Below, piece after piece: positions 1 through 39,844 of a stretch of DNA of 39,844 nucleotides; position 1 is the stretch's first letter; each line of letters opens with the position of its first letter. Below the pieces are notes generated by a model. The model was not told the DNA's origin. It searched no databases and saw only the letters and a list, made by a program, of their open reading frames with translations. A program made the translations under genes and the position numbers. The stretch is from Vicinamibacterales bacterium (GTDB taxonomy: Bacteria > Acidobacteriota > Vicinamibacteria > Vicinamibacterales > UBA8438): positions 1-39,844 of the forward strand of contig JAPYUM010000035.1 in the NCBI GenBank assembly GCA_029940535.1. The letters are read 5' to 3'.

Positions 1-1
1 C

Positions 2-646
2 CTAGGGCTGCTCTCCGGCGTGGCCGTCCCAGGAACCAGGCCGCTTCTGGCCGCCCCATCCCCAGTAGACGGGCGCGTTCCCCGCACCTATCACCGTCGT
101 CGTGGCGCTCACCGTCAGTGAGTTGAACCCGGTGATACCAGCGAACCCAGCCGGGTTGAGCGGCCCGGCCGACCGGGTCTGCGTTGAGGTCCGCCGCGGA
201 GTTCGTACCGGGACCGGGAGCCGAACCGCCACCGGAACGGGGACGGGGACGGGGACGGGGACGGGAATCACGGGTGCGGCGGCGGTCGGGGTTTCGGCCC
301 GGCACGAGAAGGACGACCCGAGACAGTCTGTCGAGGGACTCCGGACTCCCTCCACGAAGCCGTTCCGGAGCAACGCCAGGAGCACGATGTCAGAGACGCC
401 GGCCTGCCGGAGCGCCCTCAGACGAAACGGCGCCAGGGAATACGGGGTGGGGTTCATATCGATCAGCTCGATGAGCACGGTGTCCGCCACCCCGACCTGC
501 GTCAGCTTGACAATGTCTTCGAGGGTTGCCGCCTCGGCCGTCGAGGCCACGAGACTGATCGCCGCCGCCACGGCCACGGTGGCGAAACGCGCCACCCCCA
601 GACGCCGCGCCGACGCGTCCGCAAACTCTCGGTAACAAGTCGCCAT
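2..646 (-). CDS. Secreted hypothetical protein with GVxD helical repeats and Pro-Val repeat
   Basis: A 214-residue protein of unknown function. The start is taken at ATG 646, because it is followed directly by basic residues and a signal peptide ending near 'STAEA'; a GTG at 679 would add 11 residues before it. After the signal there are two similar helical units, 'GVADTVLIELID' and 'GVSDIVLLALL', a pattern I associate with acidobacterial secreted proteins of unknown role. A low-complexity Pro-Val stretch follows, encoded by a hexanucleotide run at about 236-267, and then a Ser/Thr-rich tail. The TAG stop lies at 2-4, so the gene is complete. The Pro-Val stretch could span part of the envelope or act as a flexible linker; that is inference only. 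Confidence 0.7.
   Translation of the reverse strand: MATCYREFADASARRLGVARFATVAVAAAISLVASTAEAATLEDIVKLTQVGVADTVLIELIDMNPTPYSLAPFRLRALRQAGVSDIVLLALLRNGFVEGVRSPSTDCLGSSFSCRAETPTAAAPVIPVPVPVPVPVPVAVRLPVPVRTPRRTSTQTRSAGPLNPAGFAGITGFNSLTVSATTTVIGAGNAPVYWGWGGQKRPGSWDGHAGEQP
236..267. repeat. Hexanucleotide microsatellite (GGGACG) inside a CDS
   Basis: About five consecutive GGGACG units on the plus strand encode the Pro-Val dipeptide repeat of the minus-strand secreted protein. Because the unit is six bases, gain or loss of a copy keeps the frame and only changes the number of Pro-Val pairs. Confidence 0.75.
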
Positions 647-716
647 GCCCGGTGAAATGCAAAACGCGCTCCAGCTCACGGAACAACCAGATTGCCGAAA
701 CGGGAGGTGAGGCTTC

Positions 717-835
717 CTAGTCGGACGCGCCCGCGACCTCGTCCTCGTCGTAATAGTCGATCTTGTGCAGAGGCATCACCACGCTCGACAGCACGTTCAG
801 CACGTGGCCGCTTATGCGCTTGTAAGAGCGAGGAC
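717..835 (-). pseudogene. 3' remnant of a PhoU-like / Na-Pi symporter gene
   Basis: About 36 codons on the minus strand, ending at TAG 717-719, encode a helical piece containing 'YKRISGHVLNVL' and 'MPLHKIDYYDEDE'. This resembles the end of PhoU-type helical domains, including those at the C terminus of bacterial Na/phosphate symporters (inference from pattern, no search run). Upstream in this frame and the other minus frames the sequence is arginine-rich and does not continue the domain, so the 5' part appears to have been lost. It could also be a chance reading frame; the conserved-looking helix argues against that. Confidence 0.35.
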
Positions 836-1203
836 GAGGACGGTCGTCGTTTCGCCGCCGTATCCCGCTCGCCCAATCTTCGAGATCAGTGCGTAAAAGG
901 ACCGCCGGTTTACACGATGCTGACGCTGACACTATAGTGAACTTTGGGTCCCCTCTGCAGGACACGGTGTCCTCCCGCCAGGCCCCGTTTGATGGCCGCG
1001 AACTGCGGTACTCGGGCGTCTGGTGGTGACAATGGCCCGCCATGGGTATCGAGACTCAGACGGGAGACCGACAAACAGGCCCCGTGTGACCGCTCAACGA
1101 CGCGTGTGAGCTGGATTCCCCGCGGCGGACTTCTGTTGCAAGTCACCTCACGAGGGCAGTGGGCATGACAATTGCTAGTCGTATGTAGTGCGAGGACCCT
1201 GAG
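836..1203. other. Intergenic region, no supported gene
   Basis: No convincing coding region is visible: the open frames here are arginine-rich or mirror the next gene. A promoter-like pair TTTACA (909-914) and TATAGT (933-938), 18 bp apart, points rightwards, about 260 bp before the next start codon. It could give a long leader or a small RNA. Confidence 0.4.
909..938 (+). promoter_or_regulatory. Sigma70-like promoter
   Basis: TTTACA at 909-914 and TATAGT at 933-938 with an 18-bp spacer. It would fire towards the glycine-zipper gene starting at 1204, leaving a leader of about 260 bases. Confidence 0.4.
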
Positions 1204-2409
1204 ATGTTGACCAAACCGATCGCGCTCGTCGGGCTCGCCGCCGTGATGCTCGCGGCGGGGGCCGGCTCCTACTTGGCGGTCCGACAGAACACGGCGCCGC
1301 TCCAGCAAGGTGCCACCGCAGAGAACGCGACAACCATCGCCCCCCCCGAGGCCATCGCCGCGCCGGAGAGCCTGGCCGTCGAAGCGACCGAGGCGGTCGT
1401 CGAGGAGCGAGAACCGACCGGTGCCGAAGGTGCCGCGCCGGCAAGATCTGCTTCGGCGGCGCCAGCAGTCCCGGCCGCACCGCCACCGCCAACCGAGCCG
1501 ACCCCGGCGCGACCCGACGTTGCGCGCACCCCAGCCCCCACCAGCCCCAGCCGGTCGGAGCCCACCGATGACCAGCCCGCTTCGATCGCGACCGGCACCT
1601 CGACCACCGGTCGGTCTGTGGTGCCACCATCGGACGCGCCACAATCAGACACGGCAACCACCGAGCCGGCGCTGCCGCCGGCAGCGGATGGGAACGGCGT
1701 CGTCGAATCCGAGTCAGAACCGGCCCAAGACTCGCCGGTCGAACGAGCCTCAGCCGGCCTACCCTCGGTCGAGGGCTGGAGCCGCGTGGACGGGAGTACA
1801 CCAGCCGAGTCAGATGCTCCCCCACCGATCGACGTCGGATCGTCGGTCGACGACCGGAGCCGGGAGGTCGAGCCGATTCCGACGCTGGTCGAATATGAGA
1901 TCGCGGCGGACTCGGTCATCGGGTTGCAGGTGGAAACGCCTGTCTCGACCCGCACCGCCGAAGTCGAAGATTCCGTCGAGGCTCGGGTGACCCGTGACGT
2001 GTTGGTCGCTGACCAGGTCGCGGTGCCGGCCGGCACCCGGATGTTGGGGTCCGTCGTGCTCGTCGAACAGAGTGGCCAGCTACGCGACGCCTCTCGCCTG
2101 GGCGTCCGATTTCATACGCTCGTGATGGATGAGGGTCCAGAAATCTCAGTCGTCACCGAGACCATCTATCGGGAAGGCACCCCGAAGGGGCGTGACAGCG
2201 TGGCCAAGATCGGCGGCGCCGCTGTCGGTGGCGCAATTCTGGGAGCCATCTTCGGGGGAACCCGCGGCGCCGCCATTGGGGGCTCGATCGGGGCCGCCGG
2301 CGGCACGGCGGCGGCGATCAATGGCGAGGCCGAACCGGCCGGTCTGCCGCCCGGGACGATGCTGACCGTTCGGCTCTCACGGCCGGCCGTCGTCACCGTC
2401 GAGCAGTGA
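1204..2409 (+). CDS. Membrane-anchored Pro/Ala-rich protein with C-terminal glycine zipper
   Basis: A 401-residue protein of unknown function. The N-terminal 25 residues form an uncleaved anchor or signal segment (KPIALVGLAAVMLAAGAG). Residues about 30-230 are a low-complexity Pro/Ala/Thr/Glu region, likely disordered. From about 235 there is a folded part, including 'VPAGTRMLGSVV', which resembles the beta-rich domains of TrbI/VirB10-like and related envelope proteins. A glycine zipper (KIGGAAVGGAILGAIFGG and on, about 335-370) follows, then a short beta segment. Glycine zippers often pack into membranes. It stands alone, between the phosphate-gene remnant and the acyltransferase gene. An envelope role is inferred from the anchor, linker and zipper layout. 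Confidence 0.65.
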   Translation: MLTKPIALVGLAAVMLAAGAGSYLAVRQNTAPLQQGATAENATTIAPPEAIAAPESLAVEATEAVVEEREPTGAEGAAPARSASAAPAVPAAPPPPTEPTPARPDVARTPAPTSPSRSEPTDDQPASIATGTSTTGRSVVPPSDAPQSDTATTEPALPPAADGNGVVESESEPAQDSPVERASAGLPSVEGWSRVDGSTPAESDAPPPIDVGSSVDDRSREVEPIPTLVEYEIAADSVIGLQVETPVSTRTAEVEDSVEARVTRDVLVADQVAVPAGTRMLGSVVLVEQSGQLRDASRLGVRFHTLVMDEGPEISVVTETIYREGTPKGRDSVAKIGGAAVGGAILGAIFGGTRGAAIGGSIGAAGGTAAAINGEAEPAGLPPGTMLTVRLSRPAVVTVEQ

Positions 2410-2476
2410 TTCTCGGCCATCGGAACACCGAGAACACGGGCTTTGCACGACCGAAATTTGATCAATTTCAACATGG

Positions 2477-2491
2477 TATAGTGCGCGCGTG
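2477..2491 (+). promoter_or_regulatory. -10 box directly before GTG start (leaderless candidate)
   Basis: TATAGT at 2477-2482 is followed after six bases by the GTG start at 2489, so transcription would begin at or next to the start codon. No Shine-Dalgarno sequence is visible. Confidence 0.5.
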
Positions 2492-3616
2492 GACGATATT
2501 ACGCAGGCCGTCCTATCTCGTGAAGAGGTAGCCCGATACCTGCGCGGCGGCCCGGGTCTGTCGCCGGGCCAAGCCCACGAGCAGATTTCCGCGTATCTCG
2601 ACGAGCTTCGAACCACGCAGCGATACTCAGTCTATCGCACGCTGAAACACCCGCTGTACCCGATTCTCAGGAAGGTGAGTCGGCACCCTGAACGGCTTGA
2701 GATACCGAAGGCCGCGACCCAAGCGAGCCGGGTCATCTATGCGTCCAATCACAAGAGCCACATGGATTACCTGGTCGAGCTGCTCGTGCTCGACGAGAAC
2801 GGGATCCGTCCACCGGTCATAGCCGCCGGTATCAACCTGTTCAGTGGGGCCATGGGTCTGGTGAATCGCCATGTCACCGGCGCAATCCCGATTCGACGCA
2901 ACTCGCGCGACCCGGCGTATCTGGCGACCCTGCGCGGCTACGTCGCTGAAATCGTGCATCGTCACGACCTGTTCCTCTACCTTGAAGGCGGCCGAAGCTA
3001 CAGCGGTGAATTCAAATCGCTCAAGACCGGCCTGTTGCAGGCGGTTGTCCATGCGCGTCATCCAGACGCGGTCATCATCCCGGTGGCTATCGCCTACGAT
3101 CTCGTGCTCGAAGACCAGACGCTGGCTCGGCAGGGCGTCAAACGCCGCCAACGCTCCTTCAACGCGGAGGTCGCGGAGATGGTGCGGTACGCCGTGGGGT
3201 ACGAGTCTCGAGCCTTCGTCACGTTCGGCCAGCCCATTCCGCTAGCCACGGTGTCCCCTGAGTCTCGCCGCGATCTCGTCATGCTGATGCGGCGCACGCG
3301 TGACGCGATCGGGAAAGCTCACAAGGTACTCCCCACTGCCCTCCTGGCGGCCGCCCTCCGGCCCTCGACGCGACGGAGAGCGCTCGAAGACCGCATCGAT
3401 GCATTGCTCGACACACTGCGGCTTGTCGACGCCAACCTCGGAGTCGAGAGCGGTCGTGACGCCGTCGACCAGGCAACCGGACCACTCGTAGCTCGGGGCA
3501 TCATCGCGGTTCAAGGAGACCGATACCGGGTCCGTGACCGGCTGGTGCTCAGATACTACCGTCGCACGTTGAACCACTTGCTCTGCGACCGCGGCGGCTC
3601 CAAACGAACCCACTAG
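2489..3616 (+). CDS. Glycerol-3-phosphate acyltransferase-like protein (PlsB family)
   Basis: A 375-residue acyltransferase that likely moves an acyl group to sn-1 of glycerol-3-phosphate or a related acceptor at the inner membrane. The acyltransferase core shows the catalytic NHKSHMD (HX4D, His88 and Asp93), then 'GAIPIRRNSRD' and 'YLEGGRSYSG', corresponding to the binding motifs of the PlsB/DHAPAT group. It is much shorter than E. coli PlsB (about 800 residues), so the long flanking domains are absent; the C-terminal 100 residues are helical. The GTG start at 2489 fits the -10 box six bases upstream. A separate PlsC-like domain is encoded at 14401-16911, so the two could act in one phospholipid pathway (inference). 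Confidence 0.8.
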   Translation: MDDITQAVLSREEVARYLRGGPGLSPGQAHEQISAYLDELRTTQRYSVYRTLKHPLYPILRKVSRHPERLEIPKAATQASRVIYASNHKSHMDYLVELLVLDENGIRPPVIAAGINLFSGAMGLVNRHVTGAIPIRRNSRDPAYLATLRGYVAEIVHRHDLFLYLEGGRSYSGEFKSLKTGLLQAVVHARHPDAVIIPVAIAYDLVLEDQTLARQGVKRRQRSFNAEVAEMVRYAVGYESRAFVTFGQPIPLATVSPESRRDLVMLMRRTRDAIGKAHKVLPTALLAAALRPSTRRRALEDRIDALLDTLRLVDANLGVESGRDAVDQATGPLVARGIIAVQGDRYRVRDRLVLRYYRRTLNHLLCDRGGSKRTH

Positions 3617-3651
3617 CCGGTCGCCGGGGCCCCGTCTAGCTAGGGAAGGAA

Positions 3652-4085
3652 ATGCTCGACTCCTTGTCGCGTGGGGTCTTTCACACCTTGGCCGGCAGCC
3701 CCACCCTGAAGACCCTCGCCTCCAGGTACGGCATGCGGCCGCGTGGCTTCGCCCGGCGATTCATCGCTGGCGAGACGCTGGTCGACGCCATCGCGACCGC
3801 GACCCAACTGACCGGCAGCGGGCGACGCTGTACCCTCAACTACCTTGGTGAAAGCGTCACATCGTCAGTGGCCGCCCCGGCCGCCACTGACACGTATCAG
3901 TCCATCATGCGGGAGATCCACGACGCCGCGACCTCCAGAACGCGCTCAGCGCCGAGGACTACCGAGTCCGGGTTTACCTCCCGTTCGGACACCAGTGGTT
4001 TCAGTACTTCATGCGCCGCCTGGGCGAGCGCCCGGCCAACGTGTTGTTCGTGCTGAAAAGCCGCACCCACGACCGCGGCGCCTAG
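3652..4085 (+). pseudogene. Proline dehydrogenase with large internal deletion
   Basis: Proline dehydrogenase oxidises proline to pyrroline-5-carboxylate with FAD. The ATG at 3652 has a good AAGGAA site. The first roughly 90 codons look like the normal N terminus ('LASRYGMRPRGFARRFIAGE', 'CTLNYLGE', 'TYQSIMREIH'). At about 3920-3940 the sequence jumps to the C terminus in another frame: 'DLQNALSAEDYRVRVYLPFG', then 'QYFMRRLGERPANVLF', stopping at TAG 4083-4085. The whole FAD-binding barrel, on the order of 180 residues, is missing and the join is out of frame, so no active enzyme can be made. The TAG stop sits at the left edge of a 105-bp palindromic repeat. Confidence 0.85.
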
Positions 4086-4189
4086 GTTTCCTGGCGATCC
4101 GTCCGTCTGGCTAGGCGCGAGGAGGGAGCAGCCAGGTGGGCTGTGACCGACGAAGCAACACCGCCAGACGGGTGCCTCGCCGGAAAACC
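4085..4189. repeat. 105-bp palindromic element, family 1 copy A
   Basis: Arms of 27 bases (4085-4111 and 4163-4189) pair imperfectly and enclose a core with AGGCGCGAGGAGGGAGCAG and GACGAAGCAAC. An inner hairpin CAGCC/GGCTG lies in the middle. The element fills the whole gap between two converging genes: the TAG of the proline dehydrogenase remnant ends on its first base, and the TAG of the M20 gene begins on its last base. The second copy, inverted, is at 21284-21388, and a diverged third is at 37787-37893. It may act as a two-way terminator, a MITE/REP-type element or a structured RNA. Confidence 0.8.
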
Positions 4190-5328
4190 TAGCAGTACGC
4201 GCGGGCGAGTTGGATCAACGCGTCGCGGCAGAGGAGGACGGACTCGATGTCGACGTACTCTTCCCGACTGTGCAAGCCGGCTCCGCGTGGTCCGAAAATC
4301 ACTGAGGGGATCCCCGCCCGCCCTAGAATGGCCGCGTCGGTCCAGAAAGACATACCCACCGGCTCCGGCGACAGGTCTCGTGAACGCAGGACCTGGGTCA
4401 GAGCCAGGCGCACCGGGTCGTCTTTCGGAGCCTCGTAGGGCGACCGACTGAACAACGGGCGAGCCCTCCCTTCAAACTCGGGGTCGTCGGCGCGCAGCGC
4501 ATCAAGAGCGCCCTGAACCGCGGCCAATCCAACATCGGTCGGCTCGCCGGTCAGGGTTCGTCGTTCGAAGCGCATCTGGCAGGAATCCGGATAGACACTC
4601 AGTTCGCGCCCCCCAGCGATCGTCGACGCGTGCAAAGACCCGGTTCCCAGCAGTGGGTGCGGCCCCTGTCGGCGCAGGGCGAGGTCCACAGCCTCCAACC
4701 GGGTCAGGACCCGTCCCATCCGCATAATGGCGTCACGGCCATCCTCGGGACGACTCCCGTGTGCGGCGCGCCCCCGCGTCTCGACCTCGACCCATTCAAA
4801 CCCCTTGTGCGCGGTGGCAAGGGCGAGATCGGTCGGTTCGGTGACGACCGCCCCGTCCGCGTGGTGCTCCTGGACCAACGCATCTGCCCCCAGACTGCCA
4901 TGCTCCTCATCGGCGACGGCGGCTACCACGATGCGTCCGGTGGGAAGACCGCCGCTCCGGGCGATGCCGGACACGGCATCGAGCGCCGCCGCAAGACCGC
5001 CCTTCATGTCCTGTGCTCCACGTCCATACAGACGGCCGGACCGCGTAACCGGGTCGAAGGGCGCGTCCATCCCCTCAACCCCGACGGTATCCATGTGGCC
5101 GCAGAGCATCAGCGTCCGGCCTGGTTGTCGCCCGTTGAGCACGGCCACCACGTTGGGGCGGCCCGGGGCCACCTCAGTGACCTCCGCGTCGAGCCCAGCG
5201 GTGGTCAAAGTCGTCGCGATCAGATCGGCGACCGCCGCCTCACCGGCGGCACCGGGGACCAAGGATGGGTTGACGGAATCGATCGCGACGAGGTCGCACA
5301 ACAGCCGGATGGCCGGGTCCACCCCCAC
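4189..5328 (-). CDS. M20 family metallopeptidase (ArgE/DapE-type deacylase)
   Basis: A 379-residue zinc hydrolase that removes acyl or aminoacyl groups from amino acids, in the cytoplasm (no signal peptide). The expected metal and catalytic residues are present: H78 and D80 in 'GHMDT', D107 in 'GRGAQDMKGG', E141/E142 in 'DEEHG', E164, and a late histidine H353. H190 lies in the dimerisation domain ('AAHGSRPEDGRDA'). GTG 5328 is chosen because the preceding gene stops at 5333, leaving four bases; the longer frame upstream only mirrors that gene. GTG 5322 is an alternative. As the last gene of the TRAP operon it may process the imported compound. Whether it is ArgE, DapE, carboxypeptidase or aminoacylase cannot be told. 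Confidence 0.85.
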   Translation of the reverse strand: MGVDPAIRLLCDLVAIDSVNPSLVPGAAGEAAVADLIATTLTTAGLDAEVTEVAPGRPNVVAVLNGRQPGRTLMLCGHMDTVGVEGMDAPFDPVTRSGRLYGRGAQDMKGGLAAALDAVSGIARSGGLPTGRIVVAAVADEEHGSLGADALVQEHHADGAVVTEPTDLALATAHKGFEWVEVETRGRAAHGSRPEDGRDAIMRMGRVLTRLEAVDLALRRQGPHPLLGTGSLHASTIAGGRELSVYPDSCQMRFERRTLTGEPTDVGLAAVQGALDALRADDPEFEGRARPLFSRSPYEAPKDDPVRLALTQVLRSRDLSPEPVGMSFWTDAAILGRAGIPSVIFGPRGAGLHSREEYVDIESVLLCRDALIQLARAYC

Positions 5329-5332
5329 GACG

Positions 5333-6409
5333 CTATTCGACCCAGTCGGCGATGAACACGTTCGTGTCGCCCTCCACGCGGGCACCGCGGTTCGAGGCGA
5401 ACACGAGATGGGCGCCGTCCGGCGAGAACATCGGGAATCCGTCGAACGTACCGTTGAAAGTGATCCGTTCGAGCCCCGTGCCGTCCTCGTTGATGATGAA
5501 CAGGTCAAAGTTGCGGCCGTCGGGATCGTGAGAATTGGAACTGAAAATGATCCGCTCGCCATCCGGGTGCCAGAACGGACCGAAGTTTGCCCCGCCGAGG
5601 TCGGTGACCTGGTGGGGGTCGCCACCATCGGCGTCCATGACGAAAATTTCCAACGCCGTCGGTCGCCAGAGCCCCTGGTCGAGCAGCGACCGAAAGTCAT
5701 CTAGCTCGGCCCCGGGCTCGATCACGCGTCCGCGATAGACAATCTTGCTGCCGTCGGCAGAGAAGAACGGCCCGCCATCGGGTCCCGGACTGTTTGTCAA
5801 CCGCTGCACGTCCGACCCGTCACCGTTCATGGAGTAGATCTCCATGTCGCCGTCGCGCACGCTCGTGAATACGATCCGCCCGTCAGGCCCGATCGTCGCT
5901 TCGGCGTCGTATCCGTCCTCGCTCGTGAGTCGGCTCATCCCCGACCCGTCAGGGTTGGCCGTGAAGATGTCATAGCTGTCGTAGACCGGCCAGACATACC
6001 CCATCTCGAAGCCGGGTTCGGGCGGACACTCAGCGCCCCCGAGGTGGGTGGATGCGTACAGAATGGACTCGCCATCTGGGAAAAAATAGCCGCAGGTGGT
6101 GCGCCCGTCACCGGTGCTGACCATCTGCGCATCGGTGCCGTCCAACTCCATTGTGTAGATCTGGTCGCACGGCACGCCCTCACGCTGCGTCTGAAAGATG
6201 AGACGGCTGCCGTCGAACGCGTAGTAGGCCTCTGCGTTCTGTCCGGTAAAGGTGAGCTGGCGGAGATTCGTCAACCGAACTTCTTCGCTCTCAGGCCCGC
6301 CGGAAGCGACAGGCGGTTCGGCCATCCCGGCCACCGGCTCCGGATCGCCGCATCCCGCCACCACCAACAGGGAGACACTCCCAACTACAACCAAGACGCG
6401 GTTCCGCAT
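5333..6409 (-). CDS. TolB-like beta-propeller lipoprotein
   Basis: A 358-residue exported lipoprotein. The ATG at 6409 follows a strong GGAGGA site, and the N terminus has a lipobox ending 'VVAGC'. The rest is a series of TolB/WD40-like blades with the repeating pattern 'FSPDGxxLVFASN' (for example 'WHPDGERIIFSSN' and 'FSADGSKIVY') and aspartate-rich turns such as 'NGDGSD'. Such propellers bind proteins or peptides in the periplasm. It lies 68 bases after the TRAP permease and four bases before the M20 gene, same strand, so it likely belongs to that operon. Its partner is unknown. It is shorter than the propeller-peptidase fusions and carries no peptidase domain. Confidence 0.8.
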   Translation of the reverse strand: MRNRVLVVVGSVSLLVVAGCGDPEPVAGMAEPPVASGGPESEEVRLTNLRQLTFTGQNAEAYYAFDGSRLIFQTQREGVPCDQIYTMELDGTDAQMVSTGDGRTTCGYFFPDGESILYASTHLGGAECPPEPGFEMGYVWPVYDSYDIFTANPDGSGMSRLTSEDGYDAEATIGPDGRIVFTSVRDGDMEIYSMNGDGSDVQRLTNSPGPDGGPFFSADGSKIVYRGRVIEPGAELDDFRSLLDQGLWRPTALEIFVMDADGGDPHQVTDLGGANFGPFWHPDGERIIFSSNSHDPDGRNFDLFIINEDGTGLERITFNGTFDGFPMFSPDGAHLVFASNRGARVEGDTNVFIADWVE

Positions 6410-6477
6410 TTCATCTCCTCCGAAAACAGTGCAATTCTCTTTCCGACGACGACCAAGTACACCGTGAATCACGCCCG

Positions 6478-8328
6478 TCAGATACGCCCGAGCCACTCGA
6501 GCAGCCCCAGGGTAAGCCATGGTACATAAGTGATAACCAGGACGCCAAATCCCAGAATGACCAGGAGCGGGACCGAGGCCCGGTAGACCTCGAGCAGGGG
6601 CCTGTCGAATCGGTACGAGGCCAGAAACAAGTTCAGACCGACCGGCGGCGTCAGAAACCCGAGTTCCAGATTGGCGATGAAAATGATGCCGAGGTGCAGC
6701 GGGTGTATCCCAAACTGTTCGGCGACAGGGACGATGAGCGGCACGACCACGAAGATGGCTGAGAAGATGTCCATCACGCACCCGACCAGCAACAGGAAGA
6801 TATTCAGGCCCAGCAGGAACATGAGACGGGACCCGATATTCGCTTCTGCCCACTCGACCAGCCGGAACGGCACTTCCGCATCCACCAGATACGCGGTGAA
6901 TCCGACGGCCACGCCCAGGATGATCAGAACCCCACCGACCAGCACCACGCATTCAGTGAAGGCCTCACGCAACCCCTTCCCCAACGTGAAGTCGCGATGG
7001 ATAACCCCCTGGATGAGCGCGGCATAGAACGCAGTGACCGCAGCGGTCTCCACCAACGTGGCAAACCCGCTGAACAGGACGCCCAAGACGACGAACGGAA
7101 TGCTGAGCTCCCACTTAGCTTCCCAGACCGCCGCCCTGAACTCGGGCCAGCCGAATCGACGACGACCGGCGCCGGTGAGCATGCCTTCGCGCACACCCCA
7201 TGCGGCGGTGAGCACGATCAGGAGGATGCCGGGCGCGACGCCAGCCACGAACAGGTCGGCGGGCGCCACCTGCGCCACGATGGCATACAGAATCAGCGGC
7301 ATCGCCGGGGGGAAGAGCAATCCGAGCGATCCCGACGCCGTCAGCAACCCGAGCGAGAAGCGGTCTCGATACCCGTCCTTCAGCAGCGCCGGAAACAACA
7401 GGCCGCCCAGCGCCAGAATCGTCACTCCCGAACCGCCTGTGAAAACCGTAAAAAACGCGCAGAGCAAGACGCACACGATGGCCGTGCCACCCGGTATCCA
7501 GCCGACGCCGGCACGGAACACGCGCAACAACCGCTCCGAGGCGTTCCCCTGGGCCAGAATGAAACCGGCCAGCGTGAACAATGGGATGGCTGGCAGGTGC
7601 GGTTGAATGTTCAGGCCGTAGGTCTCGATGGCGACAATCACGGGCAGGTCGCCGTCTCCCATATACAGCAGCACTGCCGCCCCACCGAGAATAGTGAAAA
7701 TGGGTGCGCCCAGAACGGCGGCCGCCAGCACCAGGGCAATCAGCGGCCACAGGGTGACCCCGTCAAGCACGTACTCGGTGAGCCCCAGCCACAGCCCGAT
7801 GAGCACTCCGGCGAAGGCCATCGTGCGCCCCACCCAACCCGGTGACGCGCGCCAGACCAACCGGAGGGCGATCACCGAGAACGCGACCGGCAGCACCAGC
7901 TGGGCAACCCAGACCGGCACGCCGGCGGCCAGCATGGTGCCGTCCTCCTTGTCGAACAGCACGAGCTGGTAGGCGGCGGTGGCGAGGATCGTGCACACGG
8001 CCGAACCGACGAAGGCCGCAAATACCGCGGTCGCTCGGCGCGTGCGTCCCTCCGGGATGAAGGTGGCGGTCGCCAACGCAATCAGCTTGCCCTCGCGAGC
8101 GGCCAACGCGGCGCCGAGGAACCCGACCCACAGCGTCAGATGTTGAACAAAAGCGATGGAACCGGGGACGCCACCGGAGAGCACCGGCCGCACCACAATC
8201 TCGGCCAGCGGTAGCAGCACCATGGCCGCAAGCGCCAGATTCGCGACGAGTTCTTCGCCGCCACGCAGCACCCGCCGCACCAGCGGTGACCACCCGCCAG
8301 TCAGCTCGGCCGGGACGCTGTCGCTCAT
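6478..8328 (-). CDS. dctQM: TRAP transporter fused small and large permease (DctQM)
   Basis: A 616-residue membrane protein joining both permease parts of a TRAP transporter, which uses the sodium gradient to import an organic acid delivered by the binding protein. Residues about 20-165 form the four-helix DctQ part ('LWVGFLGAALAAREGKLI'). From about 185 the 12-helix DctM part follows, with 'IPLFTLAGFIL', 'FTGGSGVTILALGGLLFPAL', 'GLLFPPAMPLILYAIVA' and 'LELGFLTPPVGLNLFL', all typical of the family. No separate dctQ is present, which fits a true fusion. It begins 30 bases after dctP ends. The substrate is not predictable from the permease. Confidence 0.92.
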   Translation of the reverse strand: MSDSVPAELTGGWSPLVRRVLRGGEELVANLALAAMVLLPLAEIVVRPVLSGGVPGSIAFVQHLTLWVGFLGAALAAREGKLIALATATFIPEGRTRRATAVFAAFVGSAVCTILATAAYQLVLFDKEDGTMLAAGVPVWVAQLVLPVAFSVIALRLVWRASPGWVGRTMAFAGVLIGLWLGLTEYVLDGVTLWPLIALVLAAAVLGAPIFTILGGAAVLLYMGDGDLPVIVAIETYGLNIQPHLPAIPLFTLAGFILAQGNASERLLRVFRAGVGWIPGGTAIVCVLLCAFFTVFTGGSGVTILALGGLLFPALLKDGYRDRFSLGLLTASGSLGLLFPPAMPLILYAIVAQVAPADLFVAGVAPGILLIVLTAAWGVREGMLTGAGRRRFGWPEFRAAVWEAKWELSIPFVVLGVLFSGFATLVETAAVTAFYAALIQGVIHRDFTLGKGLREAFTECVVLVGGVLIILGVAVGFTAYLVDAEVPFRLVEWAEANIGSRLMFLLGLNIFLLLVGCVMDIFSAIFVVVPLIVPVAEQFGIHPLHLGIIFIANLELGFLTPPVGLNLFLASYRFDRPLLEVYRASVPLLVILGFGVLVITYVPWLTLGLLEWLGRI

Positions 8329-8358
8329 GAGGGCACAGGCAAGGATCGCGTCGGTCGG

Positions 8359-9351
8359 CTAGCGGGAAGCCCGAAAGGCGTTCCGCTCGCGTACCGCGTG
8401 GTCGTAGACGTCGGCGGGAATCATGGTTCCCCGCCAGGAGGCCGTCAACCTGTCGGCAATCACCCGGAACGACGCTTTGGCATCGTCGTCCAGCTCCACG
8501 ACAGTGAGACCGCGACTCTCCATCTCGACGATCGCCTGGCGGTCTTGTGCCGGAACGTCGCGAAACAGATTCTGTTCCACGCGCTTCGCGGACGCCCGCA
8601 GTGCTCTCTGGTCCTCCTCGCTGACACGGTTCCAGGTCCGCTCCGCCACCACCGTAATCCCCAGGACCGGTGAGATCGGCACGTCGAGCATGTACGGCGT
8701 CTTGTCGTACCACTGGAACAGCAACGCCACGTACGGCGCGGTCGGGTAAGCATCGATCAGCCCGGTGTTCAGTCCCAGCAGCACGTCGGTGACCGCGAGC
8801 GGCTGCGGATCAAAACCGTTCCTCTTATACCACTGCAGCATCTTCTCGTCGCCAGCCGCCGTGTAGACCTTCGTTCGCTTGAGCTCATCGAAGGTTTCGA
8901 CCCGGTCGGCCGTGAAGAACTGTGCCCATCCGGCGTGACCCCAATTGAGCAGCACCAGCCCCTGGTCGGCCAGCACCTTCTCGAACGTCGGGGTCAGCTT
9001 CTCGACCACGTGGAACGTCTCCTCGTCCGACTCGAAGAAGAACGGGATGCTGAGCACGTTGAATGCCTCGTCGATGTCGCCGGGCAACGCGAACACCGCC
9101 GCCTGGGGGCGACCCGCCTTGAGACGTCGGGCCAACGAACCTTCGTCCTTGACCGAACCGGGCAGCACGCGTAGCTGGACACGGCCATCGGTCTCACGCT
9201 GCCACTCGGAAGCCATTTCCTTGAGCGCCTTGTCCCACACGGAGTTTGCGGGCAAAACGGACCCGAGCTGGATCCGGGTACCGCGTTGCGCCAGCAGCAC
9301 TGCTGGCGCGAGCACCAGGGCTAGCGCGAACACTAGAAATCGCGATCTCAT
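8359..9351 (-). CDS. dctP: TRAP transporter substrate-binding protein (DctP family)
   Basis: A 330-residue periplasmic binding protein. Residues 1-21 are a signal peptide ending 'VLLAQ'. The body has the usual DctP signs: 'RIQLGSVLPANSVWDKALKEM' is the first strand and helix, 'DEAFNVLSIPFFF' is the hinge region, and 'EKMLQWYKRNGFDPQPLAVTD' leads to the signature 'LNTGLIDAYPTAPYVAL'. In that segment a conserved arginine of carboxylate-binding DctP proteins is expected; I do not see it clearly, so the ligand may not be a simple C4-dicarboxylate. Its ATG overlaps the tatT stop by four bases (ATGA), so translation is probably coupled. Confidence 0.9.
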   Translation of the reverse strand: MRSRFLVFALALVLAPAVLLAQRGTRIQLGSVLPANSVWDKALKEMASEWQRETDGRVQLRVLPGSVKDEGSLARRLKAGRPQAAVFALPGDIDEAFNVLSIPFFFESDEETFHVVEKLTPTFEKVLADQGLVLLNWGHAGWAQFFTADRVETFDELKRTKVYTAAGDEKMLQWYKRNGFDPQPLAVTDVLLGLNTGLIDAYPTAPYVALLFQWYDKTPYMLDVPISPVLGITVVAERTWNRVSEEDQRALRASAKRVEQNLFRDVPAQDRQAIVEMESRGLTVVELDDDAKASFRVIADRLTASWRGTMIPADVYDHAVRERNAFRASR

Positions 9352-10298
9352 GGAAAAGTTGCCTCCGTCTCCAACGGGTCAAAGAACAGGTCGTCGATCT
9401 GGCCGAGTAGCGACCGGGCGCGGCGCTGGCTCACGAGGTTCAGCAACCGCAGGCTCGTGTCCGCATCCGGGTCGACCGCCAGCGCAGTCTCCAGCAATCG
9501 CTGGAACTCTGCCCGATTCTCTTCCGGCACAGACACCCCGGCCGCGAAGGTCACATACGGGCCCGCGTCGAGCCCGTCGGACAACTCTACCGCGCGTTCG
9601 AAGTGTTCACGCGCGCGGTCAGGGGATCCACCCAGTTGAGCCGGTAGCGCCTCCAGCGTGATCAGCGCTGCGTGAAGCGACCCGCGTTCGTAGTCCTCGT
9701 CGAGCTCGAGCGCGCGATCCAGCAATGCCCTTACCGCCGGCAAATCAGCGATGAGGCCGGGCTGATCCAGCGCGTTCGAGATCGCCAGACCCCAGGCGGC
9801 GCTCAGCAGGAACAGCACCTCGACGTCCTCCACATCGGTGACCGCGAGAGCCGCCACCGGGTCCTGTTGGAGCTGCGCCGCGATGCCGTCGTACTTCAAC
9901 TCGAGGCTGCGCAGACAATAGTCACGCGCCCGAACAAAAACCCGCCAGGTGCGATCCCGCAACGCGGAGGAACGCTCATAGTCGCCTTCCCAGTCAGCGA
10001 TCTCGGCATCGGCCTGCAAGAACGCGTTGCCATACAACATAAACCCGGTGCACGCGAAGACCAGGGCCTGATCCTGCTCCGGCTCCGTGTCCAGGATCGA
10101 CTCGATCGTCTTGAGCAGGAACGGCAACGCATCCCGTACGAGTTCGGGATCTTCCTCTGAGAGATACACGTCAGGATTCGCCAGCGTCGGTACGATGGCA
10201 TTGACGGCCATCGACCGCAATGAACACCCGCCGGACGCCAACACGGCGATGCCGGCGAGCACCGCGGCTCCAAATCGAACGCTCACTGAGTTGCGCAT
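9348..10298 (-). CDS. TRAP-associated TPR lipoprotein (TatT family)
   Basis: A 316-residue lipoprotein, start at ATG 10298, with a lipobox ending 'LASGGC'. The remainder is helical with TPR-like repeats ('LLDRALELDEDYERGSLHAAL', 'AREHFERAVELS'). It matches the TatT family, first described in Treponema as a trimeric TPR protein that docks with the TRAP binding protein and may pass hydrophobic ligands to it. Its place as first gene of the operon, overlapping dctP, supports that role here. A hydrophobic or lipid-like ligand for the transporter is therefore possible, which is inference from the Treponema work. Confidence 0.85.
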   Translation of the reverse strand: MRNSVSVRFGAAVLAGIAVLASGGCSLRSMAVNAIVPTLANPDVYLSEEDPELVRDALPFLLKTIESILDTEPEQDQALVFACTGFMLYGNAFLQADAEIADWEGDYERSSALRDRTWRVFVRARDYCLRSLELKYDGIAAQLQQDPVAALAVTDVEDVEVLFLLSAAWGLAISNALDQPGLIADLPAVRALLDRALELDEDYERGSLHAALITLEALPAQLGGSPDRAREHFERAVELSDGLDAGPYVTFAAGVSVPEENRAEFQRLLETALAVDPDADTSLRLLNLVSQRRARSLLGQIDDLFFDPLETEATFP

Positions 10299-10462
10299 GA
10301 ATGGAACGAGCCTGACCTTCCCTGCTATTGATTCGGTTCGCACCGACCAGGCCAGACTCTCAATAATATCAGCGTTGAACGACATCACGGGTGACACCCG
10401 GTCAGACGTCGTCCCCGACGACGGCGATCGGGCTTCGGGGCCATCCGTGCCAAGATGCCCGA

Positions 10463-11278
10463 ATGTCCAGGTTCGTCACCATCCGGCGCGGCTGGTTCCT
10501 CATGGGCAGCCATGAGGGTCAGGCGGCCGAACGCCCCGTGCGCCAGACCTGGGTCGACGCGTTCCAACTCGCCGTTCACCCGGTCACTCGTCTTGAGTAT
10601 GCGCGGTTTCTGACCCAGACGGCTCACCCGCAGCCGCGGGAATGGGACAACCCCGCGTTCGGGCAACCAGACCAGCCGGCGGTAGGCGTGAGCTGGCACG
10701 ACGCTCAGGCGTACTGCGCCTGGTGGTCAGAGCAGGATGGCGCGGTGCGGCTCCCAACCGAAGCGGAGTGGGAGCGAGCGGCGCGCGGCGGTCCGGACGG
10801 CCGACGGTATCCCTGGGGTGATGACGTGCCGGAGTGGGTGCCCCAAGGCGGGCACGGCCCGCTCGACGGACCGTGGCGGGTGACACTCGGCCGCCCGAAT
10901 GGATTCGGACTGTATGGAATCGCCGCGAACATTCACGAGTGGTGCTCGAACTGGCACGACCGGGAGTTCTACTCGCAGTCGCCAACCATCAACCCCACCG
11001 GCCCCGACACCGGCACTCGACGCGCGTCGCGCGGGGGAGCGTGGCGTCATGCGGTCACCATCAACCGGACGGCGGCACGGAGCAGTCTCGACCCCACGTT
11101 CCGTTATACCGACTACGGATTCCGACTCGCTAGGGACTATTACTCAGACGGGGCTGCGCCCCGAACCCCCGCGGCGACTCCGCGGGGACCCCGAGTGCCC
11201 CACTCCGCCGCCACGGGGCGCGCATTGTCGCGCGCCTGCGTCGTTCTTGGGGGGCAACACGCGTGGGCGCGGTCATGA
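10463..11278 (+). CDS. Formylglycine-generating enzyme-like protein (SUMF1/FGE-sulfatase family)
   Basis: A 271-residue protein with a C-type-lectin-like FGE fold. Family landmarks: 'WFLMGSHEG', 'PVTRLEYARFL', 'AVGVSWHDAQAYCAWW', 'RLPTEAEWERAARGG', 'YPWGDD', 'NGFGLYGIAANIHEWCSNW', 'SRGGAW' and 'YTDYGFRLAR'. Relatives either oxidise a cysteine in sulfatases or bind ligands or ergothioneine-type substrates. I do not see the paired active-site cysteines of true FGE, so its reaction is uncertain. The family domain ends near 'GFRLARDYY' (about 11141); the last 45 residues are read from a palindromic repeat. Its TGA overlaps the next start codon (ATGA). No signal peptide is visible from this start. 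Confidence 0.78.
   Translation: MSRFVTIRRGWFLMGSHEGQAAERPVRQTWVDAFQLAVHPVTRLEYARFLTQTAHPQPREWDNPAFGQPDQPAVGVSWHDAQAYCAWWSEQDGAVRLPTEAEWERAARGGPDGRRYPWGDDVPEWVPQGGHGPLDGPWRVTLGRPNGFGLYGIAANIHEWCSNWHDREFYSQSPTINPTGPDTGTRRASRGGAWRHAVTINRTAARSSLDPTFRYTDYGFRLARDYYSDGAAPRTPAATPRGPRVPHSAATGRALSRACVVLGGQHAWARS
11137..11250. repeat. GC-rich palindromic repeat, family 2 copy 1
   Basis: It starts with ACGGGGCTGCGCCCCGAACC and runs through several inverted segments to a GCGCGCAT/GTCGCGCGC-like end. It matches, inverted, the sequence at 23424-23518, and its first 16 bases recur at 21447-21462. It lies at the end of the SUMF1-like gene and has no stop in that frame, so it extends the protein by about 45 residues. 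Confidence 0.7.
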
Positions 11279-12639
11279 CGGAATTCGAACTCGCATCGCG
11301 AATTGCCGAACGGGTCCGGGCCGCGAGTGGCCGCGCGCTGTTCGTCGGCGGGTGGGTCCGAGACCGGCTGTTGGGGCGAGAATCGAAAGACATCGATCTC
11401 GAGATTCATGGGATCGAGGCGCCGCAACTCAGGACGCTGCTCGAGGAGATCGCGCCGGTGAACGCGGTCGGCGAGAGCTTCACGGTCTACAAGGTGGGGC
11501 CGGTCGATGTCGCGCTACCACGCACAGAGTCGAAGACCGGCCGCGGTCACCGTGGTTTCGAGGTCACCGGCAATCCTCACCTGTCGATCGAGGACGCGGC
11601 CCGCCGTCGCGACTTCACGATCAACGCCATCGCCTGGGACCCGGTGACGGAGCAGTATCTGGACCCCCACGGCGGAAGAGCCGACCTGGAGCGGCGCCGG
11701 TTGTGCGTGGTCGACCCGGCCAGGTTCGGCGACGACAGTCTGCGGGTCCTCCGTGCCCTGCAGTTCGCGGCACGATTCGAACTGTCCCTCGACGACCAGA
11801 CCCGCCAAATCTGTCGCGCCACCCCGCTCGACGACCTCCCCGCGGAGCGGATCTGGGGAGAACTCGAAAAGCTGTTGCTCCTGTCTGACCGGCCGTCACG
11901 GGGCTTCGAATTGGCGCTCGAACTGGGCGTCGTCGACCAGTTGTTCCCCGAACTCAAGGCCCTCGTCGGCTGCGAACAGGAGCCTGAATGGCATCCAGAG
12001 GGTGATGTCTGGGTCCATACGATGTTGGTAATCGACGAGGCCCGCACACGTATCGACGACTTGCCTCACCCCCAGCAGGTAGCCATGATGCTGGGCGCGG
12101 TCTGCCATGACCTCGGCAAACCGGCCACCACCGAGGTCATCGATGGCCGGATTCGCTCAAGGAATCACGAAGAGGCCGGCGTCGCGCCGACCCATGCCGT
12201 TCTCGACCGGCTGAACGTGCGTTCCATGAGTGGCTACGACGTCCGCCACCAGGTCGTCGGGTTGGTCGCACAGCATCTGAAGCCGGGCATGTGGCACTGG
12301 AGCACCAACGATGTCGGTGACGGCGCTTTCCGACGCCTGGCCAGGAAGGTCGACCTCGAACTGCTGGCCCGGCTGGCAAAGTCAGACTGTCTGGGGCGGA
12401 CCGGTTCTTTCGACTGCTCCGCGATGGATTGGTTCCTCGATCGGGCCAGAGCGCTGGGCGTAGAGCACGCCCCGCCGGCGCCACTCCTGATGGGCCGCCA
12501 TCTGCTCGACCTTGGGGTGCCGGCGGGACCGGACGTCGGCCGTATCCTCAAAATCGTCTACGAGCGCCAGCTCGACGGCCGCGTCGGGACGTTGGAGGAG
12601 GCGGTCGCGGCGGCTCAGGAGATTCTGCCGGCGCGCTAG
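11275..12639 (+). CDS. cca: CCA tRNA nucleotidyltransferase with HD domain
   Basis: A 454-residue class II nucleotidyltransferase that adds or repairs the CCA end of tRNAs. The head has 'LFVGGWVRDRLLG' (residues 22-34) and the metal-binding D39-x-D41, followed by the neck motif 'RRRDFTINAIA' and 'DDSLRVLRALQFAARF'. The C-terminal part contains an HD phosphohydrolase motif with H278-D279 in 'CHDLGKP', as in bifunctional CCA enzymes that also remove 2',3'-cyclic phosphates. ATG 11275 overlaps the previous TGA; a GTG at 11263 would add four residues. Both tRNA genes in this window already encode CCA, so a repair role is at least as likely as de novo addition. Confidence 0.9.
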   Translation: MTEFELASRIAERVRAASGRALFVGGWVRDRLLGRESKDIDLEIHGIEAPQLRTLLEEIAPVNAVGESFTVYKVGPVDVALPRTESKTGRGHRGFEVTGNPHLSIEDAARRRDFTINAIAWDPVTEQYLDPHGGRADLERRRLCVVDPARFGDDSLRVLRALQFAARFELSLDDQTRQICRATPLDDLPAERIWGELEKLLLLSDRPSRGFELALELGVVDQLFPELKALVGCEQEPEWHPEGDVWVHTMLVIDEARTRIDDLPHPQQVAMMLGAVCHDLGKPATTEVIDGRIRSRNHEEAGVAPTHAVLDRLNVRSMSGYDVRHQVVGLVAQHLKPGMWHWSTNDVGDGAFRRLARKVDLELLARLAKSDCLGRTGSFDCSAMDWFLDRARALGVEHAPPAPLLMGRHLLDLGVPAGPDVGRILKIVYERQLDGRVGTLEEAVAAAQEILPAR

Positions 12640-12649
12640 CGGTCGGGCT

Positions 12650-13636
12650 TCAGGCATCACGCGGTTGTTTGCTGGCCGAGTCCTGCCGGGCGGCGAGGGC
12701 GACCATGGAATCGAGCGCGATGTTGCCGCCGCTCAGCACGGCCACCGTCGGCCGCCCGTCCCCCTGAGTCTGCTGCCTGAGGACGGCCGCCACGGTGGCT
12801 GCACCGCTCGTCTCCACGACGAGCTTCGCACGGTGAAACAGCCAGAGCACCGCCTCGGCGATCGCATCGTCGGAGACCGTCACGATGTCGTCCACGAACT
12901 GACGGGCATGGTCGAATGTCAGGTCTCCCGGTCTGACCGGTAGCAACCCGTCGGCGATGCTGGCCACATGGGCCAAGGTCACCGGGTGACCGGCCGCCAA
13001 AGAGGTTTGCATCTTTGGCGCCCCTTCCGGCTCCACCCCGATCACCTGGACGTCCGGGCGCTGCTGCTTGATCGCGGCCGCGATTCCGGCCAGCAGCCCG
13101 CCGCCGCCAACCGGCACCAGCACGCGCGCCACCTCCGGGCAGTCCTTCAGAATCTCGAGGCCCACGGTCCCCTGGCCTTCGATGATCCACGGGTGGTCGA
13201 ACGGCGGCACGACCTGTAGCCGCTGCTCCGCGGCCACGTTCTCGGCGCGACGCTTCCGCTCGGCTGACGTCGTCCCTTCAAACAGCAGTTCGGCTCCCAA
13301 CGACCGGGCCCCGTCGACTTTGATGTCGGGCGCGGTCGTGGGCATCACCACGACCGCCCGCGCCCCGACCAGGCCTGCCGCCAGAGCCACCGCCTGCGCA
13401 TGGTTGCCCGACGAGTAGGTGATGACCCCATGGCGACGCTCGGCCACCTTCAAACGTGCGATGAAGTTGTAGGCGCCGCGCATTTTGAACGCGCCAACCG
13501 CCTGGAGGTTCTCGCACTTCGCGAGGATCTCCCCGACCCCGTCGACCGGTAGGGGAACCAGCGGCGTTCGCCGCACCACACCGTCAATACGGCGTGCCGC
13601 CTCTTGTATCGCCGACACCGAGACCAGAGCGCTCAT
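12650..13636 (-). CDS. Threonine/serine dehydratase (PLP fold type II)
   Basis: A 328-residue cytoplasmic PLP enzyme that deaminates threonine or serine to a 2-oxo acid. The PLP lysine is K51 in 'AVGAFKMRGAYN', the substrate loop is 'SSGNHAQA' (75-82), and the phosphate-binding glycines are 'VPVGGGGLLAG'. There is no C-terminal ACT regulatory domain, so it belongs with the short catabolic threonine dehydratases and serine racemases rather than IlvA. ATG 13636 is favoured over an upstream start because a TATACT box (13646-13651 on this strand) lies nine bases before it. It converges on cca with only ten bases between stops. Confidence 0.88.
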   Translation of the reverse strand: MSALVSVSAIQEAARRIDGVVRRTPLVPLPVDGVGEILAKCENLQAVGAFKMRGAYNFIARLKVAERRHGVITYSSGNHAQAVALAAGLVGARAVVVMPTTAPDIKVDGARSLGAELLFEGTTSAERKRRAENVAAEQRLQVVPPFDHPWIIEGQGTVGLEILKDCPEVARVLVPVGGGGLLAGIAAAIKQQRPDVQVIGVEPEGAPKMQTSLAAGHPVTLAHVASIADGLLPVRPGDLTFDHARQFVDDIVTVSDDAIAEAVLWLFHRAKLVVETSGAATVAAVLRQQTQGDGRPTVAVLSGGNIALDSMVALAARQDSASKQPRDA

Positions 13637-13645
13637 GCCGGGAGG

Positions 13646-13682
13646 AGTATAGCGAACGGGCTTCGCGCCCCACCGGTATACT
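13646..13682. promoter_or_regulatory. Divergent -10 boxes, both near start codons
   Basis: TATACT occurs on the minus strand at 13646-13651, nine bases before the dehydratase ATG, and on the plus strand at 13677-13682, seven bases before the ATG of the outer-membrane candidate. The 53-base gap leaves almost no room for leaders, so both mRNAs may be leaderless. Confidence 0.5.
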
Positions 13683-13689
13683 CCCAAGA

Positions 13690-14355
13690 ATGTCACTGTC
13701 CCGGTGGACGTGTTTCCCTGCCGCGCTCACGCTTTGCGTGGCCATTCTGCTCCTGCATCTCACGGCGACACCGGCGACGGCCCAAGACCCTGGCCCAATC
13801 GGTCCCTTTGTCATCGACGTCAGAGGTGCGATGGTGAACGTTGGCCAGGACCCCGACCTGGCCGCCAACCGCGGGCTCGGCCCGGCTCAGCTCCCCGCCT
13901 GGGGCCTGGGCCTCGACGTGGGCGGGCATGTCTACCTGTTCAGTTGGGGGGTGGTCACCTTCGGTGTCGGCGCCTCAGCGCTCTTTACCGCCGCGAGCCG
14001 GACCCCGGGCGACAACGACCCGGACGCAGGCGGCCCGACAGTGACCACACGGCTCACCGCCTTCTCCCCGCAGCTGTCGTTCAACTTCGGGGATGGCGAT
14101 GGCTGGAGCTATCTCAGCGGGGGCGTGGGCACGTCGCGACTCACGGTTTCCTCCGAGCAGCTGACCGTGCCGGAGCAGCGCCGGGCGGGAACACTCAACT
14201 ACGGGGGCGGCGCGCGATGGTTTGTTCGGCCCGGGATGGCGTTCTCGCTCGATCTGCGGATGTTCGCGATCAGCCCGCTCGAACAAACGGCAACGGAACC
14301 GGGATCGCCACGCATGACCCGTTTGGCGCTCAACCTGGGAATCGCGTTCAAGTAG
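13690..14355 (+). CDS. Putative outer-membrane beta-barrel protein
   Basis: A 221-residue protein with a signal peptide (residues 1-31, cleavage after 'ATAQ'). The mature part is made of alternating amphipathic strands rich in Gly and aromatic residues, for example 'GGHVYLFSWGVVTFGVGASAL', 'LTAFSPQLSFNFGDG', 'LNYGGGARWFV' and a final strand 'RLALNLGIAFK' ending in Phe-Lys. This fits a small eight-stranded barrel, but no family motif is recognised. It stands alone, divergent from the dehydratase. Confidence 0.65.
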   Translation: MSLSRWTCFPAALTLCVAILLLHLTATPATAQDPGPIGPFVIDVRGAMVNVGQDPDLAANRGLGPAQLPAWGLGLDVGGHVYLFSWGVVTFGVGASALFTAASRTPGDNDPDAGGPTVTTRLTAFSPQLSFNFGDGDGWSYLSGGVGTSRLTVSSEQLTVPEQRRAGTLNYGGGARWFVRPGMAFSLDLRMFAISPLEQTATEPGSPRMTRLALNLGIAFK

Positions 14356-14388
14356 ACGCGCGAGCCAACCCCACCTGCCGTCTTCCAT

Positions 14389-14403
14389 GATAGTGCGCCC
14401 ATG
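14389..14403 (+). promoter_or_regulatory. -10 box six bases before ATG (leaderless candidate)
   Basis: GATAGT at 14389-14394, then GCGCCC, then the ATG at 14401. The arrangement is almost the same as TATAGT-GCGCGC-GTG at 2477-2491. No Shine-Dalgarno sequence is visible. Confidence 0.45.
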
Positions 14404-16911
14404 ACGCGGGAAACACTGCTCGATTTCTTCGACGAGCGGCTGCGGTCCGACGCCGAATTCTTCGTGCACGACGACGGATATCGGGTGCGGCGCTACAGCT
14501 ACGAGGACATTCGCGCGTCGGCGCTCCGTTTCGCGGCCAGGTTGTCGTCGGCCGGCCTCGGCGCCGGCGACAAGATCGTGTTCTGGGGGGAGAACCGCCC
14601 GGAATGGATCATCGGTTTCTGGGGATGCCTCCTCCGCGGAGTCGTCGCGGTGCCCATCGACTACCGGACATCGCCCACTTTTCTGCACAAGGTCGCCCAG
14701 CTCGTCGACGCCCGGATCGCGCTCGTCGGCGACGACGTGACGCTCGGTCCGGACTCGGGACTCGACCCGTGGCCCCTATCCGAGATCGGCATGGGGACCG
14801 GCGAGACCGACCTCCCGCCAGCGGCGCTCCTGACAGACCACACGGCCGCCAGGGACGACGTCGCGGAGATCATTTTCACATCGGGAGCGACCTCGGATCC
14901 GAAGGGCGTCATCATCACCCACCGCAACGTGTTGGCGAACATCGTCCCAGTCGAGCGTGAGGTGCTGAAATATCGCAAATACGGACGCCCGTTCTTTCCT
15001 CTGCGATTCCTGAACCTACTCCCGTTGAGCCACATGTTTGGCCAAGCGCTGTCCACGTTCATCCCGCCGATGCTCCCGGGTGTCTGCGTCTTCATGCGGG
15101 GATACAGCCCGACGGCCATCGTGCATCAGATCCACAGCCGCCGGATCTCGGTGCTGGTGTGCGTGCCAAAAATTCTCGCTGTGCTTCGCGAGCACCTCGT
15201 TCGCCTCGTGCCCGAGATCGCCGAGGCGCCGACGACCCAGGAACACGTGGCCAGGCGCTGGTGGCGGTATCGTCGTGTGCACCGACTCTTCGGCATGAAG
15301 TTCTGGTGCTTCATCGTCGGCGCCGCGCCGCTGGACCCCGATCTGGAGGCTTTCTGGTCTCGACTCGGATTTCTCGTCGTCCAGGGATACGGGCTCACGG
15401 AAACGGCTCCGATCGTGACGCTCAATCATCCGTTCAAGACGCGCCGGGGTTCCGTGGGGACCCCGATCTCCGGCGTTCAGATCCGGATCGCCGACGACGG
15501 AGAGATTCTCGTCAAGGGCGACAACGTCACCACCGGCTATTTCGGTGCGCAGGACGACACCGCCGAGGCGTTTCATGACGGCTGGTTTCATACCGGCGAC
15601 CTCGGTGCACTCGACGACGAAGGACGGCTGCACGTCCATGGCCGAAAAAAGGAGGTCATCGTCACCCCGGAAGGGCTCAACGTATATCCTGAGGATGTCG
15701 AGCGCGTCGTCGACAGCCTGCCGGAAGTCACCGAGTCGGCCGTGGTCGGCGTCACCCGCGACAACGAGGAGCGAGTACATGCCGTGGTCGTGCTGGAATC
15801 GTCGGCCGACCTCATCGAGGTGGCGCGCGCCGCCAACCGACAACTCGGCGACCACCAGCGCATCAGAAGCGTGCTCAAGTGGCCGGAGACCCGGCTCCCG
15901 CGAACCGAGGGGACGCAGAAGCTCAAACGCGGGGTAGTGCGCGACTGGGCGACGAAAGGCGCGTCGCCGGTTCCCACGAAGATGGGCGTGGGGGATCGCA
16001 ATCTAGCGTCCATTCTGGAACGCGTGGCCGGCGGCTCAGTGAGCCCCGGCACCCGGCTCGACGAAATCGGCCTGAGCTCGCTCGAGCGGGTCGAGCTGAT
16101 GATGGTGCTCGAGAGCGAGTTCGACACGACGCTGGACGAACAGGCGGTGGGGGCCACGGCCACCGTGGCCGACCTCGAGGCCCTGATCACCGCACCGCCG
16201 GCAACCACGGCGTCCCCCGACTCCACCTTCGCCCTTCCGCGGTGGAGTCAGTCCCGGACGATGCGGGGCATTCGTCGCGCATGTCTGTCGGTCTGGCTGC
16301 TGCCGCTGACCCGCCTCTTCGCGTGGCTCCACGTCGATGGCCTCGACCATCTGCGGGCGGTCGACGGCCCGGTCATATTCGCGGCCAACCATCAAAGCTT
16401 CATGGACACCCCCGTCATCCTGGCCGCGCTACCGAGCCGCGCGCGGTACCGGGTGGTGACCGCAATGGCGAAAGAGTTCTTCGCGCCGCACTTCCATCCG
16501 GAACAGCACTCCCGGCGGGCACGGGTAACCAATGGGCTCAACTACTACCTGTCGACCGGGCTGTTCAATGCCTTCCCCCTGCCGCAGCGGGAAGCCGGCA
16601 CGCGTCATGCGCTCCGGTACGCTGGCGAACTGATCGGCGCCGGCAACTCCCTGATCATCTTCCCGGAAGGACGGCGCGTGTCGGGGGACACGCTCGCCCC
16701 GTTCCAGGCAGGGGCCGCCATGATCGCGTCGCGCCTCGGCGTGCCGGTCGTGCCGGTGCGGCTCCGGGGCCTCGACGCAGTGTGGGGAGAAGGTCAGCGT
16801 ATGGCTCGTCCCGGTCGCGTCACGGTCAGATTCGGACCCCACCTGAGACTCCACGGCGACAACTATCGGTCGCTGGCGAGCGAACTCGAGGCCGCTGTGG
16901 AGGGCATGTAA
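14401..16911 (+). CDS. Three-domain acyl-ACP synthetase / carrier / 1-acyl acyltransferase
   Basis: An 836-residue fusion. Residues 1 to about 525 are an AMP-binding acyl-activating domain ('IIFTSGATSDPKGVIITH' at 157-174, 'GYGLTETAP', 'WFHTGDLG', 'GRKKEVIV'). Residues about 535-600 are a carrier domain with 'GLSSLERVEL' (Ser560 as likely phosphopantetheine site). Residues about 640-836 are a PlsC-type acyltransferase with 'NHQSFMDT' (H664, D669) and 'FPEGRR' (754-759). It resembles E. coli Aas in content but with the domains reordered and a built-in carrier. It could activate a free fatty acid, load it on its own carrier and transfer it to a lysolipid. The acceptor is unknown. The P-loop has Ala-Thr-Ser where Thr-Thr-Gly is usual. 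Confidence 0.85.
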   Translation: MTRETLLDFFDERLRSDAEFFVHDDGYRVRRYSYEDIRASALRFAARLSSAGLGAGDKIVFWGENRPEWIIGFWGCLLRGVVAVPIDYRTSPTFLHKVAQLVDARIALVGDDVTLGPDSGLDPWPLSEIGMGTGETDLPPAALLTDHTAARDDVAEIIFTSGATSDPKGVIITHRNVLANIVPVEREVLKYRKYGRPFFPLRFLNLLPLSHMFGQALSTFIPPMLPGVCVFMRGYSPTAIVHQIHSRRISVLVCVPKILAVLREHLVRLVPEIAEAPTTQEHVARRWWRYRRVHRLFGMKFWCFIVGAAPLDPDLEAFWSRLGFLVVQGYGLTETAPIVTLNHPFKTRRGSVGTPISGVQIRIADDGEILVKGDNVTTGYFGAQDDTAEAFHDGWFHTGDLGALDDEGRLHVHGRKKEVIVTPEGLNVYPEDVERVVDSLPEVTESAVVGVTRDNEERVHAVVVLESSADLIEVARAANRQLGDHQRIRSVLKWPETRLPRTEGTQKLKRGVVRDWATKGASPVPTKMGVGDRNLASILERVAGGSVSPGTRLDEIGLSSLERVELMMVLESEFDTTLDEQAVGATATVADLEALITAPPATTASPDSTFALPRWSQSRTMRGIRRACLSVWLLPLTRLFAWLHVDGLDHLRAVDGPVIFAANHQSFMDTPVILAALPSRARYRVVTAMAKEFFAPHFHPEQHSRRARVTNGLNYYLSTGLFNAFPLPQREAGTRHALRYAGELIGAGNSLIIFPEGRRVSGDTLAPFQAGAAMIASRLGVPVVPVRLRGLDAVWGEGQRMARPGRVTVRFGPHLRLHGDNYRSLASELEAAVEGM

Positions 16912-16974
16912 AGAGCGGCCCAGTTTTTGCAAAGTTCCGGCCGATGTGCGAAACTGGCCGATAGAGGAGATTAT

Positions 16975-17193
16975 TTGGCGAAGGACGATCTGATAGACGT
17001 ACAAGGCACGGTCTCAGCGGTCCATAGCGGTGGACTCTACCGGGTTCAGTGTGACGCCGGGCACGAAGTGCTCGCCCAACTCAGTGGTCGAATGCGGCGT
17101 TTTCGCATCAAGGTCGTCCCCGGCGACCGGGTCACGGTCGGCGTCTCACCCTACGATCCAGTCCGCGGCATCATTACTTTCCGCGCTCGCTAG
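16975..17193 (+). CDS. infA: Translation initiation factor IF-1
   Basis: A 72-residue OB-fold protein that binds the ribosomal A site during initiation. The start is TTG 16975, eight bases after a GAGGAG site; this gives exactly the normal length and the canonical beginning Met-Ala-Lys-Asp. Family signs are 'DVQGTVSAVHSGGLYRVQC', 'LSGRMRRFRIKVVPGDRV' and 'SPYDPVRGIITFR'. It lies between the acyltransferase fusion and a DEAD-box helicase rather than in a ribosomal protein operon, so it may be a second or relocated copy. Confidence 0.95.
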   Translation: MAKDDLIDVQGTVSAVHSGGLYRVQCDAGHEVLAQLSGRMRRFRIKVVPGDRVTVGVSPYDPVRGIITFRAR

Positions 17194-17323
17194 AACCGAC
17201 ATTTTGAATTCCGATACCACGCACGCGCGACCGCGGCGGCGATCCCGTCCAGTCGGCCGCGGCTCATCCCGTAGACCAGACCGGTCGCCGGCAGACTTCG
17301 CGGCACCGGCCGCCGAACTCATC

Positions 17324-18496
17324 ATGCCGGCGGCGGTGGTCGAGGCAGAATCGATCCCGTTCGATCAGCTCGATCTCGACCCGCAACTGGCCCTCGGGGT
17401 GCGGGACCGGGGATTCACCGACGCCACCCCGATTCAAGCGGCCGTCTATCCGATCGTCTCCGCGGGCCGCGACTTGATCGCCAGCGCGGAGACCGGAAGC
17501 GGCAAGACCGGCGCATTCTTGCTTCCGGTGCTCAACCGGCTGCTCAAGGAGCCGAGTCCGGACAATGGAACGCCGGGCGGCCGCACGAGAGTGCTCGTGC
17601 TCGGGCCGACCCGCGAGCTCGTCGTCCAGATCGAGGACGACCTGCAGGGCTTTGTGTACCACACGGGGCTGACCAGCGCCCCGGTGTTCGGCGGCACACC
17701 AATCGGCTCGCAGGCCCAGGCCTTGCGGGCCGGGGTGGACATCGTGGTGGCGACGCCCGGCCGGCTCCTGGACCACCTGCGTGGCGGCATCCCGGCGTTC
17801 GCGAGTGTCCACACGCTCATCCTCGACGAGGCGGACCGGATGCTGGACATGGGGTTCTGGCCGGACGTGCGACGGATCGTCGCCAGTCTGCCGGACCGGG
17901 CGCGTCAAACCCTCTTGTTCTCAGCCACCATCCCTGACTTCGTGTTGAACCCGCTCAAGGAGTTGGCCAACGACCCCGCCTACGTCCAGATCGGGCGCCG
18001 GGGTGCACCGGCCGATGGTATCTCGCATGCCGTGGAGCAGGTGCCGACGGCACGCAAGACCACCTGGCTGACTTCATTTCTCATGAAAACTCCCGGCTCG
18101 GTACTGGTGTTCGTCAACACCAAACGGGGAACGGAGCGGCTGGCGCGAGCGTTGTCGAGCGCCGGAATCAAGGCGACGTCGTTACACGCGGACCGGTCAC
18201 AGAGTTTGCGCCTCGCCGCCATCGGCGGTTTCCGGAGCGGGCGCTATCGGGTACTGGTCGCCACCGATGTCGCGGCTCGAGGTCTCGACATCGATGACAT
18301 CAAGTGTGTCGTGAACTTTGAGGTCCCGCCCAATCGCGACACCTACATTCATCGGGTTGGCCGTACCGCTCGCCTCGACGCGAAGGGCGCCGCGCTGACG
18401 CTCGCGGCACCCGACGAGCTACCGGCCGTGCGGGCGCTGAAGGCGTCGATCGATCTGGACATACGCGGCGTGTCTTTGCGGGGTCAGGCAGGGTGA
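17324..18496 (+). CDS. DEAD-box RNA helicase
   Basis: A 390-residue ATP-dependent RNA helicase. From ATG 17324: Q motif 'GFTDATPIQ' (Q38), Walker A 'AETGSGKT' (55-62), 'PTRELVVQ', 'TPGRLLD', DEAD at 168-171, 'SAT', 'TDVAARGLDI' and 'HRVGRTAR' (H343). It is a minimal two-RecA-domain protein with no RNA-binding tail. The frame stays open upstream as far as infA and a TTG at about 17204 could add 40 basic residues; the ATG is preferred because typical family members begin close to the Q motif. It follows infA and overlaps the next gene by four bases, so the three may be one unit. Confidence 0.9.
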   Translation: MPAAVVEAESIPFDQLDLDPQLALGVRDRGFTDATPIQAAVYPIVSAGRDLIASAETGSGKTGAFLLPVLNRLLKEPSPDNGTPGGRTRVLVLGPTRELVVQIEDDLQGFVYHTGLTSAPVFGGTPIGSQAQALRAGVDIVVATPGRLLDHLRGGIPAFASVHTLILDEADRMLDMGFWPDVRRIVASLPDRARQTLLFSATIPDFVLNPLKELANDPAYVQIGRRGAPADGISHAVEQVPTARKTTWLTSFLMKTPGSVLVFVNTKRGTERLARALSSAGIKATSLHADRSQSLRLAAIGGFRSGRYRVLVATDVAARGLDIDDIKCVVNFEVPPNRDTYIHRVGRTARLDAKGAALTLAAPDELPAVRALKASIDLDIRGVSLRGQAG

Positions 18497-18813
18497 TATC
18501 CGACGACTCCGACCAACCTCCCAAACCGGTGGCTCAATCGACTGAGCCGGTTCCGTCGACTGAGCCGGTTCCGGCACCTGAGCAGGTTCAGGACTCTGAG
18601 CCGGAACCGAGCCCGGCGGAAGCCCGTTTCAAGGCCTGTCGGTGGCACGCCAAGGTCGATGAACAGGAATACTGCTCAAATCGTGATGTGCTCCCCTACG
18701 CTGGGAAGCTCGGGTTCGCCCCGGAGGCGTGGTGCCCCGATTGCGCGCTATACAAGCTGCGTCGCACCCCAAAGAAGCGTCCTCGCCCCGAAGAAGACGA
18801 CTACGGTTACTAG
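18493..18813 (+). CDS. Small acidic-tailed cysteine-containing protein
   Basis: A 106-residue protein of unknown function. GTG 18493 overlaps the helicase TGA by four bases, so it is probably translated by coupling. Residues 1-42 are a Pro/Glu/Val-rich segment with a short repeat ('STEPVPSTEPVP'). The rest holds four cysteines in 'CRWHAKVDEQEYC' and 'WCPDCALY', which could bind a metal, and a basic-acidic tail 'KKRPRPEEDDYGY'. The coupling suggests a link to RNA metabolism, as inference only. Confidence 0.65.
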   Translation: MISDDSDQPPKPVAQSTEPVPSTEPVPAPEQVQDSEPEPSPAEARFKACRWHAKVDEQEYCSNRDVLPYAGKLGFAPEAWCPDCALYKLRRTPKKRPRPEEDDYGY

Positions 18814-18819
18814 TCTCAC

Positions 18820-20004
18820 CTACTCGCTGAATTCCCTCGCCAGTTCGACCCACTCACCCTGCGGCGCAAGATCTCGGTAGGTGCGCCAGTGCGCTTTCGC
18901 CTCCGTCGAGTGCCCGATTTTCTCAAGCGTGACGGCCAGGTAGAAGTGGGCGTCCGCGTACTCCGGATTGATCGCGATCGCCACCCGGTAGTGCTCGAGC
19001 GCGTCTAGATAACGCCCCAGGTCGTGGTGGATGTTCCCCAAATTGAAATATGCCTCGAAACACTCCCCGTCCAGATGCATGGCGCGCTCGTAGAGCGCCT
19101 GGGCCTCCACGAGCTCGTCCCTCGCGTAGTACAGGTTGGCAAAGTTGACGAGGGCCGGCACCAGGTTGGGATCAAGCAGGAGGGCCTTGCGATAGGCCAA
19201 CCGGGCGTGCTCCTGGTCGCCCTCGCTGCCTTCGTCGAGCCCGGCACCCTCGCGAAAGTACTTCGCAGCCAATGACAAGTGGGCTGAAGACGAGGGTACG
19301 ATCTCGGCCACGCTCCTCGACGCCGGCTCGCCGTCGCGATGCGGGGTCAGGGCCACCACCTTGACCGGATGCCCCTCTGCCATGCGCTGACTGAAGTCCA
19401 ACGTCAACTGCCCGTCACGGGCCGACACCAGCGCTCTCAGCACGACCCGGAACGGCGCGCCCTCAGCCAGACCCTCGCTGACCTGTCTGATAACACGGAG
19501 ATCCTGAAACCCGTAATACCGCGCAGCCTTCGCGCGAACCACTGGATGGACAAGAGACCACTTCTCCAGATATCGGAGGTAATCCTCTCGAACCGCGGGA
19601 TACCGGTCGCGGACCTGACGCGTGCTGTGATACTGGCGGTCGAGCGCGGCTGGCGATGGACGGCCACTCAGGCGGCAGAAGTCCGCCTCGCCCAAGATTC
19701 GGACCCGACCGGGAGTGTCCGCATTCGCCTGCTCCGCTTTCCGCACCTTCGCGCTTGAAGCCACCCCACGTGAACCAGATTCGGGGACCGACGATGCGGC
19801 CCCACCCTCCCCCACGACGAGCATCGTCGTGCGCTCGGTGACGTCGCGCACCACCACGCCGCCGTGTTGAACGACGAGTTCGCGAGCCTCCTGCCGCCCG
19901 AGGGAAGCGAGCTTGCCGGCGAAGACGACGACCTGGCCGTGGAATGACGATTCGGCGTGCGTGTTGGGGGTGGCGGGTGCGTCAGTGTGGTCGGTCGCGT
20001 CCAT
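18820..20004 (-). CDS. BRCT domain and TPR protein
   Basis: A 394-residue protein. Residues about 20-115 form a BRCT domain ('FHGQVVVFAGKLASLGRQEARELVVQHGGVV' in outline, with 'RVRILGEADFCRLSG' at the end), a phosphopeptide- or DNA-end-binding module familiar from NAD-dependent ligase. The middle has a MerR-like helical stretch ('RYLEKWSLVHPVVRA'). Residues about 245-390 hold four TPR units ('AYFNLGNIHHDLGRYLDALE', 'ADAHFYLAVTLEKIG'). I believe this order is known from uncharacterised acidobacterial and deltaproteobacterial proteins. It is divergent from glucokinase. Role unknown; a scaffold for DNA or signalling partners is possible. Confidence 0.8.
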   Translation of the reverse strand: MDATDHTDAPATPNTHAESSFHGQVVVFAGKLASLGRQEARELVVQHGGVVVRDVTERTTMLVVGEGGAASSVPESGSRGVASSAKVRKAEQANADTPGRVRILGEADFCRLSGRPSPAALDRQYHSTRQVRDRYPAVREDYLRYLEKWSLVHPVVRAKAARYYGFQDLRVIRQVSEGLAEGAPFRVVLRALVSARDGQLTLDFSQRMAEGHPVKVVALTPHRDGEPASRSVAEIVPSSSAHLSLAAKYFREGAGLDEGSEGDQEHARLAYRKALLLDPNLVPALVNFANLYYARDELVEAQALYERAMHLDGECFEAYFNLGNIHHDLGRYLDALEHYRVAIAINPEYADAHFYLAVTLEKIGHSTEAKAHWRTYRDLAPQGEWVELAREFSE

Positions 20005-20111
20005 CGCTCGAAGAAGTGACTGTTCACCTGAAAGATGAATGAGAATGTGTCTTGTGTCAAGTCGCGGCAGATGCCGATTCGGCGCGCCGCGCGAGGACGG
20101 TTCTCAAGAGA

Positions 20112-21104
20112 ATGACCCAACTGGTACTTGCCGGCGACGTAGGGGGAACCAAGACCTGGCTTGGTCTGTTCACGTGTGACGCGCCGCGGCCGGTCGTGGT
20201 CTCGACCCGACGTTTCCGGACGCTCGAGCACGACGGGATCGCGGCGATCATCGCCCGTTTCCTCGAACAGGCCGGAACCCCTCCGATCGTCTCCGCCTGT
20301 CTCGGCGTGGCCGGACCGGTGCGGAACAACGCCTCACAGCTGACCAACGTTCCGTGGCGCATCGATGGCGTCGACCTGGCAGAACGATTTGGCTTTGCGA
20401 CCCTGCGGGTGCTCAACGATCTTGAGGCGATGGCCTATGCCGTCCCCTGGCTCGCCCCGTCCGAGTTGGCCGTCATCCAGCCCGGTACGCCGGTCAAGGG
20501 AGGCACGGTCGCAGTGATCGCCCCCGGCACTGGGCTTGGCGAGGCCTGTCTTCACACGGTCGGCGAGTGCCACCACGCGCTACCATCGGAAGCTGGACAC
20601 AGCGACTTCCCGGCCCGGACGCCGCGAGAACTCGAGTTGGTGGCGAGCCTGACCGCGACCAATGGCCGGGTGGCACTCGAAGACGTGGTCTCCGGGCCGG
20701 GACTTGTCACGCTTCACCGTTTCACCCATCTGACGTCCACGTGCACACAAGGCCCGTTGCCCGACGACGCCGCTAGGCAGCCATCCGCGGTGACCGCGTT
20801 TGCGCTGAATGGTCGGTGTGGCCCCTGCCAGGAGGCCCTCGACCTGTTCGTGGCCGCGCTTGGGGCAGAGACTGGCAATCTCGCCCTGCGGACACTCCCA
20901 CGCGCCGGGCTCTACATCGGCGGAGGTATTGGGTCCCAAATCGTGCCGGCTCTCCGGTCGGCCTGTTTTCTCGACGCCTTGTCGACAAAGGGTCCGATGC
21001 GATCGCTGGTCGAGCAGATTCCAATATTCGTGATTCTCGAGCCGAAGGTCGCGCTCATCGGGGCCGCGGTCAAGGCGGTCGAGATCCACCCCGCACCGTC
21101 TTGA
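20112..21104 (+). CDS. glk: Glucokinase
   Basis: A 330-residue sugar kinase of the bacterial Glk family (ATP-dependent phosphorylation of glucose). The phosphate loop 'AGDVGGTKTWLGLF' begins at residue 7. 'GVAGPV' and 'LNDLEAMAYAVP' (catalytic Asp) follow, then 'PGTGLGEACL', 'SEAGHSDF' and 'GLYIGGGIGSQIVP'. The ATG at 20112 is chosen because family members begin a few residues before the loop. No sugar transporter is nearby, so free glucose from outside or from disaccharide cleavage is the likely substrate. A Crp/Fnr remnant follows directly. Confidence 0.92.
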   Translation: MTQLVLAGDVGGTKTWLGLFTCDAPRPVVVSTRRFRTLEHDGIAAIIARFLEQAGTPPIVSACLGVAGPVRNNASQLTNVPWRIDGVDLAERFGFATLRVLNDLEAMAYAVPWLAPSELAVIQPGTPVKGGTVAVIAPGTGLGEACLHTVGECHHALPSEAGHSDFPARTPRELELVASLTATNGRVALEDVVSGPGLVTLHRFTHLTSTCTQGPLPDDAARQPSAVTAFALNGRCGPCQEALDLFVAALGAETGNLALRTLPRAGLYIGGGIGSQIVPALRSACFLDALSTKGPMRSLVEQIPIFVILEPKVALIGAAVKAVEIHPAPS

Positions 21105-21116
21105 TCAAACCAGCGG

Positions 21117-21283
21117 AGCACGGCGTGGAGGACGCTGATGGGGTCGTCATCCCGCTCCGGCTCAGCCAGAGAGACATCGCGAACTTCGTCGGACTGACCA
21201 GGGAGACAGTCAACTTCATCCTGAAGGATCTCCGCGAGCGCAACCTGATCGAGACACAGGGCCGCAGCATTCGCCTCAAGAAC
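21117..21283 (+). pseudogene. C-terminal remnant of a Crp/Fnr-family regulator
   Basis: About 55 codons in the +2 frame encode a Crp-type winged helix: 'VVIPLRLSQRDIANFVG' then 'LTRETVNFILKDLRERNLIE' and 'GRSIRLKN'. The serine-glutamine turn and the recognition helix 'TRETVN' are intact. No cyclic-nucleotide-binding domain or start codon is found upstream, since glucokinase occupies the sequence to 21104. The end runs straight into repeat copy B at 21284 with no stop, so the frame is extended by repeat sequence. It is a fragment left after deletion or rearrangement. Confidence 0.75.
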
Positions 21284-21388
21284 GGTTTTCTGACGAGGCG
21301 CCCGTCTGGCGGCGTTGCTTCGTCGGTCACAGCCCACCTGGCTGCTCCCTCCTCGCGCCTTGCCAGACAGACGCCTCGTCAGAAAACC
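21284..21388. repeat. 105-bp palindromic element, family 1 copy B (inverted)
   Basis: The same length as copy A and its reverse complement in most of the core. Arms at 21284-21310 and 21362-21388 begin GGTTTTCTGACGAGGCG and end with the complement. The inner CAGCC/GGCTG hairpin is preserved. It caps the Crp/Fnr remnant. Confidence 0.85.
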
Positions 21389-21411
21389 CCTTCGGACCTT
21401 TTCCAGCGACC

Positions 21412-21465
21412 TGCTAGGTTTTCAGCACCCTCCTAGCCTAGGACTTAGACGGGGCTGCGCCGCTT
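21412..21465. repeat. Partial repeat ends of families 1 and 2
   Basis: CTAGGTTTTC near 21414 is the outer end of family 1; TTAGACGGGGCTGCGCC at about 21445-21461 is the outer end of family 2. Both are cut short, giving a nest of truncated copies next to copy B. Confidence 0.55.
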
Positions 21466-21530
21466 GACTCACCCGTTTTCAATGACCTGGTGGTGTCCTG
21501 GCCCTGCTATCACTCGGACAGTCACACGGT

Positions 21531-21545
21531 TACACTGAGTTCGTG
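21531..21545 (+). promoter_or_regulatory. -10 box six bases before GTG start (leaderless candidate)
   Basis: TACACT at 21531-21536, six bases, then the GTG at 21543. No Shine-Dalgarno sequence is visible. Confidence 0.4.
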
Positions 21546-23393
21546 ACCGATCCTCACTGCCGCCGACAGACGACTAAACGCCGTTGGGCAGCCTTCTCGG
21601 TTGTCGCCACGTTGGCGGCGACGCTCCTGGGCGTCCCAGTGCTCACTCAGTCTGTCGAGCCGATTGTCTACACCGTCCGATTCCCTGAACCGCACACGCA
21701 CTATGCGGTGGTCGACGCCCAGATCCCTACCGGCGGCCGGGATCGGATCGAACTGATGATGGCCGTGTGGACCCCCGGCTCGTATCTGGTCCGCGAATTC
21801 GCGCGACACATCGAAGGGCTCTCGGCCCGATCTCCAGAAGGCGCGCCGCTGGCCATCCAAAAAACGCGCAAGAACCGCTGGACCATCGAAACCGGCGGCG
21901 CCCCGAGCATCGAGCTCTCGTATCGGGTGTACGGCCGGGAGATGTCGGTGCGCACCAACTGGGTCGAGTCCGATTTCGCCATGCTGAACGGCGCACCGAC
22001 ATTCCTGACGCTGGCCGACGACGCCAGCAGACCGCACGATGTCACGTTGGAGCTGCCCGAGGGATGGACACAGAGTCGGACCGGTCTGGCCCGACGGACC
22101 GACCGAGGTCCACACGCCTATCGCGCCGCCGACTTCGATTCCCTCGTGGACTCTCCAATCGTGGCCGGCAATCCTGCCGTCTACGAGTTCACCGTCGAGG
22201 GGACACCTCATGTGTTGGTGAATATGGGCGAGTCCGGGGTCTGGAACGGCCCGGCATCAGCGACGGACGTCGAGAAAATTGCCGCGGAGCTAGTGCGACT
22301 GTGGGGCGAGACGCCATACGACCGGTATGTCTTCCTTAACATGATCACCGAGGCCGGCGGTGGACTCGAGCATCGTAACTCGACGCTGTTGATGACGAGC
22401 CGCTGGGCCACGAGCGCCAGATCAAGCTATCTGCGCTGGCTGGCGCTGGTCAGTCACGAACAATTTCACGCCTGGAACGTCAAACGACTTCGCCCCATCG
22501 AGCTGGGTCCGTTCGACTATGAGAACGAAGTCCACACTGAAAGCCTGTGGGTGGTTGAGGGCATCACGTCCTACTACGCCGACCTGGTCGTGCGCCGCGC
22601 GGACCTGTCGACAACCGAGGAATATCTCGAGGCACTGTCGCGGCAGATTCGCGGTCTGCAGACCACGCCCGGGCGTCAGGTGCAGCCGGTCGCGCTCGCC
22701 TCCTACGACGCCTGGATCAAGTACTACCGCGCGGACGAGAACTCGCCCAACACGTCGGTCAGTTACTACACGAAAGGGGCGGTCATCGGGTTTCTACTCG
22801 ACATGCGAATCCGGGCGGCGACCGGGGGTCGGAATTCCCTCGATGATCTGATGCGCCTGGCCTACGAACGTTTTTCAGGTCCACGGGGCTATACGCCAGA
22901 GCAATTTCGCACCGTAGCCGACGAGGTCGCTGGCGTGGATCTGTCGGCCTGGTTCGCGCGTGCGCTCGATTCCACCGAGGAACTCGACTACGACGAGGCG
23001 CTGTCGTGGCTCGGACTCGAATTCGCGGAGGACGCCGATGAGCCTGACGACGATGAAGAAGGCTGGATCGGTTTGGTGACCCGTGTCGCCGACGGCCGCC
23101 GATTGGTCGCGCAGGTGCGGCGCGATACCCCAGGGTACGTGGCCGGTTTCAACGTCGGGGACGAGATTCTGGGCATCAATGACTACCGCGTGTTGCCCGC
23201 CGAGTGGAACGACCGGGTGTCGCAGACGCCGCCAGGCACGGGCATCTCGGTGCTGGTGTCCCGCCGCGGCGCACTCATGCGTCTGGCGGCCACGATCGAT
23301 TCACGACCGTCCGAGCACTGGGATCTGACCCCGGTGGATGAGGCTTCCGCCGCGCAGGAACAACAACGCGAGTCCTGGCTCACGGGGCGATAG
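21543..23393 (+). CDS. M61 family glycyl aminopeptidase with PDZ domain
   Basis: A 616-residue exported zinc aminopeptidase. A basic N terminus and hydrophobic stretch ('AAFSVVATLAATLLGVPVL') form a signal peptide. The catalytic zinc site is H305-E306-x2-H309 in 'SHEQFHAWN', with E339 in 'WVVEGITSYYADL' as third ligand. The substrate-facing 'GGGLEHRNS' lies upstream. A PDZ domain covers about residues 500-590 ('TPGYVAGFNVGDEILGIN'). M61 enzymes remove N-terminal glycine or alanine from peptides. GTG 21543 gives the whole signal peptide. Its stop TAG (23391-23393) is followed at once by GGTTTCCTGGCGATCCG, the family 1 repeat end. Confidence 0.92.
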   Translation: MTDPHCRRQTTKRRWAAFSVVATLAATLLGVPVLTQSVEPIVYTVRFPEPHTHYAVVDAQIPTGGRDRIELMMAVWTPGSYLVREFARHIEGLSARSPEGAPLAIQKTRKNRWTIETGGAPSIELSYRVYGREMSVRTNWVESDFAMLNGAPTFLTLADDASRPHDVTLELPEGWTQSRTGLARRTDRGPHAYRAADFDSLVDSPIVAGNPAVYEFTVEGTPHVLVNMGESGVWNGPASATDVEKIAAELVRLWGETPYDRYVFLNMITEAGGGLEHRNSTLLMTSRWATSARSSYLRWLALVSHEQFHAWNVKRLRPIELGPFDYENEVHTESLWVVEGITSYYADLVVRRADLSTTEEYLEALSRQIRGLQTTPGRQVQPVALASYDAWIKYYRADENSPNTSVSYYTKGAVIGFLLDMRIRAATGGRNSLDDLMRLAYERFSGPRGYTPEQFRTVADEVAGVDLSAWFARALDSTEELDYDEALSWLGLEFAEDADEPDDDEEGWIGLVTRVADGRRLVAQVRRDTPGYVAGFNVGDEILGINDYRVLPAEWNDRVSQTPPGTGISVLVSRRGALMRLAATIDSRPSEHWDLTPVDEASAAQEQQRESWLTGR

Positions 23394-23518
23394 GGTTTCC
23401 TGGCGATCCGCCCTTGGATGTCGCCTAGGCGCGCAGATGCGCGCCTCGCGGCCGCGGAGTGAGGCTCTCGGGATCCCCGCGGAGCGGTCGCGTGGGGTTC
23501 GGGGCGCAGCCCCGTCTA
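23394..23518. repeat. Composite repeat filling a convergent intergenic gap (family 1 end plus family 2 copy 2)
   Basis: The left 30 bases match the start of family 1 copy A (GGTTTCCTGGCGATCCG). From about 23424 to 23518 the sequence is family 2, inverted relative to 11137-11250. The whole gap between the M61 TAG and the mrp TAG (23516-23518, minus strand) is repeat; the mrp stop codon is directly followed by ACGGGGCTGCGCCCCG. Confidence 0.75.
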
Positions 23519-24601
23519 AGAAACTGCGGCAGAGGCCGGAGCCGGACGGAGTGCGGCGATCGATATCTGAGCGGCGGTGCGTTCCGCCACGTCGAGGAAC
23601 GCCCGCGAGGCGGGGGACTCTGGTTCGGCGAGCACGATCGGGTTCCCGCTGTCGCCTCCCTCACGTATCGGCTGGTAAATGGGAATGCGTCCCAGGAACG
23701 GCACGCCCATGTCCTCGGCCGTCGATTCGCCGCCGCCCTGCCCGAAGATATCGCTTTCGTGGTTGCAGCTCGGACACACGAAGTGACTCATGTTTTCAAC
23801 GATGCCGAGCGTGGGCACGTTCAGCTTTCTGTACATCCCCACGGCACGGCGTGAATCGGCGACGGACACGGTCTGAGGCGTGGTGACGACCACCGCCCCC
23901 GACACCGGCACCGTCTGACTGAGGCTGAGGGCCACGTCACCGGTTCCTGGCGGCATGTCAACCACCAGGTAGTCCAGCTCCTCCCATCGGACTTCCCGGA
24001 AAAACTGTTGGACGACCCCGTGCAGCATCGGTCCACGCCAGATGATCGGGGTGTCGTCCTCAGTCATGAACCCCATCGACACGACCCGAATACCATGCCG
24101 CTCGGCCGGAATGATTTTCTTCCCATCGGTCTCGAGCTGGGTGCGTACGCCGAGCATGATTGGAATATTTGGTCCATACACGTCGGCATCGATCATCCCG
24201 ACGCGCCCCCCATACTGCGACAGGGCCAACGCCAGATTCACGGCCACGGTGCTCTTGCCAACGCCGCCCTTGCCGGCGCCGACCGCGATGATGTTCTTCA
24301 CCCCGGGGATCGGGGCCCGCCCAGCGTCGGGCGACGCGACAGCGCGCACATTGGCGGTCATGTTGACGCTGACGCCGGTGACCCCGTCGAGCGCCGACAC
24401 GGCCGCCACCGCCTGATCGTGCATCTGCTCCTTCACCGGACAGGCCGGCGTCGTCAGTTCGATATCGAACGTGACCTGCCCACCGTCGATGCGTAGCTCT
24501 TTCACAAAGTCGAGGGTCACAATGTCTCGACCCAGGTCGGGATCCTGGACGACCTTGAGCGCCTCGAGCACCGCACTCGACTCGACAATCCCTGTACTCA
24601 T
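23516..24601 (-). CDS. mrp: Iron-sulfur carrier protein Mrp/ApbC
   Basis: A 361-residue P-loop ATPase that binds an Fe-S cluster between two subunits and passes it to apo-proteins. Residues 1-85 are a MIP18/DUF59 domain with C54 in 'TTPACPVKEQM'. The Walker A deviant loop is 'GKGGVGKST' (110-118), with 'DADVYGPNIPIML' and 'VVDMPPGTGD' following. The cluster ligands are C276 and C279 in 'FVCPSCNHES'. ATG 24601 follows a GAGG-type site. It converges on the M61 gene, with a repeat filling the gap. Confidence 0.93.
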   Translation of the reverse strand: MSTGIVESSAVLEALKVVQDPDLGRDIVTLDFVKELRIDGGQVTFDIELTTPACPVKEQMHDQAVAAVSALDGVTGVSVNMTANVRAVASPDAGRAPIPGVKNIIAVGAGKGGVGKSTVAVNLALALSQYGGRVGMIDADVYGPNIPIMLGVRTQLETDGKKIIPAERHGIRVVSMGFMTEDDTPIIWRGPMLHGVVQQFFREVRWEELDYLVVDMPPGTGDVALSLSQTVPVSGAVVVTTPQTVSVADSRRAVGMYRKLNVPTLGIVENMSHFVCPSCNHESDIFGQGGGESTAEDMGVPFLGRIPIYQPIREGGDSGNPIVLAEPESPASRAFLDVAERTAAQISIAALRPAPASAAVS

Positions 24602-24774
24602 CGGAACACACCCTCGTACTCTGGCCACCCCGCGCACGCCATCGTGCTCCGTCAGGTCACCGGTCTTCCAGCTTAGTCACTTTGTGGAAACCGTGACAAG
24701 GCGCCCGCGGCACCGCCTCGGTGACAGAGCCGCACCATTGTGTCAGACTGCCCCGCAGATGGAGGACGTGCCAG

Positions 24775-25164
24775 ATGACAGATGATCAGAGACCTGAAGC
24801 GACACCGCCACCACCGCCACCTGTGACACCCCCGACGCCGCCGGCGGCACCCGCGTCGTCAAATCGCAGCGTCATGATCGTCCTCTCCTATCTATGGATA
24901 CTGGCGCTGATCCCGCTCTTGACAGAGCAAGACGACAAGGACGTGCGCTGGCACGCGAAGCATGGCTTGGTCCTGCTCGGCTCGGAAATCGCGGCCTTCA
25001 TCGCAATCGGCATCCTGAGTGGACTATCCGGCGGGCTTGGCTGTTTGCTCGTCCCCCTGGCGCAGCTTGGTATCCTCGTGTTCCACGTCGTGTGCATCGC
25101 CAAGGCCCTGAAGGGTGAGCGCCTCTTGGTCCCGGGACTGAGCGACTTCGCGGACAAGTTCTAG
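24775..25164 (+). CDS. Small membrane protein, DUF4870-like
   Basis: A 129-residue membrane protein. ATG 24775 has a GGAGG site nine bases upstream. The first 35 residues are proline-rich and cytoplasmic. Three hydrophobic helices follow, with 'YLWILALIPLL', 'VRWHAKHGLVLL' and the loop 'GLGCLLVPLAQLGILVF', a layout typical of DUF4870/Tic20-like small membrane proteins. Its role is unknown. It may share a transcript with yidD 80 bases downstream. Confidence 0.75.
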   Translation: MTDDQRPEATPPPPPPVTPPTPPAAPASSNRSVMIVLSYLWILALIPLLTEQDDKDVRWHAKHGLVLLGSEIAAFIAIGILSGLSGGLGCLLVPLAQLGILVFHVVCIAKALKGERLLVPGLSDFADKF

Positions 25165-25245
25165 AGAACGATCAGGCCCGCAGCTGCTTCCCACGCGCTC
25201 CGGCGGCTTCCGTGGGAGGCAGGCATCTCGGGCGGGAGGCCGCAG

Positions 25246-25584
25246 ATGACCGACAACGTGCCACGACGTCCCGGACGACGCCGCGTGGCGTGGGTGTTGG
25301 TTCTTGCGCTCGGGGCGGCCTTCGCCGTGGCGGACGGTCGCCGCGGTCCCGACCAACAGGTCGGCGTCCGATGGGCGCTGGCCGGCATCAGGTGGTATCA
25401 ACAGAGCCTGCCAGCCTTGCTCCCCACCTCAGGTGCCACGTGTCGGTTCGCGCCCACCTGCAGTCACTACAGCCACGCGGTCATCGAGCGACACGGTCTG
25501 TGGAAAGGCGCCGGTCTGACGCTGGGTCGCCTCGCTCGCTGCGGCCCGTGGACCCCGCGCGGCACGCCTGATCCGCCGACCTGA
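25246..25584 (+). CDS. yidD: Membrane protein insertion efficiency factor YidD
   Basis: A 112-residue protein of the YidD family, which helps YidC insert inner-membrane proteins. It has a GGGAGG site eight bases before the ATG. After a basic N terminus and a hydrophobic segment (residues 14-30) the family core is clear: 'GIRWYQQSLPALLP', 'CRFAPTCSHYSHAVIERHG', 'GRLARCGPW' and 'DPPT'. The three cysteines of the family are present. In most bacteria yidD lies between rnpA and yidC near dnaA; here it is isolated and carries a longer N terminus than usual. Confidence 0.92.
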   Translation: MTDNVPRRPGRRRVAWVLVLALGAAFAVADGRRGPDQQVGVRWALAGIRWYQQSLPALLPTSGATCRFAPTCSHYSHAVIERHGLWKGAGLTLGRLARCGPWTPRGTPDPPT

Positions 25585-25643
25585 GCACACAGCCGGTCAC
25601 CGCGAAGCCACAGCCTCTTCGACCCACGCGAGCCAGGCGGGTG

Positions 25644-26255
25644 CTACTGGATGGAGATGCGGACCTGCATCCGGGTCACCGGGGCGTAGGGCCGCGTGAC
25701 ATCGAAACGCAGACAGGTGCCATGCCGGACCCCAGGGGGCACCACGAGTTGGAGCTGATGGGGCAACAGCCCGGCCCCGCTCCCCACGCAGGCTCCGCAC
25801 GATTCCAGCCAGACCTCACCGCGCCCACCGCACACGGGACACGTGTGTGAGAGCGAGACGTCGATCGGCACCTGCACCCCGGTAATAGCTTGCCGTGGGG
25901 TCAGACAGACCTCGGCTGAGAGGGGATCACTCTGGGCCGAACCGAAGAACGAGGCTTGCATACGACCGACCAGGCTCGAAACGGATGGGAAATCGATGTC
26001 GATCTCGTCGGCGAACGCAGGCTCTCGACCAGAGCCCGGTCGCAACGTGTCGACAACGCCACCAGAGGCTCGACCCTGTTCGGTCAACGTCTCATACGCG
26101 CGATGCAGCGAGGCCAGGCGACCCGGTGAGGCGGCAGGTAGGCCGTGGTCGCCCCCGTGGGGACGACACCGCCGCGCCAGTTCACGATAGGCACGCCGGA
26201 CCTCGTTGAGACCAGCGGATGGTGGCAACCCCAGCCGCCTGTAATGCTCGTGCAT
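25644..26255 (-). CDS. J-domain-like protein with zinc-finger pair
   Basis: A 203-residue protein resembling a shortened DnaJ. Residues 1-65 look like a J domain ('YRRLGLPPSAGLNEVRRAYRELARR' in outline, then 'SLHRAYETLTE'), but the essential His-Pro-Asp is replaced by 'PHGGD'. Residues about 115-175 resemble a DnaJ substrate-binding segment with 'CPVCGGRGEVW' and 'CGACVGSGAG', one zinc centre rather than two. The end 'LVVPPGVRHGTCLRFDV' resembles DnaJ C-terminal domain I. Without HPD it should not stimulate DnaK ATPase, so it may be a holdase or specialised. A GAGGG site lies just before the ATG. Confidence 0.72.
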   Translation of the reverse strand: MHEHYRRLGLPPSAGLNEVRRAYRELARRCRPHGGDHGLPAASPGRLASLHRAYETLTEQGRASGGVVDTLRPGSGREPAFADEIDIDFPSVSSLVGRMQASFFGSAQSDPLSAEVCLTPRQAITGVQVPIDVSLSHTCPVCGGRGEVWLESCGACVGSGAGLLPHQLQLVVPPGVRHGTCLRFDVTRPYAPVTRMQVRISIQ

Positions 26256-26365
26256 TGGCCCTCAGCGCCCGGGCGCAGTGAGTCTATCGGTTTCGACCCG
26301 AGTCTTTACGATAGGAGCCGTTCTCCAGCCTTGTCAACCGAAGACCCCGATGGTAGGGTCGGCCC

Positions 26366-26559
26366 ATGCCGCAGCCTGAGCCCCCGCGGGGCGCCGTGCC
26401 ACAACGCTCAGCACCTGTCCGGATTGCGATGGCATTCTCGAACCCGGCACTCCGCCGTGGCAGACGCTCGTGCAATCGTCACACCCGGACGACTCGCCGA
26501 TGGCCAACGACCAGACCAACCGCTGGCAGTGTCTGATCTGCGGTTATCGCCGACCGTAG
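26366..26559 (+). pseudogene. Small zinc-ribbon gene with one-base frameshift
   Basis: A start ATG at 26366 follows a TAGGGT -10 box by six bases, with TTGTCA 17 bases further up. The first frame gives 'MPQPEPPRGAVPQRS', then the sequence in the next frame continues as 'TCPDCDGILEPGTPP' and ends 'NRWQCLICGYRRP' at TAG 26557-26559. The two CxxC pairs about 40 residues apart are typical of a zinc ribbon, and a single missing base in the run CCCCCGCGGGG (26381-26390) would restore the frame. It could be a true frameshift, an assembly error or a programmed shift. It converges on the small gene at 26569. Confidence 0.42.
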
Positions 26560-26568
26560 GGCGGCGGG

Positions 26569-26790
26569 TTAGCCGGCTCCCACCAGCAGAAGCATCTCGC
26601 GGCGCTGGTCAGCGTCGAGGGTGGCGAAGTCGAGTTCAGTGTCACAATCGTCGCAGAGCAGCTCAAGCATCGCCGGTGGGGTCTGTTCCGAAAGTTCGAG
26701 CTCTTCCCCGCCCGCCTGTACGACGTGCATCTGTAGCGTCTTGGCCAGGAAGCTCTTTTCATTGCCACAGTTCGGGCAGGTCAATCCCAT
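26569..26790 (-). CDS. Small zinc-ribbon protein
   Basis: A 73-residue protein with two CxxC pairs, 'LTCPNCGNEKSFLAK' at the start and 'LCDDCDTELDF' in the middle, expected to bind one zinc ion. The remainder is acidic and helical. ATG 26790 follows a GAGGAG site about ten bases upstream. It has no close neighbours on the same strand and its target is unknown. Confidence 0.7.
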   Translation of the reverse strand: MGLTCPNCGNEKSFLAKTLQMHVVQAGGEELELSEQTPPAMLELLCDDCDTELDFATLDADQRREMLLLVGAG

Positions 26791-26990
26791 TGATCAGGTA
26801 GCTCCTCTCGTCGAAGTCGTGCAAGGTGGGAGACCAAATTGGTCGCCTGAGTGAGTGCACGGCCACGAGTGATTGTATGAGAATAGGAAACGGACGCGCA
26901 ATCCGCGCCCTTCCGCCCGGCGCCGAACGGCAGGATCTGCCTCACATTTCGCCCTGATGCGCCGCGAGTTGAGATAGGATGCTGCCGGCT

Positions 26991-27188
26991 ATGACGATTG
27001 ACAGGAACGACTTCGGGATCAAGACGGAGTCACGCGGCGCCCGCTGGGTCGCCTGGGTCACGAGAGACGGCAGTGACAAGCCGCTGGACTCGGTGCTTCT
27101 GTGCGGCCAGACGCGGGACGAAGCCGAATCGAACGCTCGCGCGTGGGCCGACAAGCTCGCCGCCGACCCCGTGCTTATCCGCACTTAG
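26991..27188 (+). CDS. Small conserved-looking hypothetical protein
   Basis: A 65-residue protein of unknown function: 'FGIKTESRGARWVAWVTRDG', 'SVLLCGQTRDEAESNARAW', ending 'LIRT'. The pattern (a short beta hairpin and then a helix) and size suggest a family of small acidobacterial proteins, not a shadow frame. The start could be ATG 26991 or ATG 26979. Its TAG stop (27186-27188) is followed by GGTTTCCGGGCGAGG, again the family 1 repeat end. Confidence 0.55.
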   Translation: MTIDRNDFGIKTESRGARWVAWVTRDGSDKPLDSVLLCGQTRDEAESNARAWADKLAADPVLIRT

Positions 27189-27210
27189 GGTTTCCGGGCG
27201 AGGAGGCTCT

Positions 27211-27260
27211 GTGGCGCAGGCCTTCAGACCTGCGATCGCACGGCTCAAGCCGTGCGCCAC
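27211..27260. repeat. Palindromic repeat, family 3 (three-way junction type)
   Basis: An outer stem GTGGCGC (27211-27217) / GCGCCAC (27254-27260) encloses two hairpins, GCAGG/CCTGC (27216-27233) and GCACGGCT/AGCCGTGC (27238-27255). The sequence reads as 'AQAFRPAIARLKPCAT' in one frame, a peptide I recognise from many spurious acidobacterial ORFs, which indicates a high-copy element. Confidence 0.7.
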
Positions 27261-27385
27261 AATGAGATCTGTGGCCCGTGTGAACAATTTCCCCTAAACG
27301 CGAACGACCGCAAACCGACCGACCACATCGTCCGACGCCAGCAGCGAACCTGTGGTGTGGTGCCCGGCCGTGCAATGCGGCCCCT

Positions 27386-27523
27386 TCACTTCCAGGCGAC
27401 AACATCCAGCTCAAGCGACCGCATCACATACCCACCGGCGACACAACCGCACAGCAGCGCGGCGAATCCGCTGAGCTCGAATAGGGCTCCAGCCGACGAC
27501 GGCCCAACTTGCGGTGTCAACAT
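27386..27523 (-). CDS. Possible 45-residue membrane peptide
   Basis: An ATG at 27523 lies about six bases after GAGAGGG. It opens 45 codons with one hydrophobic helix ('LFELSGFAALLCGCVAGGY'), ending at TGA 27386-27388. Start site and hydrophobicity suggest a real small protein, but conservation cannot be judged here. The rest of the 27261-27649 interval shows no other gene. Confidence 0.3.
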   Translation of the reverse strand: MLTPQVGPSSAGALFELSGFAALLCGCVAGGYVMRSLELDVVAWK

Positions 27524-27624
27524 CCGTTCCCTCTCAAAGTAGAGTCGACCGCCTCGTCGACCTACACCGAGTTAGACGTCGGACCGCGACAGATGGCCGG
27601 GAGCTAGTGCCCTGAGAAGAGATT

Positions 27625-27643
27625 GGTGAGGACCGGCCTCACC
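27625..27643 (-). terminator. Hairpin after addA
   Basis: GGTGAGG and CCTCACC pair with a five-base loop directly after the addA TGA (27650-27652, minus strand). The following minus-strand sequence AATCTCTTCTC is pyrimidine-rich but has no long T run. Confidence 0.45.
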
Positions 27644-27649
27644 GGCGCC

Positions 27650-30600
27650 TCACAGATATACGACCGTACCGTCCACGCTGGTCTCCGGGAACAGGGCGCG
27701 AGCCGCATCCAGGTACAAAGAGAGCTGGCGCTCGTGGTGTGGACGCGCCGCACCCGTTTTCAGCTCAATGACAGTCAGGCGCCCGTCCTCACGCCGCAAC
27801 AGACAATCGATGGTGCCCCGCAGAACCACGGGTCCTCCGCCGACGTCATCGTCTTGAGCCCGTCCGAGGTCTTCATCCTGGGCCAGGTCATCGCGGCGCA
27901 TAGAGAACGGGACCTCGAACAGGCAGTCGCCCTGGAGCAACTCGGTCACCTGGGGCCGACTCAATGCTCGCCTGAACACCGCGGCGGCGTCCAGCACCAG
28001 ACCCCGCGAGTCAGATCTCGCACGCTCCTCACGGGTCATCAGGTCGACAACCCGGGACTCCAGGTCGGCATCGGCTCCGACGCCGGTCTCGCCGGCCCGT
28101 TGCAGCAGCCGATGCACCAGACGCCCGACAACCGGACCAGACCCCGCACCGGGGTCAGGCGCCTCAGCGGGCCCGACGGCCGCAAGCCCGGTCACCGGTA
28201 TCCGAGGGAACCCGACGCTCGGTCGCCACGGGCCCAGCAGCCCTTCGGGCGACGCCGTCGCCTCCACTGCGGCCGGCGGTGAGTCGGGGCCGACGGACGG
28301 GGAACCGACCAGCGAAAACGTATGTGACCGCGGGTGACTGTCAGGACCAGCCGGGCCAGACCAGCGCGCGACCTGCTCCTCCCCGGAGGCGGTGAAGAGG
28401 TCGTTGACGAGCGACTTTGGCAGCACCGTCGCGAAACTGCCGGACCCGACCTTGACGGCACCATCCGTCCTCGTAGCCGACAGATAGAGTCGGTCGCGCG
28501 CTCGCGTGGTCGCCACATACAGCAGCCGCTTTGTCTCCTCGCGGTCGCGAGCCCGTCGGTCGTCGTCTGCGGCGGACCGGAATGGGGCGACGGATACCGA
28601 CGGATCGCCGTTTCCGTCGTCGGCCACCACCCGAATGGCCGGCGCGCCCCCTCCGGTCCCCCGCGCCAGCTCGACAAAAAATACGACCGGAAATTCGAGC
28701 CCCTTCGCGGCGTGCACCGTCATCAAATTGACGGCATCGAACGCGTCCACCACCGCGTTCGATACGTCGCCTGAGAGCCGATCCACGTGGTCGGCTATTC
28801 GCGCGAGCGTCGCGAACCCCCGGTTCTGCACGCGCCTGACAAGACCGCGCATCTTCTTCAGGTTCTCCCGCGCTTGTATCAGGCGGGGGCCACGTAGCTC
28901 GAACGCGTAGGCGCAATCGGCGGAGATCTGGTCGAGCAGCTCGGCCGCAGGAACGCGATCGACGGCCGCGACCCATCGCCCAACGCTGGCTCGCAACCGA
29001 ATCAGCAGCGCCCGGTCAACGGGATGGAGGGTATCGAGCAGGGACGGCGCCTCGTCGGCGAGCAATGTCGTCGACAACCGACCAGCCATCGCGGCCAGTG
29101 CGGCGTCGGTGACCCGCACCAGCCTTGACCGGAGCAAGGCGGCAGTGCGCAGCTCGGAAGTCGGCTCCGCGAGAAAGCGCAACAAGGCGCGGTAGTCCTT
29201 GATCTCATCGGCGTCGAAGAATCCCAGCCCCTTGTAGACAAAGGCCGGGATCCCTCGCGATTCAAGCGCCGCCTGAAACTCGCGGTGGGTCGCGCGCGAC
29301 CGGAAGAGGATGGCAATGTCTCCCGGCGTCGCCCGACGGGCCACGCCGGTGTCGCGGTCGCGCACCGTCCCGGTCGCGAGCAGATGCGTGATTTCATCGG
29401 CCACCCGAGCCGCCGAGTCCTCGACCGTGTCACCGAGCACAAGACCAAGAGGAGTCTGGGCCTGCGCACCATCGACCGAAAGCGCCACATCAGTCGCCAC
29501 CGGAAACCGGTCCGATGGGTCGTAGCGAAACCCGTCGCGCTCCCGATCCACCTTTTCGATGCTCCCGAACAGATCATTGACGAACGCCAGGAGCAACGGC
29601 ACGGCCCGGAAACTGTGCGAAATCGACCGTCGCGCATCACCGTCTGGTCGCAACGTCTCGATGTAGGCCGCGGCATCGTGCAGCACACTGACGTCGGCAT
29701 CACGAAATCCGTAGATGGACTGCTTGCGGTCGCCGACCACGAAGACCGACGGGGGCACCGGTGCGTCGTGCACGAGCCCGAACCCCTCTCCCCACGACTG
29801 CACCAACAGCGAGACCAGCTCCCACTGGGCGCGGCTGGTGTCTTGAAACTCGTCGACCAGCACATGGTGATAGCGCGACTCGAGCCGGTATCGGCTCTGC
29901 GCAAACTCGTCCATGCGCCGCAGCAAATCCAGCGCACGCTGCAACACGTCCGAGAAGTCCAGCACCGACCGGGCGGCAAGTTCCCGCTCGTATTCAGTCG
30001 CCGCGATGGCAAACATGCGCTGCGCGCCGCGGGCCAGCACCACGTTGAGGTCGCGGTCGAACCGCGCCAGGGCGGCGGCGACGTCCGGCGCGATCTGCCG
30101 GCCGGCCACCGTGTGGCACCGCCACGCCTCAGGGCTCCGACACTGGTCGGACCGGAATCCGGTAAATCGTTGCCTGGGCTTCCCGTCCTGCGTGAGGAAA
30201 TACTCGCGCACCCGATCCAACGTCGAGCGCACACGCTCGGGGTCACCATCGGACAGCGCCCGAAGCTGTCGTAACTCTCTCGCCAGTATCGCGAACCGGG
30301 GGTGCTCGACGGGACCGTCGGCGAGAAAGCGCGCCAGTCCGCCGTCGACCCGCTCCACCGTATCCGCCATCTCGAGGGCGCCGCGGCGACAGGCGACCTG
30401 AGCCGTCAGATCGCGGGGCGCGCCCGCCAGAAAACGCTGCAAGGCGGCCGACGCCACCAGCCGGCGCTCGAGCAGATGAGCCAATCCGCTCCTGACCCGG
30501 CCCGCACCCAGGCGGGCCAGCACCATCGCCACGTTCACGTCGTCCGCCGCCACTGACCCACAGACCGCCAACGTGCGGTCGAGCGCCTGTTGCACAAGAC

Positions 30601-31066
30601 GCGGCACCTCGGTTTCATCAGCCATCCCGAACGCCGGGTCGAGGTCCGCCTCCAACGGAAACTCACGTAGCAACGAGAGGCAGAACGCATCGATGGTGCT
30701 GATGGCGATCTCGCCCAGGCGGTCGCGCAACTCCTGCCAGCGGCGCTGGTCCGCGCGGGTGCGCTCGGCCGACGTCCGCAGTTCGCGGATGATGCGATCA
30801 CGCATCTCCGCGGCGGCCTGGCGCGTGAAGGTGATGGCGAGAATATTGGACGGGTCGACGCCCGCTCTGAGCAGATTCACATACCGCGACACCAGCACGG
30901 TCGTCTTGCCGGTACCGGCGGAGGCTTCGAGCACGACGTTGTTGGCCGGATTGGTCGCAAACATCCGCGCCGGCGCGTCCTCGAGCGTCGGCTCGTCCCT
31001 GGCCTCCGTGGCGGGCGACGGGTCCGGCGAATCACCGTGGTCGAACAACGGCAACTGGTCAGTCAT
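27650..31066 (-). CDS. addA: ATP-dependent helicase-nuclease subunit A (AddA, UvrD family)
   Basis: A 1138-residue subunit of the AddAB helicase-nuclease, which processes double-strand breaks for RecA. Walker A is 'ASAGTGKTT' (about 48-56), the Q/Ia region 'ITFTRQAAAEM', motif II 'VDEFQDTSRAQWEL', motif III 'VGDRKQSIYGFRDADV', motif V 'MTVHAAKGLEFPVVFF' and motif VI 'YVATTRARDRLYLS'. The C-terminal PD-(D/E)XK nuclease shows 'GTIDCLL' and 'VIELKTG' and ends with 'RQLSLYLDAA', the QxxxY signature. The ATG at 31066 overlaps the addB stop by eight bases; the longer frame mirrors addB. Expressed after addB in the same operon. Confidence 0.93.
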   Translation of the reverse strand: MTDQLPLFDHGDSPDPSPATEARDEPTLEDAPARMFATNPANNVVLEASAGTGKTTVLVSRYVNLLRAGVDPSNILAITFTRQAAAEMRDRIIRELRTSAERTRADQRRWQELRDRLGEIAISTIDAFCLSLLREFPLEADLDPAFGMADETEVPRLVQQALDRTLAVCGSVAADDVNVAMVLARLGAGRVRSGLAHLLERRLVASAALQRFLAGAPRDLTAQVACRRGALEMADTVERVDGGLARFLADGPVEHPRFAILARELRQLRALSDGDPERVRSTLDRVREYFLTQDGKPRQRFTGFRSDQCRSPEAWRCHTVAGRQIAPDVAAALARFDRDLNVVLARGAQRMFAIAATEYERELAARSVLDFSDVLQRALDLLRRMDEFAQSRYRLESRYHHVLVDEFQDTSRAQWELVSLLVQSWGEGFGLVHDAPVPPSVFVVGDRKQSIYGFRDADVSVLHDAAAYIETLRPDGDARRSISHSFRAVPLLLAFVNDLFGSIEKVDRERDGFRYDPSDRFPVATDVALSVDGAQAQTPLGLVLGDTVEDSAARVADEITHLLATGTVRDRDTGVARRATPGDIAILFRSRATHREFQAALESRGIPAFVYKGLGFFDADEIKDYRALLRFLAEPTSELRTAALLRSRLVRVTDAALAAMAGRLSTTLLADEAPSLLDTLHPVDRALLIRLRASVGRWVAAVDRVPAAELLDQISADCAYAFELRGPRLIQARENLKKMRGLVRRVQNRGFATLARIADHVDRLSGDVSNAVVDAFDAVNLMTVHAAKGLEFPVVFFVELARGTGGGAPAIRVVADDGNGDPSVSVAPFRSAADDDRRARDREETKRLLYVATTRARDRLYLSATRTDGAVKVGSGSFATVLPKSLVNDLFTASGEEQVARWSGPAGPDSHPRSHTFSLVGSPSVGPDSPPAAVEATASPEGLLGPWRPSVGFPRIPVTGLAAVGPAEAPDPGAGSGPVVGRLVHRLLQRAGETGVGADADLESRVVDLMTREERARSDSRGLVLDAAAVFRRALSRPQVTELLQGDCLFEVPFSMRRDDLAQDEDLGRAQDDDVGGGPVVLRGTIDCLLRREDGRLTVIELKTGAARPHHERQLSLYLDAARALFPETSVDGTVVYL

Positions 31067-33977
31067 CGCCGACGTAGTCCTTCCGACACACGGTGGAGTA
31101 TTCGCAGTAGACGCAGCGATACGGTTCAGAGGGACGCACCTGAAACTGCCCCTGCTCGATCTCGTCCACCGCGGCGAGGAACCGATCCTCACCTTCGGAC
31201 ACCACCTGGCGGATATCCCGCCGCCGATCGAGCGGCACCCAGGCCCGCGCCTCGCCGAATGCCAGGTAGGCGGCTGAGTCGACTTCCCACGTGGTTCCGT
31301 GACGCCCGTCCAGCTCCTGCTCCGCGCAGCGTCCATAGACGGGAAGCTGCAACGCCTGACCCCGGGCGGGGGCATGCCCGGTCTTGTAGTCGATGACCCG
31401 GAGCCGGCCGCCGTCAAGGAGATCAATACGGTCGGCAATGCCCCGGACCCGGACCGATCGTGCGCCTCCCTCGCCCTCGAATTGATATTCGCCGTCGAAT
31501 CGATACTCGAGCAGACGCTCGACCACCCCACCCGGACGTTCGGCCTCCAACGTCAGCAACCGGTCTATCACACCGGTGCCAGCCGGAGACCCCAGCAGCC
31601 AGACCCGTTCCACGGCGCGGTCGCTCGACGGCAGGGTGGCCAGCTGCTCCTCGGCCGTCGCCCGCGCCATGGCCCGCGCCTCGTCCAGTCGATCCACATC
31701 GATCGGGCCACTGCCGTCTTGCTGCCACCGCTCGAAAAACGCACGCAACACCTCATGCACGAATCGGCCACGGGTACGCGGGCTCATGATCAGCTCGTCG
31801 TCCGGTTCCTCTCCGAGTTGGAGGACCGATGAGGCGAAGTATTTGAAGGGGCAGCTGAGATACCGCTCGACCGCGCTGACCGCGTACTGAACAGGCGCCC
31901 GGGGATCGGTGACGCCCCGGTAGCGTTCGGGCGCGACTGTGCCACCACGCAGTCTGAGTGACAGCCACTCGGCCGGCTCCTCCCGCAGATGGACCGTTTC
32001 CGGCATCTCAGTCAGTCCCGCCTCGGCCGTCGCCGGCCGCACCGGGCACGACTCCGGCACCAGCGGCAACGGCGTGTCTTCAAGGTCTTCGAGCAACGCG
32101 GAACCGGCCACCACGGCGTCGTTTTCGAACGCCACCGTCGACACCGTCACGCGGGCGCTCGCCAGACCGAGCAGGTCGGCCAGACCGGCCCTCGCCGCGC
32201 GCAATCGCTCGATGTCATGCGACCAGCCCAGCTGAGATAGCAACGAGGACGGATACAAGGAACTTTGTCTCCGACGCTCCGGCCATTCGCCGTCCAACAG
32301 CCCGACCAGAAACACGCTGTCGAACACGCCGTACCGAGCGGCGCCCGCATCCAGCAGTACGACCCCGCCCTCGCCACTCGGCGCCGCGAACGTTGCTCCC
32401 TCGATCAGACGGCGCAAGGTGGAGGTCAACCCCGGCAGGTCCGTGACCGGGTCGTCGTGCCGGAGGTGCGCGTCGCGAAGGTCGCGGACGATGCCCACCA
32501 CGGCGGCTCGTCCTCGCAACTCGCGCGCGTCGGTCTCGGCGTCGGCGGGCGGCGGGGCGCGATGAGCCCGCAGAAAGCGCAGTAGACACTCGAGCAAACT
32601 GGTTGACGCCCCGGGACGCGCCAGCTCGTCGAGCTCGTCAGCGGCCGCGGCCGCGGCCAGCGCGGCCGGAAGGGCTGCCGCTTCGCGCCTCGGCTTGCCG
32701 ACGGCGCCCCAGTCGGCAGCCAGACGATGAAGATGGGCCCGGTCACCGACATAGCGAGCCTCGAACAACGCCCGATCCAACGCACTCACCGCGCCCCACT
32801 CGAGCGCACGCCCGTCATGTTCAAAACACAGGTGCGGACTCCGCAACAGCTCGATGGACGGCAGCCGCGCGTATCCGGACGCCACGAACGACAGCACCAC
32901 ATCGAGTGCGGCTGCGAACGGTTCGGCCGCCAGTGGCAACGTGTCGCGGGTTTCATACGGCACCCCGGCAGAGGGAAAAATCTGACCCGCGAGATACAGA
33001 TACGGCAGCGGCCGCTGAAACACCACCGCGGTTCGGTGCGTGGGCGGCCGCCGCTTGACGTCCCGGACCACCGCCAGGAGTTCCTCCTCGCGATCGCGCC
33101 AGGTGTGATGCCGATGTCCTGACCCGTCCGCCGGGGTCACAAGCCGCAGCACGCCCCCGCCAGACGACTCGACGTGCGTTTCGTCCACGCCCGGCAGCAG
33201 CTCGTTGAGCCGCTCGCGCAGCCCCGCATCGAGCAGGGTCGCGGTGCTGACCAGGTCGAGCCGGGCCAGGTCCGGCAACCGCGACAGCAGATCAAAGTCG
33301 CCCGACCACAACCCATCGGCACCGGCGGCGCGGTCGGACACCGTGACCACCACCTGCCGCAATGGGCGCCGCAATCCTCGGTCCAATACCAGACGGCGGA
33401 GTCCGTGTTCATCCAGCCCGCCGGTGGCGAGCACACGCCGCTCGTAGGCACGGAACATGGCGGCCAGGAAGCGCGTCTGCCGCAGCATCCGTCTGGCGCC
33501 ACGGTCGAACTCGGCGCTCGGGTCCAACTCGTCAACCAACAGCCGTTCGAAGGTGTCGACCGACCGATGTCGCCGGAGCAGTTCGTCGTACAACCCCAGG
33601 AACTCGCTCACCAACCCGGGTCTGAGTCGAAAAGGCGGGTCCATACCGGAGGCCATGGCCTCGTCCGCCGCCGCCCGACCGCAGACCAGCCGCTCAATCG
33701 CACTCAACAGGGGCGGTGGCGCATCGCTCCGGCGATGCAACTCCAGATAGAGCTCGTCGCGAGTGAGCAACCGCGGCAGCACCTGGGCACCGCCGGCGTC
33801 CAACGCATGCTGCTCCAACGTCCACCGTAGCTGGTCAGCGGCGGCATGGGACGGCACGACGACCGCCGACGCTCGGCGGTCCCACGCGCTGGTCTCCGCG
33901 AGACAGGAGACGATCGTTCGCTGGAAGCTCGCCAGATCCGCGGTGCTGAACAGTCGGGTCTGTCGGGGCGTGATCAC
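31059..33977 (-). CDS. addB: Helicase-nuclease subunit B (AddB-like, Fe-S PD-(D/E)XK nuclease)
   Basis: A 972-residue partner of AddA. The C-terminal nuclease has 'GIADRIDLL' and 'VIDYKTG' and a four-cysteine Fe-S site: one cysteine in 'YLSCPFKYFASS' and three at C955, C958 and C964 (CxxCx5C), as in B. subtilis AddB. The N-terminal helicase-like part has no recognisable Walker A loop near its start ('TPRQTRLFSTADLASFQ'), so it is probably an inactive scaffold that scans for recombination sites. GTG 33977 begins the recognisable protein; ATG 34112 would add 45 residues that overlap TGTG boxes. Coupled to addA by an eight-base overlap. Confidence 0.88.
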   Translation of the reverse strand: MITPRQTRLFSTADLASFQRTIVSCLAETSAWDRRASAVVVPSHAAADQLRWTLEQHALDAGGAQVLPRLLTRDELYLELHRRSDAPPPLLSAIERLVCGRAAADEAMASGMDPPFRLRPGLVSEFLGLYDELLRRHRSVDTFERLLVDELDPSAEFDRGARRMLRQTRFLAAMFRAYERRVLATGGLDEHGLRRLVLDRGLRRPLRQVVVTVSDRAAGADGLWSGDFDLLSRLPDLARLDLVSTATLLDAGLRERLNELLPGVDETHVESSGGGVLRLVTPADGSGHRHHTWRDREEELLAVVRDVKRRPPTHRTAVVFQRPLPYLYLAGQIFPSAGVPYETRDTLPLAAEPFAAALDVVLSFVASGYARLPSIELLRSPHLCFEHDGRALEWGAVSALDRALFEARYVGDRAHLHRLAADWGAVGKPRREAAALPAALAAAAAADELDELARPGASTSLLECLLRFLRAHRAPPPADAETDARELRGRAAVVGIVRDLRDAHLRHDDPVTDLPGLTSTLRRLIEGATFAAPSGEGGVVLLDAGAARYGVFDSVFLVGLLDGEWPERRRQSSLYPSSLLSQLGWSHDIERLRAARAGLADLLGLASARVTVSTVAFENDAVVAGSALLEDLEDTPLPLVPESCPVRPATAEAGLTEMPETVHLREEPAEWLSLRLRGGTVAPERYRGVTDPRAPVQYAVSAVERYLSCPFKYFASSVLQLGEEPDDELIMSPRTRGRFVHEVLRAFFERWQQDGSGPIDVDRLDEARAMARATAEEQLATLPSSDRAVERVWLLGSPAGTGVIDRLLTLEAERPGGVVERLLEYRFDGEYQFEGEGGARSVRVRGIADRIDLLDGGRLRVIDYKTGHAPARGQALQLPVYGRCAEQELDGRHGTTWEVDSAAYLAFGEARAWVPLDRRRDIRQVVSEGEDRFLAAVDEIEQGQFQVRPSEPYRCVYCEYSTVCRKDYVGDD

Positions 33978-34293
33978 GGCGAGTCCAGATGGCTGAAAAC
34001 TGAGTCGACCGGGTTGGCTTCGGAGTGTACTTCGTTCCGGGCACCGGTTCGTCACGGGCCGCTTCGGGGGCCTTTCGAGACGCTGTGGAAAAGTTGTGGA
34101 TAGTCTGTGCATCGCCTGTGAATTGTCGGTGTGGCGAAAATATTTCTGTGCCCGGTACCAGCCAGCGAAGGTGCGATCGGCCGCGATGTGGAGCAGCCTT
34201 CGTACTTTCCTTCGCTGTTGCCGACACGCGCCAAGTGACTAGAATCCGTTTCGTCCCCATCGTCATCATCAACCCGACGCCCTTTCGACAGTC
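33978..34293. other. Intergenic region with TGTG array
   Basis: Between divergent addB and the small gene at 34294. It contains the 11-bp-spaced TGTG words (34084-34126) and two further TGTG words (34130, 34147). CCGGGCAC at about 34040 and its complement GTGCCCGG near 34148 flank the array. No supported protein gene. Confidence 0.5.
34084..34126. promoter_or_regulatory. DnaA-box-like array at 11-bp spacing
   Basis: TGTGGAAAA (34084), TGTGGATAG (34095), TGTGCATCG (34106) and TGTGAATTG (34117) are spaced exactly 11 bp, about one helical turn. The DnaA consensus on this strand is TGTGGATAA; the first two differ by one base. An A/T-rich stretch (GAAAATATTT, 34136-34145) follows. It may be a DnaA or other regulator site for addB, or part of an origin-like region. 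Confidence 0.4.
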
Positions 34294-34509
34294 GTGACCG
34301 TCCATCGCATCGAACAGTCCATCAACGGACGCACGTACCAGATCGAAGCGATGCTCGTCGATCCGGAGCGGTGGCGCGCGTACCTGGTGAGCACCGCCGG
34401 CGGCTCGACCGCGTTGATGCCGTTCTACGGCACCACGGCCGAACAAGCCGTGCAGCAGCTGACCAACTGGCTCACGCTCGCCCACCAACCGCCGACATTT
34501 CCGGTATAG
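34294..34509 (+). CDS. Small hypothetical protein
   Basis: A 71-residue protein of unknown function starting at GTG 34294: 'VHRIEQSINGRTYQIEAMLV', 'RWRAYLVSTAGGSTALMPF', ending 'NWLTLAHQPP'. The strand-strand-helix pattern and size recall the 65-residue protein at 26991, which also ends in a helix after an Arg-Trp-x-Ala strand. Its TAG stop (34507-34509) overlaps a TATAGT sequence that could be a -10 box for the next gene, 66 bases downstream. Confidence 0.6.
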   Translation: MTVHRIEQSINGRTYQIEAMLVDPERWRAYLVSTAGGSTALMPFYGTTAEQAVQQLTNWLTLAHQPPTFPV

Positions 34510-34574
34510 TACGGAGCCTTACGCTGTTGCTCGCCAGCCCGGGCCATTGTGGCGAGCCGGCGCGGTACCGAACC

Positions 34575-35648
34575 ATGTGGCGCCGCCTCCTGCCGGTCGG
34601 GCTCGTGTCGCTCGGGGTGCTGTTTTGGACTCCGGTCCTGGAAACAGCCACCGCGGAGCCCCCGCGTGTACGCCTGATTACGACCGGCGGCACCATCTCG
34701 AACCGGCCGGGCGACCGGCTCTCCCCTGATGAACTGGTAGCTCTGGTGCCCGACCTCGACGAACTCGCCGAAGTCGAAACGGAGGAGTTCGCCAACATCG
34801 CCAGCAGCGCGGTCGCGCTCGACCAGTGGCTGCGGCTGGCCCGCCGTCTCAACGCCGTCTTCCGCGACGATGGCGACCTGGCCGGCATCGTCGTCACCAG
34901 CGGCACCGACACGCTCGAAGAACTCGCCTATTTTCTACACCTGACCGTCCGCGCCGCGCGCCCGGTGGTGGTGGTGGGCGCGATGCGCCGGCCCGACACC
35001 CTGGGCTACGATGGGGCCGCGAACCTGCGGCAGGCCTTCAGGGTGGCCGGCCACGCCGGATCGCGAGGGCGGGGCACGCTGGTCGTCTTCAATGGCGACA
35101 TCAACTCCGCCCGCGACGTCACCAAGACCCACGCGACACACCTGCAGACATTCGAGTCGCCCGGCTACGGGATACTTGGCACCGCGGCCCGGGATCGCAT
35201 CATCTACTATCGCCGGCCGGAGCAGCGCCACACCGCCGGCACCGAGTTCAACGTCGGACGGATCACGCGTCTACCACGCGTGGATGTCGTGATGTCCTAC
35301 CAGGGGGCTTCGGGCAATCTGATCCGTGCCGCGGTCGATCTGGGCGCCGACGGTCTTGTCATCGCTGGAGCCGGCGCCGGGGCGGTCAGCGCGGGCCAGC
35401 GCGAAGCGGTGAGCTACGCCTTGGAGCAAGGCGTCAGCGTGGTGATGACCACCAGGACGGGTAGTGGACGTATTGCACCACGGGGGCCCAGAACCAACCA
35501 GACAAACGATAGCCCCGCCGCCGATACGAGGCGCCGCGGGGTCTCGGGTGAAGACCTCGCTCCCGTCAAAGCCCGCGTGCTGCTGATGCTGGCCCTGACC
35601 GAAAGCTCGGAGCATGACGAGATTCAACGTATGTTCAGCGAGTATTGA
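34575..35648 (+). CDS. Secreted L-asparaginase (type II)
   Basis: A 357-residue periplasmic enzyme that hydrolyses asparagine (or glutamine) to the acid and ammonia. A signal peptide spans residues 1-28. The first catalytic threonine is in 'ITTGGTIS' (T37), the second in 'TSGTDTLEE' followed by the Thr-Lys pair region 'DVTKTHATHL'. The family tail 'GLVIAGAGAGAVS' and 'VVMTTRTGSGRI' is present. ATG 34575 provides the full signal. It lies just before tRNA-Ala, with no amino-acid transporter nearby. Affinity for glutamine versus asparagine cannot be told. Confidence 0.9.
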   Translation: MWRRLLPVGLVSLGVLFWTPVLETATAEPPRVRLITTGGTISNRPGDRLSPDELVALVPDLDELAEVETEEFANIASSAVALDQWLRLARRLNAVFRDDGDLAGIVVTSGTDTLEELAYFLHLTVRAARPVVVVGAMRRPDTLGYDGAANLRQAFRVAGHAGSRGRGTLVVFNGDINSARDVTKTHATHLQTFESPGYGILGTAARDRIIYYRRPEQRHTAGTEFNVGRITRLPRVDVVMSYQGASGNLIRAAVDLGADGLVIAGAGAGAVSAGQREAVSYALEQGVSVVMTTRTGSGRIAPRGPRTNQTNDSPAADTRRRGVSGEDLAPVKARVLLMLALTESSEHDEIQRMFSEY

Positions 35649-35664
35649 GCACTCGCGCGGTTAA

Positions 35665-35694
35665 TTGCTTGGAAGGCTGAGGCGAGCATACAAT
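35665..35694 (+). promoter_or_regulatory. Promoter of tRNA-Ala
   Basis: TTGCTT at 35665-35670 and TACAAT at 35689-35694, 18 bp apart, ending ten bases before the tRNA. Confidence 0.6.
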
Positions 35695-35704
35695 GTTTAC
35701 CGAT

Positions 35705-35780
35705 GGGCCAGTGGCGCAGTTGGGAGCGCGCGTGAATGGCATTCACGAGGTCAGGGGTTCGAACCCCCTCTGGTCCACCA
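35705..35780 (+). tRNA. tRNA-Ala (GGC)
   Basis: A 76-base tRNA with CCA encoded. The seven-base acceptor stem GGGCCAG pairs with CTGGTCC, the anticodon stem is CGTGA/TCACG with loop ATGGCAT (anticodon GGC), and the T loop is GGTTCGAACC. It reads GCC and GCT alanine codons. Confidence 0.95.
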
Positions 35781-35871
35781 TCCTTTGCTCGCCCCTTACA
35801 ACACGTCGAGGTTCGGCTGGCAGGCCACCCGGACCTTGGGTGGCCTGACCTCGATCGAAAACACCGGCGCG

Positions 35872-36470
35872 CTAGACGTGCGCGGTGAGGCGGTTGTGAC
35901 CGAGAGGCGCCTGCTCGAGCTTCTGCAGGATCATGTCTCGGGTCACCGGCGTCCGGAAGAAATCGCTGGCCTCCTGCCCCAGCGCGTCCGCGATGGCGTT
36001 GACGACCGCGCCCGACCCGGCGCCTACCGTGACCTCGCCGATTCCGTTCGCGCCGACCGGCGCGAACGGATCCGGCAGGTTTGCTCGGTGGCCGGTTGCT
36101 ATAGAACCGCTTCGCAACCAGCAACCCCCAGCGACGACGACCGACGGCCACCGAGATCGATCGCTCGTTGCGCGGCCGTTGCGAAGCTCAATCCCCTCAA
36201 CCGATTGTCTCGGCGATAGACCCGCTCGCCGCCAATTTCGCAGTCGCTCAGCGACCCGCCCAGATCACGTGCCGCGATCTCTCGCAGCTTCCGCCGAGCA
36301 TCGAGCGCGGCAGCCGAGTTCGCCCCCATCGACCCCTGTGGCGCCGGCCGAGTAGGCGCTGAGGGCGACGCCGACGCCCGTCACCTTCGTACCATTGCTT
36401 TGCCCGCTACGCTGAACCCGGTCGGTCCAGTTGAAGAGTTGGACGCCCGGGTCAACTGGTCGCGCCGGTT
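35872..36470 (-). pseudogene. Xanthine/aldehyde dehydrogenase molybdenum subunit, fragmented
   Basis: Three pieces on the minus strand in order but in different frames. Upstream piece: 'FNWTDRVQRSGQSNGTKV', 'GVALSAYSAGATGVDG' (about 36470-36330). Middle: 'ANSAAALDARRKLREIAARD', 'ERVYRRDNRLRGLSFATAAQ' (36329-36120). End: 'DPFAPVGANGIGEVTVGAGS', 'VVNAIADALGQE', 'TPVTRDMILQKLEQ' (36080-35872). These are all from the C-terminal third of the XDH molybdopterin subunit, with sequence missing between pieces and frames changing, so the gene is dead. The mocA-type gene at 37134-37754 would have served it. It sits between tRNA-Ala and the rsgA remnant. Confidence 0.78.
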
Positions 36471-36481
36471 CAGGTCATAAT

Positions 36482-37099
36482 CGGGCCGTAGACCCGATTC
36501 GCTACGCTGCGCTGCGCCGGCTCGGCCTCAAGGGCGCCACGCTTCAGCAACTGCTGACCGACGACGGCGATGCCATGCCCTGGCGAATCTGCCGGGTAGA
36601 CCGGGGGCAGTGCACGGTGCTCGGCGTGTGTCTGGACAGCGCCGTAGCCCACAAGCGTGTCCGCCCGCCCGCGGGGCCGGTAGCGGTCGGGGACTGGGTC
36701 ACGTTGGACGCCGTCGACCCTGACCGAATTGGAACCATCGCGGAGCGCGCGACGGTACTCCGGCGAGGCGCGGTCGGCGCAGAAGGGCGCGAGCAGCTCA
36801 TCGCGTCCAATCTCGACGTGGTGTTTGTGGTGTCCGCCTTCGCGACCACGGAAAAGCTGGAACGTCGAGGCCTCAATCCACGCAGGATGGAGCGCTACGT
36901 GGCCGCGCGGTGCCACGCCGGTGGCAGTACTCAACAAGGCAGACCTTCCAGGGTACGACAGCGAAGAACTAGGCGATGTTCGGCGCGAGCTGTCGGCCCG
37001 GCTTGGCGTCGACGTGGTGTGTGCCAGCGCCGAGACCAGAAGAAGGACCGTAGGTTCGGCCGGCTGGTCCGCGAAGCGATGGAAATGAAGAAACGCTAA
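36482..37099 (+). pseudogene. rsgA: Ribosome small-subunit GTPase RsgA, degraded
   Basis: RsgA is a circularly permuted GTPase that matures the 30S subunit. Here the OB-fold part is readable ('ICRVDRGQCTVLGVC', 'VAVGDWVTL', 'SNLDVVFVVSAFAT', 'RRMERYVAA') to about 36905. The frame then shifts to 'TPVAVLNKADLPGYDSEELG' and 'ARLGVDVVCASAE' (about 36920-37035). A second jump leads to the normal C terminus 'KKDRRFGRLVREAMEMKKR'. The GTPase centre with the P loop and the zinc-binding cysteines are missing. No good start codon is seen for the first part. The gene cannot make a working enzyme. Confidence 0.82.
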
Positions 37100-37133
37100 C
37101 TGGCGCAATCTCCTGCGCGCTTCAGAGACTGCC

Positions 37134-37754
37134 CTAGTCCGGCGCCGGCGACAGCGGGCGGGCGAACACGCGCTCGTAGTCTTGGGGGGTGTCGATATCC
37201 GTGAACGCACCATCGTCCTTGGTCGGGACGTCCAGTCCCTGAGCAGCATGCGCTCGCACCACCGGCTTCGCGCCGTGCTCAGGGTCGGCCGCGCGCAATT
37301 CGTCGAACAGCGATCGGTCGAAGAGCACCGGATGCCCGTGGCGCCCGTCGCGCTCGGGACGCACAAGGGGAGCCCCAGTGCGTCGATACCCATCCAACAC
37401 CGCTCGCACAATCGACACCGAAATAAGCGGCAGATCGACGAGGGTCACGACGACGGCTCGGACCTGTGGATGATCGACGGTCGGCAACGCGACCAAGAGG
37501 GACGACAGCTGTCCCTCTTCCGGGCTCCGGTTTCTCACTAGACGCACCGGTGTTGGCAACGCTTCGACGAGCCGACTGATCGCCTGGTCGTGATACCCGG
37601 TCACCACCACCACCTCGTCGACGCCGCCGGCCACAAGCGTCGATGCGATGCGGCCCAGGAACGTCTCATCCCCGCGGCCCGTCGGCAACAGCGCTTTCGG
37701 ACGTCCCCCCATACGAGACGACGCACCGCCGGCCAGGATCACGCCTGGAATCAT
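37134..37754 (-). CDS. MocA-type nucleotidyltransferase (molybdenum cofactor family)
   Basis: A 206-residue NTP transferase. The N-terminal 'GVILAGGASSRMGGRPKALL' is the nucleotide-binding loop with K20, and 'VVTLVDLPLIS' carries the aspartate that binds Mg. Closest in pattern to MocA, which adds CMP to the molybdenum cofactor for xanthine dehydrogenase-type enzymes, or to MobA-like proteins. The nearby dead XDH subunit supports MocA. The start is the ATG at 37754. A repeat follows upstream of it. With its likely client gone, it may serve another molybdoenzyme elsewhere. Confidence 0.8.
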   Translation of the reverse strand: MIPGVILAGGASSRMGGRPKALLPTGRGDETFLGRIASTLVAGGVDEVVVVTGYHDQAISRLVEALPTPVRLVRNRSPEEGQLSSLLVALPTVDHPQVRAVVVTLVDLPLISVSIVRAVLDGYRRTGAPLVRPERDGRHGHPVLFDRSLFDELRAADPEHGAKPVVRAHAAQGLDVPTKDDGAFTDIDTPQDYERVFARPLSPAPD

Positions 37755-37786
37755 GGGAACACTTTACGTCGAAGGGTCGGCTTGCG

Positions 37787-37893
37787 CGACTCCTGGGTGC
37801 GACGCCCGGCTGGCAAGGCGCGACGAGGGAGCAGATCGGGCATCTGTGATCGAGGAGCAACGCCGCCCGCCGGAGTGCCCCGCCCAGGAGTCG
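37787..37893. repeat. Palindromic element, family 1 copy C (diverged)
   Basis: A 107-bp relative of copies A and B. The conserved core words AAGGCGCGA, GAGGGAGCAG and GAGCAACGCCGCC are kept, but both arms have changed together (outer CGACTCCTGGG with CCCAGGAGTCG). The inner hairpin changed from CAGCC/GGCTG to CAGAT/ATCTG, still paired. It lies upstream of the mocA start and before the zinc-ribbon gene. Confidence 0.75.
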
Positions 37894-37919
37894 GGTTGCG
37901 AATCGTTGGGGCGGAACAC

Positions 37920-37938
37920 TACAATCTGTCTCGCCATG
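37920..37938 (+). promoter_or_regulatory. -10 box ten bases before ATG
   Basis: TACAAT at 37920-37925, ten bases, then the ATG at 37936. No Shine-Dalgarno sequence; the mRNA would have at most a few leader bases. Confidence 0.35.
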
Positions 37939-38229
37939 AACCACCCAGACGTCAGCGTTCGTTGTCAGCGGTGCGGGGCCCAGATGGAGCTGACGGACCC
38001 GGCTCCCGAAGATCCGTGGCCCGCCCAACAGTTCTGGGAGTGTCCGCAGTGTAATCGCCACTTTTGGACCACGTATCCGGCTGTCAAACCGCCAAAGCCA
38101 GCCGCCAAACCGGTAGCGGCGGTCGGCGCGGCTCCGGCCGATAAACCGGCGAAACCAGCCGTGGCCACGACCGCAGCGCCTGACAAACCGGCGGCAGCGG
38201 AGACAACTCCCCCACCGCCTGCCAAGTAG
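37936..38229 (+). CDS. Zinc-ribbon protein with Lys/Pro/Ala-rich tail
   Basis: A 97-residue protein. Four cysteines in 'VRCQRCGAQM' and 'WECPQCNRHFW' make a zinc ribbon of about 40 residues. The remaining half is a repeating Lys-Pro-Ala tail ('KPPKPAAKPVAAV'), likely disordered and basic. Such a layout fits a nucleic acid or ribosome-associated protein, as inference. A possible hairpin terminator (GCCGGCAC ... GTGCCGG) follows the stop. Confidence 0.7.
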   Translation: MNHPDVSVRCQRCGAQMELTDPAPEDPWPAQQFWECPQCNRHFWTTYPAVKPPKPAAKPVAAVGAAPADKPAKPAVATTAAPDKPAAAETTPPPPAK

Positions 38230-38235
38230 CCGGCG

Positions 38236-38267
38236 GTGCCGGCACCAGGCCAACCCCGTGCCGGTAC
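38236..38267 (+). terminator. Hairpin after the zinc-ribbon gene
   Basis: GCCGGCAC and GTGCCGG (about 38238-38264) can pair with a 13-base loop. No T run follows, so it may only partly terminate. Confidence 0.3.
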
Positions 38268-38653
38268 GGTCTACGCGGAGCCTACCACTCACGGAACGGG
38301 TATCACCCCGACGAAATGATTCGGGACGCCGGTCGGGCCAATCGAACGCTTGACTTCTATCAACCAAACTCATTAAGATGACGCATCTCAAGATGGAGGA
38401 CCAGTCTCATACGACGATTCGTCGTGTGCCTCTGCCGTCTATTTTGGGTTGGGTGCGCCGTTTCGCGACACGCGTCGTCGGCGATGCACTCAATTAGCCT
38501 GCGCTCGTCAGGGAGTTGCGGGAGGTTCTGGCGGTTGTCCCTTGCCGACCCGGCGCAAACGGGCGGCAGTGTCCGTCAGGTCCCGGAGCGTTGCGCGTCG
38601 CGTCTGTGCGCCGTGAAAGCGCAACCGGGGTTCGGGTATCGGAGGAGTAGGGT
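38268..38653. other. Long leader region upstream of the cold-shock gene
   Basis: No supported protein gene. A perfect 7-1-7 palindrome (ACGACGA-T-TCGTCGT, 38411-38425) could be an operator. The sequence just before the cold-shock ATG has a GGAGGAG site. Cold-shock genes often have long leaders, and this stretch may be one. Confidence 0.35.
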
Positions 38654-38860
38654 ATGGCCAGCGGCACTATCGCGCGTCTGTTGATTGACAAAGGCTTTGG
38701 CTTCATCCGTGACGAGGGCGGAATTGAGCATTTTTTTCACCGCAGTTCCGTTCGCGGAGCGGTGTTCGAGTTGTTACGCGAAGGCCAACGAGTGGACTTC
38801 ACCACCGAGGACTCGGGCAAAGGTCCACGCGCTGGCGAAGTCCGTTTGATCGAGGACTAA
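38654..38860 (+). CDS. Cold-shock domain protein
   Basis: A 68-residue single-stranded nucleic acid-binding protein of the Csp family. The RNA-binding motifs are RNP1 'DKGFGFIRD' and RNP2 'EHFFHRSSV', and the ending 'GPRAGEVRLIED' is typical. GGAGGAG lies seven bases before the ATG. It likely acts as an RNA chaperone. A GC-rich hairpin follows the stop. Confidence 0.9.
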   Translation: MASGTIARLLIDKGFGFIRDEGGIEHFFHRSSVRGAVFELLREGQRVDFTTEDSGKGPRAGEVRLIED

Positions 38861-38869
38861 CGCCCTTCC

Positions 38870-38900
38870 GCGCCGTCCCCGCCCAGGGCCGGGACGGCGC
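38870..38900 (+). terminator. GC-rich hairpin after the cold-shock gene
   Basis: GCGCCGTCCC (38870-38879) pairs fully with GGGACGGCGC (38891-38900), loop of 11. No T run follows. Confidence 0.5.
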
Positions 38901-39088
38901 CGCTCATCGCTGTCTGGTCTCCGCCGAGACCGAAAGACTCTCGCGTCGTTCCAGCACAAACGCTGGTTTCGTGTCGTCGGCTCGGTCTTCGTAACCCCAC
39001 TCCCAACCAAGAAACGGCTCGCCAGAGCGCCGCACCCCACCCGGGTGGAGCGCGGAACTAGAGCGCCATGCGATGATGGGTCCCGCAC

Positions 39089-39185
39089 GGAAGCGAACGG
39101 GGCCCGGTGGCCCTCCCGGTCTTCAAAACCGGTCGCCCCCCGCCAACGCGGGGGGGCTGGGTTCGACTCCCAGGCGCTTCCGCCA
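39089..39185 (+). tRNA. selC: Selenocysteine tRNA (tRNA-Sec, UCA)
   Basis: A 97-base tRNA that decodes UGA as selenocysteine. It begins GGAAGCG and ends CGCTTCC-GCCA. The anticodon loop CTTCAAA gives UCA, closed by CCGGT/ACCGG. The D stem is GGGCC/GGCCC, and the variable arm is a long hairpin (CGCCCCCCGC and GCGGGGGGGC). The T loop is GGTTCGACTCC. It shows that the organism makes selenoproteins, so selA, selB and selD should lie elsewhere. Its 3' end lies 12 bases from the end of a tyrosine recombinase. Confidence 0.95.
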
Positions 39186-39196
39186 TTAACCTCCTG

Positions 39197-39600
39197 TTAC
39201 CCCAACAACTTACCGGTCGCCCCTTTCCTCGCCTCCCCCATCTCTCCCCCAACCGGCCCATCCAGCAGCCGGATGGCCCCTTCGATGGCTGCTGGGCTCA
39301 AGTGCATGTAACGCTGCGTAGTCGTGATGTTCGCGTGCCCGGCAAGCTCCTGAATCGCCCGCGCCGGAGCCCCCCGCATCGCCAGATGCGAGCAGAAGGT
39401 GTGCCGGAGCACATGCACACCAGCGTTCTTGACTTGTTCACGCCGGGCGGCTCTCCGCACCCACCACAGCACTTTGCGTCGCTTCAGCGCCTTGCCGTCC
39501 TCGTCGCACACCACCAACGCACTCCTGAGATGCCGGTGCGCACGGATTCCGCTCGCCAAGGAACTGGAAGAACTGCGTGCGATGGTTTCTCTTGGCCGGA
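39197..39600 (-). pseudogene. Tyrosine recombinase (integrase), C-terminal part
   Basis: The catalytic domain end is readable: '[18 protein letters not shown]' (box II His-x-x-Arg), '[20 protein letters not shown]' with the nucleophilic Tyr, and a short tail to TAA at 39197-39199. Going upstream beyond about 39560 ('[12 protein letters not shown]') the catalytic domain does not continue in one frame, so the N-terminal two thirds are missing or decayed. It points leftwards into selC, a typical integration site for genomic islands. Confidence 0.75.
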
Positions 39601-39731
39601 TGCCACCTTCGGCTGGATGAGGGAACGTTTCAGCGCGATGTCCTCGCGGGGAGGCTTCTAATGCCGGCTATCGTCGAGCGGTGGTATCGGCTGGTGGCCT
39701 GACTGCCTGCCGGGGTCCGGAATCGTCAGCC

Positions 39732-39844
39732 GACCTGCACGACGTGCGGGACGTTCTCGGTCACGCCAACATCACCACGACCTCACGGTACGGCCGGTGC
39801 GTCTGGCACAGGCGCTGGAGCGGATGGAGGCGGCCGCCGAGACC
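39732..39844 (+). pseudogene. Second tyrosine recombinase fragment (runs off window)
   Basis: On the plus strand: '[20 protein letters not shown]', the box III and tyrosine region of an integrase. After the tyrosine the frame shifts; another frame continues with 'VRLAQALERMEAAAE', the usual C-terminal helix. No upstream catalytic sequence is visible. It is a relic of another recombinase, opposite in direction to the first. Confidence 0.6.

Follow-up and report, generated by a model that had tools for sequence, protein, structure and literature searches.

A MITE-like palindromic element with a conserved core of putative tandem G.A motifs, frequently located at gene stop codons in a Vicinamibacterales genome and present in many bacterial phyla

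Three copies of a palindromic element have been identified in the window, that is, the whole analyzed stretch of 39,844 nt from a Vicinamibacterales genome. The copies and associated features are as follows.

4085–4189, plus strand: element copy 1, a complete 105-bp imperfect palindrome GGTTTCC...GGAAAACC, both flanks being the TA inside CTAG
4112–4161, plus strand: conserved core of copy 1, putative stacked tandem G.A motifs surrounding an inner stem-loop
4082–4085: left CTAG of copy 1, the duplicated target, with TA at 4083–4084; a single CTAG is found here in genomes G002 and G003
4189–4192: right CTAG of copy 1, where 4189–4191 is the TAG stop codon, on the minus strand, of the M20-peptidase gene 4189–5700
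21284–21388, minus strand: element copy 2, a nearly perfect 105-bp palindrome supplying a new C-terminus of the Crp-like ORF 20816–21436 (plus strand)
21312–21361, minus strand: conserved core of copy 2
21389–21417, minus strand: 5' extension of copy 2, with the sequence CTAGCAGGTCGCTGGAAAAGGTCCGAAGG, similar to an end of an IS5-type insertion sequence (IS) from a same-genus genome
37787–37893, plus strand: element copy 3, of an older, different subfamily, between divergent genes
37815–37863, plus strand: conserved core of copy 3
37894–37921, plus strand: right outer-arm remnant of copy 3, ...GCGAATCGTTGGGGCGGAACACTA, resembling, in a by-eye comparison with the ends of loci L265 and L204, the TAGTGTCCCGTC terminal-repeat family

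The window also contains the genes of tRNA-Sec (39089–39185) and tRNA-Ala (35705–35780), as well as a second dispersed repeat at 11143–11237 (CAGACGGGGCTGCGCCCCGAACCCC...GCGCGCCTG), which has many copies in the same genome, G002 and G003, and is often situated directly upstream of palindrome copies.

The copies lie exactly where the initial annotation had placed them, and each is predicted to fold into one long hairpin, far more stable than its dinucleotide-shuffled versions (RNA folding z-scores of –4.6, –12.2 and –4.4 for copies 1, 2 and 3, respectively, with none of 200 shuffles equally stable). As had been reported, the inner stem is CAGCC/GGCTG in copies 1 and 2 and CAGAT/ATCTG in copy 3, both sides having changed together. 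The description of the copies as one type of near-equal length holds for copies 1 and 2, which represent a derived type of 105 bp, in many cases with a 29-nt 5' extension, but not for copy 3, a member of an older subfamily with the right arm reaching to about 37921. This arm resembles the TAGTGTCC family, and no recognizable left partner of the remnant has been found.

Copy 1 was compared with two same-genus genomes, G002 and G003. It is arranged as C-TA-element-TA-G, and in both of them the corresponding position is occupied by a single CTAG, i.e., an empty site. At the site of copy 2, no element is present in G002, and the same intergenic region of G003 harbors a relative with different ends; the Crp-like ORF has a different end in G002 and G003, shared by both and lacking the C-terminus derived from copy 2. 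A clean empty site is available for copy 1 only; empty sites were also sought in contig C122, where the region has no synteny in G003.

Combined pattern and covariance-model searches, the latter proposed in the initial annotation, located about 138 places in the window genome (4.83 Mb) with E ≤ 0.001, which is a lower bound, as 150 candidates were scored. The element is present in 28 out of 40 relatives, some of them with dozens of copies (97+ in G003, 61 in G010, 73 in G014), and has a patchy distribution, being found in 22 of the 149 genomes surveyed from the phylum. An exact-pattern scan of named genomes identified the core, among the matches listed, in Acidobacteria (several classes), Myxococcales, Nannocystineae, Kofleriaceae, Pedosphaera, Spartobacteria, Omnitrophota, Elusimicrobia, Gemmatimonadetes, Nitrospinota, Planctomycetota, and one deltaproteobacterium. 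Sixteen of the matched named genomes have from 2 to 65 copies apiece, e.g., 65 in Nitrospinota (a 2.2-Mb genome), 22–45 in Myxococcota, 28 in Verrucomicrobia, and 27 in Omnitrophota. No core was found in plasmid and phage records with BLAST, and among viral contigs it is present in a single 16-kb contig.

Some copies in the window genome are arranged in tandem or closely paired (L040, 1501–1706; L029, 1501–1859). Moreover, in six composites (L068, L320, L322, L327, L329, L410) one core is combined with a hairpin module of the GCAACCC type and with a second, inverted core, all inside other terminal repeats. In roughly 15–20 copies of the window genome (L150, L152–L163, L165, L167, L168) the apical stem is enlarged by a CCCCGCCCGGCCGGGCGGGG insertion.

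The predicted fold is well supported by covariation. In 12 copies from the window genome 94.9% of cells are standard pairs, and double-sided changes are observed in 15 pairs, compared to the shuffle mean of 6.8; sliding the partners by 1–3 columns reduces pairing to only 34–47%. The outer arms covary too, in agreement with the claim that they change in pairs. Among 57 distinct cross-family cores, in an alignment fitted to the structure, 94.3% of cells are paired, the opposite of the many unpaired changes that would speak against the fold. The number of double-change cells in this alignment is 172 against 47 in shuffled data, and an unfitted alignment has 87 against 23.6.

The core has a constant order of motifs, 5'-AA GGC GC GA S GA SS GA followed by the stem, and GA SS GA S GA(A) GC AAC GCC in the 3' strand. 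The GA steps are fixed, and the one or two Watson–Crick pairs separating them covary: in the fitted alignment of the 57 distinct cross-lineage cores, the single separating pair is C-G in 35, G-C in 13, and U-A or A-U in three cases, and the double one exchanges GG/CC for CC/GG. The purine-rich segments had been described as unpaired, their conservation being expected of a binding surface. Their conservation is evident, but a reading as tandem G.A motifs, stacked and with a C-G/G-C pair that swaps between them, suits them better than one as simply unpaired stretches; from the sequence pattern we infer a sheared geometry of the G.A pairs.

The two strands of the palindrome are not equivalent. 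On the strand carrying the G.A motifs in 110 copies from the window genome, G.U combinations occupy 435 cells, compared to 92 for A.C. Such an excess indicates that selection acts on this particular strand in the folded state, and we conclude that it is probably kept folded, as RNA or as single-stranded DNA. Together with the covariation, this supports the earlier suggestion that the paired changes reflect selection on a folded single strand.

The bias toward G.U and the conserved non-canonical motifs are typical of RNA, and, with the existence of two-core composites, could point to a family of trans-acting small RNA genes spread by transposition, the tandem G.A core being a protein-binding RNA. 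We consider this explanation unlikely, as no consistent direction of transcription through the G.A strand is observed.

A prominent feature of the element is its position relative to genes, as called by an ad hoc hexamer gene caller. In the window genome the boundary of 60 of 107 copies falls precisely on the stop codon of a gene in antisense orientation, compared to only 29% of other non-coding CTAGs being stops. Among 65 elements from other lineages, a stop codon coincides with 17 left and 14 right boundaries, which exceeds more than 20 times the density at 20–150 nt from the element. The window genome has a strong asymmetry, with the right end abutting stops 60 times and the left one about 13 times, which symmetric insertion at TA would not predict. 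The neighborhoods there are convergent in 46 cases vs. 8 divergent ones.

The base following TA at the start of elements is G or A, and hence the stop codon, TAG or TAA, is rebuilt upon insertion. As evidenced by the sister genomes, the stop codon abutting copy 1 was native before the insertion. Precise insertion at stops with their subsequent rebuilding explains how the genome tolerates more than a hundred copies. Part of the stop-codon enrichment could come from survival of such insertions and not from targeting.

The bias toward gene 3' ends and convergent neighborhoods, as well as very stable hairpins and the strand-specific G.U excess, would also be expected of a cis-acting RNA (a terminator, an mRNA stabilizer or a regulator) retained for the benefit of the host and not mobile. 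However, in the window genome it is the strand complementary to the G.A one that the abutting gene transcribes, other lineages show both orientations with similar frequency (17 and 14), and no U-run right after the hairpin was seen by eye. The patchy presence, the empty site, the target duplications and the exchanged terminal repeats matching those of ISs (see below) disagree with a cis-acting role as well, making it improbable.

Mobility is further indicated by the structure of the element outside the core. The length typical of most lineages is about 160 bp, with the core in the center and terminal inverted repeats outside; the folding energy of a full 160-nt copy is –110.9 kcal/mol (z = –12.4). 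The terminal repeats are wholly different between lineages (TAGCAGYCCGTGGTGAAA, TAGTGTCCCGTCCCAG, GGCCTCGTGCGGAAATAA, GGGCCCGGGAAGGGG, and others). Matching 3-bp TNA direct repeats with varying N (TAA/TAA or TTA/TTA) flank 11 of 12 copies in Pedosphaera, and in Kofleriaceae TNA direct repeats match in 6 of 9 copies, including TCA/TCA. In the window genome CTAG is present at both ends in only 16 of 110 copies, and many copies lack symmetric ends; copy 1 in the window is symmetric. In one locus, L393 (G037:C39:47165-47214), the core is absent, and two terminal repeats, bordered by CTAG at each side, form a perfect 50-bp palindrome. Hence, the core is dispensable for spread, and its conservation needs another reason.

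A search for a long autonomous partner by terminal repeats in nine genomes returned standard short elements only, and partner ISs emerged only from scanning transposase loci for element ends. In the same-genus genome G001, a 1.3-kb IS has CTAGCAGGCTGC(T/G)GAAAAAC at both ends and encodes an IS5-family transposase (NF033581, 7e-82); the sequence compared with this end is the 5' extension of the window-genome copies, CTAGCAGGTCGCTGAAAAACG. In another member of the family, G012, the ends of a 1.47-kb IS are CTAGCAGGCCGTGGTGAAAC and CTAGCAGGCCGTGGCCAAAGGCC, compared to CTAGCAGYCCGTGGTGAAACCCC in the elements, and its sub-terminal GTAGCACCGAG recurs inside the elements. The transposase of this IS has its best matches in IS1182 (5.6e-52, under the curated cut-off) and IS5; a broken, truncated relative of this IS with the same right end is present in the window genome. 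Finally, G012 contains an IS630 whose ends, CTAGTGTCCTGAGCC, are similar to the TAGTGTCC family. The core is found in none of these three ISs. Based on these comparisons, the terminal repeats of two subfamilies match autonomous IS5/IS1182-like ISs in related genomes, and those of a third one resemble IS630, suggesting mobilization in trans by transposases with matching ends.

No intact IS with matching ends was identified among IS630 and DDE_Tnp_1 genes of the window genome and G003, and in the latter, with its 97+ copies, no match to Y1, DDE_3 or DDE_Tnp_1 is observed. As no intact drivers were found in these two genomes, the mobilization may be a past event.

The initial annotation had suggested looking for a RAYT or another transposase with matching ends. 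An imperfect hairpin with high copy number and strand asymmetry indeed resembles REP/REPIN-like elements, moved as single-stranded DNA by RAYT (Y1 tyrosine) transposases, and half of the relatives have some Y1 transposase. However, across the relatives Y1 transposases are uncorrelated with the element, and no PF01797 is found in the element-rich G003, G010 and G014. Moreover, units of 105–160 bp with TA/CTAG or TNA ends, target-site duplications and ends matching DDE-type ISs are at odds with such a mechanism, and we regard it as very unlikely.

Taken together, the element is a non-coding sequence of 105–160 bp, with high copy number, terminal inverted repeats clear in other lineages, target-site duplications and empty sites, and ends common to autonomous ISs, all of which are features of MITEs. 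We consider it highly probable that this is a MITE-like non-autonomous transposon, its ends being recognized by DDE transposases, which inserts at stop codons and whose G.A strand is kept folded. According to this model, a hairpin of 105 bp in the window genome and about 160 bp in most lineages would lie between terminal inverted repeats recognized in trans, now or formerly, by DDE transposases, those acting on the CTAGCAG... ends being of the IS5/IS1182 type and those acting on the TAGTGTCC... ends probably of the IS630 type. The targets would contain TA and would very often be gene stop codons; insertion would duplicate the target, and the purine at the start of the element would rebuild TAG or TAA, leaving the host gene intact. 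The G.A strand (AAGGCGCGA-S-GA-SS-GA-stem-GA-SS-GA-S-GA-GCAACGC) would be selected in the folded state, as RNA or single-stranded DNA.

In many phyla the core is found together with unrelated terminal repeats, and hence it is independent of the transposase; this suggests that different transposons have made use of a single common structure. We infer that the core does not serve a host gene but promotes persistence of the element, possibly by binding a protein or by making a long palindrome tolerable. To our knowledge, the new feature here is an inner core retained across phyla while the terminal repeats, and hence the transposase, are exchanged: the open-access PubMed Central full text yielded no report of a MITE with a core shared between phyla and between types of terminal repeat.

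In agreement with the initial annotation, which could not assign the element to a named family, nothing at the element exceeded any gathering threshold in Rfam, including permissive searches. Among known systems, REPs are 20–40 bp long and have GTAG or CGTC tags (PMC3733652). REPs, BIMEs and REPINs are similar to the element in being abundant intergenic hairpins with compensatory changes in stems, but the element is much longer, has target duplications, and shows no GTAG/CGTC tag and no association with RAYT. Mobilization of MITEs in trans by means of shared ends is known, e.g., for RUP of pneumococcus, the ends of which match IS630-Spn1 (PMC2229807). Similarly to RUP and Correia/NEMIS, the studied elements are short, non-autonomous and target TA, and one of the subfamilies resembles IS630; however, RUP is tied to one transposase, whereas here one core is combined with many different ends in many phyla. 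We know of no reported conserved structural core in RUP.

Tourist-type MITEs are eukaryotic elements of the PIF/Harbinger superfamily, related to IS5, with TNA (TAA/TTA) target duplications. They share with our element these duplications and the IS5-superfamily ancestry of the transposase, but differ in that their internal sequence is not known to be conserved across families. MITEs are usually recognized by their ends, the interior being regarded as filler; in the element studied here, conservation resides in the interior, which is present in many phyla and with at least two transposase end types and shows covariation around putative stacked tandem G.A motifs.

The ERIC/IRU/RU-1 elements are also dispersed MITE-like palindromes of similar size with terminal inverted repeats, and we know of no autonomous partner of ERIC. 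By reading, the motifs of E. coli ERIC follow one another as in the core, from AAGGCG through two GA steps, a stem and two more GA steps to CAACGC; its apical stem is longer. This order, a post hoc descriptor, was matched by none of 200,000 ERIC shuffles. The cross-phylum covariance model scored ERIC at 8.3 bits (E = 0.13), the best match in a 1.3-kb stretch, in a different register; as this score is not significant, the likeness is a lead only. Tentatively, we propose that the AAGGCG...CAACGC core with stacked tandem G.A motifs, of which ERIC would be a known outlier, could be an ancient pan-bacterial hitchhiker, repeatedly re-paired with unrelated DDE-type ends, and that a protein-binding role of the folded G.A strand might make such palindromes succeed. 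The described core also opens to testing the old question of whether palindromes interspersed in bacterial genomes, ERIC among them, have a folded core with a function.
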